The notes beneath the pieces are model-generated. The model worked only from the letters and a program-made list of their open reading frames with translations, was not told the origin of the DNA and did not search any database. This document shows positions 1-64,000 of a stretch of 64,000 nt of DNA, in pieces (the stretch's first letter is position 1; each line of letters starts with the position of its first letter). Source of the DNA: Holophagaceae bacterium (GTDB taxonomy: Bacteria; Acidobacteriota; Holophagae; Holophagales; Holophagaceae); contig JAJTBS010000001.1 in NCBI GenBank assembly GCA_021286765.1, positions 744,001-808,000 on the forward strand, written 5' to 3'. A program made the position numbers and the translations under genes.

Positions 1-1179
1 GCCCTGCGCCACCTGCCCCGCTGGATGAAGCCCCGCAAGGTGCCCACTCCCATCGGCCTGCTCGGCAGCGCCGGCACCATCGTCCACGAACCCCGAGGCG
101 TGGTGCTCATCATCGCTCCGTGGAACTACCCCATCTACCTCACCCTGGGCCCGCTGGTCTCGGCCCTCGCAGCGGGCAACTGCGCGATGATCAAGCCCTC
201 GGAGTTCACGCCCCGCACCAACGCCTTCCTTCGCAAGCTCCTGGAAGGGCTGTTCCCAGAGGAGGAGGTCGCCCTCGTGGAGGGCGAGGTTGACACGGCC
301 CAAGCCCTGCTGGCCCTGCCCTTCGACCACTTTTTCTTCACCGGCAGTCCCACCGTGGGCAAGGTGGTCATGAAGGCCGCCGCCGAGCACCTGGGATCCG
401 TGACCCTTGAACTGGGCGGGAAGTCCCCGGTGCTGGTGGACGCGGATGCCGACCTGGCGAACGCCGCACGCAAGATCGCCTGGGGCAAGTGCGTGAATGC
501 GGGCCAGACCTGCGTGGCTCCGGACTATCTGCTGGTGCATGAACGGGTACATGATGCCCTGGTGGAGGCCCTCAAAGAGGCGCTGGTGGCCTTCTACGGG
601 GCGGAGGCCGACACCCGGAGGCTGAACCCGGATTTCGCGCGTATCATCCATGACCGCCATCACGCGCGGCTGTTGCGGCTGCTGCGGGATTCCCGCGGGC
701 TGGTGGTCTTCGGCGGTGAGAACGATCCCGCCACGAGGTACTTGGGGCCAACCCTGCTCACAGAGGTGGATCCGGCCTCGCCCATCATGCAGGAGGAGAT
801 CTTCGGCCCTCTGCTGCCCATCCTGAAGGTGGCCGACATGGACGCCGCCGTGGCGTTCGTGAACGCCCGGCCCAAGCCCCTGGCCCTCTACGTATTCAGC
901 GGCAGCCGCCGGAACGCCGAGGCCCTCATCGCCCGCACCACCGCCGGTGGCGGCTGCATCAACGATACGCTTCTGCATTTCGCCCACACGGGCCTGCCCA
1001 CGGGGGGGGTGAATACGTCGGGCTTCGGCAAGGCCCACGGCCGCCATGGCTTCGAGGCCTTCTCCAATGCCCGAGGCATCCTGCGCCAGCGGAGCCGGTT
1101 CTCCGCACTCCGCCTCATGTATCCGCCCTACACGGGCTTCGTGCGACGGATGATCGACCTGACGCTGAAATACTTCTAG
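1..1179 (+). CDS. Aldehyde dehydrogenase, 3' part (5' end outside window)
   Basis: NAD(P)-dependent oxidation of an aldehyde to a carboxylate. The reading frame is open from base 1 and lacks a start, so the N-terminus lies upstream; 392 residues are visible. The catalytic Glu motif LELGGKSP and the catalytic Cys motif NAGQTCVAP are both present, as is the late EEIFGPLLPI motif. The early PWNYP motif and the C-terminal hydrophobic/aromatic tail (YPPYTGF, then LTLKYF) resemble class 3 (ALDH3-like, AlkH/coniferyl-aldehyde type) enzymes that often act on medium or long-chain aldehydes and may touch membranes. The substrate cannot be read from the sequence. It converges on the ABC-F gene with 16 bp between them. 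Family assignment is firm; the subclass is inference. Confidence 0.93.
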   Translation, partial: ALRHLPRWMKPRKVPTPIGLLGSAGTIVHEPRGVVLIIAPWNYPIYLTLGPLVSALAAGNCAMIKPSEFTPRTNAFLRKLLEGLFPEEEVALVEGEVDTAQALLALPFDHFFFTGSPTVGKVVMKAAAEHLGSVTLELGGKSPVLVDADADLANAARKIAWGKCVNAGQTCVAPDYLLVHERVHDALVEALKEALVAFYGAEADTRRLNPDFARIIHDRHHARLLRLLRDSRGLVVFGGENDPATRYLGPTLLTEVDPASPIMQEEIFGPLLPILKVADMDAAVAFVNARPKPLALYVFSGSRRNAEALIARTTAGGGCINDTLLHFAHTGLPTGGVNTSGFGKAHGRHGFEAFSNARGILRQRSRFSALRLMYPPYTGFVRRMIDLTLKYF

Positions 1180-1195
1180 CCCCTCCGGCCGCGCC

Positions 1196-3172
1196 TCAGC
1201 GCTGGGCGTCTTCCAGGGCCCCCTGGGCCGCTTCCCAGTCGCTCATGGCATAGGCCAGGTCACCTTCCAAGGCCTTCTGGGCATCCAGGCGGGCGCTGAA
1301 GGCCTGCCAGTCCGTGGGGTCCATGGCGGCCATCTCCTTCTGGAGTCCTGCCAGCTGGGCTTCCAGATCAGCCACCTTGGCCTCGGCTTCGGCGACCTGC
1401 TTCTCGAACCGCTTGATGGCCCGCTGCTTGTCTTTGTCGATGGCCGCGGGTTTCGGTGACGCGGGGCTCTGCGGCTTCACCGCGGCGGCAGGCTTCGCCT
1501 GCACGGATGCCACTTTCCTAGAGGCCTCGGGTTCCTGGCTGCCCGCCTCGTCCTCGCTGCCCAAGTCAAGGTCGACCCAGGCCTGGTGGTCCTCGTAGCC
1601 GCCTTCGCGGAACTCCGCCCTGCCGTCATGGATGCGCAGCAGGGAGTCCGCCACACGGCCCAGTAGGTAGCGGTCGTGGGTCACCACGATGGCAGCCCCC
1701 GTGAAGCTCAGGATGGTGTCCTCCATGGCCTCCATGCTGGGGATGTCCATGTGGTTGGTGGGCTCGTCCAGCAGCAGCAGGTTCACACCATGACGGATCA
1801 GGGTGGCGATGCTGAGCCGCGCCCGCTCGCCGCCGGACAGCGCCGTGACCGGCTTGTCCACCTCGTCGCCGCGGAACTGGAACTTGGCCAGGAAGCCCAG
1901 CACGTCCTGCTTCACGGCCTGCGGCGTCACGGCGTGGATCTGCTGGAACACGGTATTGCGGGGATCCAGGTTGCGGTGGTGCTGGTCGAAGTAGCCCAGC
2001 TTCACCTGGCTGCCCAGCCGGGCCTGGCCGGTGATGAAGGGGATCTCCTCGGCGATGGCCTTCAGCAGGGTGGACTTGCCCGTGCCGTTGAGGCCCACGA
2101 TGCCCATCTTCTGCCCGCGCTTGATCTGGAGCTGCTCCAGCGGCGCGTAGAGGGGCTTCCCACCCCAGCCCACGCTGGCGTTCTCCAGCACCAGGGCCAC
2201 GTCGCCGCTCCGCTGGGTCTCGGGAAAACTGAACTTCACCTTCCGGCGGTCGCGCAGGGGTTTCTGGATGCGGTTCAGCTTGGCAAGGTGGGTGCGCCGC
2301 CCACGGGCCTGTTTGGTGTTCTGCCCGGCGATGTTGCGGCGGATGTACTCTTCCTGGTTCTTGATGTAGGCCTGCTGCTGTTCGTAGTGTCGCTCCAGCA
2401 GCTCCAGCTCCTGCTCCTTCTTCTCCATGAACTCGGAGTAGTTGCCCTCGTAGACCCGGGAACGGCCCTGCTCCAGCTCCAAGATCTCGGTGGCGATCTT
2501 GTCCAGGAAGTAGCGGTCGTGGCTGATGATGGCCACAGTGGCATCCACCTCCTGGATGAAGCCCTCCAGCCAGCGGAGGCTCGGCAGATCCAGGTGGTTG
2601 GTGGGTTCGTCCAGCAGCAGCAGGTCCTGCCCCTGGAGAATCGCCTTCGCCAGCATCACTCGGCTCTTCTGCCCGCCGGAAAGGGTTTCCACGGAGCGCT
2701 CGAAATCGGCCGCGCTGAAGCCCAGGGACTGCAGGATGCTCTCGGCCCTGGCGCGGATGGTGAAGCCGTCCAGGTGCTCGAAGGCCTCGGTCACTTTCTG
2801 GTAGCGCTCCATCACCTCGCTGAGGTCGGCGCCGGCCTCCCCCATGCGGTGTTCCAGGTCCCGCATCTCGTGCTGCAGTTTCTCGATGTCGCCGAAGGCG
2901 GCCAGGGCCTCCTCCAGCACGCTGCCCTGCGTCTCGGGAACCAGGTCCTGAGCGTAGTGGCCCATGCGGATGCCGCGCTCCTTCGTGGGCTTCACCACCG
3001 TGCCCGCATCGGCTTCCAGCTGACCCAGCAGCAGCTTGAAGACCGTGCTCTTGCCCGCGCCATTTCGGCCGATGACGCCCCAGCACTCGCCCTCCTGGAT
3101 GGCCCAGGTCACGTCCTTCAGCACCTCCTGGGGGCCGAAACGCAGGTCGACGTGGTTGAGGGATGCGAGCAT
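1196..3172 (-). CDS. ABC-F family ATPase (YheS/Uup-like)
   Basis: A 658-residue soluble protein with two tandem ABC ATPase domains and no membrane segments, the architecture of ABC-F proteins that act on the ribosome. Domain 1 has Walker A GRNGAGKS near residues 35-42, signature LSGGQ and Walker B LLLDEPTNHLD. Domain 2 has Walker A GLNGTGKS, signature LSGGERARL and LLLDEPTNHMD. Between them is the charged helical P-site-type linker rich in Glu, Gln and Arg. The last ~95 residues form an Ala/Pro/Lys linker and a coiled coil (KRFEKQVAEAEAKVADLEAQ), as in Uup/YheS. Known relatives modulate translation or, in some lineages, protect against ribosome antibiotics; which applies here is not visible. 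The gene lies just downstream of the terminator of tRNA-Ala. Confidence 0.93.
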   Translation of the reverse strand: MLASLNHVDLRFGPQEVLKDVTWAIQEGECWGVIGRNGAGKSTVFKLLLGQLEADAGTVVKPTKERGIRMGHYAQDLVPETQGSVLEEALAAFGDIEKLQHEMRDLEHRMGEAGADLSEVMERYQKVTEAFEHLDGFTIRARAESILQSLGFSAADFERSVETLSGGQKSRVMLAKAILQGQDLLLLDEPTNHLDLPSLRWLEGFIQEVDATVAIISHDRYFLDKIATEILELEQGRSRVYEGNYSEFMEKKEQELELLERHYEQQQAYIKNQEEYIRRNIAGQNTKQARGRRTHLAKLNRIQKPLRDRRKVKFSFPETQRSGDVALVLENASVGWGGKPLYAPLEQLQIKRGQKMGIVGLNGTGKSTLLKAIAEEIPFITGQARLGSQVKLGYFDQHHRNLDPRNTVFQQIHAVTPQAVKQDVLGFLAKFQFRGDEVDKPVTALSGGERARLSIATLIRHGVNLLLLDEPTNHMDIPSMEAMEDTILSFTGAAIVVTHDRYLLGRVADSLLRIHDGRAEFREGGYEDHQAWVDLDLGSEDEAGSQEPEASRKVASVQAKPAAAVKPQSPASPKPAAIDKDKQRAIKRFEKQVAEAEAKVADLEAQLAGLQKEMAAMDPTDWQAFSARLDAQKALEGDLAYAMSDWEAAQGALEDAQR

Positions 3173-3195
3173 GTCCGGCCGTGTCCGTTCTCAGC

Positions 3196-3220
3196 AAAAA
3201 GGCCACCTTGCGGTGGCCTT
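3196..3220 (-). terminator. Rho-independent terminator of tRNA-Ala
   Basis: On the minus strand, directly after the tRNA 3' end, a perfect 7-bp GC-rich stem (GGCCACC / GGTGGCC, loop GCAA) is followed by five T residues. This is a textbook intrinsic terminator and separates the tRNA transcript from the ABC-F gene downstream. Confidence 0.85.
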
Positions 3221-3225
3221 CTGTT

Positions 3226-3301
<76 letters not shown>

Positions 3302-3315
3302 AATCGGGAAGAACC

Positions 3316-3344
3316 AGTATCACACCCCTTCTGCGCTTCTGCAA
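3316..3344 (-). promoter_or_regulatory. Sigma-70-type promoter of tRNA-Ala
   Basis: On the minus strand TTGCAG (3344-3339) and GATACT (3321-3316) are separated by exactly 17 bp. The start point would fall about 8 nt before the mature tRNA 5' end. Both boxes and the spacing match the vegetative consensus well, and the position is right for a stable-RNA promoter. Confidence 0.7.
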
Positions 3345-3351
3345 GCACTGA

Positions 3352-5268
3352 TCAACGGGGAGCCAGCCGCACTTTCTGGCCCACCTGGATCCGATCGCCC
3401 TTCAGCCCGTTCCAGGCCTTGAGATCCTTCGCTTCCACGCCGTGCTTGCGGGCGATGGAGGCGAGCGTGTCCCCCTTCTGGACCCGGTGGAAGGCGGCCT
3501 GGCTGGCGGGCAGGCTCTCGGATTTCGCGCCGCCGCCCGGCAGGCGGATCTCATCCCCCGGATGCAGGGCCTTGGTGGCCTGGGGATTCAGGCGCATGAG
3601 TTCGCCCAGCGGCACCTGATGGCGCCTCGCAAGCTTCGCCAGGGTATCGCCTGCCTTCGCCCGCAAGGTGGCGCCGGCCGCTCCGGTCTTTGGAGCGGGC
3701 GTAGGCGCCTCGGGAGCCGGCACCAGCACAGGAGTCTCCGCCGCCTTGACCGCCGCCAGGGGCGCAGGCTCCGGTCGAGGCGCGGGCAGGGTTTCAGCGG
3801 GACCATCAAGGTCGCGGGGCGCGGCCGGAAGCGGCGGCAGGGGCCGGTCCCCGAGGGCCCTGCCCCGCGCCACGGCCGGAACCAGATCGCGGGCCTCCAC
3901 GGGGGACAAGGGAGGCGGGGGAACCAGCAGCCGCCTGCCGGGCTTGAACTGCTTCGCCGTCAGATCATTGGCCTGAAGCAGATCTTCGGGGCTCAGCTTG
4001 AAGCGCTGGGCGACCTTCGCGAGGGTGTCACCCTTCTTCACCGTATAGCCCGGGAAATCGAGGCGCTTCCCGTTGGGCATGTGGGCCAGCTGGCGCAGGC
4101 AATCCATGGCCCTGCCCGGTGGCACGCGCAGCAGATAGGCTCCTGGGGGCGTGGACCCCCTCAGCAGCTCCGGATTCAGGGCCTTCAGCGTGGCCACATC
4201 TGTGCCTGCGCATCGCGCCAGGACCGTGAGACTCGTCATGGAGGGGACGGGGACCGTCTCATAGGCGTAGGGCGTGAGCGGTACGATCCGGAGGCCGTAG
4301 CGCTCGGGGTTCCGGCCCACCAAGATGGCGGCGCAGAGCTCCGGGACGTAGTTCTTCGTCTCGGTGCGCAGCCACCGGGATCGGGCCAGGTCCCAGAAGT
4401 TCCGGGTGCCCACGTTCTGGATGGCCCGCTCCAGCGTGAGCGGCCCAGCGTTGTAGCTGGAGGCCGCCAGGTACCAGTCGCCTGTGATCTCATACAGCCG
4501 TTTGAGGTAGCGGGCGGAGGCCCGAGTGGCTTTCACGGGATCGCGGCGCTCCTCCACCCAGGCCGTGCCTTTCAGCCCGTAGATGCGACCCGTCGAGCGG
4601 ATGAACTGCCACATCCCCACGGCCTTGGCCTTGCTCTTGGCCTCATTGCGGAAGCCGGACTCGATGACGGCAAGGTAGGCCAGATCAGAAGGCACCCCTT
4701 CTTCGGCGAAGACCTGGCGGATCATGGGCAGGTACTGTGAGGCCCGCCCCAGCGCGTTCTCCATGAAGCCGCGTTTCGTGGTGCTGAAGAGGCTCACCCA
4801 GGTGAGCACCTTGTCATTCAGATCGATGGGATAGTCGTAGCTGGCGCCCTGCTCGGCGGACCGCACGAGCTCCAGCTCGGCGCGGAGGTCCGCGCCACTG
4901 ATGGAGACCACCTCCTCCTGGGCCTTCAGCCCCGGCTCCGGCTCGGTGGCATCTCCGGAAGGGATCTGCTCCTGGACTTCCTTCAGGCGGAGGAGGAGGT
5001 CCTGGACGTCGGCCTGCTTCAGCAACTCGGGGGACCAGTCCGCCGTGAGGACATCCGCCTCCTCAGACTTGGTCGCGGCCGTCTTCTCCTCGCTGTCTTC
5101 CACCGCCTTCTCCGCCGCCTCCACCAGCGCCCGGAGGCGCTGGATGCGAACGGCGTCGGATTCGGCGGCCCGGGGCGGGGCCGTGGCCGCTGGTGCCTGG
5201 GCCAGGGGCGGCGCCTGCGGCGGCGCCATCCCCCAGAGGAGGCTGGCCAGAACCAGGGCTGCCGGCAT
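3352..5268 (-). CDS. mltD: MltD-like lytic transglycosylase with LysM domains
   Basis: Membrane- or periplasm-located murein lytic transglycosylase that cleaves the MurNAc-GlcNAc bond. Of 638 residues, 1-25 are a hydrophobic export segment (no strong positive N-terminus), 40-120 a charged helical region, and 145-320 the SLT catalytic domain, with the catalytic Glu at about 203 in VIESGF followed by KSKAKAVGMWQF and SSYNAGP. Three LysM peptidoglycan-binding repeats follow at about 408-450, 535-577 and 593-636 (each with KGDTLA or AGDTLA). A degenerate LysM-like stretch sits at 345-383, and a Pro/Ala-rich linker at 451-530. The start is 4 bp after the gcvH stop, suggesting co-transcription with gcvTH although no metabolic link is obvious. 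Confidence 0.92.
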   Translation of the reverse strand: MPAALVLASLLWGMAPPQAPPLAQAPAATAPPRAAESDAVRIQRLRALVEAAEKAVEDSEEKTAATKSEEADVLTADWSPELLKQADVQDLLLRLKEVQEQIPSGDATEPEPGLKAQEEVVSISGADLRAELELVRSAEQGASYDYPIDLNDKVLTWVSLFSTTKRGFMENALGRASQYLPMIRQVFAEEGVPSDLAYLAVIESGFRNEAKSKAKAVGMWQFIRSTGRIYGLKGTAWVEERRDPVKATRASARYLKRLYEITGDWYLAASSYNAGPLTLERAIQNVGTRNFWDLARSRWLRTETKNYVPELCAAILVGRNPERYGLRIVPLTPYAYETVPVPSMTSLTVLARCAGTDVATLKALNPELLRGSTPPGAYLLRVPPGRAMDCLRQLAHMPNGKRLDFPGYTVKKGDTLAKVAQRFKLSPEDLLQANDLTAKQFKPGRRLLVPPPPLSPVEARDLVPAVARGRALGDRPLPPLPAAPRDLDGPAETLPAPRPEPAPLAAVKAAETPVLVPAPEAPTPAPKTGAAGATLRAKAGDTLAKLARRHQVPLGELMRLNPQATKALHPGDEIRLPGGGAKSESLPASQAAFHRVQKGDTLASIARKHGVEAKDLKAWNGLKGDRIQVGQKVRLAPR

Positions 5269-5272
5269 GGGG

Positions 5273-5656
5273 CTAGTGGCTTTCCGCGCTCACCAGGGCC
5301 TCATAGGCCGTGGCATCCAGCAGGCCGGTCAGATCGCCGGTCAGCTTCAGCTTCACCATCCAGCCCTTGCCGTAGGGGTCTTCATTGACGGCCTCGGGAT
5401 GATCGCCCAGCGAGGCGTTCACTTCGAGAATCTCGCCGGCCGCGGGCATGTTCAGCTCGGACACCGTCTTCACGGATTCGACCGTCCCGAACTCCTCGCC
5501 CACGGCGAAGGAGGCGCCCGCCTCCGGCAGGTCCACGAACACCACGTCGCCCAGGGCCTCCTGCGCGTACTGGGTGATGCCCACCAGGGCCGTGCCGTCG
5601 CCCGCAGGTTTCAGCCACTCGTGGTCCTTGGTGTATTTGAGATCGGCAGGGAACAT
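5273..5656 (-). CDS. gcvH: Glycine cleavage system H protein
   Basis: Lipoyl carrier of the glycine cleavage system, shuttling the methylamine group from P to T protein. It is 127 residues, normal for the family, starting MFPADLKYTKDHEWL. Lys63 in TVESVKTVSELN is the lipoylation site. The start at 5656 is chosen because GGAGGA stands just upstream; an in-frame ATG nine codons further out lacks this and would add a non-conserved extension. It follows gcvT by 39 bp on the same strand. No gcvP (P protein) lies in the window. Confidence 0.96.
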   Translation of the reverse strand: MFPADLKYTKDHEWLKPAGDGTALVGITQYAQEALGDVVFVDLPEAGASFAVGEEFGTVESVKTVSELNMPAAGEILEVNASLGDHPEAVNEDPYGKGWMVKLKLTGDLTGLLDATAYEALVSAESH

Positions 5657-5695
5657 GGATCCTCCGGAAAGGGTGGAAGGCACGAATGGGGCGGA

Positions 5696-6811
5696 CTACC
5701 TGGTCCGCTTGTAGAAGGGGGTGGGGATGATCTCGGCATTCACGGCCCGGCCGCGGATCTCGATCTGGATGGTGCCACCGACCTTGGCCAGCTCCGTGGG
5801 CACGTAGGCCAGCCCCAGGTTGAAACCGCAGGTGGGGGAAGGCGCCGCGCTGGTGACGAAACCGATCTGCCTGCCATCCTGCACCACGGGCATGTGATCG
5901 CGGGCGATGTCGCGCTTCTCAAGGGTCTTGAAGCCGACCAGCTTGCGGGTGGCGGGTGCGGCCTTGGCGGCCAGGAGTGCCTCACGGCCGATGAAGTCGC
6001 TGTGGTCCAGCTTCACGATCCAGCCCAGCCCAGCCTCCAGGGCGTGGATGGTGTCGTCGATCTCGTGGCCGTAGAGGGCCATCTTGCACTCCAGGCGCAG
6101 GGTGTTGCGGCAGCCGAGGCCCGCAGGAAGCAGGCCCTGGGGGGCGCCTGCGGCCATGACGGCATTCCAGAGTTTTTCCGTATCCCCGGCGGCGCAGTAG
6201 AGTTCGAAGCCGTCTTCGCCGGTGTAGCCGGTGCGGCTGATAAGGCACTGGATGCCAGCCACCTCGCCATGGGTGAAGAAGTAGTACCCGATGGGCTCCA
6301 GCTGGGTGGCCGTGAGCGGCTGGAGGATCTGGACGGACAGCGGCCCCTGCAGGGCAATCTGGCCGGTCATGGGGCTTTCGTTCACGACGGTGCAATCAAA
6401 GGCGGGCGCGTGCTGCTGCACCCAGGCGAAGTCCTTGTCCGAGTTGCCCGCGTTCACCACCAGCAGGAACTCCTCCTCGGCCTCGCGATAGACCAGCAGG
6501 TCGTCCACGAAGGTGCCGTTCTCGTAGAGGAAGGCGGTGTAGTGGACCTGACCGATGGCCAGCTTGGAGACGGCGTTGGGCGTCAGGTGCTCCACCAGGG
6601 CCAGGGCCCCGGGTCCCTTGACTCGAATCTCTCCCATGTGGCTCACGTCGAAGAGGCCAGCCTTGGTGCGGACAGCCTCGTGCTCAGCGATGATCCCGGC
6701 CGGGTACTGCACGGGCATGTCCCAGCCGCCGAAATCCACCATCTTGGCGTTCAGGGCCCGATGGGCTGCGTTGAGGGGCGTCTTCATCAGTTCCGAGGCG
6801 GCGATCGACAT
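5696..6811 (-). CDS. gcvT: Aminomethyltransferase (glycine cleavage T protein)
   Basis: Transfers the aminomethyl carbon from the H-protein lipoyl arm to tetrahydrofolate, releasing ammonia. It is 371 residues, the normal length. Family motifs seen include KMVDFGGWDMPVQY near the N-terminus, GLFDVSHMGEI, the RTGYTGEDGFEL folate-site motif and GLGCRNTLRLE. The frame stays open about 100 codons upstream, but that stretch is the shadow of sfsA; the ATG at 6811 has a GGAG-type site. It lies between sfsA and gcvH in a leftward series. Confidence 0.96.
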   Translation of the reverse strand: MSIAASELMKTPLNAAHRALNAKMVDFGGWDMPVQYPAGIIAEHEAVRTKAGLFDVSHMGEIRVKGPGALALVEHLTPNAVSKLAIGQVHYTAFLYENGTFVDDLLVYREAEEEFLLVVNAGNSDKDFAWVQQHAPAFDCTVVNESPMTGQIALQGPLSVQILQPLTATQLEPIGYYFFTHGEVAGIQCLISRTGYTGEDGFELYCAAGDTEKLWNAVMAAGAPQGLLPAGLGCRNTLRLECKMALYGHEIDDTIHALEAGLGWIVKLDHSDFIGREALLAAKAAPATRKLVGFKTLEKRDIARDHMPVVQDGRQIGFVTSAAPSPTCGFNLGLAYVPTELAKVGGTIQIEIRGRAVNAEIIPTPFYKRTR

Positions 6812-6836
6812 GAGTGCTCCAGCAGGAACCCTCAGT

Positions 6837-7577
6837 CTATCGCCGGGGAACCCAGGGCAGAAGGCCCGGCAATTCCCAGGCAAGGTTCCACAGACCGCTG
6901 GGCTCCCGCGTTGTGACGAGACGCACAGCCAGGGGCAGCACCGCCACACCGGTCTTCGCGGCGCGCTCCAGCTCCGCCGCGTAGGCGGGATCGATCTCCC
7001 GCGCGGCGTCGAAGCGATCCACGTCCGTGCGATGCACGAAGAGCGCGATGGCCGCCCGGTGCCCTTCCCGCACCATGGCCTGGAGCTCGCGCAGGTGTTT
7101 GGTGCCGCGCTCGGTAACAGCATCCGGGAACAGGGCCCAGGGGCCCTCCTTCAGGGTGGTGTTCTTCACCTCGATGAAGACCTGGCGTTCCTCTCCGTCC
7201 AGGGCCAGCACGTCGATGCGGCTGCGTTCACTCCCATACTTCACCTCCGTGCGGACGGTGTGGAGGCCCGGCAGGCCGGGCAGCGCATCCCGACGGGCCG
7301 CCTCGGCCACGACGCGGTTAGGCATGCCCGTTTCCACCCCCACCCAGCCGCCGGGGCGTTCCACCGCCAGCCAGGTGAACTTCAGTTTGCGTTCGGGATT
7401 GGCGGCGGGTTCCAGGAGCACGGAATCCCCCGGCTCCCAGCAGGTCTTCATGGAGCCCGTGTTCGTGGTGTGGGCGGTGACGATGCTGCCGTCCTCCAGT
7501 TCCACATCGGCCAGGAAGCGTTTGTAGCGCTGGATGAGGCGCCCTTCCACCAAACCAGCCTTCTCGATCAGGATCAT
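6837..7577 (-). CDS. sfsA: SfsA family protein (sugar fermentation stimulation)
   Basis: A 246-residue SfsA homologue, with the family core RLIQRYKRFLADVELEDG, HTTNTGSMKTCWEPGD, TEVKYGSERSRIDVL and EVKNTTL. The last three carry the nuclease-like Asp/Glu-x-Lys arrangement (D in SRIDVL, E and K in IEVKN) that has led others to group SfsA with PD-(D/E)XK folds. The biochemical role is poorly defined; the E. coli name comes from maltose-fermentation genetics. The start codon overlaps the stop of the upstream HAD gene (ATGA), so translation is probably coupled. Confidence 0.93.
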   Translation of the reverse strand: MILIEKAGLVEGRLIQRYKRFLADVELEDGSIVTAHTTNTGSMKTCWEPGDSVLLEPAANPERKLKFTWLAVERPGGWVGVETGMPNRVVAEAARRDALPGLPGLHTVRTEVKYGSERSRIDVLALDGEERQVFIEVKNTTLKEGPWALFPDAVTERGTKHLRELQAMVREGHRAAIALFVHRTDVDRFDAAREIDPAYAAELERAAKTGVAVLPLAVRLVTTREPSGLWNLAWELPGLLPWVPRR

Positions 7578-8143
7578 GGCCACCGGGCCAGGATCCAGTC
7601 GACGGCCTCCGGAAGGCTCTCCGCCACCAGATCCGCCGTGGAGCCGTCCACACCGGAGCCATAGCCCGTCCGGACGAGGGCCACCTGGCAACCGGCCCGG
7701 CGGCCCGCCTCCAGGTCGATGGCCTTGTCACCCACCATCCAGGACCGGGCCAGGTCGAGGCCGTGCTCCTCGGCGGCCCGGAGCAGCATCCCGGGGTTCG
7801 GCTTCCGTTCCGGATGATCCGGCACCGCGTATTCTCCCAGCGCATGCTCATGGTGCGGAGATGCATAGACGGCGTCGATCCGGGCATGCTCCAGGGCCAG
7901 CAGCGTGCCCATGCGGCTCATGACGGCGGCGAAGTCCTGCCACCCGTACCTGCCGCGGCCAATGCCGCTCTGGTTGGTGACCACCACCACGGGGATGCCC
8001 TTGGCGTTCAGGCGGGCCACAGCAGCGGCGGCCCCGGGGACCAGGACCAGCTGTTCAGGGTCGCAGAGGAAGTCGACCTCCTCGTTGAGGGTGCCGTCCC
8101 GGTCCAGGAAGATGGCGGGCCTCGCATTCGCGCCGTGGCTCAT
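7574..8143 (-). CDS. HAD-family phosphatase, GmhB/HisB-N type
   Basis: A 189-residue HAD phosphatase with nucleophile motif FLDRDGTLN (D14, D16), VVVTNQSGIGRG, the KPNPGM motif and a late GDKAIDLEAGRRAG acidic motif. This architecture is that of D-glycero-D-manno-heptose-1,7-bisphosphate 7-phosphatase (LPS heptose pathway) or histidinol-phosphate phosphatase. The Zn-binding loop before KPNPGM normally has three or four Cys; here it reads YASPHHEHALGEYAVPDH, without any Cys. Activity is plausible, but the metal loop differs and the exact substrate is uncertain. It is coupled to sfsA. Confidence 0.85.
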   Translation of the reverse strand: MSHGANARPAIFLDRDGTLNEEVDFLCDPEQLVLVPGAAAAVARLNAKGIPVVVVTNQSGIGRGRYGWQDFAAVMSRMGTLLALEHARIDAVYASPHHEHALGEYAVPDHPERKPNPGMLLRAAEEHGLDLARSWMVGDKAIDLEAGRRAGCQVALVRTGYGSGVDGSTADLVAESLPEAVDWILARWP

Positions 8144-8225
8144 GCGGCCGCTCCAACCGACGCGTGCCTTGAGCGCTCCGGATTGCCCCGCCGGCTGAGG
8201 TAGTGCCGAGGCTCCTGCACCATGC

Positions 8226-9311
8226 TCAATTCACCCACTCGGCCACGCACACATCGAACTGCCGGGAACCCCGGGGCGCCCTCCCGCTGACCCAGAGCAG
8301 CTTCCGGCCGTCGGGACTGAAGTGGGGGAAGGAGTTGAACACGCCGGTCCAGGTGATCCGCTCCAGGCCCGTGCCGTCCAGGTTGACCCGGAAAAGGTCG
8401 AAGCCCCGGCCCTTGCCTTCGTGGTCGTGGTGGTTGCTGGCGAAGACGATGCCTTTCCCGTCCGGCGTGAAGATGGGCGCGAACGCCGCGCCCGGCAGCT
8501 TCGTCACCTGCCGCTTGCCGCTGCCATCGGCGTTCATCACCCAGATGTCCATGTCCATGGGCTCCACCAGGTGCTGCTTCAGCAGCTCCAGGTACTTCGC
8601 GGAGGCGGCGTCGCCCTTGGGGTAGTTGGTGCGCCAAACGATGAGCTTCGAGTCGGGGCTGAAAACCGCGCCGCCATCGTAGCCCACGCCATCCGTGAGG
8701 CGCAGCAGATGGCTCCCATCCAGGTCGGCGCGCCAGACATCCACATCGCCACTGCGCTCGCTGGTGAAGATGATCCACTTGCCATTGGGCGCCACCGTGG
8801 CTTCGGCATCGTAGCCCGGCGAGGGGAGGAAGGGCTTCGCCCCGCTGCCATCGGCATTGGCGACATAGAGGTCATAGCCCTGGAACACCGGCCACTGATA
8901 CTTCCCCGGCGTGAAGGGGGGGCCTTCGGGGCATTCCGGGCCGGCGCCATGGGTGCTGGCGAAGATGATCTGCTTGCCCCCGGGCAGGAACCAGCCGCAG
9001 GTCACGCGGCCCTGGCCGGTGCTCACACGCTTCTGGTCACTCCCATCGGCATTCATGGTGTAGAGCTGGTCGCAGGGATAGCCGTCTCGGGTGCTCTGGA
9101 AGATGACCTTCCTCCCATCACCCGACCAGTAGGCCTCAGCGTTGGAGCCCGTTCCCGTCAGCTTCTGGACGTGGCGGAGGTGGACCTCCTTCACGTGGCG
9201 GAGGCCATCGCCGGGGACGGTCTCTTCGGAAGGCGCAGCCTGGCCGTGGGCGGGCGCCTGGGCCACAGCGGGCAGAGCCAGGGCAGTCAGCAGAAGAAGA
9301 TTCCGGATCAT
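8226..9311 (-). CDS. Exported TolB-like PD40 beta-propeller protein
   Basis: A 361-residue protein with a signal peptide (MIRNLLLLTALALPAVAQA) and six PD40/TolB-type propeller repeats, recognisable as blocks such as YWSGDGRKVIFQS, APNGKWIIFTSE, FSPDSKLIVW, FTPDGKGIVFAS and FSPDGRKLLWVSG. Two short Cys-containing loops (YPCDQ, PECPE) could form disulfides. No catalytic domain is attached, so it probably binds a ligand or partner in the periplasm; no specific function can be named. It is divergent from the CoA-transferase gene, with 83 bp between starts. Confidence 0.85.
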   Translation of the reverse strand: MIRNLLLLTALALPAVAQAPAHGQAAPSEETVPGDGLRHVKEVHLRHVQKLTGTGSNAEAYWSGDGRKVIFQSTRDGYPCDQLYTMNADGSDQKRVSTGQGRVTCGWFLPGGKQIIFASTHGAGPECPEGPPFTPGKYQWPVFQGYDLYVANADGSGAKPFLPSPGYDAEATVAPNGKWIIFTSERSGDVDVWRADLDGSHLLRLTDGVGYDGGAVFSPDSKLIVWRTNYPKGDAASAKYLELLKQHLVEPMDMDIWVMNADGSGKRQVTKLPGAAFAPIFTPDGKGIVFASNHHDHEGKGRGFDLFRVNLDGTGLERITWTGVFNSFPHFSPDGRKLLWVSGRAPRGSRQFDVCVAEWVN

Positions 9312-9394
9312 GGAGGCAACCTACCTTTCACAACAGTGACTTCGGAGAAGCATGGCAGAAGTGGCACACTAGATTCATCCTCTGAGGACAGCCC

Positions 9395-10111
9395 ATGATC
9401 GACAAGCGCATCAGCAGTGCCCTGGAAGCCGTGAGGGACATCCCCGATGGGGCACACTTGGCGGTTGGCGGATTCGGTCTCTGCGGCATTCCCGAGCACC
9501 TCATCGCAGCCCTGGCCCAGACCGGCGCCAAGGATCTCACCTGCTACTCCAACAACGCGGGCGTGGATGACTTCGGCCTCGGTATCCTGCTCAGGAACCA
9601 TCAGATCCGGAAGATGGTGAGCAGCTACGTGGGCGAAAACGCGGAATTCGAGCGCCAGTTCCTCAGCGGCGAGCTGGAAGTGGAGCTGGTGCCCCAGGGC
9701 ACCCTGGCTGAGCGCATGCGGGCCGGCGGCGCGGGCATCCCCGCCTTCTTCACCCCCACTGGCGCCGGGACCAAGGTGGCCGAGGGCAAGGAGACCCGTC
9801 TGCTGCGAGGCCGTGAATGCGTGCTGGAGGCCGGGATCTTCGCGGATTTCGCCCTTGTGAAGGCCTGGAAGGCGGATCGCCTCGGCAACCTGGTCTTTCG
9901 CAAGACGGCCCGGAATTTCAACCCCATGGCAGCCACCTGCGGAAAAGTCTGCATCGCCGAAGTGGAGGAGATCGTCGAGGTGGGAGCACTGGATCCGGAC
10001 GCCATCCACACGCCGGGCATCTTCGTCCACCGCCTGGTGCTGGGCTCCAGCTATGAAAAGCGCATCGAGAAGCGGGTGACCCGGCAGGTGCCTATTCCAT
10101 CGGCAGGCTGA
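9395..10111 (+). CDS. scoA: 3-oxoacid CoA-transferase, subunit A (no adjacent B)
   Basis: A 238-residue match to the A subunit of succinyl-CoA:3-ketoacid CoA-transferase: [13 protein letters not shown] near the N-terminus, [42 protein letters not shown] and a C-terminus like [10 protein letters not shown]. The enzyme moves CoA from succinyl-CoA to acetoacetate, feeding ketone-body or butyrate catabolism, and needs a B subunit carrying the catalytic Glu. In most bacteria scoB follows immediately; here the next gene is on the opposite strand and overlaps the last 20 bp. A GAGGA ribosome site precedes the start. Confidence 0.93.
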
Positions 10112-11903
10112 TCCGGACGAGGGAGCCACGTTCCCCTGGCAGGATCTGGACCGCCCCGCCATAGGCCCTCATGAGCTGGCCGCAGCTGGGAAGGCCCGGC
10201 CCCGGCTTCCGGCCGGTGGCGCTGGCGTCTGGGCGCAAATCGGGGAAGGGTTCGAAGGCCGTGTCGAGGAGGGCGGCCTCGATGGGCTCCCCATCGTCCT
10301 CCACCTCGATCCTGAAGTGGCTGTTCCCCCCCCAGGTCCTCAGGGCGACCCGCGTGGCCTGACCCTGCGCCGCGTGGCCGATCAGGTGGCCGAGCACTTC
10401 TGCGAAGTCGGAGTACACACCGAAAAGGAGATCCCTGGGGGCCTGGAAGTTCAGCTCCACGGACAGCGCGTCCGGAAGCGTGCCCTCCGCGCGGAGCAGC
10501 TCCAATTCCTGACTCAGGAGGTCATGGAGGTGGATCCATTCGGGAGAACGCGCCTCGCCCTGTCCCGCGCGACGGAGCAGACTCCGGACCAGGCCGTCCA
10601 TCTGGGAGACCGCTTCGCAGATCTGGTGCATGGACCGCTGGCACTCCACCTTGTCCCCAGGTTCCGGGATTTCCGGGCGGTCCATGAAGAGGGTGAGCGC
10701 CGCACTCTCCTGCTTGAGCACGCCCACGGGGGCCTGCAGTCGCTGGGCCATGCTCATGAAGAGGGTCCCCAGAGCCGTCTTCTGGTTCTGGGCCCCCAGC
10801 GCCCGCTGGGCCTCCTTTAAGGCCTCGTAGGCCGATTCAAGGCCCTCGTAGCTGGTGCCCAGGGCCCGACTGGTGTCGGCCAGGTGGGCGATGAGGCGGG
10901 CATTCTCCAGGCTGACCTGGAGAATGCCCGCATGGAGGGCGGCCAGCTCCGTCTCGAAAGGAAGGAAGGGCTGGTCGGAACGATCGGCCGCCAGGAACCC
11001 CCAGAGATGCTCGTCTCCGGACCTGCTGCGGAGGGGGAGCATCATGGCCTGGGCCCTGGGAGACCAGAGCCCCAGGTCGATGCCCTGTTCCCAGGGGCCC
11101 GATTGACGGAGGTCGTTCCCGGTGAGGACCGCACCATCCGCAAGACCGGTAGCCCAGGCAACCAGTGGATGCACCATGGCGAGGACCGGGGTCTCCGAGC
11201 AGCTGCCCGCGGTGATCTCCCACCCCTCGAAATAGGTTCCGCTGGCATGGACCCGGTAGGCGCGCAGCCGATCGAGGCGGAGTTCCTCCCGGAGCTGCCC
11301 CAGCACCCGGAGCAGGATGTCCCCATCGTTCACGATGGGGATGATCTCCTTGCTGAGCGACAGCAGGCGCGAAAGGTGGTGGCTGCGCTGCTCCAATTCC
11401 GACTGGGCCGCCAGGAGCTTCCGGTTGCCTTCTTGGGCCTCCTTCAGCTGGGCTTCCAGGTGCTCCACGACCTGCTGACTGAACTGCCGGAGGGCCGCGC
11501 CCTCCCGCCCCTGCTCAAGGTGGTCCCGCTGGCCGCCCAGGTAGGCCTCCACCTGGCCGACGAACAGGAAGGGATCGATGGGCTTCGGAATGAAGCCGTC
11601 GCACCCCGTGACCAGGGCCGTTTCCCGGTCGCTGCGCATCGTCTTGGCGGTCAGGGCCACGATGAGGGTGGCGTCCATGCTGGCGTTCTGCCGCAGCTTC
11701 GTGGCCACCTCAAAACCCGAGAGGCCGGGCAGGTTGATGTCGAGCAGGATCAGGGCGGGTTTCAACGCCAGGGCCATGTCGCAGCCCTTGAGGCCATCCT
11801 CGGCCCAGTGCATCTCATAGCCGGCCTGGGAGAGCAGGCGCTGCACCAGACGCCAGTTCATCGGATTGTCCTCGATGCAGAGGATGCGGGGGGCGGCGGT
11901 CAT
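10092..11903 (-). CDS. REC-GAF protein with degenerate histidine-kinase C-terminus
   Basis: 603 residues: a receiver domain (about 5-122, phosphoacceptor Asp55 in [10 protein letters not shown], conserved Thr and Lys in ALTAKT and PKPID), a coiled coil (130-180), a GAF-like domain (180-335) and a kinase-shaped C-terminus (365-603). The H-box position reads [16 protein letters not shown], where the phospho-His is replaced by Gln387. The N-box reads [11 protein letters not shown] (both Asn to His), the G1 box is DDGEP and the glycine-rich G2 box is GPGLPSCG. The kinase core therefore looks catalytically dead while the receiver looks functional. The start overlaps the stop of the upstream kinase (ATGA), so the two are likely made together. 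Confidence 0.88.
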
Positions 11904-13570
11904 CGGGCGGCTCCCTCGGCCAGCGGCATCTCGACGATGAAGGTGCTGCCCTCGCCCTTTCGGCTGGTGGCGCTGATGCGGCCCCGCATGAGGCTCATGA
12001 AGCGCTGGCTGATGGCCAGGCCCAGGCCGGTCCCGCCGAACCGCCGCGTGATGCTCCCGTCCACCTGCTGGAAGGGCTTGAAGAGGCGGTCAAGTTCCTC
12101 CTCGCTCATGCCGATGCCGGTGTCCTCGATGCGCACCTTGAAGCGGTTCCCCTCGCAGCTGGCTGAAATCCGCACGGCTCCGGACTCGGTGAACTTGATG
12201 GCGTTCCCTGCGAGGTTGGTGAAGACCTGCCGAAGGCGGTCCTGGTCACCCATGACGCGGACCTCCTCTTCAGGCCGATGGTACTGGAGGTCGATGGGGC
12301 GCCCCTTGATGAGCCCGACCGCCATGGCCCTGACATCGTCCAGCAACTGCACGGGGTCGACCTCCTCCAGCTCCAGCTCCATCTTGCCCGCCTCGATCTT
12401 GGACAGGTCGAGGATCGAATCGATGAGGGTGAGGAGGGATCGGCCGTTCTGGTAGATGATCTGGAGATCTTCCCGGGCTTCGGTGCTGAGCCGGCCCTGC
12501 GGATCCTGCATGAGCATGCCCGAGAAGCCGATGATGGAGTTCAGGGGGGTGCGCAGCTCGTGGCTCATGTTGGCCAGGAATTCGTCCTTCAGGCGGTCCA
12601 CCTCTTTCAGCTTCTGGTAGCTGGTCAGCAGGTTGTCGTTGAGTTGCCGGAGTTCCTGGGTCTTCTCATGAACCTTCTCCTCCAGGGTGTTCGCCCAGGC
12701 CTTCAGTTCGGAGCGGCTCTGTTCCAGGCCGCGGGTCCGGTCCTGGACCAGCTGTTCGAGGTTGGCCCGGATCTCCTCCAGCTCCCAGATGGTCTCCATC
12801 AACTGGCGCGTGCGTTCCTGGACGCGGTACTCGAGCAGCCGGTTCTGGCGCTCGATCTCGTCCCGGGAAACCCGGAGCTTGTCGGTCATCACCTCGAATG
12901 ACTGGCTGAGATCCTGGATCTCGTCGCGGGTGTAGACCTTCACCGAGACGGCCTCCAGGTTGCCCTGGGCCACTTTCTGGGCGGCCTCGGTCAGCTGGAT
13001 CACGGGCAGGAGGTAGCGGTTGGAGAGGAAGATGGCCACGCCGATGCCCAGGATCAGCGTGACCAGACCCACGGCGAGGCTGGCCTTGATGTTCTCCCGC
13101 ACGGCCCGCTGGGTGCCTTCGGTGGTGAAGCCGATGATCAGGGTTCCCACCAGGTTGGCACGGGGTTCCTCGTAGAAGACCGGGGCCACCGCCACGAGCA
13201 TGTTGTCCTCGCGCCGGGTGTAGGTGTGCGAGATCCCATCCTTCAGCACCTGGCCCATGGCCCAGTCAGGCGTGGTGGAGGTGCTGTCCAGCGGCTCCCC
13301 GCTGGCGCCATAGACCGCGCTGAACCGGAAGGAGGGGATGTTCTGGACGCCCTGCAGCACCTTGGTGATGTCCCGGCTGTTGCCACTGCTGACCGCCGGC
13401 CCCAGGGCATAGCTCGCGGTCTCGGCCACCTGCCGGGCGCTCAGTTCAGCCTGGGCGCGGATCTGATGCTCCACCCACCGCGGGTAGTAGAGCAGATTGA
13501 AGGCGATGAACGAGAGGACCAGGATGCTGATGACGCCGCTCAGCTTGGTCTTGATGGACAGACGGTACAT
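11900..13570 (-). CDS. Membrane sensor histidine kinase (HAMP, HisKA, HATPase)
   Basis: A 556-residue kinase. TM1 at about 10-28, an extracytoplasmic sensor of ~135 residues, TM2 at about 163-183, HAMP, then a long coiled coil (about 235-325, EYRVQERTRQLMETIWELEE) before HisKA. The phospho-His is in FLANMSHELRTPLN. N-box (FTNLAGNAIKFTES), G1 (VRIEDTGIGM) and G2 (RFGGTGLGLAIS) are all intact, so it should autophosphorylate. The likely partner is the coupled REC-GAF protein immediately downstream; there is no DNA-binding response regulator next to it. The input signal is unknown. Confidence 0.92.
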   Translation of the reverse strand: MYRLSIKTKLSGVISILVLSFIAFNLLYYPRWVEHQIRAQAELSARQVAETASYALGPAVSSGNSRDITKVLQGVQNIPSFRFSAVYGASGEPLDSTSTTPDWAMGQVLKDGISHTYTRREDNMLVAVAPVFYEEPRANLVGTLIIGFTTEGTQRAVRENIKASLAVGLVTLILGIGVAIFLSNRYLLPVIQLTEAAQKVAQGNLEAVSVKVYTRDEIQDLSQSFEVMTDKLRVSRDEIERQNRLLEYRVQERTRQLMETIWELEEIRANLEQLVQDRTRGLEQSRSELKAWANTLEEKVHEKTQELRQLNDNLLTSYQKLKEVDRLKDEFLANMSHELRTPLNSIIGFSGMLMQDPQGRLSTEAREDLQIIYQNGRSLLTLIDSILDLSKIEAGKMELELEEVDPVQLLDDVRAMAVGLIKGRPIDLQYHRPEEEVRVMGDQDRLRQVFTNLAGNAIKFTESGAVRISASCEGNRFKVRIEDTGIGMSEEELDRLFKPFQQVDGSITRRFGGTGLGLAISQRFMSLMRGRISATSRKGEGSTFIVEMPLAEGAAR

Positions 13571-13676
13571 GGAGGGGGGCCTGTGGAACCGCCTTCCAGC
13601 CTACCAGTTAGAGTCCTCAACAGAACCCGGCAATGCCGCGCGGGGGCGCCGGGCCCCTGGGGTTTTGCCAGCCACG

Positions 13677-16223
13677 CTAAAGCTTGAAGAGATTCACTTC
13701 CCGGTTGAGCATGTGGACCTGAGCCCCGAGCTGCTCCACCGCGCCACTGGAGGCCTCGATGGCCTTCTCGCTCTCGATGGCCTTACCCAGCACCCGGTTC
13801 ATGGTCTCCTTCAGCGAGACCACATGGTCCTCCTGACGGGCCAGGATCTCGTGCAGGTTGCTGGCAAGGGCCCTCACCTGCTCGGTGGCCTTGGCGATCT
13901 CGTCGCTGCCGGTGCTCTGCTCCTTGGTCGAATCCCGCACCACGGCCGTGGCCTGCTGGACGTTCATGGCCAGGGAAAGAATGTAGTTGCTGGTCTGCTG
14001 CTGCTCCTCGATGACCGAACGGATGGTCTCCACCTGGTTGTGGATGTTCCGGTTGGCCTCATGGATCAGGGAGGCCTGGCCGGCCTGCTGGAGGGTCTCG
14101 CTGAGGATGCTCTCCACCACGCTGTCGGTCTCGCTGACGGATTCCAGGATGGCCTGGAGCGCCTCCTGGCTCTGCCCGACGGACTCAGCCCCATCCCGGA
14201 CAGCGTCCAGGCCGAGTTCCACCTGCTGGTAGGCCTTGCGGATCTCAGACTGGAGCGTCCCGATGATCTGCTGGATCTCCTGGGTGGAACGGGCCGTCTG
14301 CTCCGAGAGCTGCTTGATCTCATCGGCGACCACGGAGAAGCCCTTGGCCTGCCCGTCCCCGGTGCCTCCCTGGGAGGCGATGATGGCCGCGTTCAGGGCC
14401 AGCAGGTTGGTCTGCTGGGCATGGTCCCCGATGTAGTCGAGGATTTTGGCGATGTCGGCGCCCAGCTGGAGCAGGGTCCGGGTCGTGCCGTGGAAATCCT
14501 GCACGACCCGCTCGATGACCTGGATCTTCTCGCGGTTCCGGGCCACCAGCTCCATGCCGCGACCTGCGTTGTGGATCACTTTCTTGGTATAGCGCTGGGC
14601 GATCTTGACGCTGTCATCGATGGCCGACGTGCTCTGCTCTAGGTTCTCCGCGAACTCCTTGGTGTGCTCCGCATGCCCAGCCAGGTGGTCGACGTTCTTG
14701 CCCACGTTCTTGATGGCCACATCGAAGTCCCGGATGGCGGAGGTGATGCCCTCCACCACCATCAGTAGCTCGTCCATGCTCTGGTTGATCTGCTGCACGC
14801 TGGCGGCCATCTCCACGATGGTCGCGTTGGTGCTCTCGGAGGCCAGGCTCAGCTCCATGGAGCTGGCGCTGATGCCAATGGAGGTGTCCGTCAGCTCGTT
14901 GATCTCCTCGTGGAAGGCTTCGATGAGCTCGCGCTGCCCCTGGTTCGAAAGGCGGATGCCATCGCCCGATTCCCGGATCAGGGCGGAGGCCTTGGCAAGG
15001 TCCCGGCTGGCGGACCTGATCTGGACCACCATGCCCCGCAGGCTGCCCACCATGTGGCCGAACCCCTGCACCAGGAGGGCCACCTCGTCATCGCTGTAGA
15101 CCGGCTCGAGCCGGTCGATGCGCCCCTCGCCGACCTGCTGGGTGTTGCGGCTCAGCAGCAGCAGCGGTTGCTGGACGTCCCGGAGAATCAAGGGGATGAA
15201 ATACATCAGGAAGATGGCCGCCAGGACCAGGATGGCCATGTTGGGTCGCAGGGCCCGCCAGATGGCGTCGGCGTACTCCGCCTCCGGGATCACGGCCCGG
15301 AGCTCCGAGCCGTCCGGCAGGTTCTGGCTCACGATGATGTCCCCGCCCCCAGCCGGCTGAATCTTGGAGCCCAGGATGCCCCCGCCCTTCGCGGCGGGAA
15401 GACGCAGGGACACACCTCCGCCGGCGCCCAGTTTCAGGGTGCTGAGGAAGGCATCCAGGTCCTCGGGCGTGGTGTTCATCTCCGACACGAACACCACGGA
15501 GTCCGCGAGGTTCGCCAATTCGTTGCCTGCGTAGCTCGCCACCTTGGTGCGGATGGACGACTGCAGGGTGAGGCCTGACACGAGGATGGAGAGGAGCAGG
15601 ACGCCGCCCGTGATCCCCAGGACCCCGAAGCCGAATTTGGCGCGCAGGCTGGTGGTGAAGCGCGAGAGCGAGTCTGAGAACCCGGGCTGTCCGGCCAGGA
15701 TCTTGTAGACCTTCATCAGGTTCCGCTTGGCAAGGAAGTACTGGCAGACCGCCCCCAGGGCCGCCAGCACCGTGAAGATGGCCATGGTGATGAAGCTGAC
15801 CCAGAGGCTCTGCCCCAGGTAGAGCTTGACCCACAGGTAGGTGGCGAAGCAAAGGCCCAGGGCCAGCAGGAACAGCAGGAGGGAGGAGACCTGGGGGAAG
15901 CGCGTCAGGGTGCGGTAGGCATCAGGCCCCAGGGGCTGATCCGCCAGCATCCGGCCAAGCTGGCGGAGGTGGAACAAGGAGGCTCCGGCCACCAGGCCCA
16001 GCAGGGCCGCGGTGATCAACAAGCCTTTGAAGTTGAGGCGAAAACCAGGCGGGGCGGCCAGCAGGAAGAGGACGGTCGCAACGAAAAACCCGGAGCCCCA
16101 GATGATCCAGGTTCCAAGGCGGAGGCGGCCGAGAATCAGCTCGCCCTCGGCCCTGCCTAGGCGGACGGGGGTCTCCAGCCTGAGTTCAGGCAGGGATCCA
16201 GAAATGGAATCGGGCTGCGCCAT
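13677..16223 (-). CDS. Methyl-accepting chemotaxis protein with six membrane helices
   Basis: 848 residues. Hydrophobic segments near 38-56, 67-85, 112-133, 140-163, 198-220 and 327-347 give six predicted helices, with one ~105-residue sensor loop (221-326) between the last two. HAMP follows, then a long MCP signalling coiled coil. The hairpin tip (about 602-640) reads QQTNLLALNAAIIASQGG, then an unusual TGDGQAK before GFSVVADEIKQLSEQT; most MCPs have a shorter AGExGRGFAVV here. It has no C-terminal CheR/CheB docking pentapeptide. It overlaps the end of rsmD by 38 bp and lies near cheW and cheA, so it is probably their receptor. Confidence 0.9.
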   Translation of the reverse strand: MAQPDSISGSLPELRLETPVRLGRAEGELILGRLRLGTWIIWGSGFFVATVLFLLAAPPGFRLNFKGLLITAALLGLVAGASLFHLRQLGRMLADQPLGPDAYRTLTRFPQVSSLLLFLLALGLCFATYLWVKLYLGQSLWVSFITMAIFTVLAALGAVCQYFLAKRNLMKVYKILAGQPGFSDSLSRFTTSLRAKFGFGVLGITGGVLLLSILVSGLTLQSSIRTKVASYAGNELANLADSVVFVSEMNTTPEDLDAFLSTLKLGAGGGVSLRLPAAKGGGILGSKIQPAGGGDIIVSQNLPDGSELRAVIPEAEYADAIWRALRPNMAILVLAAIFLMYFIPLILRDVQQPLLLLSRNTQQVGEGRIDRLEPVYSDDEVALLVQGFGHMVGSLRGMVVQIRSASRDLAKASALIRESGDGIRLSNQGQRELIEAFHEEINELTDTSIGISASSMELSLASESTNATIVEMAASVQQINQSMDELLMVVEGITSAIRDFDVAIKNVGKNVDHLAGHAEHTKEFAENLEQSTSAIDDSVKIAQRYTKKVIHNAGRGMELVARNREKIQVIERVVQDFHGTTRTLLQLGADIAKILDYIGDHAQQTNLLALNAAIIASQGGTGDGQAKGFSVVADEIKQLSEQTARSTQEIQQIIGTLQSEIRKAYQQVELGLDAVRDGAESVGQSQEALQAILESVSETDSVVESILSETLQQAGQASLIHEANRNIHNQVETIRSVIEEQQQTSNYILSLAMNVQQATAVVRDSTKEQSTGSDEIAKATEQVRALASNLHEILARQEDHVVSLKETMNRVLGKAIESEKAIEASSGAVEQLGAQVHMLNREVNLFKL

Positions 16224-16716
16224 ACTCGCGTGTTTCGGCCAGGTTCCACCCGGGCTGTAATTCCAGCGTGGTTTTCCGGTCTGTTTCGAAGACCAGGACC
16301 CCGTCCATGGCGATCCAGGAGCGCAAACAGGCCGAAAGCCTGGTCCACAGGGCCGCCGCGCGCTCGTAGGGGGGATCCAGGAAGATCACGGCCTGCTCCC
16401 GGAAGGCAGCCCCCTTCAGCCGGTTCACATCCGATCGGAGCGCCTGGACCGGGGAGCCGGCGAGGTTCCTCCTCAGACAGGTCCAGGCAGGTTCCCCGGA
16501 TTCCACGCACACCACCGGCCCGTACCCGCGGGAATGAGCCTCGAGCCCCACGGCTCCGGTGCCTGCACAGAGGTCCAGGAAGGGCCCCTGCCCCCACCGC
16601 TGGAGGATGGAGAACAGGGCCTCCCGGGCACGATCCGCCGTGGGGCGGACGGTCAGGTCCCCGACCGGGGGTGCCACCAATCGGCGCCCCTTCAGGGTTC
16701 CAGCGACCACCCGCAT
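16186..16716 (-). CDS. rsmD: 16S rRNA (guanine966-N2)-methyltransferase RsmD
   Basis: A 176-residue SAM-dependent methyltransferase. Motifs: MRVVAGTLKGRRLVAPP at the start, RPTADRAREALFSIL, the SAM loop FLDLCAGTGAVGLEAHSRG and the catalytic FLDPPYE. It methylates G966 of 16S rRNA during 30S assembly. The frame is open upstream of 16716, but that stretch lies inside fabH; the conserved MRVVAG start sits 7 bp after the fabH stop. Its 3' end overlaps the MCP gene by 38 bp. Confidence 0.93.
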   Translation of the reverse strand: MRVVAGTLKGRRLVAPPVGDLTVRPTADRAREALFSILQRWGQGPFLDLCAGTGAVGLEAHSRGYGPVVCVESGEPAWTCLRRNLAGSPVQALRSDVNRLKGAAFREQAVIFLDPPYERAAALWTRLSACLRSWIAMDGVLVFETDRKTTLELQPGWNLAETREYGAARFHFWIPA

Positions 16717-16723
16717 GCAGGGA

Positions 16724-17725
16724 TCAGTAGGCCCAGCGGAGCAGCGTGGCCCCCCAGGTGAACCCGGCGCCGAAGGCGGCCAGGGCCACCAGGTCGCCCT
16801 TGGCCATGCGCTTCTCCTCGAAGGCCTGGTGCAGGGCGGTGGGGATGGTGGCCGTGGTGGTGTTGGCGAACCGGTCAATGTTCACCATCATCCGGGAGGG
16901 ATCGAGTTCCAGCCTCTTGGCGGCGGCATCCATGATGCGGATGTTGGCCTGGTGGGGCACGAAGAGCTTGAGCTGGTCGCCGGTGAAGCCATTCCGGTCC
17001 ATGAGAAGGCGGCTGTTGTCAGCCATCTCCCGGACCGCATTCTTGAACACTTCGCTGCCGGCCTGGTGGATGTAGTGCTCCTTGGCGGCAACCGTCTCGG
17101 CAGTGGCGGGCTTCAGCGAGCCGCCGGCGGGCATGTACAGGAAGCAGCCACCGGCGCCATCGACCTTGTGCTCGAAGTCCAGGATGCCCAGGCCGTCCTC
17201 GACCCGCTCCACGATGGCCGCGCCAGCCCCATCCCCGAAGAGCACCGAGGTGGCCCGATCCTCGAGGTTGATGATGGTGGACATGATGTCCACGCCCACC
17301 ACGCCCACCCGCTTGACGCCGCCCGCGGCCACCAGGCTCGCGGCGGTGGTGAGGGCGTAGAGGAAGCCCGAACAGGCCGCATTCAGGTCGAAGCCGAAGG
17401 CATTGGTGGCACCCACCATGTGCTGGATGCGGCAGGCGGTGGCGGGAAAGAGGGTGTCCGGGGTCACGGTGGTGACCAGGATCAGGTCCAGCTCGGAAGC
17501 CTTGATCCCGCGGTTGTCCAGCGCCATCTGCAGGGCGGGCGCCCCCAGCTGGGAGGCTCCCACGCCGGGTTCGACCCAGCGGCGCTCGCGGATGCCGGTG
17601 CGGGTCCGGATCCATTCGTCATTGGTCTCCATGATCTTGGAGAGGTCGTCGTTGGTGACCACGCGAGGGGGGAAACACTGTCCGGTTCCGGTGATGCCAA
17701 CGGGGGCGGCGAGACGACGGTTCAA
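16724..17725 (-). CDS. fabH: 3-oxoacyl-[acyl-carrier-protein] synthase III
   Basis: A 333-residue KAS III that condenses acetyl-CoA (or a branched primer) with malonyl-ACP to begin fatty-acid synthesis. The Cys-His-Asn triad is visible: Cys118 in DLNAACSGF, His258 in VPHQANIR, Asn288 in NTTTATIP. NDEWIRTRTGI near residues 35-45 is typical. It is a housekeeping gene lodged, with rsmD, between cheW and the MCP. No plsX, fabD or acpP adjoins it, unlike the usual fab cluster. Primer preference cannot be read here. Confidence 0.95.
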   Translation of the reverse strand: MNRRLAAPVGITGTGQCFPPRVVTNDDLSKIMETNDEWIRTRTGIRERRWVEPGVGASQLGAPALQMALDNRGIKASELDLILVTTVTPDTLFPATACRIQHMVGATNAFGFDLNAACSGFLYALTTAASLVAAGGVKRVGVVGVDIMSTIINLEDRATSVLFGDGAGAAIVERVEDGLGILDFEHKVDGAGGCFLYMPAGGSLKPATAETVAAKEHYIHQAGSEVFKNAVREMADNSRLLMDRNGFTGDQLKLFVPHQANIRIMDAAAKRLELDPSRMMVNIDRFANTTTATIPTALHQAFEEKRMAKGDLVALAAFGAGFTWGATLLRWAY

Positions 17726-17774
17726 AGGGCCTCCGGTACGAAACAGCCATCATCGCACGAAGCGCTTGGTGCCG

Positions 17775-18206
17775 TCAGCGGTCGCCCCGGAAGCGGCGCA
17801 GCAGCGCGATGAGGCGATCCGGGTCCAGCAGGCGGAGGTCCAGCCCGCCCGCGTGAAGCAGGCCACCGGCCCAGCCAGTGGCCGGGTCATCCTCGTCGAT
17901 ATCTCGGAAGGTCGCCGCAGGCGCATCGATCACCCCGATCATCCGCTCGATGGGGATGGCCAGCCGGGGGCGCAGCACGGCCATGGCCATGGGAGGGGCC
18001 GTGGGGACGGCGCAGCCCGGGAGGTCGACCCAGGCGAGAACGGGCAGGAACTCCCCCTGGAAGACCACCACGCCCTGAATGCCCTGAGGGCGGCCCGGCA
18101 GGGGGGAGACGGTCTCCATTCCCACCACCTCGCGCAGGTCCAGCGTGGACAGGGCCAAATCCATCCCGGATGCCCGCACATGGAGCCATGAGCCCTGCTC
18201 AGACAC
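17775..18206 (-). CDS. CheW-like coupling protein
   Basis: A 143-residue single CheW domain, with the beta-strand pattern LALSTLDLREVVGMETVSPLPG, then GRPQGIQGVVVFQGEFLPVLAWVDL and IPIERMIGVIDAP. CheW scaffolds receptors to CheA. Its start overlaps the end of cheA by 8 bp, so the pair is translated together. It is somewhat divergent (shorter C-terminus than E. coli CheW), in line with an alternative, non-flagellar chemosensory pathway; that last point is inference. Confidence 0.85.
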   Translation of the reverse strand: MSEQGSWLHVRASGMDLALSTLDLREVVGMETVSPLPGRPQGIQGVVVFQGEFLPVLAWVDLPGCAVPTAPPMAMAVLRPRLAIPIERMIGVIDAPAATFRDIDEDDPATGWAGGLLHAGGLDLRLLDPDRLIALLRRFRGDR

Positions 18207-20256
18207 GGGCCACCCTCCTCATCAGGGAGTCCATGGCCAGACCCAGCATGGCATCGGGGTCCAGGACCCAGAGGATGCCCTCCTCCTGGACGCTGCCCCC
18301 CATGATGCCTGCGGTATGGGCCAACTCGGGCAGGCTGCGCAGCAGCACCTCACCCCGGCCCACGATCTCATCCACGCCCAGGGCCACTTCCACGCTCCGG
18401 GCCGCGGCACCTTGCTGGCCCAGCACCACGAAGGCGCGCTGCCCGTCCGGTTCCGGCAGGCCCAAACAGGCCTGGAGGGACTCCAGGGGAAGGGATTCGC
18501 CGAGCACCCGGACCTGATCGCCGCCCCGGCAGACCTGCCGCCCGGCCTGGACCCGGACCACGCTGCCCAGCGGAATGCCGAAGGGCTGGCCAGCACAGCG
18601 CACCTTGAGACAGCTCACCACAGCCCGGCTCAGCGGGAAGCTCAAGCGGATGAGGCTGCCCCGCCGGACCTCGCTTGAGAGGTGCACTTCGCCGCCCAGG
18701 GCCTCGATTTCGGCCCGTACCACGTCCATGCCCACACCACGGCCGGAAAGCTGGGTGGGCTTGTCTTGGGTGGAGAAGCCGGGTTCCAGCGTCAGGCGAT
18801 GCAGCCGCTCCGGGGTGGGGTTGTCGCCGGCCTTCAGCAGGCCCAACTCGATGCCACGGGCCTGGATGCGCTCCAGGTGGAAGCCCCGCCCGTCATCCCG
18901 GATGTCGAACCGGAGGTTTCGCCCCCGCTGGGATGCGGAGATCCGCAGGGATCCGGTTTCGCTCTTGCCCAGGGCGGCCCGCTCGGAAGGCGGCTCCAGG
19001 CCGTGATCCACGGCATTCCTCACCAGATGAAGAAAGGGCTCCGTGAGCCGCCCGAGGATGCTCCGCTCCAGTTCCAGGTCGCCCCCCTGGAAGGTGAGCT
19101 TGACGGGCTTGCCGGTATCCCGGCTGAGGCCCTTCACCATGGGTTCGATGCGAGAAAACAGGCTTTCGACCTTGACCATGCGCATCTGCAGCAGCGATTT
19201 CTGGACATCCAGGAGGCCATCTTCCATCTGCCCCATCAGGGCCATCGGACGATCATCATCGCTGGCCCGACGGGTCCGGTTCAGCAGCTGGCTGGCCGCA
19301 TCGCGCAGCTGGCCGACGGCCATGAGGCGGGCCTCCAGGGCCTCGACCCGTTGGGCGGGGAGTCGGAGGATCTCCACCTCCTGCGCAGGCGACGCCGCAG
19401 CTGACGCGACCGGAACCGGCTCCTTCTCCTCGGAGGGGGGAGGGACGGCCTCCTCGGCCCTGAGGCTGGCCGGCACCCGCGCCGGATCGGCCAGCAGGGC
19501 CAGGCCAAGCAACTCACCTTCCAGGGCTGGAAGCCGGCTCGGTTCGAGATCAGAGCAGGCGATCATCAGGAGGAAAGCCAGCCCCTCGCGGTCCTCCGGA
19601 ACATCCCAGGGCAGCGTGGAGATGAGCTCGCCGAATGACCCCAGCGCTTCGCCATAGACCCGGAGCCTCTCGTCGAAGGTGGCGAAGTCCAGGCAGATCC
19701 TCACCCCATGGATGGGCATCCCGCTCAGAAGCAGGGAGGTCACCCGGGTGTGCTCATATTCCGAGAGGGCCTTCAGGGTATCGGGGGGCAGATCCAGCAT
19801 GGAGGTGAGGTCCTGGGCCCCCCCCTCCGCAGGGCGGGCCAGGGCCTCCAGTTCCCCCAGCTGCCTTCGCAGGGGCTGCAGGTAGTCCTCAGGCTCCGAG
19901 CGCCCCCTGCGCAGGCCCCCCACGCCCGATTCCAGGGCCAGGATGCCCGCCTCGAGCGTCTCCACCAGGGAATCCGTGGAACGCAGGCGGCCCTTGCGCA
20001 TGAGGTCGAAGATGTCCTCCATGCGATGCGCGGCCTTGCTGAAGCTGGGAAAGCCCAGCATGCCCGCCATCCCCTTGAGGGTGTGCGTGGTCCGGAACAG
20101 GGCGTTCACCGAGGCCTGGACCACGTGGGCGGGCTGAGGCTCCTTCAGGGTGGCAAGGGTCTGCCGGGCCTGTACGAACAGGTCCTCGAACTCAGCCCAG
20201 ACATCGTCGAAGGATTGATCCAAGTGAAAGCCCTCTGGTTCCTGAGGCATCGGCAT
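18199..20256 (-). CDS. cheA: CheA-type histidine kinase
   Basis: 685 residues: an HPt (P1) domain at the N-terminus with phospho-His58 in RTTHTLKGMAGMLGF, a variable linker without an obvious P2 CheY-binding domain, a dimerisation helix region, a HATPase (HLVRNAVDHGLE, DIRDDGRGFHLE, GRGVGMDVVR) and a C-terminal CheW-like P5 domain (LKVRCAGQPFGIPLG). All catalytic motifs are intact. A GGAGGG site lies 5 nt before the start. No CheY, CheB or CheR gene lies nearby, so the output and adaptation partners must be elsewhere or absent. Confidence 0.92.
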   Translation of the reverse strand: MPMPQEPEGFHLDQSFDDVWAEFEDLFVQARQTLATLKEPQPAHVVQASVNALFRTTHTLKGMAGMLGFPSFSKAAHRMEDIFDLMRKGRLRSTDSLVETLEAGILALESGVGGLRRGRSEPEDYLQPLRRQLGELEALARPAEGGAQDLTSMLDLPPDTLKALSEYEHTRVTSLLLSGMPIHGVRICLDFATFDERLRVYGEALGSFGELISTLPWDVPEDREGLAFLLMIACSDLEPSRLPALEGELLGLALLADPARVPASLRAEEAVPPPSEEKEPVPVASAAASPAQEVEILRLPAQRVEALEARLMAVGQLRDAASQLLNRTRRASDDDRPMALMGQMEDGLLDVQKSLLQMRMVKVESLFSRIEPMVKGLSRDTGKPVKLTFQGGDLELERSILGRLTEPFLHLVRNAVDHGLEPPSERAALGKSETGSLRISASQRGRNLRFDIRDDGRGFHLERIQARGIELGLLKAGDNPTPERLHRLTLEPGFSTQDKPTQLSGRGVGMDVVRAEIEALGGEVHLSSEVRRGSLIRLSFPLSRAVVSCLKVRCAGQPFGIPLGSVVRVQAGRQVCRGGDQVRVLGESLPLESLQACLGLPEPDGQRAFVVLGQQGAAARSVEVALGVDEIVGRGEVLLRSLPELAHTAGIMGGSVQEEGILWVLDPDAMLGLAMDSLMRRVARV

Positions 20257-20318
20257 CGGGCCCTCCGGTCTGGAATCCCGACGATCCCCGACGCCACCCT
20301 GGGCACTACACTGGGCCC

Positions 20319-21104
20319 ATGCGCACCCTCGCCGTCCTGCCCTCCCGCTTCCAGGCCACCCGGTTTCCCGGCAAGCCCCTCGCCCCCATCGCCGGAAAGC
20401 CCATGATCCAGTGGGTCTTCGAGGCGGCCCAGCGGGCCCGGGGCGTCGACCGGGTGGTGGTTGCCACGGACGATGAGCGCATCGCGGCCACCGTGCAGGG
20501 GTTCGGCGGCGAGGCGATCATGACAGACCCCGCCCTGCCCTCCGGCACGGATCGGGCTGCCACGGCCCTGGTGGCCCTGGGCGAGGCCTTTGATTGCATT
20601 CTCAATATCCAGGGGGATGAACCGGCCATGCACCCCGACACAGTGGCGGCCGTGGTCGCCCTGATGCAGGCCCAGCCGGACCTTCCCATCGCCACGGCCG
20701 CCTGCCCCTTCGGCCATCCGGATGAGCTCTTCAACCCGAACGCCGTGAAGGTGGTCGTGGATGATCGCCATCGGGCCCTCTACTTCAGCCGCAGCCCCAT
20801 TCCCTACCTGCGGAACGGTTCCATCTTCGAGCCGGATTTCCGGCCCTGGATGCAGCCCGGGCAGCTCGCCCACTTCCGCCGTCACCTGGGCATCTACGCC
20901 TACCGGCCCGAGGCGCTGCGCACCTTCACCCAGCTGGCACCCCACCCCCTCGAACAGCTGGAGATGCTGGAGCAGCTCCGGGCCCTGGGAGCAGGCATGG
21001 CCATCGGCGTGGCCGACACACCCCACTTGAGCCTGGGCGTGGATGTGCCGGCGGACGTGCCAGCGGCCGAGGCCCTGCTTCGGGAGCGGGGACTGGCGCG
21101 GTAG
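20319..21104 (+). CDS. kdsB: 3-deoxy-manno-octulosonate cytidylyltransferase (CMP-Kdo synthetase)
   Basis: A 261-residue nucleotidyltransferase that activates Kdo with CTP for lipopolysaccharide core assembly. Motifs: LAVLPSRFQATRFPGKPLA, the nucleotide loop DRVVVATDDERI, SGTDRAA, the metal site NIQGDEPAM, YFSRSPIPYLR and HLGIYAYRPE. Length is normal. It is divergent from cheA. Its presence is a clear sign of an outer membrane with LPS. Confidence 0.96.
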   Translation: MRTLAVLPSRFQATRFPGKPLAPIAGKPMIQWVFEAAQRARGVDRVVVATDDERIAATVQGFGGEAIMTDPALPSGTDRAATALVALGEAFDCILNIQGDEPAMHPDTVAAVVALMQAQPDLPIATAACPFGHPDELFNPNAVKVVVDDRHRALYFSRSPIPYLRNGSIFEPDFRPWMQPGQLAHFRRHLGIYAYRPEALRTFTQLAPHPLEQLEMLEQLRALGAGMAIGVADTPHLSLGVDVPADVPAAEALLRERGLAR

Positions 21105-21147
21105 ACTCGGAGGCTGGGCCCCGGCCCGTCCCCGCCAGGAGAAACGC

Positions 21148-22116
21148 GTGAACCACCATAAAGTCATCGTGATCGGTACGGGCCCCGCCGGGTACACCGC
21201 AGCCCTCTACACCTCCCGGGCCAACCTGGCTCCCCTGGTCTTCGAGGGGGTCCAGCCCGGTGGCCAGCTCACCATCACCACCGAGGTCGAGAACTTCCCC
21301 GGCTTCCGCAAGGGCATCGACGGCCCGGCCCTCATGGAGGAGATGCGCGAGCAGGTGCTCCGCTTCGGAACCACGATCAAGTCCGAAACGGTTCTCAAGG
21401 CCGACCTGCAGAGCCGGCCCTTCCGCCTGACCACCGACAAGGGCGAGTACACCGCCGATGCCGTGATCATCGCCACCGGCGCCTCGGCCATGTGGCTGGG
21501 CATCGACAAGGACGAGCAGCTCTCCCGCTCCGGCGGCGGTGTCAGCGCCTGCGCCACCTGCGACGGCTTCTTCTTCCGCGGCAAGGAGATCGCCGTGGTG
21601 GGCGGCGGCGACACGGCGGTGGAGGAGGCCACCTTCCTCACCAAGTTCGCCACCAAGGTCCACCTCATCCACCGCCGGGACAAGCTGCGCGCCTCCAAGG
21701 CCATGCAGGAGCGCGCCTTCAAGAACGAGAAGATCCAGCCCGTCTGGAACAAGGTCGTGCTGGATGTCCTCACCAACACCATCGAAACGCCCATGGGCGA
21801 GAAGGTGGAGAAGATCCGCGCCCTGAAGCTCAAGGACACGGTGGACGGCAGCGAGTCCGAGCTGCCGGTGGAGGGCCTTTTCGTGGCCATCGGCCACCGG
21901 CCGAACACCAGCCTCTTCGCAGGCCAGCTGCCCATGGACGAGACCGGCTACCTCGTGGTGGAGAAGGGTTCCAGCCGGACCGCCATCCCCGGCGTCTTCG
22001 CATGCGGCGATGTGCAGGACCACACCTATCGCCAGGCCATCACCGCCGCGGGCAGCGGCTGCATGGCCGCCATCGATGCGGAGCGCTGGCTGGCCGAACA
22101 GGGACTGGCCGAATGA
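21148..22116 (+). CDS. trxB: Thioredoxin-disulfide reductase
   Basis: A 322-residue FAD/NADPH flavoprotein that reduces thioredoxin. FAD site GTGPAGYTAALY at the N-terminus, redox pair Cys135/Cys138 in SACATCDGFF, NADPH site VVGGGDTAVEEA and HRRDKLRAS, and the C-terminal FAD motif GVFACGDVQD. The start is the GTG at 21148, preceded by AGGAG; an ATG 105 bp upstream in the same frame falls inside kdsB and would add a non-conserved leader. Confidence 0.95.
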   Translation: MNHHKVIVIGTGPAGYTAALYTSRANLAPLVFEGVQPGGQLTITTEVENFPGFRKGIDGPALMEEMREQVLRFGTTIKSETVLKADLQSRPFRLTTDKGEYTADAVIIATGASAMWLGIDKDEQLSRSGGGVSACATCDGFFFRGKEIAVVGGGDTAVEEATFLTKFATKVHLIHRRDKLRASKAMQERAFKNEKIQPVWNKVVLDVLTNTIETPMGEKVEKIRALKLKDTVDGSESELPVEGLFVAIGHRPNTSLFAGQLPMDETGYLVVEKGSSRTAIPGVFACGDVQDHTYRQAITAAGSGCMAAIDAERWLAEQGLAE

Positions 22117-22126
22117 CGAGCGACAG

Positions 22127-23266
22127 GTGAATGAGCAGCACCTCGAACCTCTGATCCGGCACCCCGAAGGCCGGGCCCTCCGGGCGGAGGTGGATCTGGG
22201 CCGCATCGGGCGGAACCTGGAGCGCATCCGCGCCGCCGCGGGAGGTCGCGAGGTCTGGGGCGTGGTGAAGGCCAACGCCTACGGCCACGGCGCCGTCCCG
22301 GTGAGCCGGGCCCTGGCCGCCGCCGGGGCCCATGGTCTGGCGGTGTCCAGCCTGGAAGAAGGCCTGGAGCTGCGCCGGGGCGGCATCACCGCCCCCGTCC
22401 TCGTGCTGGGCGGCCTCCGCCCGGAGGCCCTCCCGGCCGCCAGTTCAGAGGGCCTGAGCATCGCCGTGGTCGGGCCGGAGCATCTGGCCGAGTACGCGCG
22501 GATCCTGCCGGACCACCCGGTCCAGCTGCACCTGAAGCTGGACACGGGCATGGGACGCTTCGGCCTGCTCCCCTCCGAACTGGGGGACTGCTTGGTCGCC
22601 CTGCGCCTGTTGGCCCCATGGATCAAGGGGGTCATGGGGCACTTCGCCACCGCCGACGATCCCGATCAGGGCTTTGCCCTTCGCCAGCGGCGAGTCTTTG
22701 AGGGCTGCATCGCCCAGCTGGCGGACGCCGGCATCCAACCGTCCCAGCGGCATCACGGCAACAGCGATGCCTGCTTGCGGAACCTCCTGGACCAGGACAC
22801 CCACCTCCGCCCTGGCCTGGCCCTCTTCGGGCTCACCACCCTGCCGGAAGGCCGGCAGCTTGGCCTGGAGCCCGCCCTGGCCCTGGTGGCCGAGGTGGCC
22901 CGGGTCAAGACCGTCCCGGCCGGCACCACGGTGGGCTACGGACGCACCTTCGTGGCGCCGCAGCCCATGCAGATCGCCACGCTGGCCTGCGGCTACGCCG
23001 ACGGATACCGGCGGGACCTGGGGAACCGCGGGGTCGTCGGTTTCGCCGGGCAGACCTTCCCCGTGGTGGGCCGCGTCTCCATGGATTACCTGACGGTGGC
23101 CCTGCCCCTGGGCGCCCAGGTGGCCCCGGGGGATCCCATGACCCTCTTCAGCGCGGATCCGACGGCGCCGCACAGCATCGAGCGCTTGTCGCAGGTGCTC
23201 GCCACCATCCCCTACGAGCTGACCTGCGCCCTCCACCGCCGGATCTCCCGGCGTTATTTCCCTTAA
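22127..23266 (+). CDS. alr: Alanine racemase
   Basis: A 379-residue PLP enzyme interconverting L- and D-alanine for peptidoglycan. PLP Lys48 is in VVKANAYGHGA; the second catalytic Tyr is in the GRVSMDYLTV motif. HLKLDTGMGRFG and the late CGYADGYRRDL are typical. The start is taken as GTG at 22127, 10 bp after the trxB stop; the frame extends further upstream only as a shadow inside trxB. No strong ribosome site is visible, so translation may be coupled to trxB. Confidence 0.94.
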   Translation: MNEQHLEPLIRHPEGRALRAEVDLGRIGRNLERIRAAAGGREVWGVVKANAYGHGAVPVSRALAAAGAHGLAVSSLEEGLELRRGGITAPVLVLGGLRPEALPAASSEGLSIAVVGPEHLAEYARILPDHPVQLHLKLDTGMGRFGLLPSELGDCLVALRLLAPWIKGVMGHFATADDPDQGFALRQRRVFEGCIAQLADAGIQPSQRHHGNSDACLRNLLDQDTHLRPGLALFGLTTLPEGRQLGLEPALALVAEVARVKTVPAGTTVGYGRTFVAPQPMQIATLACGYADGYRRDLGNRGVVGFAGQTFPVVGRVSMDYLTVALPLGAQVAPGDPMTLFSADPTAPHSIERLSQVLATIPYELTCALHRRISRRYFP

Positions 23267-23313
23267 ATCAGGTGCGATCCACACTAATATGAAGGACTTC
23301 CTTCCGGCCCTTC

Positions 23314-24693
23314 ATGAACCTGCTGGTGATCTCCCGCCATGACGACCTCGTCGAACGCCTGAGGATGGCGTTCGAAGGCGCAGGCCACCGCATCGTCCAG
23401 GCCGCCGATCCCCTCGAGGCCCTGGCCCGGGACGCCTGGGGGGAGGCCCAGGTGCTTCTCGTCGATGCCGGGGGCGACCCCATGGATGGCTACCGCCTCT
23501 GCCGGCTGCTGCGGGGCGAGGCCCGGGTGCTCTTCCACAACCTCCCCATATTCCTGATCCTCGATCACGCGGCCACGGAACAGGATCTCAAGGCATTGCA
23601 GGAAGCCCAGGGCGACGGCTTCCTCGCCTCCGGACACACCATCCAGCAGCTGATCAACCACCTCGGCCCGGTGCTGGCCGGCAGCGCATCCCGTGAGGAG
23701 GGGCAGCGGCTCCCCGTCCTGGCGGTGGGCTTCCAGTCCGCCCTCGCCCAGAAGGCCAGGGACATGCTCCACCACTACGGCATGGAGGTGCATTCCCCTC
23801 CCGCCCGCAACGCCGTGGAAGCCCAGCGCGCTCTGAAGGCCCCCGTGCTCCTGGTGGGCCTCTCCGCCGGCGGCGTCGAGGGCGCCCTGGCGGTGCTGTC
23901 CCAGCTGCGGGAGCAGGGCCGCCTACCCTACACGATCCTCGTGGGCCAGATGAAGAACGAGGCCGACCAGCGGCGCCTCCTGCTGGCCGGCATCTCGGAC
24001 TGGGTGCCGCTCCCGCTGCCGGCCCCCCGGCTGGTCCATGCCTGCAAGCGGGCCGTCGAGTGGATGCACGCCCGCCGCATCCAGGCCGAGTACGAATCCG
24101 CCATCCACGACCTGCGCGAACGCCGGAGCATGCTGGAGATCGAGGCCGCCGCCCTGCGCAACGAGGTGCTGACGGATCCCCTGACGGAACTGCTCAACCG
24201 GCGCGCCTTCGACCAGAACCTGGACCACGCGGTCCGGCAGTGGGAGCGGCACCGGCGCGCCTTCGTCCTCGTCCTCGGTGATGTGGACCACTTCAAGCTG
24301 ATCAACGACCGCTTCGGCCATCCCGTGGGCGACGAGGTGCTCCGCCAGCTGGCCGGCCGCATCCGCTCGGCGCTCCGCAAGTCCGACCTCGCCTTCCGCA
24401 TCGGCGGCGAGGAGTTCGCCGTGCTCCTGACGGAAACCAGCCTCAAGGCCGGAGCGGATGTGGCCAACAAGCTGCGGCGCCGCATTGACGAGGATCCCAT
24501 CGTGCTGCCCGGGGGCCAGACCATCTTCCCCACCATGAGCTTTGGTGTGGGCGGGCCCGGCGCCCCCAACCTCAGCGCCCTGATGGCCGAGGTGGACAAG
24601 GCGCTCTACCGCGCCAAGAGCCTGGGGCGGAACCGGGTCGTGGTCTCCGGTGACGGCGAATTCCCGCCCCGAACCATCAGCGTCGGAAGCTGA
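23314..24693 (+). CDS. Diguanylate cyclase with two receiver-like domains
   Basis: 459 residues. The first receiver-like domain (about 2-120) keeps an Asp in VLLVDAGGDPMDG. A second (about 134-245) has VLLVGLSAGG where the phospho-Asp should be, so it looks non-phosphorylatable. A helix leads into the GGDEF domain (about 285-450), with the GTP site GDVDHFKLINDRFGH, the active motif GGEEF at 364-368 and an RKSD I-site five residues before it. The protein should therefore make c-di-GMP and be product-inhibited. It has no membrane segments. Its 3' end overlaps the LptD-family gene on the other strand by 17 bp. Confidence 0.9.
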   Translation: MNLLVISRHDDLVERLRMAFEGAGHRIVQAADPLEALARDAWGEAQVLLVDAGGDPMDGYRLCRLLRGEARVLFHNLPIFLILDHAATEQDLKALQEAQGDGFLASGHTIQQLINHLGPVLAGSASREEGQRLPVLAVGFQSALAQKARDMLHHYGMEVHSPPARNAVEAQRALKAPVLLVGLSAGGVEGALAVLSQLREQGRLPYTILVGQMKNEADQRRLLLAGISDWVPLPLPAPRLVHACKRAVEWMHARRIQAEYESAIHDLRERRSMLEIEAAALRNEVLTDPLTELLNRRAFDQNLDHAVRQWERHRRAFVLVLGDVDHFKLINDRFGHPVGDEVLRQLAGRIRSALRKSDLAFRIGGEEFAVLLTETSLKAGADVANKLRRRIDEDPIVLPGGQTIFPTMSFGVGGPGAPNLSALMAEVDKALYRAKSLGRNRVVVSGDGEFPPRTISVGS

Positions 24694-26992
24694 ACAGGTC
24701 GCCGAGTCCCCGCAGCGTCAGGGTCAGGTCCACACGATCCTCCCGCCCCCCCGACACCAGAGCCGTGTTCATGGCCAGGTGGCTGTATTTGAGGACATAG
24801 GCCACGCAGGGCTGGACATAGGCCAGGGCCACCTGGCTCGAGGCGAAGCCGTGGTTCCGGAAATCATAGTTGGCGCTGAATTCCAGCCTGACACGGTCGT
24901 CCCAGAGCCGCTGGAGACCGCCGAACTGGAGCCCCTGCTGGCGGACCAGGAACCGGTTGATGCCCGTGGAGAAGTAGGCCAGGTTGAAGCGGCCGCCATC
25001 CCGGCCCTTCACATCCACGCTGAGGGCATTGTCCGAGCCCCCGGCCCCGATGTCCGAGGAGCGGCGCAGGCTGATGCGCCAGCGGTCATCGGGCTCCACA
25101 TCCAGGTCCGTGTCCAGGGAGGACCAGCCTTTCTTGTAGCGTCCGTCGCTGAGGATGATCGGAGTGGCATGGTACCGGGTGGCCACACGCAGCCGGGCCA
25201 GATCCGCGAAGCCGGAGCCCGCCCCGGAGCGCCCCAGGAGGTGCTGCTTGAATCCCACCTCGAAACTCCGCTCGCCGGAGGCACTGTCATTGACCCCGGG
25301 GAACGAATCCACGGCATCGAACCGGGGAAGGATGCCGGCCTCGCCGAAACGGCTGGTCTCCGTCAGCCCGAAGTAGGGTTCGACCACGTGCTTGAGTTCG
25401 CCCTGGTAACCCAGGATGGACACGTCCTTGAAGCTGCGCCCGACCTGAGGCCCCGACAGGCGGAGATGGCTGGAGAGCAGGAAGCGCGTCGCCGGAACCC
25501 CGTCCACCTGGAAGGGGCTGGTGGCCGGATCCACCACGGTGCCATCGGCCCCGCCGGCCGGATCGAACACAGCGGAGGACAGCGTGGAGCTGTAGTGGGT
25601 GGCGCGCCCCAGGAGCTCGAAGTCGGCCCGGAAGGGGCCCCACTGCCCCAGTCGGCCATGGATGCGGGTGTTGGCGTCCTGGCGGTCCCAGGCGTAGCTC
25701 TGGTCCGGTACGGAGGAGCTGCCCTCAATGCGGTAGGCGAAGCGGCCCAGGCGCACCCCGCCGTCCACGTACAGCTGACCCAGGAGGGGGACCGGGAAGA
25801 ACCGGAATTCCCCCTGGGGGAGGGTCTGCCGGCGGAGGGAGGCTGGGAACTGGGCGCTGTAGAAGGGGTCGCCCTGGTCCTTGGTGAAGAAGAAGCTCCT
25901 CTGTTCCGCCGCCGAAAGGCTGAGGCTGCCGAAGGTGAAGCTGCGCCCGAGGTACAGGGCCGAATCGAAGCTGGTGGCGCCCAGGGAGCCGAGGCCCTTC
26001 CCGAAGTCGGCATCCACGAAGTTGTCCGAGGCCTGGTTCACATCCGCCGTCAGCTGCCACCCATCCTCGCGCTGCCAGACCTCCTTCAGGCTGTAGCGGT
26101 AGCGGTGGGTGTCCAGGCTCCGCTGGTGGATGGTCTCGCCGGAGAAGCTGCCCTGATGCGTGAGGTCTGGCCGCCACCGGAGCTCCCCACCCCAGAGCAT
26201 GCCCTCCTTGCTCAGATACTCCGGCGAAAAGGTGGTGTCCGCCGAATCGCCCAGCACCTGGAAGTAGGAGAGCCCCACCGTGGAGCCGAAGGAGCTGGAG
26301 AGGCCCAGGCGCGGAGGCAGCAGGCCCGAGGTGCGCTCCGCCTGGGCCGGATAGAGGGCATAGGGCAGGTAGAAGATGGGTACGGAGCCCAGCAGGACCC
26401 GGGTGTTCCACAGGGTGGCGAAGCCATCGAGATCCACCTTCAGACTGGAGAGCTTGGCGGTCCAGCCTGGTTTCTCCTCAGGGCAGGGGCTTAGCTCCAC
26501 CTCATCAAAAGACCAGGTGCGCAGGGTGGTGAAGGCCACGTGGCCGGAGCGGAGGGTCCAGGAGGGCGGCAGATCCATCTGCAGCGCCCAGGCTTCGCCT
26601 GAGCGAAGCCCCCAGTCCATCTGCAGGCGCTCCCCGCGCAAGCGGAGGCCCGGCCCTTCCAGGCGGATGTGCCCCTCGGCGATGAGGCGGCCCTCGGGAA
26701 TGCGGTACTCGATGCGATCGGCCAGGAGGAGCAGGCCTTCCGCCTGGATGGCGCCCTGTTCGAGGATCCAGACATCGCCCACCTCCCGCACCCGATCCCC
26801 CCGCCAGTCGAAGGGCACCCGGGAGTTCCCGGGGCCCTTCTCGATACGGAAAGGACGGAGGGGGAGCAGCTCCGCCGGGGTGGGCGCGTCCAGGAAGGGG
26901 ATCGCCGGGGTCGGCGGCAGGCCCTGGGCGGCCAGGAAAGCTGGCAGGGCGCTTAGAACCAAGCCTCTGCTTCGCCTCCGGAAACGGCCCAT
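24677..26992 (-). CDS. lptD: LptD-family LPS-assembly outer membrane protein
   Basis: A 771-residue protein with a short signal peptide (RRRSRGLVLSALPAFLAAQG), an OstA-like N-terminal domain (about 70-190: WILEQGAIQAEGLLLLADRI, RLIAEGHIRLEG) and a large C-terminal beta-barrel region ending in aromatic residue patterns (last residues DLFSFRR). The strands LPYALYPAQAERTSGLLPPR and the long Tyr/Trp/Phe-alternating region fit LptD, which inserts LPS into the outer leaflet. Few Cys are present (the E. coli pattern of four disulfide Cys is not evident). The start at 26992 is 7 bp past the ZIP gene stop; the frame continues upstream only as shadow. Confidence 0.82.
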   Translation of the reverse strand: MGRFRRRSRGLVLSALPAFLAAQGLPPTPAIPFLDAPTPAELLPLRPFRIEKGPGNSRVPFDWRGDRVREVGDVWILEQGAIQAEGLLLLADRIEYRIPEGRLIAEGHIRLEGPGLRLRGERLQMDWGLRSGEAWALQMDLPPSWTLRSGHVAFTTLRTWSFDEVELSPCPEEKPGWTAKLSSLKVDLDGFATLWNTRVLLGSVPIFYLPYALYPAQAERTSGLLPPRLGLSSSFGSTVGLSYFQVLGDSADTTFSPEYLSKEGMLWGGELRWRPDLTHQGSFSGETIHQRSLDTHRYRYSLKEVWQREDGWQLTADVNQASDNFVDADFGKGLGSLGATSFDSALYLGRSFTFGSLSLSAAEQRSFFFTKDQGDPFYSAQFPASLRRQTLPQGEFRFFPVPLLGQLYVDGGVRLGRFAYRIEGSSSVPDQSYAWDRQDANTRIHGRLGQWGPFRADFELLGRATHYSSTLSSAVFDPAGGADGTVVDPATSPFQVDGVPATRFLLSSHLRLSGPQVGRSFKDVSILGYQGELKHVVEPYFGLTETSRFGEAGILPRFDAVDSFPGVNDSASGERSFEVGFKQHLLGRSGAGSGFADLARLRVATRYHATPIILSDGRYKKGWSSLDTDLDVEPDDRWRISLRRSSDIGAGGSDNALSVDVKGRDGGRFNLAYFSTGINRFLVRQQGLQFGGLQRLWDDRVRLEFSANYDFRNHGFASSQVALAYVQPCVAYVLKYSHLAMNTALVSGGREDRVDLTLTLRGLGDLFSFRR

Positions 26993-26999
26993 GCCGAGC

Positions 27000-27722
27000 T
27001 CAGTGCTGGTGCGGCAGCAGCCGCGAGCTGACGAGAAAGATCCCCACACCCGACAGCAGCGCGATCGTGCTGCGGAGACCTGAGACCTTCTGGACCTCGG
27101 GCAGCAGATCCGAGCTCGCCACGTAGAGCGCCAGGCCGGCCGTCAGGCCGAGGATCGGTCCCGTCGGCAGGTTGAGCAGGGATTGTCCGGCGGCACCCAG
27201 CAGGGCGGCCAGGGCCAGCGTGCCTGCCGCCAGCATGGCGCCCCGGTTCCCGAACCCGCGCACCAGGAAGATGGAGGCGATGGTGCCCCCCTCCGGGATG
27301 CGGTGGAAGAGGATGCCCAGGACCACCAGCGGTCCCAGGTTGCTGTGCGTCGACAGGGCCGCGGCGATGGCCACGCCGTCCATGAGGCTGTGCAGCGACA
27401 GGCCGACCAGGGCCAGCACGCCGCTGAGGGGCGAGCCATCGGTGTGGGTCTCCTCCCCGTAGTGGAAATGGAGCGTGATGCCGTGCTCCATGACGTGCAC
27501 CAGCAGGTAGCCCGCCAGCACCCAGTAGGCGTTGATCTCTCCGCCCTTGGCTTCCAGGCACTCGGGGATGATGCGGACCACGGTGACGGACAGCAGGTAG
27601 CCCGCCGCCACACCCGAAAGCAGGCGCATGAACTGCGCGCGTCCCTGGAGAAAGCGGACCACCCCCCAGCCACCCAGAAGGGTGGCCAGGGAGGCGAGGG
27701 ATGCAATCCAGAAGGTGGACAT
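27000..27722 (-). CDS. ZIP-family metal transporter
   Basis: A 240-residue membrane protein with about eight hydrophobic helices. The ZIP metal-site helices are present: HSLMDGVAIAAAL and LFHRIPEGGT. A His-containing loop (HFHYGEETHTDGS) lies between helices 3 and 4. It likely takes up zinc or another divalent cation; substrate is unknown. It lies between RNase E/G (6 bp upstream) and the LptD-family gene (7 bp downstream), probably as one transcript. Confidence 0.9.
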   Translation of the reverse strand: MSTFWIASLASLATLLGGWGVVRFLQGRAQFMRLLSGVAAGYLLSVTVVRIIPECLEAKGGEINAYWVLAGYLLVHVMEHGITLHFHYGEETHTDGSPLSGVLALVGLSLHSLMDGVAIAAALSTHSNLGPLVVLGILFHRIPEGGTIASIFLVRGFGNRGAMLAAGTLALAALLGAAGQSLLNLPTGPILGLTAGLALYVASSDLLPEVQKVSGLRSTIALLSGVGIFLVSSRLLPHQH

Positions 27723-27728
27723 CCGCGA

Positions 27729-29951
27729 CTACTCGGCTTTGGCCTTCTTCGCGCGGGTGGCCTTGGCCTTGGGAGCCGCCTCGGCGGCCTTCTCGGCCTT
27801 CTCCTTCTTCGCAGGCGCCTTGGCGGGGGCCTTGGCCTTCGGTGCGGCCTTCTTCTTCACCGGAGCCGCGGGCTCAGGCGTCGGCTCGGGCGCGGGAATG
27901 GGAGCGGGGGCCGCGACGGGTTCCGGGGCGGAGCTTACCTTGGCCCTGGGCGTGCGCTTGGGCTTGGGGGCCTCCGCCACCGCGGCCTCGGCGGCCTTGG
28001 GAGCCGCACCGATCCGGGGCCGGGGGCTCGGCGTCAGCAGGCTGGCAACCAGGTCCGGGGTGGCCTTCGGGGGCTCGGGCATGGGCTCGACGACGGCGGC
28101 CTTGGCCCCTTCCGGGACAGGAGACGAGGGGATGCCTTCGCCGCGATCCGCACCGCCCTTGCGGCGCCGCCGCCGGCGCTTGCGCTTGGTGCCGTCGCCC
28201 TTTGGTTCATCGGCCGTTTCCTCGGCGCCGTCTTCGGCATCCTCATCCTCGGGCTTGGCGCTCTCGAAGAGGGCGCGGAGGCGCTCCCGCTCGTCGAGGG
28301 CGGCGCGCTGCAGGTCGCGGCGGTCGTATTTGAAGGCTTCCTTCTTCGCATCCTTCGGGCCATCGCCGTGGACACCCAGGGCCTTCTCGAAGGAGATGGG
28401 GCTATCGCCGCCCAGGACCACGGTCTCGTCCTCGGGCGCGCCCTTCTCTCGGTGCGGCTTCGGAGCGGGCTTCTCGACCGGAGCCTCCTCGGCCCGCTCG
28501 ATCTCAGCGGACATCTCGCCGTAGCTCATGGACCAATCCGCCTGGATGAGGATCTTGGCGTCGCTCTCCTCCTCCATCTGCGTCAGGTCGCTGCGCTTCT
28601 CGTTCAGCACGGCGGCGGCGATGGCCGGGGCTAGCTTCACGCGGATCTCGCCGATGCCGCCCTTGGCCAGGATCCCGTGCAGTTTGCGCACCACGGAAAG
28701 CGCCATGGCCTCGATGGTCTTCACCTTGCCCGTGCCCGCGCAGGTGGGGCAGGATTCGTGGTTCACGTGCTGGAGGCTGGGCCTGATGCGCTGGCGGGTC
28801 ATGACCAGCACGCCGAAGCGGTTGATCTTCCCCACTTCCATGCGGGCCTTGTCCGCCTTGAGGCAGTCCACCAGCTTGTCCTGCACGGCACGGATATGGG
28901 ACTCGCGCTTCATGTCGATGAAGTCGATGGCGATGAGGCCGGCGAGGTCGCGCAGCCGCAGCTGCCGGGCCACTTCCTCGGCGGCTTCCATGTTGGTCTT
29001 GAAGGCCATGTCCTCCACGCCATCGCCGGAGGTCTTGCCGCTGTTGACGTCGATGGCCACCAGGGCCTCGGTCTGGTCCAGCACCAGGGCGCCACCGCTG
29101 GGCAGGCCCACCTTGCGGCCGTAGACGCGGTCGATCTGCTCTTCCAGCTGATGCCGGGAGAACAGCGGCTTTTTGCCTGTGTAGTGTTTCAGCACGTCCA
29201 GGTACTGCGGCATGGTGCGCTTGAAGAAGGACTGGGCCGCCCGGAAGGTGTCCTCGTCGTCGATCTGCACCTCCTCGACATCGGCCGTGAACGTGTCGCG
29301 CAGCGTGCGGGTGACGACATCATCCTCCTGCCAGACGAGGCCCACGCCGTGGCGGTGCCTGTAGCGGTTCAGCACCTCCTTGTAGGTGTCCAGGAGGTAC
29401 TCCAGGTCGCGCTGGAAGTCCTCCTTGGTGACGCCCAGGCTGGCCGTGCGGACGATGACACCGATGTCCTCGGGGATCTCGAGGGTGTCGATGAGCTGCT
29501 TGAAGTGGCGGCGCTCCTCCGTGGCCTCGATCTTCCGGCTGATGCCGTTCACGGGATTGCCGGGGGTGATCACCAGGTAGCGGCCCGCCAGGCTCACCTG
29601 GCCGGTCATCATGGCGCCCTTGGAGCCCAGTTCCTCGCGCACGGCCTGCACCAGGATCTCCTGGTCGCGCTGAAGGACGTCCTGGATGCGGGCCCGGCGG
29701 CCATCGCCGCTCAGATCCCGGGGCAGCTCGCCCAGGGGCAGGAAGCCGTTCTTCTGGCCGCCGAAGTGGACGAAGGCCGCCTGCAGGCTGGTATCCACGC
29801 GGACCACCCGGGCCTTGTAGAGGTTCCCCTTGATCTTCTCGTTGTGCAGGAATTCGACGTCGTAATCAAACAGCAGGCCGTCGACCAGGGTCGCCACGCG
29901 GATCTCTTCGGGATCCGTGGCATTGATCATCATGGTTTTCTTGGGGCTCAA
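27729..29951 (-). CDS. rne: Ribonuclease E/G family
   Basis: A 740-residue endoribonuclease for mRNA turnover and rRNA processing. N-terminal S1/RNase-H-like part (GNLYKARVVRVDTSLQAAFVHFG), catalytic Asp regions (ALVAIDVNSGKTSG and LIAIDFIDMKRE), and the Zn-link CPTCAGTGK. The last ~200 residues are low-complexity Pro/Ala/Lys with Arg clusters (KRKRRRRRRKGG) and resemble the RNase E degradosome scaffold rather than short RNase G. The start is the TTG at 29951, with GAGGAG five nt before it; an ATG six codons in (29933) is possible but has no ribosome site at the right distance. Confidence 0.93.
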   Translation of the reverse strand: MSPKKTMMINATDPEEIRVATLVDGLLFDYDVEFLHNEKIKGNLYKARVVRVDTSLQAAFVHFGGQKNGFLPLGELPRDLSGDGRRARIQDVLQRDQEILVQAVREELGSKGAMMTGQVSLAGRYLVITPGNPVNGISRKIEATEERRHFKQLIDTLEIPEDIGVIVRTASLGVTKEDFQRDLEYLLDTYKEVLNRYRHRHGVGLVWQEDDVVTRTLRDTFTADVEEVQIDDEDTFRAAQSFFKRTMPQYLDVLKHYTGKKPLFSRHQLEEQIDRVYGRKVGLPSGGALVLDQTEALVAIDVNSGKTSGDGVEDMAFKTNMEAAEEVARQLRLRDLAGLIAIDFIDMKRESHIRAVQDKLVDCLKADKARMEVGKINRFGVLVMTRQRIRPSLQHVNHESCPTCAGTGKVKTIEAMALSVVRKLHGILAKGGIGEIRVKLAPAIAAAVLNEKRSDLTQMEEESDAKILIQADWSMSYGEMSAEIERAEEAPVEKPAPKPHREKGAPEDETVVLGGDSPISFEKALGVHGDGPKDAKKEAFKYDRRDLQRAALDERERLRALFESAKPEDEDAEDGAEETADEPKGDGTKRKRRRRRRKGGADRGEGIPSSPVPEGAKAAVVEPMPEPPKATPDLVASLLTPSPRPRIGAAPKAAEAAVAEAPKPKRTPRAKVSSAPEPVAAPAPIPAPEPTPEPAAPVKKKAAPKAKAPAKAPAKKEKAEKAAEAAPKAKATRAKKAKAE

Positions 29952-30278
29952 GGAGGCTCCTCTGGGGGCCCAGGGTCCTGGCTGCGGCTTACGCCCGGCA
30001 GGCTCAGCGGCCTTGGGTGTGGTGATGGATTTGGGATGGTGGATCGGGAAACCGAAGGGGGCCCTGCCCTGACTTCGGCCACCCGTAGGAAAAAACAGGA
30101 TGGTCGCGATCCCCGTGCGCGGGCGGTGCCTCGATCAGCACGCAGGATCTCCAAGCATTAAACCCACTTATTTGTTCGAAGGCAAGCTGGTTCGGGAATG
30201 AAGTTACAGGGATGTCACGGGCTGTAACAGGGGGATTCACCCCGGGAACCCAGAATCAAGGCTACTTAGGAGGCATCC
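29952..30278. other. Intergenic region between rne and pstS (327 bp)
   Basis: No gene is recognisable. Short open frames on the minus strand have no ribosome site or family resemblance. The rne-proximal part is GC-rich and probably the rne leader. From about 30155 it becomes more AT-rich and carries the Pho-box-like repeats listed separately. An AGGAGG ribosome site (30269-30274) ends it. Confidence 0.6.
30203..30231 (+). promoter_or_regulatory. Candidate Pho box upstream of pstS
   Basis: Three degenerate tandem units, TTACAGGG (30204-30211), TGTCACGGG (30213-30221) and TGTAACAGGG (30223-30232), place their AC steps 11 and 10 bp apart, about one helical turn, as in PhoB sites. GTTACAG and CTGTAAC also form an inverted repeat across the set. 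Position before the pst operon fits PhoB control, but the sequence is not the E. coli consensus and no well-placed -10 is evident. Confidence 0.45.
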
Positions 30279-31127
30279 ATGAGGATCCGATTCCTGGCCC
30301 AGACCGTTCTGGCCACCCTGCTGTCCGCCCTGGCCGCCCAGGCCCAGACCGTGACCGTCATGGGCTCCACCGCGCTGGGCCCGATCCTGAAGAAGGCGGC
30401 CGAAGAGTACATGAAGGCCAACCCGGGCGTCCAGATCGCCGTCAGCGGCGGCGGCTCCATGACCGGCCTGAATCAGGTGGTCAGCGGGGGGTGCCACATC
30501 GGGATCTCCGATGTCTTCGCCACCCCGGACCAGGAGAAGGCCGGGCTCAAGAACCACAACATCGTCGTCCAGCCCTTCACCCTCATCGCGCACCCCGGCG
30601 CAGGCGTGAAGACCCTCAGCGCCCAGCAGGCCGAGCAGGTCTTCACGGGCAAGATCGGCAACTGGAAGGACGTGGGCGGCCGCGACCAGAAGATCGTCCG
30701 GGTGATTCGTCCAGAATCCTCGGGCACCCGCGCCGTGCAGAAAAAGGAGATCCTCCACGGCCAGGAATTCACCAAGGATGTGCTCATCCAGGACTCCACG
30801 GGAGCGGTGGTCACTGCCGTGGCCACCACGCCCGGGGCGGTGTCCTTCGTGGAGCTGGAACACCTGGAGAAGAACCGGGCCCGCGTCGCGGGCATCGCCT
30901 ACAACGGGGTGGAATGCAGCAATGAGGCCGTGAAGTCCGGCAAGTATCCGGTCTTCTCCTACGGCCATGCCTACACCAACCCGGCCAAGCTGACGGATCC
31001 CAAGGTCAAGCAGGCCGTGGAGGCCTTCCTGGCCTTCGTCCTGAGTCCCGCGTTCCAGCAGACCTCCGTCCTCAAGGCCGGCTACCTGCCCGTGGACTAC
31101 GTCAAGTCGCTGAAGACCCAGCTCTGA
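30279..31127 (+). CDS. pstS: Phosphate ABC transporter, substrate-binding protein
   Basis: A 282-residue periplasmic binding protein for the high-affinity Pst system. Signal peptide about 1-22 (LAQTVLATLLSALAAQAQ). Phosphate-site motifs: VMGSTALGPIL, SGGGSMTGLNQVVSG, IGISDVFA and RPESSGTR. An AGGAGG site lies 6 nt before the ATG. It is first gene of a six-gene phosphate operon and is followed by a strong hairpin before pstC, which would let it be made in excess over the permease. Confidence 0.95.
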   Translation: MRIRFLAQTVLATLLSALAAQAQTVTVMGSTALGPILKKAAEEYMKANPGVQIAVSGGGSMTGLNQVVSGGCHIGISDVFATPDQEKAGLKNHNIVVQPFTLIAHPGAGVKTLSAQQAEQVFTGKIGNWKDVGGRDQKIVRVIRPESSGTRAVQKKEILHGQEFTKDVLIQDSTGAVVTAVATTPGAVSFVELEHLEKNRARVAGIAYNGVECSNEAVKSGKYPVFSYGHAYTNPAKLTDPKVKQAVEAFLAFVLSPAFQQTSVLKAGYLPVDYVKSLKTQL

Positions 31128-31147
31128 TCCACGCATGGAGCCGCATC

Positions 31148-31176
31148 GCCACCCGGTGGCCCACCCACCGGGTGGC
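31148..31176 (+). other. Intercistronic hairpin between pstS and pstC
   Basis: A perfect 12-bp inverted repeat, GCCACCCGGTGG and CCACCGGGTGGC, with a 5-nt loop (CCCAC). No T-run follows, so it is more likely an mRNA-stabilising or attenuating stem than a full terminator. Such stems are known between binding-protein and permease genes, where they raise the binding-protein level. Confidence 0.75.
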
Positions 31177-31194
31177 TTGCAGAAAGCCCGAGCC

Positions 31195-32226
31195 ATGAAC
31201 CAGCCCTCCGACAGCATCCTCGGCGACCCCCTGTCCATCGCGGTCCTGCCTGCCTCGACCCAGGTCAAGCCCGGTCCGTCCGATTTCCGGTTGAGCCGCC
31301 TGCACCGGCTTGCCGACCGCTGGAGCCACCTGCTCTTCCTGGGCTGCAGCCTCCTCGTGGTGGCGCTCATTGCCGGCATCCTCGTCTTCCTGTCATCCAA
31401 GGGGCTTGCGGCCTTCCTCCCGCTTTCCGGCAATACCGGCCGCACCCTGGGCTTCAGTGAGGTTTTCCTGTCCGCTGATTGGGCGCCCTCCAATGACCAC
31501 TACGGCATCCTGCCCTTCATCGGGGGCTCCCTGACCGTAACAGGGCTCGCTCTATTGCTGGCCGCGCCAACGGGCATCCTGACCGGCGTCTTCATCGCGA
31601 AGCTCGCACCCTCTTGGATGCGGACCCTCATGCGGCAGGTCATGGATCTGCTGGTGGGCATTCCTTCGGTGGTCTACGGGATCTTCGGCCTGACCGTGAT
31701 GCTGCCCGTCATCAGCCGGACCTGGCTCAAGGACGCTCCCGCCTCGGGTTTCGCCGTCTCGGCCATGATCCTGGCCGTGATGATCGTGCCGACCATCGTG
31801 AGCCTGTCGACGGATGCCTTCGAATCCCTGCCTCAGAACCTCGATGAGGGGGCCCAGGCCCTGGGGGCCAGCCGCTGGCAGGCGATTGCCAGCGTCCTGA
31901 TCCCGGCGGCCGGCCCACGCCTCATCACGGCTGCGGTGCTGGGCCTCGGGCGGGCCATCGGCGAAGCCATGGCCGTCCAGATGGTCATCGGGAACAATCC
32001 CCAGTGGATCGCCCTTATGCGGGAATCCACCGATCGGGCCCCCTTCCTCCGCGCCCTCTTCACGCCGGCCGCGACCCTGACCACGGAACTGGTCCAGGAA
32101 CTGCCCAACACGCCCGCCGGGTCCACCTGGAACAACGTGCTGTTCGCCATGGGCCTGATGCTCTACCTGCTCACGATGCTCCTGATCCTCGCCACCCGGC
32201 GGCTGGGGCGGGGGGCGGAGGCCTGA
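31195..32226 (+). CDS. pstC: Phosphate ABC transporter permease PstC
   Basis: A 343-residue inner-membrane permease. After ~50 cytoplasmic residues comes the first helix (LLFLGCSLLVVALIAGILVFLSS, split here over quoted range), then a periplasmic loop (GFSEVFLSADWAPSNDHYG) and five more helices with the coupling EAA-like loop LDEGAQALGASRWQAI. The ATG at 31195 is preferred over one at 31135 because the longer frame would run through the intercistronic hairpin and add a non-conserved leader. Its stop overlaps pstA's start by 1 nt (TGATG). Confidence 0.93.
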   Translation: MNQPSDSILGDPLSIAVLPASTQVKPGPSDFRLSRLHRLADRWSHLLFLGCSLLVVALIAGILVFLSSKGLAAFLPLSGNTGRTLGFSEVFLSADWAPSNDHYGILPFIGGSLTVTGLALLLAAPTGILTGVFIAKLAPSWMRTLMRQVMDLLVGIPSVVYGIFGLTVMLPVISRTWLKDAPASGFAVSAMILAVMIVPTIVSLSTDAFESLPQNLDEGAQALGASRWQAIASVLIPAAGPRLITAAVLGLGRAIGEAMAVQMVIGNNPQWIALMRESTDRAPFLRALFTPAATLTTELVQELPNTPAGSTWNNVLFAMGLMLYLLTMLLILATRRLGRGAEA

Positions 32227-33104
32227 TGCAGACCCGTCCCGTTCTCCGCTCCTCCACCACCGCCAAGGTGGTCGATCGCCTCATGCTCGGGCTGCTCTGG
32301 ACCCTCGCCCTAGGATTCATCGCAGTCCTGCTGCTCTTCGTGGGAGCGATCCTGAAGCAGGGCTGGCCCGTCCTGAACCTGGGCTTTCTGACCAGGATGC
32401 CGGAGACCCTTGAAGCGGGCGGCGGGATCAAGCCCCAGCTCTTCAACTCCATCTACCTCGTCGTCCTGTCCCTGGGCCTGTCCCTTCCGGTGGGCCTGGG
32501 GGCGGGCATCTACATGTCCGAATATGCAGGCAGGGGAAGGGCCCTCCGGTTCTTCCGCCTCTGCATCGAAACCCTGGCGGCCACGCCATCCATCGTCCTC
32601 GCCCTGTTCGGCATGATCCTCTTCGTCCAGACCATGGGCTGGAGCTTCTCCATCCGGTCTGGCGCCCTCACCCTGGCCCTCCTCAACATCCCCGTCATCA
32701 CCCGCGTCACGGAACTGAGCCTGCTCGCGGTCCCCCGGGATTTGAAGGAGGCCAGCTACGGCCTGGGCGCCACCAAGCTCCAGACCATCCTCAAAGTGTC
32801 CCTGCCCTACGCTGCGACGGGCATACTCACCGGCCTGGTGCTCACCGCCGGACGCGCCTTCGGAGAGAGCGCCATCCTCGTCTTCACTGCCGGAACCAAC
32901 GTCAGCGCCCAGTTCCCGGATTTCCGGTGGACGGTTCCCGGCGAGACCCTTTCCGTGCATCTCTGGTACGTCACCTCCGACGGTACCCTGCCCGATGCCC
33001 GCGAGATTGCCGCGGGCACCGCGGCCGTGATGATCCTCGCCCTGCTGATCCTGAACCTGCTGGTCCGCTTCCTGGACCGCGCCATCCGACGGCGGACCCG
33101 CTGA
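32226..33104 (+). CDS. pstA: Phosphate ABC transporter permease PstA
   Basis: A 292-residue partner permease: hydrophobic helices from about residue 20 ([20 protein letters not shown]), [36 protein letters not shown], and the coupling loop [15 protein letters not shown]. The helix [10 protein letters not shown]-like segment ([12 protein letters not shown]) is typical of PstA. Start and stop both overlap neighbours by 1 nt (TGATG), so pstC, pstA and pstB are translated as a chain. Confidence 0.94.
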
Positions 33105-33886
33105 TGCTGAACCCAAAAACACCCGAAACCAAGCCCGTCAAGCTGTCCGTGAAAGACATGCACTTCAGCTACGGCGAAAAAAAGGTGCTGGATGGGCTCT
33201 CCCTGGACATCCATGCCGAGCGCGTCACCGCCATCATCGGCCCCAGCGGCTGCGGGAAGAGCACCTTCCTCAAGTGCTTCAACCGCATCCACGAAGTGGC
33301 CAGCGAGGTGAAGGTCGGCGGTGACATGCAGATCGACGGCATCGACATCTACCGCGGGGGCATCGATGTGGTGGACCTGCGCCGGCGCATCGGCATGGTC
33401 TTCCAGAAGCCCAACCCCTTCCCCAAGTCGATCTACGAGAACGTGGCCTACGGACCGAGGTTGTTCGGCGTGAAGGACCGGGCCGCGCTCGACGAACTGG
33501 TGGAAGACGCCCTCAGGAAGGCGGCCCTCTGGGACGAGGTGAAGGACCGCCTCAAGGAGAGCGCCACGGGCATGAGCGGCGGCCAGCAGCAGCGCCTCTG
33601 CATCGCGCGAGCGTTGGCGGTGAGCCCCGAGGTTCTGCTGATGGACGAGCCGTGCTCGGCGCTGGATCCCATCGCCACCGCGAAGATCGAGGAGCTCATC
33701 ATCGAGCTCAAGGAGCACCTCACCATCGTCATCGTCACTCACAACATGCAGCAGGCGGCCCGCGTGAGCGACTACACGGCCCTGTTCTGGCTGGGGCGTC
33801 TGGTCGAGATGGACCTCACCGAGCGCATCTTCACCACGCCGAGGGAACGCATGACAGAAGACTACATCACGGGGAGGTTCGGCTGA
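33104..33886 (+). CDS. pstB: Phosphate ABC transporter ATP-binding protein
   Basis: A 260-residue ATPase energising phosphate import. Walker [11 protein letters not shown]-loop [20 protein letters not shown] (a PstB hallmark), signature [15 protein letters not shown], Walker [14 protein letters not shown] and switch His in IVTHNMQQA. It overlaps pstA and phoU by 1 nt each. In relatives the PstSCAB complex also senses phosphate and, with PhoU, restrains PhoR. Confidence 0.97.
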
Positions 33887-34551
33887 TGCGGCAGTTCGAC
33901 ACGGAACTGAAGGAACTCCGGGAGGGGATCATGACCATGGCGGGCATCGCCGAGGACATGATCGACCTGACCATCCAGGCCCATTCCGAGCGATCCGCCT
34001 CGAAGGCCGAGCAGGTCATGCAGCAGGATCGCCTGCTCGACGAGTGGGAACTCAGGCTGGACCAGGTGTGCATCGACCTCCTGGCCCTCCGGGCCCCGGC
34101 CGCCACGGACCTGCGGCGCATCGCCTCCAGCCTCAAGATCGTCCCGGAACTCGAGCGCATCGGCGACCACTGCTGCAACATCGCCCGCCGGGCAACCTAC
34201 GTGCACCCTCCGATCCTGTCCAGCGGCTCGCTGGAACGGCTCGGTCAAGAGACCCGGGCCATGGTGCGCCAGAGCGTGGACGCCTTCGTGGGCAACGACG
34301 CCGGACTGGCTCGGATGGTCATCCAGGCCGATGATTCGGTGGATGAGCTCTATGGCTCCATCTACCGGGAGCTGCTGCGCCTCATGATGTCCGACCCGCT
34401 CTGCATCGAGCGGGCCAGCCACCTCATCCTGGTCATCAAGAACTGGGAGCGCATCGCCGACCAGGCCACCAACATCGCCGAGGAGGTGCTGTTCATCCTG
34501 GAGGGACGCAGCGCCAAGCACACCTATCTCCAGGGCGATGCGGCAGAATAG
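33886..34551 (+). CDS. phoU: Phosphate signalling protein PhoU
   Basis: A 221-residue helical protein made of two three-helix repeats. The metal-binding PhoU motifs appear once in each half: ERIGDHCCNIA and ERIADQATNIAEEV. It links Pst transport to PhoR, keeping the Pho response off when phosphate is plentiful. It is translationally coupled to pstB (TGATG) and 9 bp upstream of phoB. Confidence 0.95.
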   Translation: MRQFDTELKELREGIMTMAGIAEDMIDLTIQAHSERSASKAEQVMQQDRLLDEWELRLDQVCIDLLALRAPAATDLRRIASSLKIVPELERIGDHCCNIARRATYVHPPILSSGSLERLGQETRAMVRQSVDAFVGNDAGLARMVIQADDSVDELYGSIYRELLRLMMSDPLCIERASHLILVIKNWERIADQATNIAEEVLFILEGRSAKHTYLQGDAAE

Positions 34552-34560
34552 GGACCAAAG

Positions 34561-35271
34561 GTGACCATGCCGCGCATCCTCCTCCTCGAAGACGACATCG
34601 AAATCCGGCTGGGCCTGGAACAGCACCTCCGCCGGGAGGGCTTCAGCCTCATTCCCGTCGGCACGGGCCGCGAGGCCCTACTGGCCCTCAATGCCGGCGG
34701 GCCCAAGCTCGATGCCGCCCTGCTGGACCTCAGTCTGCCCGACATGGACGGCCTGGACGTGCTCCGCGCCATCCGGACCCATGCGACCCTTCGCGGCCTG
34801 CCGGTGCTGCTCGTGACGGCCCGCAGCGAGGAGATCGACCGGGTGCTCGGCCTCGAACTCGGAGCTGACGACTACATCTCCAAGCCTTTTTCCGTGCGGG
34901 AGCTGGCCGCGCGCCTCCGGGCGATCCTGCGCAGATCCACCCCTTTCGAGGGCATGGAGCGGGCACCCCAGCTGTCCTTCGGCCCCATCACCGTGGACCT
35001 GGACATGCACGTCGCCCGGGTGGACGGTCAGCTGGTGGAGCTGACCCGGAGGGAATTCGAGCTGCTGGCGTATTTCCTGGCCAATCCCCGGCGTGTCCTG
35101 ACGCGGGAGAAGATCCTCCAGCAGGTGTGGGGCCTCGAGTACCTGGGCGAGAGCCGCACCATCGATGCCCATGTCCGCCGGGTCCGGGCCAAGATCGGCG
35201 AAGCGGCCGCGGAAGCCATCGAGACCGTGGTGGGCGTCGGCTACCGGCTGGGCGGACCCGCGGGGTCCTGA
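34561..35271 (+). CDS. phoB: Response regulator PhoB-like (OmpR family)
   Basis: A 236-residue regulator. Receiver domain 4-125 with acidic pocket LEDD, phospho-Asp in ALLDLSLPDMDG, Thr/Lys in VTARS and SKPF. Winged-helix domain about 140-232, with ELTRREFELLAYFLANPRRVLTR (first 20 residues quoted only in part), WGLEYLGESRTIDAHVRRVR. It should bind Pho-box repeats. The start is GTG at 34561 (AGGG 7 nt upstream); ATG at 34567 is an equally possible start two codons in. The last 31 bp overlap phoR on the opposite strand. Confidence 0.92.
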   Translation: MTMPRILLLEDDIEIRLGLEQHLRREGFSLIPVGTGREALLALNAGGPKLDAALLDLSLPDMDGLDVLRAIRTHATLRGLPVLLVTARSEEIDRVLGLELGADDYISKPFSVRELAARLRAILRRSTPFEGMERAPQLSFGPITVDLDMHVARVDGQLVELTRREFELLAYFLANPRRVLTREKILQQVWGLEYLGESRTIDAHVRRVRAKIGEAAAEAIETVVGVGYRLGGPAGS

Positions 35272-36614
35272 GGGGTCGCCTCCGGCTGGGGCGGCAGAAT
35301 CACCCGGAAGGTGGCGCCCTCTGACGGGCGGCTCTCCACCGCGACTTCCCCCCCCATCAACCGGCACAGGTGCTTCACGATGGCCAGCCCCAGGCCCGTG
35401 CCCGGCTTGGCCTTCGCGGCCTGGGCCCGGTAGAAGCGCTCGAAGATCCGGCCCTGCTCGGCCTCGGGAATGCCCGGTCCCTGGTCTCGCACCTCCCAGA
35501 CCTGGCCCTGGCTGTTGACTCGCACAGCCAGCTCGACCTGGCCGCCCACGGGGCTGAACTTCAGGGCGTTGGAGAGCAGGTTCTCCAGCACCTGGTGGAG
35601 TCGCAGGGGATCGGCCAGGAGCTTCGTCCCCTCCGGGGCATCCACCTTCAGTGCCAACTCCACCTCACAGGCCGCGGCCCGAGGCTGGAGGTCCCGCATC
35701 AGGCTCTCCAGGAAGCCCGCGAGGTCGAAGCACACCGGAGCCAGATGCAGGGCACCGCTTTCAATGCGGCTCAATTCGGACAGATCGCCCAGCAGCAGGG
35801 TGAGGCGGTCCACGGAACGCATGATGGACTGGGCGCTGGCCTGCGCAGATTCTTCCAGGCGCTCTTCCTGGAGGTTTTCGGCGGCGATCCGGATGGCGGT
35901 CACCGGTGTCTTGAGCTCATGGCTCACGTTGGAGATGAACTTCTGGCGCGTGGTCTCCAGGGCCTCCTGGTTCGTGACGTCATCCAGGGTGAGCAGCACC
36001 CCGCTCACCGATCCCAGGGGGGCGAAGGGGATGGCGCGGACCCGCAGGGTCCGCCCCGCCCGTGCCAGGCGCCATTCGCAGGAGGTCCCCCGGAAGGCCT
36101 GCTGGATCGCGTCCTGGCCGACCTGATCCCGGAACACCTCACCCACGCCCATGCCCTTGGCCAGAGGGGCGCCCAGGCCCAGGTGCCGCTGGGCGGCTGG
36201 ATTGAACTGCTCCAGGTTCCCGGAAGGCCCGAAGAGCAGCACGCCCTCTTCCAGGCGCGCCATGATGCCCGGCAGCAACCGGTCCTCCCGGGCCGCCCGC
36301 TCCTTGAGATCATCGTTCTCGCGCTCCAGCGCCGACCAGGCCCTGGGCAGTTCCTCGATGCTCCGCGGCCGGGTTCCCCCGAGCAGCTGCCCCAGCGGCT
36401 CGGACAGGGGACGCACCTGCCACCGGGCCATGAGGAATACGACCAGGCCGAGGGTGCCGAGAAAGCCCAGGCTCCACAAGATGGAGGTCCCCTTGTGGAC
36501 ACTCATGCCCAGCCCGAAACCCAGGAAGAGCATCGAAACCAGGCAGATCAGGGCGCGCCCCAGAAAGACCGGCATTCCCGACCCATCGCCTCGCTGGGAT
36601 TCATGCTGATTCAT
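35241..36614 (-). CDS. phoR: Phosphate-regulon sensor kinase PhoR-like
   Basis: A 457-residue kinase. Two adjacent N-terminal helices with almost no periplasmic loop (FLGRALICLVSMLFLGFGLG; SILWSLGFLGTLGLVVFLMA), a linker, a PAS domain (about 115-215, RLEEGVLLFGPSGNLEQFNP), HisKA with phospho-His in FISNVSHELKTPVTA, and HATPase (LENLLSNALKFSP, VRDQGPGIPEAE, GTGLGLAIV). The absence of a periplasmic sensor is the PhoR pattern: input comes via PstSCAB-PhoU. It is convergent with phoB, not downstream of it, so it has a separate promoter in the 36615-36727 gap. Confidence 0.9.
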   Translation of the reverse strand: MNQHESQRGDGSGMPVFLGRALICLVSMLFLGFGLGMSVHKGTSILWSLGFLGTLGLVVFLMARWQVRPLSEPLGQLLGGTRPRSIEELPRAWSALERENDDLKERAAREDRLLPGIMARLEEGVLLFGPSGNLEQFNPAAQRHLGLGAPLAKGMGVGEVFRDQVGQDAIQQAFRGTSCEWRLARAGRTLRVRAIPFAPLGSVSGVLLTLDDVTNQEALETTRQKFISNVSHELKTPVTAIRIAAENLQEERLEESAQASAQSIMRSVDRLTLLLGDLSELSRIESGALHLAPVCFDLAGFLESLMRDLQPRAAACEVELALKVDAPEGTKLLADPLRLHQVLENLLSNALKFSPVGGQVELAVRVNSQGQVWEVRDQGPGIPEAEQGRIFERFYRAQAAKAKPGTGLGLAIVKHLCRLMGGEVAVESRPSEGATFRVILPPQPEATPQDPAGPPSR

Positions 36615-36667
36615 GCCCTCAGACCATACACCGCCTGAGGGGCGCCAGGCCGTGATCCCGTGAGAAT

Positions 36668-36702
36668 TTACGCCCCAGTTACGCCCTTGGACCCGGTACA
36701 GT
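36668..36702 (+). promoter_or_regulatory. Candidate Pho box and -10 upstream of the DUF47-pit pair
   Basis: Two exact TTACGCCC copies (36668-36675 and 36679-36686) are spaced 11 bp start to start. Ten bp after the second copy stands TACAGT (36697-36702), a plausible -10. The 11-bp period and the 10-bp gap to the -10 are the geometry of PhoB-activated promoters. The site lies between divergent phoR and DUF47-pit, so it could serve both. Confidence 0.5.
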
Positions 36703-36727
36703 TGAAGGTTGAACGCTGGAGATCCCC

Positions 36728-37375
36728 ATGTCCTTGAACGCCCTGATGCGCTGGCTCAAACCCCGGGAGATGGTCTTCTTCGACCTCCTGGAATCCGCCG
36801 CCGGCAATGCCTACCAGGCCGCCCAGCTCTTCGACCTGGAGATCCGCACCGGGGATCCCGTCCGCTTCGCCGAGCTCCGGCGCCAGATGAAGGACCTGGA
36901 GCACGCTGGAGACGACTACACCCGCGAGACCATGGACCGCCTGAACCAGACCTTCGTCACACCCATCGAGCGGGAAGACATCATGGCCCTGGCCCACGCC
37001 CTTGATGACGTGGTGGACTCGATCCATGCCGTCTGTGAGCGCCTCATCCTCTACCGGATCGCCCATGTGATGCCCGCAGTCACCGAGATCAGCTCCCTGA
37101 TGGTCGAGGGCGCCGGCGAGATCCTCCACCTCATCCGCTCGCTGCGCAACATGTCCAACCAGAAGGAGATCCGGGACCGGATCCAGCGAGTCCACACCCT
37201 TGAAAACAAGGCCGATTCCATCTACCACACCGCGCTGGCCCAGATCTTCGAGGATCCCAAGGATGCCATCGAGATCATCAAGTGGAAGGAGCTCCTCAAC
37301 CGCATCGAGGACGCCACGGACAAGATCGAGCTCGTGGCGAAGGTGGTGGGCTCCACCGTCATGCGCAACGCCTGA
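36728..37375 (+). CDS. DUF47 (PhoU-like) protein, Pit accessory
   Basis: A 215-residue all-helical protein of the DUF47/TIGR00153 family, related to PhoU. It contains acidic motifs that resemble PhoU metal sites: DLEHAGDDYTRE, ALDDVVDSIHAV, LENKADSIYH and RIEDATDKIELVAK. Members are nearly always encoded next to a Pit phosphate transporter and are thought to modulate it; the same is seen here, 9 bp before pit. Confidence 0.93.
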   Translation: MSLNALMRWLKPREMVFFDLLESAAGNAYQAAQLFDLEIRTGDPVRFAELRRQMKDLEHAGDDYTRETMDRLNQTFVTPIEREDIMALAHALDDVVDSIHAVCERLILYRIAHVMPAVTEISSLMVEGAGEILHLIRSLRNMSNQKEIRDRIQRVHTLENKADSIYHTALAQIFEDPKDAIEIIKWKELLNRIEDATDKIELVAKVVGSTVMRNA

Positions 37376-37384
37376 GGACATTCC

Positions 37385-38380
37385 ATGGTCCTCGCGCTCG
37401 TCCTGATCGTCCTGCTGGCCCTGGCCTTCGACTACATCAACGGCTTCCACGACACCGCCAATGCCATCGCCACGGTGGTATCCACGGGCGTGCTCTCCGC
37501 CCGCAAGGCCATTCTGATGGCGGCTCTCCTGAATTTCGGCGGCGCGCTGCTCGGCACCCAGGTGGCCACCACCATCGCCAAGGGCATCGCAGACAGCCAA
37601 TTCGTGGTTCCCGCCGTCATCGTCGCGGCGCTCCTCGCCGCCATCGCCTGGAACCTCATCACCTGGTGGTTCGGGATCCCCTCCAGTTCCAGCCACGCCC
37701 TGGTGGGCGGCCTGGCCGGCGCGGTGGTGGCCCAGGCAGGCCTGGGCGCCCTCCACACCACCAAGCTGAAGGAGGTGGCCACCTTCCTCGTCGTCTCCCC
37801 GGTGGTGGGCTTCTTCATCGCCATGCTCATCATCATCCTGCTGCTCTGGACCTGCCGGCGCATGGCCGGGCACCGGGTCAACATCGCCTTCCGCAAGCTG
37901 CAGCTCGTCTCCGCCGGTGCCATGGCCTTCACCCACGGCACCAATGATGCGCAGAAGGCCATGGGCATCATCGCCCTTGCGCTCATCACCTACGGCAAGC
38001 TCGAGGCCCACGGGGTGAAGGTGGATGTCCCCATCTGGGTGAAGCTGGCCTGCGCGACGGCCATGGGCCTCGGCACCATGTCCGGCGGCTGGAAGATCAT
38101 CAAGACCATGGGCTCCAGGATCGTGAAACTCAGGCCCATCCACGGCTTCGCTGCCGAGACCTCCGCGGCCATCGTGCTCTTCACCACGGCGCACCTGGGC
38201 ATCCCCGTGAGCACGACCCACGTCATCTCAGGCGCCATCATGGGCGTGGGCGCCAGCATGAATGTCTCCGCCGTCCGATGGGGCGTGGCTGGCAACATCC
38301 TGGTGGCCTGGGTCCTCACGATCCCCATCAGTGCCCTGCTGGCCGCGGCCTTCCTCAAACTGGTCACACCCTACTTCTGA
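37385..38380 (+). CDS. pit: Inorganic phosphate transporter, Pit family
   Basis: A 331-residue membrane protein with about ten helices. The two inverted Pit signature repeats are visible: DYINGFHDTANAIATVV at the N-terminus and FTHGTNDAQKAMGI in the middle; also WFGIPSSSSHALVGGL and GIPVSTTHVISGAIMG. It imports phosphate (probably as metal-phosphate) by proton symport with lower affinity than Pst. Co-directional with the DUF47 gene. It places two independent phosphate uptake systems within one island. Confidence 0.95.
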   Translation: MVLALVLIVLLALAFDYINGFHDTANAIATVVSTGVLSARKAILMAALLNFGGALLGTQVATTIAKGIADSQFVVPAVIVAALLAAIAWNLITWWFGIPSSSSHALVGGLAGAVVAQAGLGALHTTKLKEVATFLVVSPVVGFFIAMLIIILLLWTCRRMAGHRVNIAFRKLQLVSAGAMAFTHGTNDAQKAMGIIALALITYGKLEAHGVKVDVPIWVKLACATAMGLGTMSGGWKIIKTMGSRIVKLRPIHGFAAETSAAIVLFTTAHLGIPVSTTHVISGAIMGVGASMNVSAVRWGVAGNILVAWVLTIPISALLAAAFLKLVTPYF

Positions 38381-38563
38381 TCGTTTCGAAGACGTTCCCG
38401 GCAGGGCATCCTCCGGTCACGATTGAGTCGGACACTTGCCTTCCTCGCATTGCGGATGCCCGTCACCGCCTGGTTTCACCATAGTTCCGTGATGTTGGCG
38501 CGGCCGCCATGCCGCCGTCACCGCCGAGGCCGATCCTGGTCCTGAACCCAGGGAGGCACGACC

Positions 38564-39100
38564 ATGACGATCGAGACCCTCACCCCGCATCCAGAAGGTG
38601 TGCGCTACTCCGTCCGCCCGCTGGGCAGTGCAGACTATGTCCACCTCCGTCGCCTGGAGGCCGAGATCTGGTCCGGTGATGGCGCCGGCGAGCTCTGCCC
38701 GCACTACCTGCGGCTCTGCACGGAGCTCTACCGCGACTGGTGCTTCCTGGCCTTCGACGGCGAGCGCCCCGTGGGCTACGTGCTCAACTTCGTGGCGGGC
38801 ACCACGGTCTACTGCGCGACCCTGGCCGTGCACCCCGAGTATCAGAAGGGCCGGGTCAACTACCTGCTCATCCGCGCCATGGTCTCCAAGCTCCTCAATG
38901 AGAACGTCGAGGAATGCCGCTTCCTCGTGGAACCCGACAACAACGATGCCCGCAGCGTCCACAACGCCCTGGGGGCCCGCGTGGTGGAGGAGGTCCGGGA
39001 CTTCTACGGCCCCGGTGACACGCGCCTCTGGTCGGCCATCACCAGGGAGGACCTCGAGCGCGTCCGGGCCCGCTACACCCGCCTGAAATTGGTCTCGTAA
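38564..39100 (+). CDS. GNAT-family N-acetyltransferase
   Basis: A 178-residue GNAT fold: beta strand YSVRPLGSADYVHLRRLEAE, core CFLAFDGERPVGYVLNFV, the acetyl-CoA region ATLAVHPEYQKGRVNYLLIR and FLVEPDNNDARSVHNALGAR at the C-terminus. The pyrophosphate loop is QKGRVN, slightly off the usual R/Q-x-x-G-x-G/A. Its substrate cannot be inferred. The stop overlaps the start of the acyltransferase gene by 1 nt (TAATG), which suggests co-production and perhaps a lipid-related role, though that is inference. Confidence 0.86.
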   Translation: MTIETLTPHPEGVRYSVRPLGSADYVHLRRLEAEIWSGDGAGELCPHYLRLCTELYRDWCFLAFDGERPVGYVLNFVAGTTVYCATLAVHPEYQKGRVNYLLIRAMVSKLLNENVEECRFLVEPDNNDARSVHNALGARVVEEVRDFYGPGDTRLWSAITREDLERVRARYTRLKLVS

Positions 39101-39780
39101 TGAGCTGGACCGGCGTCCTCTGGCCCACCTTCGCCGTCTTGCCACGCCTGGCGACCGGCGCGGAGCCGCAGTCCGGCATGCACCGCTGGGCGCGGCGCAT
39201 GGTGCCAGCCCTCGGGGTGGACCTGGAGGTCATCGGCCACCCCCGCGCCGACATCCAGCTCTGGGTATCGAACCATCTGAGCTGGGTGGACCCGGTGATT
39301 CTCATGAGCCTGCGCCCCATGGGCACCATCGCCAAGGGCGAGGTCGCCGCCTATCCCCTCATCGGCCGCTGGGCGCAGAAATCCGGCATCCACTTCGTGG
39401 ACCGGGAGGACGCCACCAGCCGCGCCGCGGCCCTGGCCAGCTTTGCTTCCTCGCTCGACGCTGGCCGCGACATGCTGCTGTTCCCCGAAGGCACCACCAC
39501 GCGCGGGGACCGGCTGGCGGACTTCTACGAGGGCGGGCTCCGCGCGGCCTTCGACCTGGGCCTGCCCGCGCAGCCGCTGCGGATCTCCAGCCCCGCGCCG
39601 CACTATCCCTGGACGGGCCATGAAACGCTCCTGCCCCATCTCCGTACCCTCTTCGGCACCCGCACCCGCGTTATCGTCACCGCCGAGGACACGCTCTACC
39701 CCGCCGATTTCGGCGATCCCAGCTCCTGGATCGGCGCCTTCAGGTCTGCCCTGGCCCCCCGGAGCTCCGATGTCCGCTGA
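39100..39780 (+). CDS. Lysophospholipid acyltransferase, PlsC family
   Basis: A 226-residue member of the 1-acyl-glycerol-3-phosphate acyltransferase family. Block I is NHLSWVDPVIL (NHxxxxD, here with H and D intact) and block III is FPEGTTTRGDRL. An AKGEVAAYPLIG block II is also present. It could acylate lysophosphatidate or another lipid such as an ornithine lipid; which is not visible. Length is a little short for PlsC and there is a single weak N-terminal hydrophobic stretch. It overlaps the ureohydrolase gene by 11 bp. Confidence 0.88.
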   Translation: MSWTGVLWPTFAVLPRLATGAEPQSGMHRWARRMVPALGVDLEVIGHPRADIQLWVSNHLSWVDPVILMSLRPMGTIAKGEVAAYPLIGRWAQKSGIHFVDREDATSRAAALASFASSLDAGRDMLLFPEGTTTRGDRLADFYEGGLRAAFDLGLPAQPLRISSPAPHYPWTGHETLLPHLRTLFGTRTRVIVTAEDTLYPADFGDPSSWIGAFRSALAPRSSDVR

Positions 39781-40708
39781 CACCCTCCTGCAGGGCCTTC
39801 GAACAGGACTGACCCCTTTTCTGGGCCTGCCCCTGTGCCTCGATCCCCGGCCCGCCATGGGCGTGGTGCTGGGCGCGCCCTGTGATGCGGGCGTGATCAA
39901 CCGGCCAGGCGCCCGGCTGGGCCCCTGGGCCATGCGGGCCGCCTCCATGGGTGTTGGTTCCCACCCCATGCCCGAGCGGCTCCGGGATGGCCGCCCCGGT
40001 CGCGGCCACCCTGCTGCCAAGGGCTGGTTCGATGGCGGCAACATCCCCACCCTGCCCTTCTCGCTGGGGGAGGCCCTCCAAACGGTGCAGGCCACCGTGG
40101 GCGCCTGGGCCCTGGCGGGCTGCCGCACGCTGATGTTGGGCGGCGACCACTCGCTCACCCTCGGGGCCCTCCGCGCCCTGGCCCGCAAGCATGGGCCCCT
40201 GGGCCTCCTGCATCTAGACGCCCACCCCGACGCCGCGGACGGCGCGGCCTGGGGCACGGACATCCACCACGGCACCTGGCTGCGTCAGGCCCTTGAAGAA
40301 GGGCTGCTGGACCCTGAACGCGTGATGCAGGCCGGCCTCCGGGCCCCCCGCTTCGACGATGAGGAACTGGCTTTTCTGCAAAGTGTCGGAGTGCGAATGT
40401 GGACGCCGGCCGATCTGCGCGATCCGCGGCTGGCGCTCCGGCTCAAGGAGGATCTGGCCGCCATTGGGGAAGGCCCGGCCTACCTGAGCCTGGACCTGGA
40501 CGCCCTCGACCCCAGCCTCGTGCCCGCTGTGGCCGAACCCGTGCCGGGCGGATTGAGCCTGGCCGAAACCCTGCGCCTCATCCACGCCGCCCGCCTGTGG
40601 CCGGAACCCTGGGTCGGCGCGGACCTCATGGAGCTGGCCCCCACGCTTGACGGCGCCGAGGCCAGTGCCCGCGTCGCCGTCCACCTCGCCCTCCACCTGC
40701 TCGCCTGA
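39770..40708 (+). CDS. Ureohydrolase (arginase/agmatinase family)
   Basis: A 312-residue binuclear Mn enzyme. Metal-binding motifs: GGDHSLTLG, LLHLDAHPDAAD (DAHxD) and SLDLDALDPS (DxDxxDP). Relatives hydrolyse guanidino compounds such as arginine, agmatine, guanidinobutyrate or formiminoglutamate. The C-terminal ADLMELAPTLDG fits agmatinase/formimidoylglutamase-like enzymes, but the substrate cannot be settled. The start at 39770 is chosen because the longer open frame upstream is a shadow of the acyltransferase gene. Confidence 0.9.
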   Translation: MSADTLLQGLRTGLTPFLGLPLCLDPRPAMGVVLGAPCDAGVINRPGARLGPWAMRAASMGVGSHPMPERLRDGRPGRGHPAAKGWFDGGNIPTLPFSLGEALQTVQATVGAWALAGCRTLMLGGDHSLTLGALRALARKHGPLGLLHLDAHPDAADGAAWGTDIHHGTWLRQALEEGLLDPERVMQAGLRAPRFDDEELAFLQSVGVRMWTPADLRDPRLALRLKEDLAAIGEGPAYLSLDLDALDPSLVPAVAEPVPGGLSLAETLRLIHAARLWPEPWVGADLMELAPTLDGAEASARVAVHLALHLLA

Positions 40709-40715
40709 GGTCGCC

Positions 40716-41219
40716 ATGCCGCCCACCGGTTCGCCCATCGAAGCCTTCCTCCTGCACATCGGTCCCCTGACCTGGGACGACCTGGTCACGGGCTATGATT
40801 TCGGCTTCCTCACCTCCCTGGAGATCCAGATGGCGGCCCCCGGCGAGGGCCTGGCCGTCCAGCGGCTCCGGGCCCTGGAGGGCTCCGCGCTCAAGCATTT
40901 CGAGGCGCATCTATGGGCCGCCTGCGCCGAGGCGGTGGGGAAGACCCCCCGGCCCGGCAGTTCCCGCTGGTCCCAGGCCCAGGATCGCTGGCGCGAGGCC
41001 CTCCTGCGCGAAGCGCTGGGCACCGAGACCACGGCCACCCGGCTGGCCGCCCGGGTGGAGCGGCTCTACGAACAGGTGGGCTGCCCCGAGGACATGCTGG
41101 GCATGCTGAAACCCTCCCAGGCCTGGTCCGGCACGCCCGCCACGGTGGATCCCGTCGCCGTCCAGCGCTTCCTGGACCGCCGGCGCAGCGGCATCCGACG
41201 GTTCGGAACCGCCCCCTAG
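40716..41219 (+). CDS. Uncharacterised protein
   Basis: A 167-residue soluble protein with no family I can name. It has a compact N-terminal motif (IGPLTWDDLVTGYDFGFLTS) that faintly recalls small immunity-type proteins of the DUF2247 kind, followed by helices rich in Ala, Arg and Leu. No signal peptide or membrane segment is seen. A GAGG ribosome site stands 5 nt before the ATG and the start is 7 bp past the ureohydrolase stop, so it is probably real and co-transcribed. Confidence 0.7.
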   Translation: MPPTGSPIEAFLLHIGPLTWDDLVTGYDFGFLTSLEIQMAAPGEGLAVQRLRALEGSALKHFEAHLWAACAEAVGKTPRPGSSRWSQAQDRWREALLREALGTETTATRLAARVERLYEQVGCPEDMLGMLKPSQAWSGTPATVDPVAVQRFLDRRRSGIRRFGTAP

Positions 41220-41252
41220 GTTCATGGCACTCTGGAGGATTCCGGAGCGCCG

Positions 41253-43181
41253 ATGGCCTTGTCAGACCCCAGGTTGGACAGTCTGCTCAGCGGAAAGGGT
41301 CCCAAGCTGGAGCCTCTGCTTCGCTGGCTGCTGGAGGCCTCCCCGGTGGCTTCCGTGGATGGCGAGGCCCGCCGCACGAGCCGCCTGCGGCGCTTGCGGG
41401 AGGCGCTGGATGAGCGGGGTCTGGTCGCCAAGCTGGCCGAGGAATGGAACCATGCCTCGGCCATCCGCCTCCTGGCGGAGACCGGCCTGCCGGACCGGAC
41501 CTCTCTGCTGGGCGAGGGTTTCCTCCGCTTGGTGGATCGGATCATCCCCCGCCTCGATGCCGAGGGCGACCTCTATGCCCTGCTGGACCGGCTGGATCTG
41601 GATGAGGCCGATGCCGCCTGGATCGAGGGCTTGCCCAGAGACCTGCAGAGCACCTGGGCCAGCCTGGTGCGGCCGCCCACCGACATCTGGGTGCATGCGG
41701 CCCGGCTGCTCGCCCACCGGGCCGCCGCCGTGGGCTTGTCCAGGGACCTGCTCAGCCTGGATCCCGCCGGCAGCGATGCGGATTCCCCCTTCTTCAATCT
41801 GACCAAGGCGGTGAGGGAGCGGGGCGAGCGGCCCCAGGATCCCGAAGCCCGACTGGCATGGGAGCGGTGCCGGGCGGAATGCGCCAGGGCCCTGGACCAA
41901 GCCCAGGAGCGGATCGAGGAAAAGGGGGTGTCCACGGACCTGGTCTTCCGCCTCGAGCTTCTCCAGGCTCAATTGGAGCGCATCGCCCAGCTGCTGGCCT
42001 TCGTGCTGGGCGATGGGGATGGCCTGGCCTTCACCGCCGAGCTGGTGCGCGGGAGCGCCTCCCAGCACGGGGTCATGGCGCTGCTCCGGACCACCGTCAA
42101 GCGCCTGGCCCGGAAGGTCGTCGAACATACCGGAGAGACCGGCGAGCACTACATCGCCCGCGACCGTCGGGAATGGCGGCTCATGGGCTGGTCCGCCGCG
42201 GGGGGCGGCCTCCTCACGGCCGGAACGGCCCTGTTCAAGTACGGCTTGTCCGCCCTGCCTCTGGCGCCCCTCCTGCTGGGCCTCGCCCTCTCCTTCAACT
42301 ACGCCGGAAGCTTCTGCCTCATGCAGCTGCTGGGCTTCAGCCTGGCGTCCAAGCAGCCCGCCATGACCGCCGCGGCCCTGGCCCGGGCCCTGGAAGCCGA
42401 CGAAGACCAGACCCGCGAGATCGACCTCATCGCCGCCATCACCCGCACCCAGGTCATCGCCACCCTGGGCAACGTCCTCGCCGCCATGCCTGCGGCCCTG
42501 GGCATCTCCGCACTGTGGATCTGGCTGAGCGGGCACGGCCCCCTCAGCCCAGAGACCGCCCTGCACAGCCTCCACGGCAGCCACCCCTTCCATGGCTGGA
42601 CCCTGGTGTTCGCGGCAGCCACGGGCGTGCTTCTGTGGCTGTCCAGCCTGGCGGCAGGCTGGGCCGCCAACTGGAGCGCCTATCGCCGCCTGCCGGAGGC
42701 CCTGGCCCAGAGCCACCGGATCCAGGCCCTGCTCGGCGGGTCCCGGGCCGCCGCCCTGGGCCGCTTCGTCCACCGCCACATCTCCGGATTCGTGGGCTAT
42801 GCCGTCCTCGGCGGCCTGCTGGTCTTCGTGCCCATGGCCTTCGCCTTCGCCGGCATCCACCTGGAAGTGCGCCATGTGACGCTCCAATCCGCATCACTGG
42901 CCCTGGCCTCGGCGAGCCTCTGGGCCCAGGGCGCCCTGCCCTGGGCGGACGCGCTCTGGGGCCTGCTGGGCATTGCCCTCATCGGCACCTTGAACTTCGC
43001 GGTGTCCTTCGCCCTGGCCCTGTGGACCGCGCTGCGGGCCCGGGGGCTCAGCGGCCGCGCCAGCCGCCACCTCTGGTGGAACATCCTCCGGGCCTTCAAC
43101 CGACAGCCCGGGCGATTCCTCCGTCCCCCGGTCACCGGTGCTACCCTCGATTCCCCCCACCCAGGAGACCCCCATGCGTAG
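41253..43181 (+). CDS. Membrane protein of the so-called 'site-specific recombinase' family (PF10136-like)
   Basis: 642 residues: a ~300-residue charged helical N-terminal half (ending HTGETGEHYIARDRREW), then about six hydrophobic segments (for example AAGGGLLTAGTALFKYGLS, SFNYAGSFCLMQLLGFSLAS, LGISALWIWLS, and AGHALAFAFA-like stretches) separated by short loops. The motif EHTGETGEHYIA and the NYAGSFCLMQLL helix are typical of proteins labelled site-specific recombinase (Neisseria Gcr). No tyrosine- or serine-recombinase active site is visible and the body is membranous, so the name is doubtful. The true role is unknown. Confidence 0.82.
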   Translation: MALSDPRLDSLLSGKGPKLEPLLRWLLEASPVASVDGEARRTSRLRRLREALDERGLVAKLAEEWNHASAIRLLAETGLPDRTSLLGEGFLRLVDRIIPRLDAEGDLYALLDRLDLDEADAAWIEGLPRDLQSTWASLVRPPTDIWVHAARLLAHRAAAVGLSRDLLSLDPAGSDADSPFFNLTKAVRERGERPQDPEARLAWERCRAECARALDQAQERIEEKGVSTDLVFRLELLQAQLERIAQLLAFVLGDGDGLAFTAELVRGSASQHGVMALLRTTVKRLARKVVEHTGETGEHYIARDRREWRLMGWSAAGGGLLTAGTALFKYGLSALPLAPLLLGLALSFNYAGSFCLMQLLGFSLASKQPAMTAAALARALEADEDQTREIDLIAAITRTQVIATLGNVLAAMPAALGISALWIWLSGHGPLSPETALHSLHGSHPFHGWTLVFAAATGVLLWLSSLAAGWAANWSAYRRLPEALAQSHRIQALLGGSRAAALGRFVHRHISGFVGYAVLGGLLVFVPMAFAFAGIHLEVRHVTLQSASLALASASLWAQGALPWADALWGLLGIALIGTLNFAVSFALALWTALRARGLSGRASRHLWWNILRAFNRQPGRFLRPPVTGATLDSPHPGDPHA

Positions 43182-44034
43182 CCTGCTCCTTCCCGCCCTC
43201 CTCGCCACCTCGCTGGTCGCCCAGGACAAGCCGGCCCCCGTGCGGCTGACGCCCCTGCGCGTCAGCCCCGCCGCCACGCTCTCCCAGGAGATCGGCATCA
43301 GCAAGATTGAGCTCACCTTCGCCCGCCCGGCCGTGAAGGGCCGGAAGATCTGGGGCGAGGTCGTGCCCTACGGCCAGGTCTGGCGGGCCGGTGCCAACGG
43401 CGCCACGGTGTTCACCCTCAGCCACCCGGCCAAGGTCGCCGGCAAGGATGTCCCCGCCGGAACCTATGGCTTCTTCGTGATCCCCTCCGAGAAATCCTGG
43501 ACGTTGATCCTGAACCGGAAGGCCAAGCAGTGGGGCGCCTACGAGTACAAGAAGGAAGAAGACGTGATGCGATGGGAGGCCACACCCCAGGCCGCCGCCC
43601 ACCAGGAGTATCTGGAATACCGGGTGCTGCCCACGGGCCTGGATGGCGCCGTGGTGGAGCTCGGCTGGGAGAAGCTGAAGGTGAGCTTCCCCGTGGCCTT
43701 CGACACCCGGGCCATCTACTGGGCCCACCTGGAGGACAAGCTGAAGCAAGCTCCGGAGACGGACTGGGTGCCCTGGTACCAGGCTGCGAAGTACTGCCAG
43801 GACCAGGCCATCGAGGCCCAGAAGGCCCTGGGGTGGATCGAGAAGAGCCTGAAGATCGGCGAGAGCTTCTGGAATCACGAGACCGCTGCGCGGATCTACA
43901 AGGACGCCAAGCGCATGCCCGAGGCGCTCACCCACCTCCAGAAGGCCATCGACCTGTCCAAGCCCGGCGGCGCCCCGAAGGAATACACCGAGAACCTGGA
44001 GAAGGAGCTGGCCGCCTGGAAGGGACTGAAGTAG
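43174..44034 (+). CDS. DUF2911 exported protein
   Basis: A 286-residue protein with a signal peptide (MRSLLLPALLATSLVAQ). The DUF2911 core is clear: RVSPAATLSQEIG, TFARPAVKGRKIWGEVVPYG and VWRAGANGATVF, then GTYGFFVIP. The C-terminal third is helical with TPR-like repeats (QKALGWIEKSLKIGESFW, EALTHLQKAIDLSKPG). AGGAG precedes the ATG at 43174, which overlaps the upstream gene by 8 bp. The family is common in Acidobacteriota and Bacteroidetes; its function is unknown. Confidence 0.88.
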   Translation: MRSLLLPALLATSLVAQDKPAPVRLTPLRVSPAATLSQEIGISKIELTFARPAVKGRKIWGEVVPYGQVWRAGANGATVFTLSHPAKVAGKDVPAGTYGFFVIPSEKSWTLILNRKAKQWGAYEYKKEEDVMRWEATPQAAAHQEYLEYRVLPTGLDGAVVELGWEKLKVSFPVAFDTRAIYWAHLEDKLKQAPETDWVPWYQAAKYCQDQAIEAQKALGWIEKSLKIGESFWNHETAARIYKDAKRMPEALTHLQKAIDLSKPGGAPKEYTENLEKELAAWKGLK

Positions 44035-44037
44035 TCC

Positions 44038-44706
44038 TCAGACGCCCTTCTTCTCCGCCCCCCAGATCACCTTGTGCAGCTGCACCTGGACGCGAACGGG
44101 CAGGCCGTCGGCCACGACCTGTTCGGCGAGCCAGGCTGGGTCCAGGCTGCCCCATACGGGACTGAACAGCACTTCCAGGCGGTCCCAGATGGCGCGCTCG
44201 GCACACCAGGACTTGGCCCAGGCGTAGTCGGACTCATTGCAGAGAACGAACTTCAGCTCGTCCTGGCCAGAGACCATGTGATCCAGGTTCGAGTCGAGCC
44301 AGCGGTGGCTTTCGCCGCTCCCCGGGGTCTTGCGATCCACGATCTTGATCACCTCCCGGGGTACCGGGGCCAGGTCGTGGCTGCCCGCGGTCTCCAGGGC
44401 CACCTCGTAGCCGAGGTCCAGCAGCGCCCGCAGCAGCTCCGGTGCCTGGGGATGGGCCAGGGGCTCGCCGCCGGTGAGCTCCACGAAGGGGGCGCTGGGA
44501 CCATGGCCGGGCGGCCCGAGGCGCTGCCGCACCTCGTGGAGGAGGTCATCCAGCTCCCGCAGGGTCCCGTCGTAGAACGCGTACTCGGTGTCGCAGTAGA
44601 CGCAGCGCAAGGGACAGCCGGTGAGCCGGATGAAGAGGCAGGGGCGTCCCATGCGGGCGCCCTCCCCCTGGATGCTGTGGAACACCTCGTTGACCTTGAA
44701 CTTCAT
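44038..44706 (-). CDS. queE: 7-carboxy-7-deazaguanine synthase (QueE)
   Basis: A 222-residue radical-SAM enzyme of the queuosine/7-deazaguanine pathway, making CDG from carboxytetrahydropterin. N-terminal signature FHSIQGEGARMGRPCLF, followed by the Fe-S triad CPLRCVYCD (C-x3-C-x2-C), and ELTGGEPLAH. The family often carries a short SAM core, consistent with this length. Overlaps the upstream SDR gene by 4 nt (ATGA), indicating coupled translation. No queC, queD or queF lies nearby. Confidence 0.93.
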   Translation of the reverse strand: MKFKVNEVFHSIQGEGARMGRPCLFIRLTGCPLRCVYCDTEYAFYDGTLRELDDLLHEVRQRLGPPGHGPSAPFVELTGGEPLAHPQAPELLRALLDLGYEVALETAGSHDLAPVPREVIKIVDRKTPGSGESHRWLDSNLDHMVSGQDELKFVLCNESDYAWAKSWCAERAIWDRLEVLFSPVWGSLDPAWLAEQVVADGLPVRVQVQLHKVIWGAEKKGV

Positions 44707-45437
44707 CGGTCCACCCAGCGCCGGCCCCCATCCTGGGTCAGGATCTCCCCGGTCAAGAAGGGGCTCTCGGCGGCGAAGCGCACGGCCCGGCAGAGGTCGG
44801 CGGGATCGCCGATGCGGTTCAGCAGGGTGCGGCTGCCCAGCCAGGCGGCATCGCTGCCCTCCTGGGGGAGCAGGACGCCCAGGGCGTGGCCCACAACCCG
44901 CACCTCGGGCGCCAGGAGCTGGGCGAGGCCCGGCACGAGGGTGGCCAGGCCGGCCTTGGCCGCGCTGTAAGGCAGCCGCTGCAACCAGGGCCGGTGGATG
45001 GATGTATCCAACACGATCTGAAGACAGGAGCCCTCCGGCATGCGCGGTGCGAGGGCCTGGGCGCAGAGGAAGGGGAAGCCCAGGTTGAGCCGCCAGGTGG
45101 CCTCCAGGCTCCCTGCCGTCCAGGTTCCAAAGGGACTCTCGGGAAAAGATCCCGCGAGAATCACGGCCCCCGAAATAACCCGGCCCTGCCTCTCCAACGT
45201 GTCCAGATCTGCCATCATGCGGGAAACCAAGTCCGGGCTCCCGGCATCCCACTGCAGCGTCTGGATCCTCCCCGTCTTCACCAAGCCTTCCACCCAGGTT
45301 TCCCCGTCCCAGGCCCCTGAACTGGTCAGCACCAGGTCGTGATCCCGGGCCAGATCTTCCGCCAAGGCCCGGCCCAGCCGCCGCCTTCCCCCGACCAGAA
45401 CCCAGCAGGCCCTGCCATTCCCAGAATTCCGCTCCAT
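44703..45437 (-). CDS. Short-chain dehydrogenase, pteridine-reductase-like
   Basis: A 244-residue Rossmann-fold SDR. The cofactor turn reads VLVGGRRRLGRALAEDLA; the Arg run after Gly-Gly is the pattern of NADPH-using pterin reductases (FolM/PTR1 type). VILAGSF replaces the usual NNAG, and the active-site Tyr/Lys is in PYSAAKAG. Given its coupled position with queE, whose substrate is a pterin, a dihydropterin or related reductase role is plausible but inferred. An ATG nine codons upstream (45464) would overlap the divergent gene's start; 45437 has a GGAAG-type site. Confidence 0.8.
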   Translation of the reverse strand: MERNSGNGRACWVLVGGRRRLGRALAEDLARDHDLVLTSSGAWDGETWVEGLVKTGRIQTLQWDAGSPDLVSRMMADLDTLERQGRVISGAVILAGSFPESPFGTWTAGSLEATWRLNLGFPFLCAQALAPRMPEGSCLQIVLDTSIHRPWLQRLPYSAAKAGLATLVPGLAQLLAPEVRVVGHALGVLLPQEGSDAAWLGSRTLLNRIGDPADLCRAVRFAAESPFLTGEILTQDGGRRWVDR

Positions 45438-45462
45438 CTGGGCATTCTTCCACAAAGGCTTC

Positions 45463-48018
45463 ATGAACCCCTATCTGAAACGCATCCGGTGGCGCCTGCT
45501 GTGGATCAGCTTCGCGTGCCTGACCTTGGCCCTGGGCTCCTTCGCTCTGAACCAGTGGGTCTATGCGGGTTCCGACGACCAGTGTTCCTGGGTGGTGGAG
45601 AAAGGGAAGATCGTCATCCGGGAGATCCTGCCGGACGGCGTGGCCGAGGAAGCAGGCCTGCTCGAGGGCGACGAGTTGGTGAAGATCCAGGGGCGGGCCT
45701 ATGAACCCACCCTAGAGGGCACCCTCAAGGCCCAGCGCTACATCAATGGCAAGCCCGAGGGATCCATCCTCATCTACACCGTGAAACGCCAGGGTCGGCA
45801 GATCCTCCTGCCGGTGCGCCTGGTGAAGCCCCTGGATTGGGTGCAGCTGGCTCTCCTGGCGAACGGCATCCTGGCCTGGGCCGTGGGCCTGCTCGTGGTG
45901 CTCTCCGCCCCGGAACGGAAGTCCTCGCGCCACTTCTTCTACCTGGCGGCCACGGCCCTGCTGATGTCGGGAGCGGCCATCTCCGGCAACCCCCCCACGG
46001 TCATGCTGGTGCTGGTGACGCTCATGGCCGGGGTCGCCTCGGCGCTGCTCCCCCCGCTCTGGATCCACTTCTTCCTGCGCTTCCCCTACCCTTCCGAGTG
46101 GCGGAAGCACCGTCGCCTCCTCCAGTCCGTCTACGGGACCTTCGCGCTGCTGGCCCTGGTGCAGATGATGGTCCGGTTCTGGGCCATCGCCGGCGACGGT
46201 GTCCTGAAAACGGTGGCCGGCACCCCTCCGGACGGCCTGCTGAAACTCGCGCTCACGGCCTTCGGGTTTGTAGCCACCCCCCTCTACATTACGGCCGCCC
46301 TCACCGGGCTTGGCTTCTTCATTTCGGGGGCCTTCAAGGCGCCTGAACGGCTCCGGAAGGCCCTGCTGCCCTCGCTGATCGTGACGGCGGCCATCTGCCT
46401 CGATCTGCTGGCCTGGACCGTCCTCCAGGCCAAGTACGGGCACAGCCTCCTCTTCCGCCGGCAGATCTTCATCTTCATGCTGCCGGCCCCGCTCATCCCC
46501 ATCAGCTTCGCCTACGCCATCTTCCGCCATGGGCTCTTCGACGTGCAGAAGGTCCTGCTGCGCTGGGTGAGCTACATGGCCATCCTGGCCCTCACGGTGG
46601 CCGCCTACCTTGGTGGGCTGGCCTGGGCCTTCTCCCATCTCTCCGCCATCCCCCCGGGCTGGGCGGGGGCCCTCATCGGCATCCTCGCCCTGCCCCTGGG
46701 CTGGGCCCTGCGGCGCCTGCTGAGGGGCATCCGGCGCCGCTTCCGGCGGGACTTCTCCAGCACCCGCGACATCGCCCTCAGCGCCATCCGCGAGCCCCGG
46801 AAGCGCTTCAGCGAGGAGTCGCTGCTCAAGTCCCTCCGCCGCGCCCTCGGGGAGGCCTTCCAGCCCCACCTCCTCGAGATCCTGCCCGTCGAGGATCGCT
46901 CGATCCTGCTGCCCGCCGCCGAGGCCTCGGACCGGGAAGACCGCCGCGTCTACTTCCCCCCCCAGCCGCTCCGGATCCCCCCGGGGCTCCTCCGCCTGGC
47001 GCGGGAGAACCGTGAGCTGGTACTGGGCCTCGGCAGCGAGGAGGCGGACTGGATCCGCGACCAGGGCGGCATGCTGCGGGCCCATGTGGACGCCCTCGAA
47101 GCCCAGCTGCTGCTGCTCATCCTCGCTGGTGACACCCCCCACAGCGTCGTGCTCCTGGGCGGGAAGTACGCTGAGCTGAACTATGGCCGCGAGGACCGCG
47201 AGCTGCTCCGTGAGGTGGCCCTGGCCGCGGGCCAGGTGCTTGAGACAGCCGTGATGCACCAGCGCCTGGTGGCGCAGGAGCGACTGAGCCAGGAGCTGGA
47301 AACGGCCCGGCGCATCCAGGAGGGACTGGTCACTTCTCAGGTGCCGCCCATCCCCGGCTTCCACGTGGCCCTGCGCCTGGAGCCGGCCCTGGAGACGGGC
47401 GGCGATCTGCTCTTCGTCAAGCGCCGCCCCAGCGGCACCTGGTTGGCCGCGGTCGGCGATGTCTGTGGCAAGGGCCTCGCCGCGGCCCTCTACATGGCCC
47501 AGGCCACGGCCCTGCTCGAGCAGGCCGCCCAGACGGAAAACCAGAAGCTGGAGGAGATCCTCTGCTCCCTGGATCTCACCCTGAGGCAGCTGCTCGGCCA
47601 CCGGGGCTTCCTCACCCTCATCCTCCTGGAGTGGGACGAGGCGGGAAACTACCGCCTCGCCCGGGCCGGACACCCCGGGGCCCTGGTCCTGGAGGAACCC
47701 TCCGGAGAGAGGCCCCGGGAGGTGGCCCCCCATGGGCGCGGGCTGGGCCTTCGGCCCGCGGGACCGGGCGATTGGCAGGTGATCGAAGGCGTGCTCCCGC
47801 CCAAGGGCTGGATGGTGCTCTACAGCGATGGGTTGTCGGAAGCCATGAACCGGGAGGGGGAGCTCTACGGGCTGGACCGGCTCAGCTCCCAGCTGCGCCG
47901 CCTCTGGGGCACCGGCAGCCCGCGCGCCGCCTGCGAGGCGGTCTTCCACGACGTCGCCGCCTTCGATACCCAGAACCGCGACGACCGGACTCTGTTTATC
48001 CTAGGGAGGGAGGCCTGA
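45463..48018 (+). CDS. PDZ - multi-helix membrane - PP2C (SpoIIE-type) phosphatase
   Basis: 851 residues. One TM at about 12-32, a PDZ-like domain (about 44-110: REILPDGVAEEAGLLEGDEL), then seven or so membrane helices (about 125-425), a cytoplasmic GAF-like region (about 470-600) and a SpoIIE/PP2C phosphatase domain (about 605-850). Metal-site and core motifs: GGDLLFVK, AVGDVCGKGLAAAL, LYSDGLSEAMN and the C-terminal NRDDRTLFIL. It should dephosphorylate a Ser/Thr-phosphorylated partner (often an anti-sigma-factor antagonist), but none is encoded next to it. The stop overlaps the next gene (TGATG). Confidence 0.88.
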   Translation: MNPYLKRIRWRLLWISFACLTLALGSFALNQWVYAGSDDQCSWVVEKGKIVIREILPDGVAEEAGLLEGDELVKIQGRAYEPTLEGTLKAQRYINGKPEGSILIYTVKRQGRQILLPVRLVKPLDWVQLALLANGILAWAVGLLVVLSAPERKSSRHFFYLAATALLMSGAAISGNPPTVMLVLVTLMAGVASALLPPLWIHFFLRFPYPSEWRKHRRLLQSVYGTFALLALVQMMVRFWAIAGDGVLKTVAGTPPDGLLKLALTAFGFVATPLYITAALTGLGFFISGAFKAPERLRKALLPSLIVTAAICLDLLAWTVLQAKYGHSLLFRRQIFIFMLPAPLIPISFAYAIFRHGLFDVQKVLLRWVSYMAILALTVAAYLGGLAWAFSHLSAIPPGWAGALIGILALPLGWALRRLLRGIRRRFRRDFSSTRDIALSAIREPRKRFSEESLLKSLRRALGEAFQPHLLEILPVEDRSILLPAAEASDREDRRVYFPPQPLRIPPGLLRLARENRELVLGLGSEEADWIRDQGGMLRAHVDALEAQLLLLILAGDTPHSVVLLGGKYAELNYGREDRELLREVALAAGQVLETAVMHQRLVAQERLSQELETARRIQEGLVTSQVPPIPGFHVALRLEPALETGGDLLFVKRRPSGTWLAAVGDVCGKGLAAALYMAQATALLEQAAQTENQKLEEILCSLDLTLRQLLGHRGFLTLILLEWDEAGNYRLARAGHPGALVLEEPSGERPREVAPHGRGLGLRPAGPGDWQVIEGVLPPKGWMVLYSDGLSEAMNREGELYGLDRLSSQLRRLWGTGSPRAACEAVFHDVAAFDTQNRDDRTLFILGREA

Positions 48019-48509
48019 TGAAGCGCTCTTCTCTCCGATGGATCATCCCGACCTTCCTGGCCCTCCAGCTTGGGCTGCTCTGGATCCACGGCGCCCAGCT
48101 CCACCGCCAGAATCAGGTGCTGCAGGGGCTGCGCGAAGACATCCAGGCCCTCACGGAATCCATCGAGAACGGGCAGTCGCCGGCGGGCTTCCAAGACGAG
48201 GGTGAGGCCGTCCCGGCGAGTTTTGGTCCGCCAACCGCTCCACCCAAGAAAGTGGCCGTCCTGGGCGCGGAAGAAGAACAGGAGTCCGCGGCCAAGGAGC
48301 TCAAGGCCACCCGCGAATCCGCAGACAAGGCCGTGAAAGAGGCTCGGGAGGCCCAGTCCAAGCTGTCCATTGAAGAGAACGCCCGCAAGGCGGAAGAGGC
48401 GCGGAAAGTCCAAGCCGCGACCCGCTCCTGGCAGGGCTGGGTCTGGGGCGCCGTCGGCCTGGTCGCCCTGGCGCTCGTGGGGCGCTCGGTGATCCGCCGG
48501 CGCGCCTGA
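48018..48509 (+). CDS. Small membrane-anchored coiled-coil protein
   Basis: A 163-residue protein of unknown function. TM1 is about 8-24 (WIIPTFLALQLGLLWIHG), followed by a heptad-rich, Glu/Lys-rich coiled coil (about 90-135: ESAAKELKATRESADKAVKE) and TM2 about 142-156 (GWVWGAVGLVALALVG), ending in Arg residues. Each junction with its neighbours is a 1-nt overlap (TGATG), so it is translated with the PP2C phosphatase upstream and the SirB1-like protein downstream. It may be a scaffold or regulator of the phosphatase; that is inference. Confidence 0.78.
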   Translation: MKRSSLRWIIPTFLALQLGLLWIHGAQLHRQNQVLQGLREDIQALTESIENGQSPAGFQDEGEAVPASFGPPTAPPKKVAVLGAEEEQESAAKELKATRESADKAVKEAREAQSKLSIEENARKAEEARKVQAATRSWQGWVWGAVGLVALALVGRSVIRRRA

Positions 48510-49303
48510 TGTCGCTGCTCGACTACCTCCGCGAGGACCCGGACTGCAGGAACCTGGCGGAAGGGGCTGTGCATGCCGTGGCTCCCGCCCTGGACGACCC
48601 GGATCCCGACCAGGTGTCCATGCAGCTCAACGAGTGGGCCTTCATCCTGGCAGGGCGCATGCCCCTGCCCTGGAACACCCACCGAGCCATCGATGCCCTG
48701 AACCACCTGCTCTTCGAGGAGCTGGGCTTCGACGGGGACCGCGAGACCTACGACGACCCCCTCAATGCCCTGCTGCCCGCGGTCATCGCCCGGCGGAAGG
48801 GCCTACCCATCTCCCTCTCGATCCTGTGGGTGGACCTGGCCCGCCGCATGGGCTTCGATGCCGTGGGCGTGGGACTGCCCGGGCACTACATCGCGGCTCT
48901 CCGGACGGATTTCGGCCTGCTCTGCTTCGACCCTTTCCACAAGGGCCGTGCCGTGGGCGAGGAACGCGGCGCCGAGCTGGTGCAGTCGGCCACGGCAGGC
49001 CGGGTGGCCTTCCATCGGGACATGCTCCGCCCCGCCACCCACCGTGCGACCTTGATCCGGCTGGTGCGGAACCTCCACCTGCGGTTCATGCATGCCGAGG
49101 ACTGGGATGAGGCGCTCTGGACGGCCACTCATCTCATCCTGCTCGACCCCTCGAATCCCAGGACCCACAAGGAACGGGCCTTCATCCACCTGCAGCGGGA
49201 CGAGACGGCCCCGGCCCTTCTGGATCTGAGGGAGGCCCTGCGCCTGAGCCCCGACCCCGATCCCGAGATCCGGGCCTGGCTGGCCCAGATCGAACAAACC
49301 TGA
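48509..49303 (+). CDS. SirB1/transglutaminase-like protein with TPR
   Basis: A 264-residue SirB1-type protein. A Transglut_core2-like domain (about 25-170) is marked by DDPLNALLPAVIARRKGLPISLSILWVDLARRMGF (only part quotable: RKGLPISLSILWVDLA), GVGLPGHYIAAL and CFDPFHKG. TPR-like helices close the protein (EALWTATHLILLDPSNPRTH; ALLDLREALRLSPDP). The usual catalytic Cys position is Ser in LPISLSILW, as in most members. Function unknown; coupled by 1 nt to the membrane coiled-coil gene. Confidence 0.88.
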   Translation: MSLLDYLREDPDCRNLAEGAVHAVAPALDDPDPDQVSMQLNEWAFILAGRMPLPWNTHRAIDALNHLLFEELGFDGDRETYDDPLNALLPAVIARRKGLPISLSILWVDLARRMGFDAVGVGLPGHYIAALRTDFGLLCFDPFHKGRAVGEERGAELVQSATAGRVAFHRDMLRPATHRATLIRLVRNLHLRFMHAEDWDEALWTATHLILLDPSNPRTHKERAFIHLQRDETAPALLDLREALRLSPDPDPEIRAWLAQIEQT

Positions 49304-49337
49304 GGAACGCCGGCCCGCCTGGGGGCATCCTTCAGGC

Positions 49338-49928
49338 ATGCGATCCACGACTCCCTGGCCTCTGACAATCCTCCTGGCGGTGGCGGCCTTGGGATGCTCC
49401 CACCCCAAGTTCACCTATGACGTGGACCCTGCCTTCCGTTCCGGATCCTACGCGACCATGGCGCCCGATCCAAGGAAGGACCGAATCCTCATTCGCGAGG
49501 GGATGCGGCCCCTGAATCCCGCGGCGCACCTCCAGGCCGTGCAGGCCGAGCTGGCCGACCGGAAGTACCAGCCCGTTCCGCCAGCCGAGGCCGATCTGTG
49601 GGTGGCTGTCTATGTCCTGACCGGTGGCCGGCCGGAAGCCGGTGGAAGCCATGCAGGCAAGGGCTCCCACCGGTCCGGGGGCGGCGAAGGCCATCGCGGA
49701 GGAGGCCGGGGTGGTCCGGACGGCGGAGGCGAGGCCGCCCCCGATCGTGAGGGGGGTTCCAGGGGAACCTTTGCCGTGATCGTGCAGATTCAGGACCGGC
49801 GTTCCGGCCTGACCGTCTGGCAGGGTGAGGCGAACCTGGACCACCGGGAGCAGGGCCCCGATGGCCGTCCCCTGAGCATCGAAGCGGCCGTGCACCAGCT
49901 GCTGCGACCGTTCCCGGCCCGGCCCTGA
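49338..49928 (+). CDS. Lipoprotein with DUF4136-like core
   Basis: A 196-residue predicted lipoprotein: N-terminal hydrophobic segment then lipobox AALGC at about 16-20. The core (HPKFTYDVDPAFRSGSYATM at the start; LSIEAAVHQLLRPFP at the end) fits DUF4136, a periplasmic family of unknown function. Between residues about 97-135 lies an inserted low-complexity Gly/His/Ser/Arg stretch (for example SHAGKGSHRSGGGEGHRGG), possibly a metal-binding or flexible loop. It is followed by a hairpin terminator. Confidence 0.75.
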   Translation: MRSTTPWPLTILLAVAALGCSHPKFTYDVDPAFRSGSYATMAPDPRKDRILIREGMRPLNPAAHLQAVQAELADRKYQPVPPAEADLWVAVYVLTGGRPEAGGSHAGKGSHRSGGGEGHRGGGRGGPDGGGEAAPDREGGSRGTFAVIVQIQDRRSGLTVWQGEANLDHREQGPDGRPLSIEAAVHQLLRPFPARP

Positions 49929-49932
49929 ACAG

Positions 49933-49959
49933 GAAGCGGGGGCCACCGGCCCCCGCTTC
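49933..49959. terminator. Bidirectional hairpin between lipoprotein and malic enzyme genes
   Basis: A perfect 12-bp inverted repeat, GAAGCGGGGGCC and GGCCCCCGCTTC, with a 3-nt loop, placed between two convergent genes. On the plus strand a T-run (TTTTTT at 49978-49983) follows only after ~18 nt, so termination may be rho-assisted. The symmetry would let it act on both transcripts. Confidence 0.6.
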
Positions 49960-49981
49960 GGGAAGATCGACGATCGGTTTT

Positions 49982-52231
49982 TTACTTCTGCTGCGCCTCG
50001 ACGACAGTGAGCGCCGTGAGGTGGATGATGTCGTTCAGATCGCTGTGCCGCTGCAGGACGTGCACCGGCGCGGCCATGCCGCAGGTGATGGGGCCGATCA
50101 CCTCGGCGCCTGCCAGCCGCTGCACCAGCTTGTAGCCGATGTTGCCGCTGGTGAGGTCGGGGAAGATCAACACGTTCGGTCCACCCGGCAGGTCCACCCA
50201 GGGGTAATTCTCGGCCAGGATGCCTTCGCCGAGCGCCGTATCGGCCTGCATTTCGCCGTCGCACTTCAGCTCGGGACGGGTCGCCTTCACGATCTCGACG
50301 GCCTTCTGGACCTTGCGGACCAGCGGGTGCTCGACGCTGCCGAAGCTGGAGAAGCTCAGCATGGCCACCTTGGGCTCCATGTTGAAGGTGTCCTTTACCA
50401 GGTCCGAGGTGAGCATGGCGATCTCGGCCAGCTCCTCGCCCGTGGGCTCGATGTTCATGGTCGTGTCGGAGAAGAACAGCACGCGGTTCTTCAGCACCAT
50501 GGTGTAGACGCCGCAGACCTTCTTCACGCCCTTGCGGGTGCCGATGACTTCCAGGCAGGGCCGGATGGTCTCGGGGTAGTACATCGTCAGGCCGGCGATG
50601 AGTCCATCGGCCTTGCCCAGGCGGCACATCATGGCGCCGAAGTAGATGCGGCGGCGGATCTGGCGCTTGGCCTCTGTGCGGGTGACGCCGCGGCGCTTGC
50701 GCAGGTCGTAGAACGCGTCCTCGGCCTCCTGGCGCCAGGCCACGGTGCCGGGATCGAGGATCTCGATGCCCTCGAGGCCGATGCCGTGATCGGCGGCCAT
50801 GGCCTTGATCTTGGCGGGCTCGCCCAGCAGGATCGGAACGCAGATGCCCTCGTCCACCATCTGGGAGACGGCCTGGAGGATCAGCGGGTGGTCGCCTTCA
50901 GGAAAGACCACGCGCTTGGGGTTCTCCTTGGCGCGGTGGACCACGCTGCGGATCACGTCCTTGCTGCGGCCCTGGAGGCCTTCGAGGCGCTCGATGTAGG
51001 CCTTCATGTCAGCGATGGGCTTCCGGGCTACGCCCGTATCCATGGCCGCCTGGGCCACGGCCGGAGCCACCCACAGCAGCACGCGGGGATCGAAGGGCTT
51101 GGGGATGATGTACTCGGGGCCGAAGCTGAACTTCTGGCCGGCATAGGCCCGCGACACGCTTTCAGGGACTTCCTGGCGAGCCAGGGCCGCCAGGGCCTTG
51201 GCGGCGGCGATCTTCATGGGCTCGTTGATCTCGCTGGCACGCACATCGAGGGCGCCGCGGAAGATGAAGGGGAAGCCCAGGACGTTGTTCACCTGGTTCG
51301 GGTAGTCGCTGCGGCCCGTGGCCAGGATGATGTCATTGCGGGTGGCCATGGCGGTGGGGTAGTCGATTTCCGGATCGGGGTTGGCCAGGGCGAAGACGAT
51401 GGGCTGCTTCGCCATGCTCAGCAGCATCTCCGGGGTCAGGGCACCCTTGCTGGAGCAGCCCACGAAGACGTCGGCATCCTTGATGGTGTCGGCCAGGGTG
51501 CGCCACTCGCTGGGCTTGGCGAACTTGTCCTTGTACTTGTTCATGCCCTCGGTGCGACCGGTGTAGACCAGGCCCTTGGTGTCGCAGAGCCAGAGGTTCT
51601 CCAGCTTCACGCCGGCCTCGATCATCATGTTCGCGCAGGCGATGGCGGAGGCGCCGGCGCCGCTGAACACCACCTTCATGTCGGGCATCTTCTTGCCGGT
51701 GATCTCGCAGGCGTTCATCAGCGCGGCGGTGCTGATGATGGCGGTGCCATGCTGGTCGTCATGGAAGACGGGGATGTTCATCTCCTTCTTCAGACGGGTC
51801 TCGATCTCGAAGCACTCGGGGGCCTTGATGTCTTCCAGGTTGATGCCGCCGAAGGTGGGTTCCAGGGCGCGGGCCACCTGGCAGAAGCGGTCGATGTCGG
51901 TCTCGTCGACTTCGATGTCGAACACATCGATGTCGGCGAAGCGCTTGAAGAGCACGCCCTTGCCTTCCATGACGGGCTTGCCGCCCAGGGCGCCGAGGTT
52001 GCCCAGGCCCAGCACGGCGGTGCCGTTGGAGAGCACGGCCACCAGGTTGCCCTTGGCGGTGTACTCGTAGGCCATCTCAGGGTCCTTCTCGATGGCCAGG
52101 CAGGGTTCCGCCACACCGGGAGAATAGGCCAGGGAGAGGTCGCGGGCGGTGGAGCAGGGCTTCGTGGCGATGACCTCGATCTTCCCCTTCCGTCCCATCG
52201 AATGGTAATCGAGGGCTTCCTGTTTCTTCAT
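49982..52231 (-). CDS. maeB: NADP-dependent malic enzyme (MaeB type) with PTA-like C-terminus
   Basis: A 749-residue multidomain malic enzyme that decarboxylates malate to pyruvate. The N-terminal malic part has [34 protein letters not shown] and the Rossmann [17 protein letters not shown]. The C-terminal ~320 residues resemble phosphotransacetylase ([35 protein letters not shown]) and are thought to be regulatory. The start at 52231 is chosen because AAGGAG stands 7 nt upstream; the open frame further out is not conserved. Divergent from the exported unknown, with 181 bp between starts. Confidence 0.96.
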
Positions 52232-52412
52232 GGCCACACTCCTTGGAATTGAGTGCCCTGTCTGTGGGCTGAATGCCCCCAGCTTACACCTCGCATCACG
52301 CGATCTTTCCTGGAAGGTCATCAATCGGCCTCTTTGTTGCGCCGATCACATGGAATGCTTTCAAAACTTCCAGAAGCCCGTGCGCCGGCGTAGGCTCCTC
52401 CTGGAGGTCCCC

Positions 52413-52961
52413 ATGCGCGCCCTGGCCCTGCTGCTGCCTTGCCTTATTGCCCTGCCCATCCTCGCCCAGAAGGCCAAACCGGCCCCCACCAAGGCCGAAC
52501 CAGCCAAGGAACCCAAGGTGAATTGGGACGGCGAATGGACCCTGCACGCTTCACAAAGCGACAAGATCGACGAGCAGATCGAAACCCACCTCAAGGACCT
52601 GAACTTCGGACTCCGGCTGCTCTGGAAGAAGAAGCTCCAGTCCGCCTGCAAGAGCTTCGGCCAGCTCGACATCCTGGCCGGCAGCACCTTTTCCGTGACC
52701 CTGGATAAGGAACGCTCCATCGATACGCCTTTCGACGGCACCGAGGAGGCCTGGAAGCGCAGCGATGGCGAGGCCTTCAAGGTCTCGCTCAGCGGCCAGG
52801 GGCCGACCCTCACCCAGACCCTCACAGGGGAGGGCTACACCCTGAAGCACGTCTACTCGATGCGGAAGGACGGTGCTTCCCTGGCCCTGCAGGTGACCTA
52901 CACCCACCCGAAACTGGACAATCCGTTTTCGTACAAGCTCGTCTACAAGCGCAAGGAGTAA
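52413..52961 (+). CDS. Exported protein of unknown function
   Basis: A 182-residue protein with a signal peptide (MRALALLLPCLIALPILAQ) and a Lys/Pro/Ala linker (KAKPAPTKAEPAKEPK), then a domain beginning NWDGEWTLHASQSDKIDEQI with alternating strands up to the C-terminus (SYKLVYKRKE). The pattern suggests a small beta-rich or lipocalin-like periplasmic domain; no family is recognised with confidence. GGAGG precedes the start. It lies 25 bp before the YheT-like hydrolase. Confidence 0.75.
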   Translation: MRALALLLPCLIALPILAQKAKPAPTKAEPAKEPKVNWDGEWTLHASQSDKIDEQIETHLKDLNFGLRLLWKKKLQSACKSFGQLDILAGSTFSVTLDKERSIDTPFDGTEEAWKRSDGEAFKVSLSGQGPTLTQTLTGEGYTLKHVYSMRKDGASLALQVTYTHPKLDNPFSYKLVYKRKE

Positions 52962-52986
52962 CCGGGGCCTGGGGCACACTGGAAAG

Positions 52987-53958
52987 ATGCGCCAGCTCGC
53001 CCCGCCCCCCTTGCCCTGCCGCCCCCCCTGGTGGGCGGCCTCGGGCCACCTGCAGACGATCCTGGGCAACTACCTGCCGGGGGAGCCGCCCAGCCACCCT
53101 TCCGAACCCCTGCGCATCGCCCTGCCAGACGGGGATCAGCTGGCCGTGCGCCACTACCGCGGCGAACGGCCGGTCCTGACGCTGGTCTTCCATGGCCTGG
53201 GGGGAGACGACCAGGCCCACTACGTGCGGCGGACGGTGGCTCTGGCACGCCGCCTGGGCCACCATGTGTGGACCGTCAACCACCGGGGTTGCGGCGAGGG
53301 CCGTGGCTTGGCCCGGAAGCCCTACCACAGCGGCTCCGGCGATGATCTGGGCGCCGCCTTCGCTGCGGCGCGGGAACGGCACCCGGAGCTGCGCCAGTTG
53401 GCCATCGGCTACTCCCTCTCCGCCAACGCCCTGCTGCTGAACCTGGGCGGGGGCCTGCCTCAACCAGCAGCGGCCCCCGATGCCGCCATCGCGGTGAATC
53501 CGCCCGTGGATCTGGGCGCCTGCGCCGAGTCCATCCACGGAGGCCTCAGCCGCCTCTACGAGCTCCGCTTCATCCGGCGCTGCCGCAGCGCCATCCGGCA
53601 GCGGCTGGAGGACGGGCTGATCCCGGACGCCTACCGCACCTGGCCCCTCATGAGCCTCCGCGAGTTCGACGAGGCCTATACGACGAAGGCCGGCGGCTTC
53701 ATCGATGCGGATGACTACTACGCCCGGTGCTCGGCCCGGCACCACCTGTCGAAGATCACGGTGCCCACCGTGCTCCTCATGGCCAAGGACGACCCCTTCA
53801 TCCCATGGCGGCACGCCGTTGAATCGAAGCCTTCCTCCCGGGTGTATCTCCACCTCGAAGACCATGGCGGCCACATGGGCTACCTCAGCCGGGACCTGCC
53901 AGGACACCGGTGGCTTCCCTACGCGATCGAGCACTACGCCAGGCAGCTCCTGGACTAG
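52987..53958 (+). CDS. Alpha/beta hydrolase, YheT-like
   Basis: A 323-residue alpha/beta hydrolase of the YheT/AB-hydrolase-1 group. N-terminal GHLQTILGNYLP and the oxyanion strand TLVFHGLGGDDQAHYVRR. The nucleophile elbow is GYSLSANALL (G-x-S-x-S rather than G-x-S-x-G). The catalytic Asp is in MAKDDPFIP and His in DHGGHMGYL. Substrate unknown; relatives are esterase- or thioesterase-like. Confidence 0.88.
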   Translation: MRQLAPPPLPCRPPWWAASGHLQTILGNYLPGEPPSHPSEPLRIALPDGDQLAVRHYRGERPVLTLVFHGLGGDDQAHYVRRTVALARRLGHHVWTVNHRGCGEGRGLARKPYHSGSGDDLGAAFAAARERHPELRQLAIGYSLSANALLLNLGGGLPQPAAAPDAAIAVNPPVDLGACAESIHGGLSRLYELRFIRRCRSAIRQRLEDGLIPDAYRTWPLMSLREFDEAYTTKAGGFIDADDYYARCSARHHLSKITVPTVLLMAKDDPFIPWRHAVESKPSSRVYLHLEDHGGHMGYLSRDLPGHRWLPYAIEHYARQLLD

Positions 53959-53982
53959 CCCCGGGCCCGCCGGCCTACCCGG

Positions 53983-55239
53983 TCACCAGGTCTCCACCAG
54001 CATCAGGTTCCCCTCCCGGCCCGCACCCTGGATCCAGATCGCGGAGGCCCCCTGCGGACAGAGCCGGATCTGGGGGAGGGCGCAGACCGCCTGGGAGGCG
54101 GGAGCCAGCGTGAAGGTCTCGCCCCAGGAACCGTGCCGCAGCCGGGCGGAGACCCAGTGCCCTTCGGCCCCGTGGTGCACAGCGATCAGGCCGGCCCGGC
54201 CTTCCGGCCCCAGGGCCAAGTCGAATTCCCGGACGGGATCGTGCCCCAGTTCCAGGCACTCCACCCCGCTTTCCCAGCCCTCTCGCGTGAAGGCCTTGGT
54301 GATCAGGCGCGAGGCGCCATGTCCCTCCGCCTGGCACCAGGCCGCCAGCGCCTCGCCGGCCCCCGTCATCACAAGCCTGGGATGGGTGTGGGTCTGGGCC
54401 GTGCTGAGGACTTCGGGCGCACCCCACTCGCAGCGTTGGCCATCGTAGTAGCTGGCTTCCAGGCTGCTGCGCTGGCCCCTGGGCGCATGGATCCAGACGG
54501 CCAGGGCGTTCCCCAGGTCGTCCATGACCACCTGGTGGTGGCGGGTGGCATGATCCACCACCGGCACGGGCCGGTCGGACCAGATGCGGTCCGAGGGCCA
54601 GTAATGGCTGGCCACGAGCCCTTCCTGGCCCCCGCCTTCGGTTTCCCAGAGCACCATGGCGTGCTCGCGGTGGTTCGCGGCGAGGCGTGGTTCCACCAAC
54701 GCGGCGCTGGGAATGGCCAGGGTCGTGGGAGCCTGCTCCCAGACTTGGCCTCGGGTGTCGAAGGACTGCGCCATCACCTCGGCGCGCCCATCCGCTTCCA
54801 GGAGCCACACCACTAGGGCATTGCCCCGCCGGTCCACCGCCGCCTGGAGGTGGTGGACCCGTCCCGAAGTCCGGAACAGGACATGGGCTCCCCCCTCCTC
54901 ACCACCCAGGATCTTGCCCAGGATCTGCCGTTCCTCCCCGACCAGGGCCTGCCACAGGGCCAGTCCCCGCCCTTCGGGATTCAGGAGGATCCGCGGGGTG
55001 GTCCCCGCGCCCAGTGGGAGCCGCACCAGGGCCGGGGCGGAGTGGGGACCAATGGGCATGGTCCAGAGACGGCCGCCGCTCTCCCACAAGGCCGCGCCGA
55101 GCCCATGCCCATCCAGGGCCAGGCAGGCTTCCCCCAGGCTGCCCCGATCCAGCGCGACGGGCGTGCGCCAGGGCGTCAGCACCCTGGACCTGCCCGGGCG
55201 GAGGCTTTGAGCAAGGCGCCTCAGGCTTTCCATGGCCAT
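53983..55239 (-). CDS. Repeat protein, probable beta-propeller, function unknown
   Basis: A 418-residue protein without a signal peptide. I can see eight recurring blocks with the pattern G-x-(A/G)-L-(A/V)-x-W: GHGLGAALWES, GRGLALWQAL, GNALVVWLLEADG, EHAMVLWETEGG, GNALAVWIHAP, GEALAAWCQAEG, GRAGLIAVHHGAEG and GASAIWIQGAG, spaced ~45-60 residues. This periodicity suits a seven- or eight-bladed propeller. No catalytic signature is visible, and no family is named with confidence. It converges on the YheT-like gene, with 24 bp between them. Confidence 0.75.
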   Translation of the reverse strand: MAMESLRRLAQSLRPGRSRVLTPWRTPVALDRGSLGEACLALDGHGLGAALWESGGRLWTMPIGPHSAPALVRLPLGAGTTPRILLNPEGRGLALWQALVGEERQILGKILGGEEGGAHVLFRTSGRVHHLQAAVDRRGNALVVWLLEADGRAEVMAQSFDTRGQVWEQAPTTLAIPSAALVEPRLAANHREHAMVLWETEGGGQEGLVASHYWPSDRIWSDRPVPVVDHATRHHQVVMDDLGNALAVWIHAPRGQRSSLEASYYDGQRCEWGAPEVLSTAQTHTHPRLVMTGAGEALAAWCQAEGHGASRLITKAFTREGWESGVECLELGHDPVREFDLALGPEGRAGLIAVHHGAEGHWVSARLRHGSWGETFTLAPASQAVCALPQIRLCPQGASAIWIQGAGREGNLMLVETW

Positions 55240-55349
55240 GACATTCCCCTTCCGCCGGCTTCTTCAGAAGATCTTCCAGGTGAAGTATCCCAGCTGGCCA
55301 TGTCCCAGAAAACCCCAAACGCAATCGTTTCGAGGATTGCACTAGGCAA

Positions 55350-56510
55350 TTACCGTTCAGGCCTCTTGAACCCCCGGGTTTCCCTGAGTTCCGCCACCAG
55401 GCCGGGCAGCAGGTCCAGGGTCCGGTCCACTTCTGCCGCCGTGCTGCCCCGCCCCAGGCTGAACCGGACGGTGCCAGAGGCATAAGCGACCGGTACCTCC
55501 ATGGCGCGGAGCACGTGGCTGGGCTCGCGCATCCCCGTGCTGCAGGCGCTGCCGGTGGACACGCAGATGCCGTGCTCGCCCAGCCTGAGCTGGAGGGCTT
55601 CGCCTTCGAGACCCGCGAAGCCCACCAAGCTGGTGTTGGGCAGGCGCGGGGCGAGGGCGCCGTGGATGCGAACCTCTGGGATCTCGGACCGCAGCCGGGC
55701 CTCCAACCCGTCCCGCAGCCGGCGGACCTCTTCCATGTGCCGCAGACCAAGTCGAGCCGATTCGGCCGCCTTGCCGAGCCCCACGATTCCCGGCACATTT
55801 TCGGTGCCACCCCGCCTTCCTCGTTCCTGGGACCCGCCCAGCATCAGCGGCTTCAGGCGCACGCCCCGGCGGATCATGAGCAGGCCGGTGCCCTTGGGAC
55901 CGTGGAACTTGTGGCCGCTCAGGCAGAGCAGATCCGCGCCCCAGGCCACCGCATCCACCGGGACCTTCCCGGCGGCCTGGGTGGCATCCACCAGGAAGAG
56001 CGCCCCCTTGGCCTGGGCGAGGCGGGCCGCCTCAGCCACGGGAAACAGCACGCCAGTCTCGTTGTTGGCGGCCATGACGGCCACCAGGGCGGTATCCGGC
56101 CGCACGGCGGCCTCGAGGGCACCGAGATCGAGGCGCCCCTCCCCATCGACGCCCACATCCGTGACCGCCCCGCCCTGCCCCTTCCACCAGGCCACCAGGG
56201 CCCGCAGCGCGGGATGCTCCACGGCGGTGGTGACCAGGTGCCGCTTCGCAGGAAAGGCCTCCCAGGCCCCCTTCACGGCGTGGTTCAGGCTCTCGGTGCC
56301 GCCGCTGGTGAAGACGACCTCCGCGGGCGTGCAGCCCACCAGGGTGGCCACCTGCTCCCGCGCCGCCACCACCGCGCCATCCGACAGGTGGCCCAGCGCA
56401 TAGGCCGCACTGGCATTGCCGAAGCGCTCCGTGAACCAGGGACGCATGGCCTCGAAAGCCTCGGGATCGAGGGCTGTCGTGGCGTTGTGGTCGAGGTAGA
56501 TCATTTTCAT
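55350..56510 (-). CDS. Cysteine desulfurase (NifS/IscS family)
   Basis: A 386-residue PLP enzyme that removes sulfur from cysteine for Fe-S clusters or tRNA thiolation. PLP Lys201 in LSGHKFHGPKG, persulfide Cys323 in STGSACSTG, N-terminal YLDHNATTALDPE and FTSGGTESLNHAVKG. The short active-site Cys loop is group I (NifS/IscS-like). There is no iscU, iscR or hscA neighbour, so it may be a stand-alone supplier (for example to a tRNA-thiolating enzyme). A second ATG two codons in (56504) could also be the start. Confidence 0.93.
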   Translation of the reverse strand: MKMIYLDHNATTALDPEAFEAMRPWFTERFGNASAAYALGHLSDGAVVAAREQVATLVGCTPAEVVFTSGGTESLNHAVKGAWEAFPAKRHLVTTAVEHPALRALVAWWKGQGGAVTDVGVDGEGRLDLGALEAAVRPDTALVAVMAANNETGVLFPVAEAARLAQAKGALFLVDATQAAGKVPVDAVAWGADLLCLSGHKFHGPKGTGLLMIRRGVRLKPLMLGGSQERGRRGGTENVPGIVGLGKAAESARLGLRHMEEVRRLRDGLEARLRSEIPEVRIHGALAPRLPNTSLVGFAGLEGEALQLRLGEHGICVSTGSACSTGMREPSHVLRAMEVPVAYASGTVRFSLGRGSTAAEVDRTLDLLPGLVAELRETRGFKRPER

Positions 56511-56543
56511 ATGGCCATCATGGCGCTGGAGCTCGTTCCGGGC

Positions 56544-57314
56544 TCAAGGGACGTTAGGAGAAATCTCAACCTTGATCGTGTGAAAGATTTTGGCGGCGAG
56601 ACCTCTGGCCTGGGCTTCCCAGTCGCTGCCATAGCGAGGTCCTGTGTTGCTGATGAAAGTGAACTTCACCATCAGTCGGTGATCACCATCCAGAGCCGTG
56701 GTGGCCAGGAAATCACTGCGGTTGGCCTTTTCTCCGCGAAAACAGATCTGGTACCAATCTCGCCCGCCCTGTTCAACCCAGTTACCGGGGAGGATCGAAA
56801 TGGCTGGATCGATGAACCGTCCATGTTTGATCCTTTCGTTGTTTGATTCGTGAGTGCTGATTAAGAACCGCTCCATAACGGCCTTTTCACGAAGGTCCCC
56901 TGGTGGTTCAGGCACCTGATGCACTGAGATGCGGAGGTGCAGGGAACCGTGAACACCCTGCCAAAACCACCGCTTGTAAGCCCAATACAGAGAGGCCAAT
57001 TCGTACCCGAAGACTTTGGATGTCGGTGGAATGCGGAGATCGGTGAAGGGCCAGACTCCCACAACGGAGTGATCCGGGTCTGGAACGATGAAATTCGGGT
57101 CAAGACCACCTGGCACCTCGAGATGGAGTTTGGCTGTCGAACTTGCACCCCTAATCGTGAGGAGATGTTTTGACCAGGCCTTTGTTTCCGGCCCCCAGGC
57201 ATGGGTCTGTGCGGCACACAGGCCGGCTGAGAAACCAATAACCAACTTGATGAGCCACCTGAGTACCTGTCTGACCTCCGGCATTGCCCTGGCTATCGGT
57301 AACGGTAGAAACAT
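56544..57314 (-). CDS. Secreted protein of unknown function, lower GC than surroundings
   Basis: A 256-residue protein with an N-terminal signal segment (WLIKLVIGFSAGLCAAQTHA) and a globular remainder rich in Trp, Tyr and His (for example SLYWAYKRWFWQGVHGS, GNWVEQGGRDWYQICFRG). No family is recognised. Codon use and visible base content are clearly less GC-rich than its neighbours, which may mean recent transfer. The ATG at 57314 has AAAGGAGG 7 nt upstream, lying inside the end of the AlaX gene, and overlaps it by 22 bp; this Shine-Dalgarno decides the start over an ATG 10 codons in. Confidence 0.8.
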   Translation of the reverse strand: MFLPLPIARAMPEVRQVLRWLIKLVIGFSAGLCAAQTHAWGPETKAWSKHLLTIRGASSTAKLHLEVPGGLDPNFIVPDPDHSVVGVWPFTDLRIPPTSKVFGYELASLYWAYKRWFWQGVHGSLHLRISVHQVPEPPGDLREKAVMERFLISTHESNNERIKHGRFIDPAISILPGNWVEQGGRDWYQICFRGEKANRSDFLATTALDGDHRLMVKFTFISNTGPRYGSDWEAQARGLAAKIFHTIKVEISPNVP

Positions 57315-58477
57315 GCCAAGGCCTCCTTTCGCTGCCCCAAGTCGGGCGCCTTCCCTTGGAAGCTCTTCCCAGCGCCGCCGCCCTTGGCGCCCAGGATCGC
57401 CGCCACGGCCTTCCCGGCGGCGGGGATGTCCAGTGTGGAGCCCTCCCCTCCGCTCAAGAGAAAGATCCCCTGCCCACCCAGATCGGCGGTGAGGAAGACG
57501 GCCTTGGCGGAATCGATGGCGAGGATGCCCCGGGCCAGTTTCTGCAGAAAGGCCATGTCCCGGCCTTCGACATGGGCCTCCACGAAGGCGCCCGGCTGCG
57601 CGCCGAGCGCGGTGGCCTGGAACTCCGCCAGCTCTTCCTCCAGCTTGCGGCCGCGGCGCTCCAGGGCCAACAGCTGCTCCAGCTTGATCTGGAGGGCGGC
57701 GACGAGGTCTTCATCCGGCGCACCCAGCAGGGCGCGCAGCTCCGCATTGCGGGTTTCATGAGCGCCCAGGCGCTGCCGGGCCCGCCCTCCGGCCACATAG
57801 AACAGGCGCGTGCCGCCCCGGATGGGCTCCGTGCCCAGCAGCTTGAGGACCTCGATCTCGCCCGTATGGCGCAGGTGGGTGCCGCCACAGGTGTTCAGGT
57901 CCACACCCGCGATCTGCACCAGACGGATGTCGCCAATGTGGCCCTCAGGAAGCCCACGCGAGCGCACGGCCTCCTGGCCGTAGGCCTCGGCGGTCACCCA
58001 GCGGGCTGTGATCTCGCGCCGGGCGCGGATCTCGGCGGCCACGGCCTCTTCCAGTCGCTCCAGGTCACGGGGCGAGATGGCCTGGGCCGTGAGCTCGATG
58101 TCACAAACCGAGGCCCCCAGGTGGAAGGCCGTGGTCTCCCACTTGAATTGGTCCTGTGCCACGGCCGTGAGCAGATGCTGGCCCGTGTGCTGCTGCATGT
58201 GGTCGAAGCGGCGAACCCAGTCGAGATGCAGGGATGCCGGGCCTGGGCTCAGGGGCGAATCCAAGTAGTGCCGGATCTCGCCCCCGCGCTTCTGGACCTC
58301 CACCACGGCAATGCCGTTCAAGGTGCCCAGATCGCAGGGCTGGCCGCCGCCTTCGGGGTAGAAGACCGTGTCCTCGAGGATGGCGAAGGGCCGTCCCTTC
58401 TCGTCACCGAGCTGCAAGACGCGGGTCTCCAGCGAGGTGGCGAAAGGATCGGTTTCATAGGCGGGCAGTTTGGGCAT
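57293..58477 (-). CDS. Alanyl-tRNA editing protein (AlaX-L type)
   Basis: A 394-residue trans-editing protein that clears Ser or Gly from mischarged tRNA-Ala. Zinc-site motifs: HTGQHLL (H97, H101) and CGGTHL (C197, H201). N-terminal FYPEGGGQPCDLG matches AlaX. A C-terminal DHHA1-like region (LDIPAAGKAVAAILGAKGGG, then GKAPDLGQ) makes it the long form, as in the C-terminal parts of AlaRS. It precedes the secreted unknown on the same strand, overlapping its start by 22 bp. Confidence 0.92.
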   Translation of the reverse strand: MPKLPAYETDPFATSLETRVLQLGDEKGRPFAILEDTVFYPEGGGQPCDLGTLNGIAVVEVQKRGGEIRHYLDSPLSPGPASLHLDWVRRFDHMQQHTGQHLLTAVAQDQFKWETTAFHLGASVCDIELTAQAISPRDLERLEEAVAAEIRARREITARWVTAEAYGQEAVRSRGLPEGHIGDIRLVQIAGVDLNTCGGTHLRHTGEIEVLKLLGTEPIRGGTRLFYVAGGRARQRLGAHETRNAELRALLGAPDEDLVAALQIKLEQLLALERRGRKLEEELAEFQATALGAQPGAFVEAHVEGRDMAFLQKLARGILAIDSAKAVFLTADLGGQGIFLLSGGEGSTLDIPAAGKAVAAILGAKGGGAGKSFQGKAPDLGQRKEALACFYRYR

Positions 58478-58522
58478 GCGGGGAGCCTAGCACAGCCGGG
58501 CTGATAGGCTGGAGCGGTCGCC

Positions 58523-59914
58523 ATGTCCCACGTCCCCCTGCCCGAACGCCACCGCCCAGCCACCCTCGATGAGGTGGTTGGCCAGTCACACCTCCTGGGC
58601 CCCAAGGGCGCGCTGACGCGGCTCACGGCAGGAGGCCGCCTGCCCTCCATGGTGCTGTGGGGCCCGCCCGGCACGGGCAAGACCACCTTGGCCCGCATCC
58701 TGGCGGAGGCCACGGGCCACGGCTTCATCGAGTTTTCGGGCGTCAGCGGCAGCGCCGCAGAGCTGAAGAAATTCCTGGCGGACAGCCGAGAGATGCCGCT
58801 ATTCCGCAGCGTACCTCCGGTGGTGTTCCTGGACGAGATCCATCGCTTCAACCGGGCCCAGCAGGACATCCTGCTGCCCTACCTCGAGCGCGGCGAAGCC
58901 ATCCTCATCGGCGCCACCACCGAGAACCCGGCCTTCTACCTGAACCCCGCGCTGCGGAGCCGCTGTCAGCTCATCGCCCTGAAAGCTCTGGAGCCCGCCC
59001 ACATCCTGGTCGTCCTCAAGCGGGCCTGGGCCAAGGAGCGCGGCGCCGAAGCCGAACCGGCGCTGGTCTTCGAATGGCTCTCGAACTGGGCCGGCGGCGA
59101 CCTGCGCTCGGCGCTGTCGGGCCTGGAGACCTGGCTGGAGATGCCCGAGCCGGACCTGGAGTCCCTGCAGGGGGCCCTGGGCGGGCGCATGATGTTCGAC
59201 CGCGCCGATGGCCACTACGACCTGGCCAGCGCCTTCCAGAAGAGCCTGCGGGGCTCCGATGCAAACGCGGCCCTGTACTACCTGAGCCGCATGATCCGTG
59301 GCGGCGAGGACCCCCGCTTCATTGCCCGGCGCCTCATGGTCTGCGCCGCGGAGGATGTGGGCAACGCCGACCCCCAGGCCTTCCTCCTCTGCGAAGCCGC
59401 CAGCCGCGCCGTGGAGCAGATCGGCTGGCCCGAGGCCCGCATCCCCCTGGCCCAGGCCATCATCTACGTGGCCAACGCACCCAAGAGCAACGCCACCATC
59501 CTGGCCGTGGATGCGGCCCTGGCCGCTGATGACGCACCGATCCCCGAGGCCATCCGCGACGCCCACACGGCCACGGCCCGCAAGGCGGGGCGCGGCGCGG
59601 GGTACCACTACTCCCACGACGACTACGACCGCGAGCAGACCTTCCTGCCGGACAAGCTGCGCGGCACGGCCTTCTACGAGCCAAAACGGCCCCAGGAACG
59701 CAGCTGGCGGGATCGCCAGGAGCCGGATGCCGCGGCCCTGGGCACCCTCTGGTGGGCCTGGGTGGAGGCCCATCCCGAGGGTGGCGAGCTGCCGCTGGAG
59801 GCCTGGAGCGAGGCGCTGGCCTGCAGCCGGGAGGCCCTGGCCCGGGCCCTGGGCAAGCTGGCCTCGGGGCGCTTCACGCTCCTGCGCAGGCTCGACGCGA
59901 AACCCATCGCCTAG
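58523..59914 (+). CDS. rarA: Replication-associated recombination protein RarA (MgsA)
   Basis: A 463-residue AAA+ ATPase acting at stalled replication forks. Walker [13 protein letters not shown], Walker [17 protein letters not shown], sensor 1 [12 protein letters not shown], and the C-terminal MgsA region ([41 protein letters not shown]). Length and N-terminal [18 protein letters not shown] are typical. It is divergent from the AlaX gene (45 bp) and its stop overlaps the soluble MCP gene by 4 bp. Confidence 0.95.
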
Positions 59915-61485
59915 TCGTCGCTGCTCCAGCCCAGGAGGCTGACGCCGTAGCGCTGGCCCCGGACGAAGAGCGGCACGGTCAGCACCGTGATGATGGCCCC
60001 GGTGTCCCGGGCATAGGTCTGCACCAGGAACTCCTGGTGGCCAGCGGCCGTCTCGCTGAGATCGGCCACCCGCTGGAAGGCGGCCCGGTCGGCCCGATCC
60101 GGCAGGGCCTCGGCCGCTTCGCCCAGCCCATGCCGCGCCCCGCGGACCAGCACCCGGTTGTCCGTGAAGAAGCGCTTCGCCCGGTTGCCGGCCAGATCCT
60201 TGTCCGGTTTGCCGGTCCAGTCCTTCGTGAAAGCCTTGTTGTGCGAAGGCCCGTAGGTGTTCAGGTCGATGATCAGGGCGAAGGTCAGCCGCGGCTCCTG
60301 CTCCAGGACGCGATCAAAGGCCTTCTGCAGGGCCAGGTCCACCAGGCCGTCGTAGGCCGTGCGGAACTTCGGCGGCGTGAATCCTTCCGGGGGTACATGC
60401 AGGACATTGAAGAAGCGGGACAGGGTCTGGACCTCGGCCCCCCGGATCTCGGTGTAATCCAGCGCCAGCAGTTGCTCGGGTCGGATACGCCCCTCCCGGA
60501 CCGGCCCCTCGAGGATCTCAGAGCTTGTCACGGCGAGATCCCGCGCCAGGCCCAGGGCGCGATGGAAAAGGGAGCCCGTGTCGTAGGCCGCGAGATGACG
60601 GTGGCCGGCCTCCGTGAGGGAGGTCACGGCGAAGGCGTCTTGAGCCACGGCCTCGGCTGCGGACTTCAGGGTGTCCGTGGAGTCCAGAAGCCGCCCCGAA
60701 GCCGCCACCAGGCTTTCGGCCGCCTCCTGCTCCTTGGTGGCCGTCCCTGCGAGGCTGGACACGCTTCCGGCCGTGGATTCCGCCAGATCCGCGATCTCCG
60801 ACAGGCGCTGCTCGACCGCTTCGACCTGGTCGCGCGTCGTGGCAGCCAGTCCCAGGCTCTGCTCCATGGCCTCTCGGGCCGGATCCAGGTCCTTCCGAAT
60901 GGCCTCCAGCAGCGCGGCGATCTCCTGGGTCTGGAGCGAGGTCCGGTCCGCCAGCTTCCGGACCTCCTCGGCCACCACGGCGAAGCCCCGCCCGGCGGCG
61001 CCGGCGTGGGCCGCCTCGATGGCCGCGTTGAGGCTGAGCATGCCCGTGCGGTCCGCGATCTCGCCAATGACCTGGGAGACCTCATTGACCTTCAGGATGT
61101 GGCCCAGCAGCGACTCCATGCGCTCGGAAGTCACCGTCGTCTGCTGCTGGAGGTGCCGGACCGTGGCCACGGCCTGGTCACTCTCCTGGCGGCCCAGCTT
61201 TGTCTGGTCCGCCATGCGGCGGGTGGACTCGGCCGCCTCCTCGGTGGCGATGGCCGAGAGGGAGATGTTGCCCCCGAGGTTGTCCAGGGTCTCCTGCATG
61301 GAGCGGTTGCTGGCGAGGATCTGATCAATCTCCCGCGCCAGGGTCTGCACCCGCACCGAGGTCCTCGCGGCGCCGGCAGCAGACTTGTTGATCACCCTTT
61401 CCAGACCGACGAGATCCTGGTAGAGCCGGTCCGAATCGCCTGCTGTGAAGCCATCCAAAGCGGGTCTCGGTTCGGACTCGGACAT
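59911..61485 (-). CDS. Soluble methyl-accepting chemotaxis protein with C-terminal sensor
   Basis: A 524-residue cytoplasmic MCP: no membrane segment and no HAMP. The N-terminal ~320 residues are the coiled-coil signalling module with tip [20 protein letters not shown], then [20 protein letters not shown]. The final ~190 residues form a separate domain (motifs [45 protein letters not shown]) that resembles the ligand-binding sensor seen at the C-terminus of some soluble receptors. The start is set at 61485 (AAAGG upstream); ATGs at 61506/61509 are alternatives. Which CheA it serves is unknown; cheA lies 40 kb away. Confidence 0.88.
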
Positions 61486-61537
61486 GCTTGGCCTTTCGGT
61501 TGCCATCACTATCGGCGGGTTCGCTCCGATCTGAAGT

Positions 61538-62404
61538 TCAGTCCAGGTGGCCCATGCGACCCTGCTGGTAGTCCAGGACCGCCTGTTCGAGCTCCTCCCG
61601 GGTGTTCATCACGAAGGGGCCGTAGTGGGCAATGGGCTCACCGATGGGTTCGCCCGCCAGCAGCATGAGGCTCACCGGCGTGATGGCCTCCAGGGCCAGG
61701 GATTCGCCGGTCCCCAGCAAGGCCACGGTGTCCGCGGGCACCTCGGTGCCCTCCAGGCGGACGGAGCCGTGCAGGGGCACCACCGCCGCAGTCCAACCCT
61801 CGGGAACGGCCTGCTGGAAGCGGGCGCCGGCCTCCAGCTCCAGGTGCCCATAGGCGATCCGGGCCGGCGTGCGGGCCGGACCGGTGATGCCGGCCCAGGT
61901 TCCCGCCAGGACCCGGATGCGGCCGCCTGGCAGCGGTACCCAGGGCATGCTCTCGGGCTGCAGGTCCGTGTAGCCGGGCTGGCTCCGTTTCTCTGCCTTC
62001 GGCAGGTTGATCCAGAGCTGGACGCCCTCGATGGGGCCGCCTGTTTCGAGGTGCTCGGGCACCGGCATCTCTTCGTGGACGATGCCCCCGCCGGCGTTCA
62101 TGAGCTGGGCCCCGCCGGGCCGGAGGAGCCCGGACCCACCAGTGCTGTCCCGGTGCCGGAAGGCCCCCTGGATGAGGTAGGTGAGGGTCTGGAACCCACG
62201 GTGGGGATGGGGCGGGAAGCCCGCATCGGTGCCTGGCGGCAGCACCATGGGGCCGAAGTGGTCCATGAGCAGAAAGGGATCCATGGCACGAAAGGCCTCA
62301 GTGCCGTGCTGCCCGCGGCCAGGCACCAGGCGGACCAGGGGCACGCGGTTCCCGTCCTGGGTGGGAAGGCCGGTCACAAGGGAGGCAACGGGTTTGGGGC
62401 TCAT
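61538..62404 (-). CDS. Pirin-family protein (1)
   Basis: A 288-residue bicupin of the pirin family. Metal-site pattern in the N-terminal cupin: [16 protein letters not shown] with HRDSTGGSG, and HEEMPVPEH after the [12 protein letters not shown] turn. Some pirins have quercetinase activity, others are transcription co-factors; neither can be shown here. A GAGGAG site fixes the ATG at 62404. It is followed 10 bp away by a second pirin on the same strand, so the two are likely co-transcribed. Confidence 0.92.
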
Positions 62405-62414
62405 GGGTGGCTCC

Positions 62415-63113
62415 TCAGGCAAGGTCGAAGAACAGGATTTCGGCAGGCGCTCCGGCCACCACGCCGAAGGGGGGCTCACCTTCGATGCGCGCGCCATCCC
62501 CGGCGTTCAAGGCCCGTCCATGGAGCGTAATGGATCCGGCAGCCACCTGGAGGAAGCCGGCCCGGCCCACCGGGACCGCCACCTCGACTCCGCGCCCTGT
62601 GTCCAGGCGGGCGGCGTAGACCTTCACGTCTTGAAACAACTGGACGGAGCCGGCAGCGCCATCGGGACTGGCGATCAAGCAGAACTGGTTGCGCAGGTCC
62701 GCTTCCTGGAAGGCCACCTGGTCATAGCGGGGTGCCAAGCCCTGTCGTTCGGGCAGGATCCAGATCTGCAGAAAATGAACAGGTTCTGAAGGCGAGGCAT
62801 TGAATTCGCTGTGGCGGATGCCCGTGCCCGCGCTCATGACCTGGGCTTCCCCGGGGCGGATGACCCCGTGGGTGCCCAGGCTGTCCCGGTGCTCCAGGGC
62901 GCCGGACAGCACCCAGGTCAGGATCTCCATGTCCCGGTGGCCATGGGTGCCGAAACCCTTGCCGGGCTGGACACGATCCTCGTTCAGGACCCGCAGGGCC
63001 CGGAACTGCGTGTGGTCGGGTTCAAAGTAATCGCCAAAGGAAAAGGTGTGGTGGGTGTCCAGCCAGCCGAAGTCGGCGTGGCCCCGTGCAGCAGAAGGTC
63101 GAAGGGTGATCAT
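62415..63113 (-). CDS. Pirin-family protein (2), YhhW-like
   Basis: A 232-residue pirin of the YhhW group. Conserved ARGHADFGWLDTHHTFSFG and FGTHGHRDMEILTWVLSG, with metal ligands in GTHGHRDM and later RHSEFNAS. Several E. coli YhhW homologues show quercetin 2,3-dioxygenase activity in vitro; that function is inferred, not shown. It is upstream of the other pirin, and a promoter lies just before it. Confidence 0.92.
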   Translation of the reverse strand: MITLRPSAARGHADFGWLDTHHTFSFGDYFEPDHTQFRALRVLNEDRVQPGKGFGTHGHRDMEILTWVLSGALEHRDSLGTHGVIRPGEAQVMSAGTGIRHSEFNASPSEPVHFLQIWILPERQGLAPRYDQVAFQEADLRNQFCLIASPDGAAGSVQLFQDVKVYAARLDTGRGVEVAVPVGRAGFLQVAAGSITLHGRALNAGDGARIEGEPPFGVVAGAPAEILFFDLA

Positions 63114-63129
63114 GGTGCTTCCTGAATTC

Positions 63130-63157
63130 AGTTTATGTGTTGCAACTCTTATTTCAA
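63130..63157 (-). promoter_or_regulatory. Candidate promoter of the pirin pair
   Basis: On the minus strand TTGAAA (63157-63152) and TAAACT (63135-63130) are spaced by 16 bp, and the transcript start would fall about 10 bp before the first pirin ATG. A fair sigma-70-type match in an AT-rich gap between divergent genes, but not tested. Confidence 0.4.
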
Positions 63158-63233
63158 GTCCCCCCGCTCGAATATTTCTCAGGCCCTTAGATGACCCATG
63201 ACTTATCTTTGGGGTGTCTGATCGGAGGTCGAC

Positions 63234-63662
63234 ATGATCACCCGGGTGTTGACGGGAGTGGATTTCTCAGACGCCTCGAAACAGGCTCTGGAACGGGGGG
63301 GAGCCTGGGCAGCTCGGCTCGGCGTGCCCTTGGTGGCCATGCATGTGCTGCAGCCACCGGCGCCGATGCTGCCGGAAGCCCAGATCGCCCTGCCCGACCC
63401 CGCCTGGCTGCACAGCATGGAGGACCATGCCCGCGAGCAGCTGGAGGGCTGGATCAAGCCCTATGCCGCCGCGTCGGTCATCGTGAAGTGGGGCGGGCCA
63501 GCGGAAGAGCTCGTGTCCGAGGCGACCCCCCAGACCCTTCTGGTGGTGGCTCAAGTGGGTCATTCCACCCTGGAGCGCCTGCTCTTCGGCAGCACCGCCG
63601 CCCGCGTGGTGCGGCTGGCCCCCTGTGATGTGCTGGTGGTGCGGACGGAGAAGACCGCCTGA
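63234..63662 (+). CDS. Universal stress protein (UspA family)
   Basis: A 142-residue single-domain Usp. N-terminal strand RVLTGVDFSDASKQAL, and the C-terminal nucleotide loop VGHSTLERLLFGSTAARVV, where the second Gly of the usual G-x2-G-x9-G(S/T) is Thr. It may bind ATP weakly. GGAGG stands 5 nt before the ATG. It is divergent from the pirin pair and followed by a terminator-like hairpin. Confidence 0.93.
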   Translation: MITRVLTGVDFSDASKQALERGGAWAARLGVPLVAMHVLQPPAPMLPEAQIALPDPAWLHSMEDHAREQLEGWIKPYAAASVIVKWGGPAEELVSEATPQTLLVVAQVGHSTLERLLFGSTAARVVRLAPCDVLVVRTEKTA

Positions 63663-63668
63663 AACAAC

Positions 63669-63692
63669 AGGCCCGCCATGCGGCGGGCCTGT
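63669..63692. terminator. Hairpin between the Usp gene and the acyl-CoA dehydrogenase
   Basis: A perfect 10-bp inverted repeat, CAGGCCCGCC and GGCGGGCCTG, with loop ATGC, sits between two convergent genes. No long T-run follows on either strand, so rho may assist. It could serve both transcripts. Confidence 0.6.
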
Positions 63693-63718
63693 CTGGCGCG
63701 GTGGGACTGACTGCCGAA

Positions 63719-64000
63719 TCAGCGGTACGCCGGGATGCCCGTCACTTCCTGGCCGATGATGAGGGTGTGCATGTCATGCGTGCCCTCATAGGTGTAGACG
63801 CTCTCGAGGTTGGCCATGTGGCGCATGACCGGGTACTCGTCGAGGATGCCGTTGGCGCCGAGGATGGTGCGGGCCTTCCGGCAGATCTCCAGGGACACAT
63901 TCACGTTGTTCATTTTGGCCATCGAGACCTGGGCCGTGGTGTAGGTCTTGGCGTCCTTGAGCCGGCCCAGCTGGTGGACCAGCAGCTGCCCCTTGGTGAG
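63719..64000 (-). CDS. Acyl-CoA dehydrogenase (glutaryl-CoA dehydrogenase-like), 3' part
   Basis: The last ~93 residues of an acyl-CoA dehydrogenase; the frame is open to the window edge, so the rest lies beyond it. The C-terminus shows RKARTILGANGILDEYP, the YEGTHDMHTLIIG motif and a final GIPAYR, which is closest to glutaryl-CoA dehydrogenases (lysine/tryptophan and glutarate breakdown). The FAD-site and catalytic base lie outside the window, so substrate is not proven. Confidence 0.88.
   Translation of the reverse strand, partial: LTKGQLLVHQLGRLKDAKTYTTAQVSMAKMNNVNVSLEICRKARTILGANGILDEYPVMRHMANLESVYTYEGTHDMHTLIIGQEVTGIPAYR

Follow-up and report, generated by a model that had tools for sequence, protein, structure and literature searches.

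The phosphate-control genes phoB and phoR face each other tail to tail throughout Geothrix, a genus of the Holophagaceae (Acidobacteriota), and this convergent layout is a trait of the genus. It is very likely that the two genes form an ordinary PhoR–PhoB system whose layout arose through relocation of phoR, with transcription from own promoters and the overlap of the reading frames as a by-product. The locus was analyzed in a window of 64,000 nucleotides (G000:C4:744001-808000; positions below are those of this whole stretch) from a 3.15 Mb genome that belongs to Geothrix and has Geothrix species as its nearest named relatives.

Gene order in the window and across Geothrix

The plus strand of the window carries a run of pstS (30279–31127; top NCBIfam match TIGR02136, slightly under the cut-off), pstC (31135–32226 as the listed open reading frame, the real start possibly lying further in; TIGR02138), pstA (32076–33104; TIGR00974), pstB (33107–33886; TIGR00972) and phoU (33877–34551; TIGR02135). 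The matches of the last four exceed their cut-offs, and the starts of pstA, pstB and phoU are approximate. The run ends with the response regulator gene phoB (34561–35271, plus strand), which probably starts at the ATG at 34567, a codon better kept among relatives than the one at 34561. The histidine kinase gene phoR (35241–36614, 457 aa) faces phoB from the minus strand. A sequence-only reading of the window had described phoB as closing the pst operon and phoR as lying on the opposite strand with a 31-bp overlap of the 3′ ends; the coordinates of the open reading frames confirmed both statements, the stretch common to both strands being 35241–35271. Upstream of phoR, the plus strand continues with a DUF47/PhoU_div gene (36728–37375; PF01865) and pit, encoding a low-affinity phosphate transporter (37385–38380; PF01384).

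To compare gene order, we examined the loci of 45 Geothrix genomes that gave a strong match to phoR. The two genes were convergent in all 39 fetched loci that held both of them, and the order is thus neither due to chance nor to an assembly slip. In two further genomes (G072 and G026), phoB and phoR shared a contig and converged across insertions of 11 and 26 kb, and in G031, G003, G029 and G020 they lay on separate draft contigs. No strong phoR match was found in the fragmented assemblies G030 and G035. The sequence-only reading had set the split pair against the usual operon and had allowed for an isolated rearrangement. Other families indeed keep phoB-phoR co-directional, but convergence turned out to be genus-wide. 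Among the open-access papers searched, we found no description of a convergent phoB/phoR layout.

The locus also varied in other respects. Relative to its closest relative, G066 (L205), the window showed a swap of the pstSCAB cassette (30320–33392), with 95% identity up to 40 bp inside pstS, none as far as mid-pstB, and 85% thereafter. Short and long types of PstC/PstA alternate at the locus across the genus, and pit occurs in two types, about 79–96% or 69–73% identical to the copy in the window, which do not obviously track the Pst type. The phoB/phoR junction itself served as an insertion site, harboring a polysaccharide-deacetylase-like gene in G007 (L046 8507-10394) and TetR-, SDR- and quinone-oxidoreductase-like genes in G028 (L048 8185-11094).

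The 31-bp overlap

The spacing between phoB and phoR was –31 in 16 of the 39 Geothrix loci and –4 in two, while 21 loci showed no overlap at all, their gaps ranging from +3 to +193 in 17 cases and from 284 to 2910 in four. Geothrix fermentans DSM 14018 (L025/L112) shares the 31-bp overlap of the window. With more than half of the loci lacking it, the overlap was ruled out as a conserved coding device. In the window, the phoR stop codon TAG is the antisense of the phoB codons GGC-TAC, which encode the Gly-Tyr of a GYR motif; this motif sits near the end of OmpR/PhoB proteins. The same held for all 16 loci with a spacing of –31, where the phoR stop was the complement of (C/T)TA within GG(C/T)-TA(C/T), again Gly-Tyr. 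Where the glycine codon was GGA or GGG (L107, L127), the 31-bp overlap was absent. A phoR frame without a stop of its own thus terminates at the antisense of the Gly-Tyr codons of phoB, suggesting that phoR may have lost an upstream stop and run on to the next one, supplied by the conserved codons on the facing strand. The overlap has the look of a by-product, not of a device, and is not needed. Since the –31 spacing was seen both in early-branching lineages (Geothrix rubra, G011) and in the clade of the window, its spread, taken without formal reconstruction, points to an old feature of the genus.

In the stop-codon-mutation model, convergent overlaps form by read-through to the next stop in the facing gene (PMC2174442). 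The overlap of phoB and phoR would follow the same course, as a case in which the stop comes from a conserved protein motif. A 4-bp overlap of the CTAG type, as described in that work, was present in Geothrix G024 as well.

Predicted promoters and putative PHO boxes

The gap between phoR and the DUF47 gene, 113 bp in the window, was compared across the intergenic regions of 44 Geothrix genomes and contained three conserved islands amid poorly conserved DNA. One of them is a predicted –10 element of phoR, TATGGT (36623–36628, minus strand), 8 nt before the ATG. The corresponding footprint GACCATACACC was conserved in 43 of the 44 regions at an almost constant distance from the start codon. It is therefore very probable that phoR is read from its own promoter, as the sequence-only reading had proposed. 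Leaderless bacterial genes are marked by TANNNT about 12 bp upstream of the start and make up 13% of the genes in three Acidobacteria (PMC3160421). Judging from its –10 element, the phoR mRNA is probably leaderless, too. Because the same –10 element was not seen before the orphan phoR genes of other genera at the starts examined, the promoter may be new in Geothrix.

On the plus strand, facing DUF47-pit, we found a PHO-box-like direct repeat, TTTACGCCCCAGTTACGC (36667–36684), which forms the conserved island TTTACGCTCC-GTTAC, followed by a predicted –10 element, TACAGT (36697–36702), in conserved columns. The pattern TTAC-N7-TWAC occurred before the DUF47 gene in 35 of the 44 regions, compared with 0.1% of shuffles. 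A second direct repeat of two 7-mers, GTTACAGGGATGTCACGG (30203–30220, plus strand), lies upstream of pstS; it is kept as GTTACANNGATGTCACA or near it across Geothrix, and most other Holophagaceae examined carry TTAC-N7-T(A/C/T)AC repeats in the same place. Putative PHO boxes with an 11-bp period are thus conserved upstream of both pstS and the DUF47 gene. In a genome-wide search, the PHO-box pattern matched only twice, both times in the phoB-phoR locus, while the reversed control gave no match; as the pattern had been fitted to the two window sites that it then found, this demonstrates specificity, not discovery. PHO-box-like repeats also preceded the DUF47 gene in one sister genus (g20; L190, L192, L199), where phoR is absent from this position. 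From the conserved footprints observed here we infer promoter function.

Transcript ends and possible antisense transcription

A search for known RNA families gave no match. At the phoB/phoR junction, neither an intrinsic nor a bidirectional terminator was found in the window, and relatives had hardly any. Antisense read-through between the two genes is thus possible, and with coding regions that share 31 bp the two mRNAs may be partly antisense to each other, as the sequence-only reading had stated. The convergent layout could be read as a regulatory device, with control of the excludon or non-contiguous-operon kind: at low phosphate, read-through from strongly transcribed pst-phoU-phoB would yield antisense RNA over phoR and damp synthesis of the kinase. 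The scarcity of intrinsic terminators after phoB, the conserved PHO box of the pst promoter and the orientation, from which none of the 41 informative genomes departs, are in line with this reading. However, the genes overlapped in only 18 of 39 loci, their spacing varied between –31 and +393 bp, the junction tolerated insertions of 1.9 to 26 kb, and the orientation may persist merely as inherited synteny. An overlap as variable as this speaks against antisense control being required, and we regard a regulatory device as unlikely. Quite unlikely, too, is a negative feedback in which starvation-driven read-through from pst-phoU-phoB represses phoR; if it did operate, the levels of kinase and regulator would shift in opposite directions.

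Origin of the phoR position

In the outgroup families of Acidobacteriota, phoR follows phoB on one strand. The other genera of Holophagaceae presented a different picture. Each genome with a match had one clear PhoR (44–55% identity, with one exception of 38%) and, where a strong match was found, one PhoB (mostly 68–77%), and the two genes lay on separate contigs or, in the closed genomes G074, G088, G089 and G093, hundreds of kb apart. Most of these loci read pstSCAB-phoU-phoB-DUF47-pit on a single strand. In 13 loci, representing about seven genera, the orphan phoR and mraZ-mraW formed a divergent pair; on the opposite side, phoR was flanked by HIT-spoU or a glycogen-debranching gene. The phoR genes of G087, G089, G090 and G093 were away from both mraZ and phoB, indicating that phoR moved more than once. 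The idea that Geothrix split a phoBR operon is not supported: its sister genera already have phoR unlinked from phoB, usually beside mraZ.

In Geothrix, phoR sits antisense between phoB and the DUF47 gene, and the mraZ site lacks it. HIT directly adjoins mraZ in G070, an open reading frame for a 413-aa HD-domain-like protein (HDIG motif; L202 6843-8084) lies between HIT and mraZ in the genome of the window, and in G002, G032, G019, G014 and G066 a long distance separates mraZ from phoR. In the simplest history, phoR would have left a phoB-phoR operon within the family and then, in Geothrix, re-inserted between phoB and DUF47 in the opposite orientation. The ancestor of the Holophagaceae would thus already have kept phoR off phoB, mostly upstream of mraZ, with phoB-DUF47-pit co-directional behind pstSCAB-phoU; in the ancestor of Geothrix, phoR would have quit the mraZ site and landed in reverse within the old phoB-DUF47-pit operon. 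This direction of the move is suggested by the outgroups together with the empty mraZ site. An in-place inversion of phoR from phoB-phoR in Geothrix is not the simplest course, given that sister genera have phoR elsewhere and phoB and DUF47 adjacent.

In a phylogenetic tree of PhoR, the Holophagaceae formed one clade (98/96) apart from the sampled PhoR of other Acidobacteriota, and Geothrix formed one clade (100/99) inside it. The branch parting Geothrix from the other Holophagaceae was weak (68/31), so phoR may have been transferred from another Holophagaceae lineage instead of relocating internally. Geothrix might also have lost its mraZ-linked phoR and gained a different one beside phoB by horizontal transfer. 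The cross-genus identity of PhoR (46–55%), far below that of phoB (68–77%), would fit such an exchange, but sensors usually diverge quicker than regulators, nearly all genomes have a single phoR copy, and PhoR of Geothrix and of other Holophagaceae share one supported clade. We consider this replacement improbable, and it is already disfavored. A separate return of phoR was observed in G077, behind pit and on the same strand. A 142-bp copy of the 3′ end of pit (82%; L170 91-232 and 3381-3522) lies behind this phoR, as if the gene had been inserted through recombination at pit.

Identity of PhoB and PhoR

PhoB possesses a receiver (Response_reg, PF00072) and a winged-helix DNA-binding domain (Trans_reg_C, PF00486). 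TIGR02154 was its top-ranking NCBIfam family, at 195.4 bits against an equivalog cut-off of 296.2. PhoR contains HisKA and HATPase_c domains with H, N and G boxes. Its top NCBIfam matches, the PnpS and PhoR families, both stayed under their cut-offs (219.4 against 334.2 bits for TIGR02966, 251.6 against 400 for NF046044). Because of these scores, the names PhoB and PhoR rest in part on the position beside pstSCAB-phoU. The AlphaFold model of PhoR (mean pLDDT 73.6) predicts a transmembrane hairpin, a PAS-like fold, DHp and CA. Helices 14–40 and 45–77 of the hairpin are joined by a 4-residue turn without a periplasmic sensor domain, and the PAS-like order of strands and helices spans residues 124–212, where Pfam PAS_4 scored under the cut-off. 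Disorder is predicted for the C-terminal twelve residues, among them those that the overlap encodes.

The next PhoB homologue of the genome (47%) adjoins a different kinase-like gene and was rejected as a second phoB-phoR pair. No other such pair was found, which upholds the pairing assumed by the sequence-only reading. That this kinase does not pair with PhoB and stands beside it by accident, as its score under the PhoR cut-off and its distance from phoB in sister genera might imply, is very improbable in view of its top matches to PnpS and PhoR, its PhoR architecture (short transmembrane hairpin, PAS-like fold, DHp and CA), the independent appearance in G077 of a phoR next to the pst locus on the same strand, and the separate kinase-like gene next to the other PhoB homologue.

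Proposed expression scheme and comparison with known systems

The locus most likely encodes an ordinary PhoR–PhoB–PhoU–Pst circuit of phosphate control, whose steps of binding, induction and phosphotransfer we infer. The PHO-box pst message would carry phoB, whereas a short promoter of its own would drive phoR, whose mRNA is probably leaderless. DUF47-pit, severed from the pst transcript, would be served by its own PHO-box promoter in the divergent gap. Under phosphate limitation, PhoB would be autoinduced with PhoR not on the same message; with separate messages, only PhoB would be autoinduced.

In the E. coli phoBR operon, phoB precedes phoR, transcription is autoregulated by PhoB, and PhoB and PhoR rise together (PMC3812086). 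Geothrix shares the two-component pair and, as predicted, the PHO-box control of phosphate genes, but its genes are convergent and phoR, with a promoter of its own, would stand outside PhoB autoinduction. The locus is thus not a canonical phoBR operon, that is, a co-directional and co-transcribed one. In Caulobacter, where phoR is drawn with pstCAB-phoUB (PMC11208175), phoB likewise ends the pst-phoU operon and phoR is not behind phoB; unlike in Geothrix, the two genes do not lie tail to tail. Five loci of other Acidobacteriota (L053, L056, L060, L066 and L067) have pstSCAB-phoU-phoB as in Geothrix, with phoR then following on the same strand.

A textbook two-component pair thus appears to have been unlinked and then re-linked in reverse; its former position, its present one and the gene order of the outgroup can all still be recognized. 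A conserved Gly-Tyr motif supplies the stop that fixes the length of a convergent overlap. The Geothrix locus provides a natural setting in which to ask whether a kinase and its regulator require a common message and what uncoupling PhoR from the autoinduction of PhoB does.
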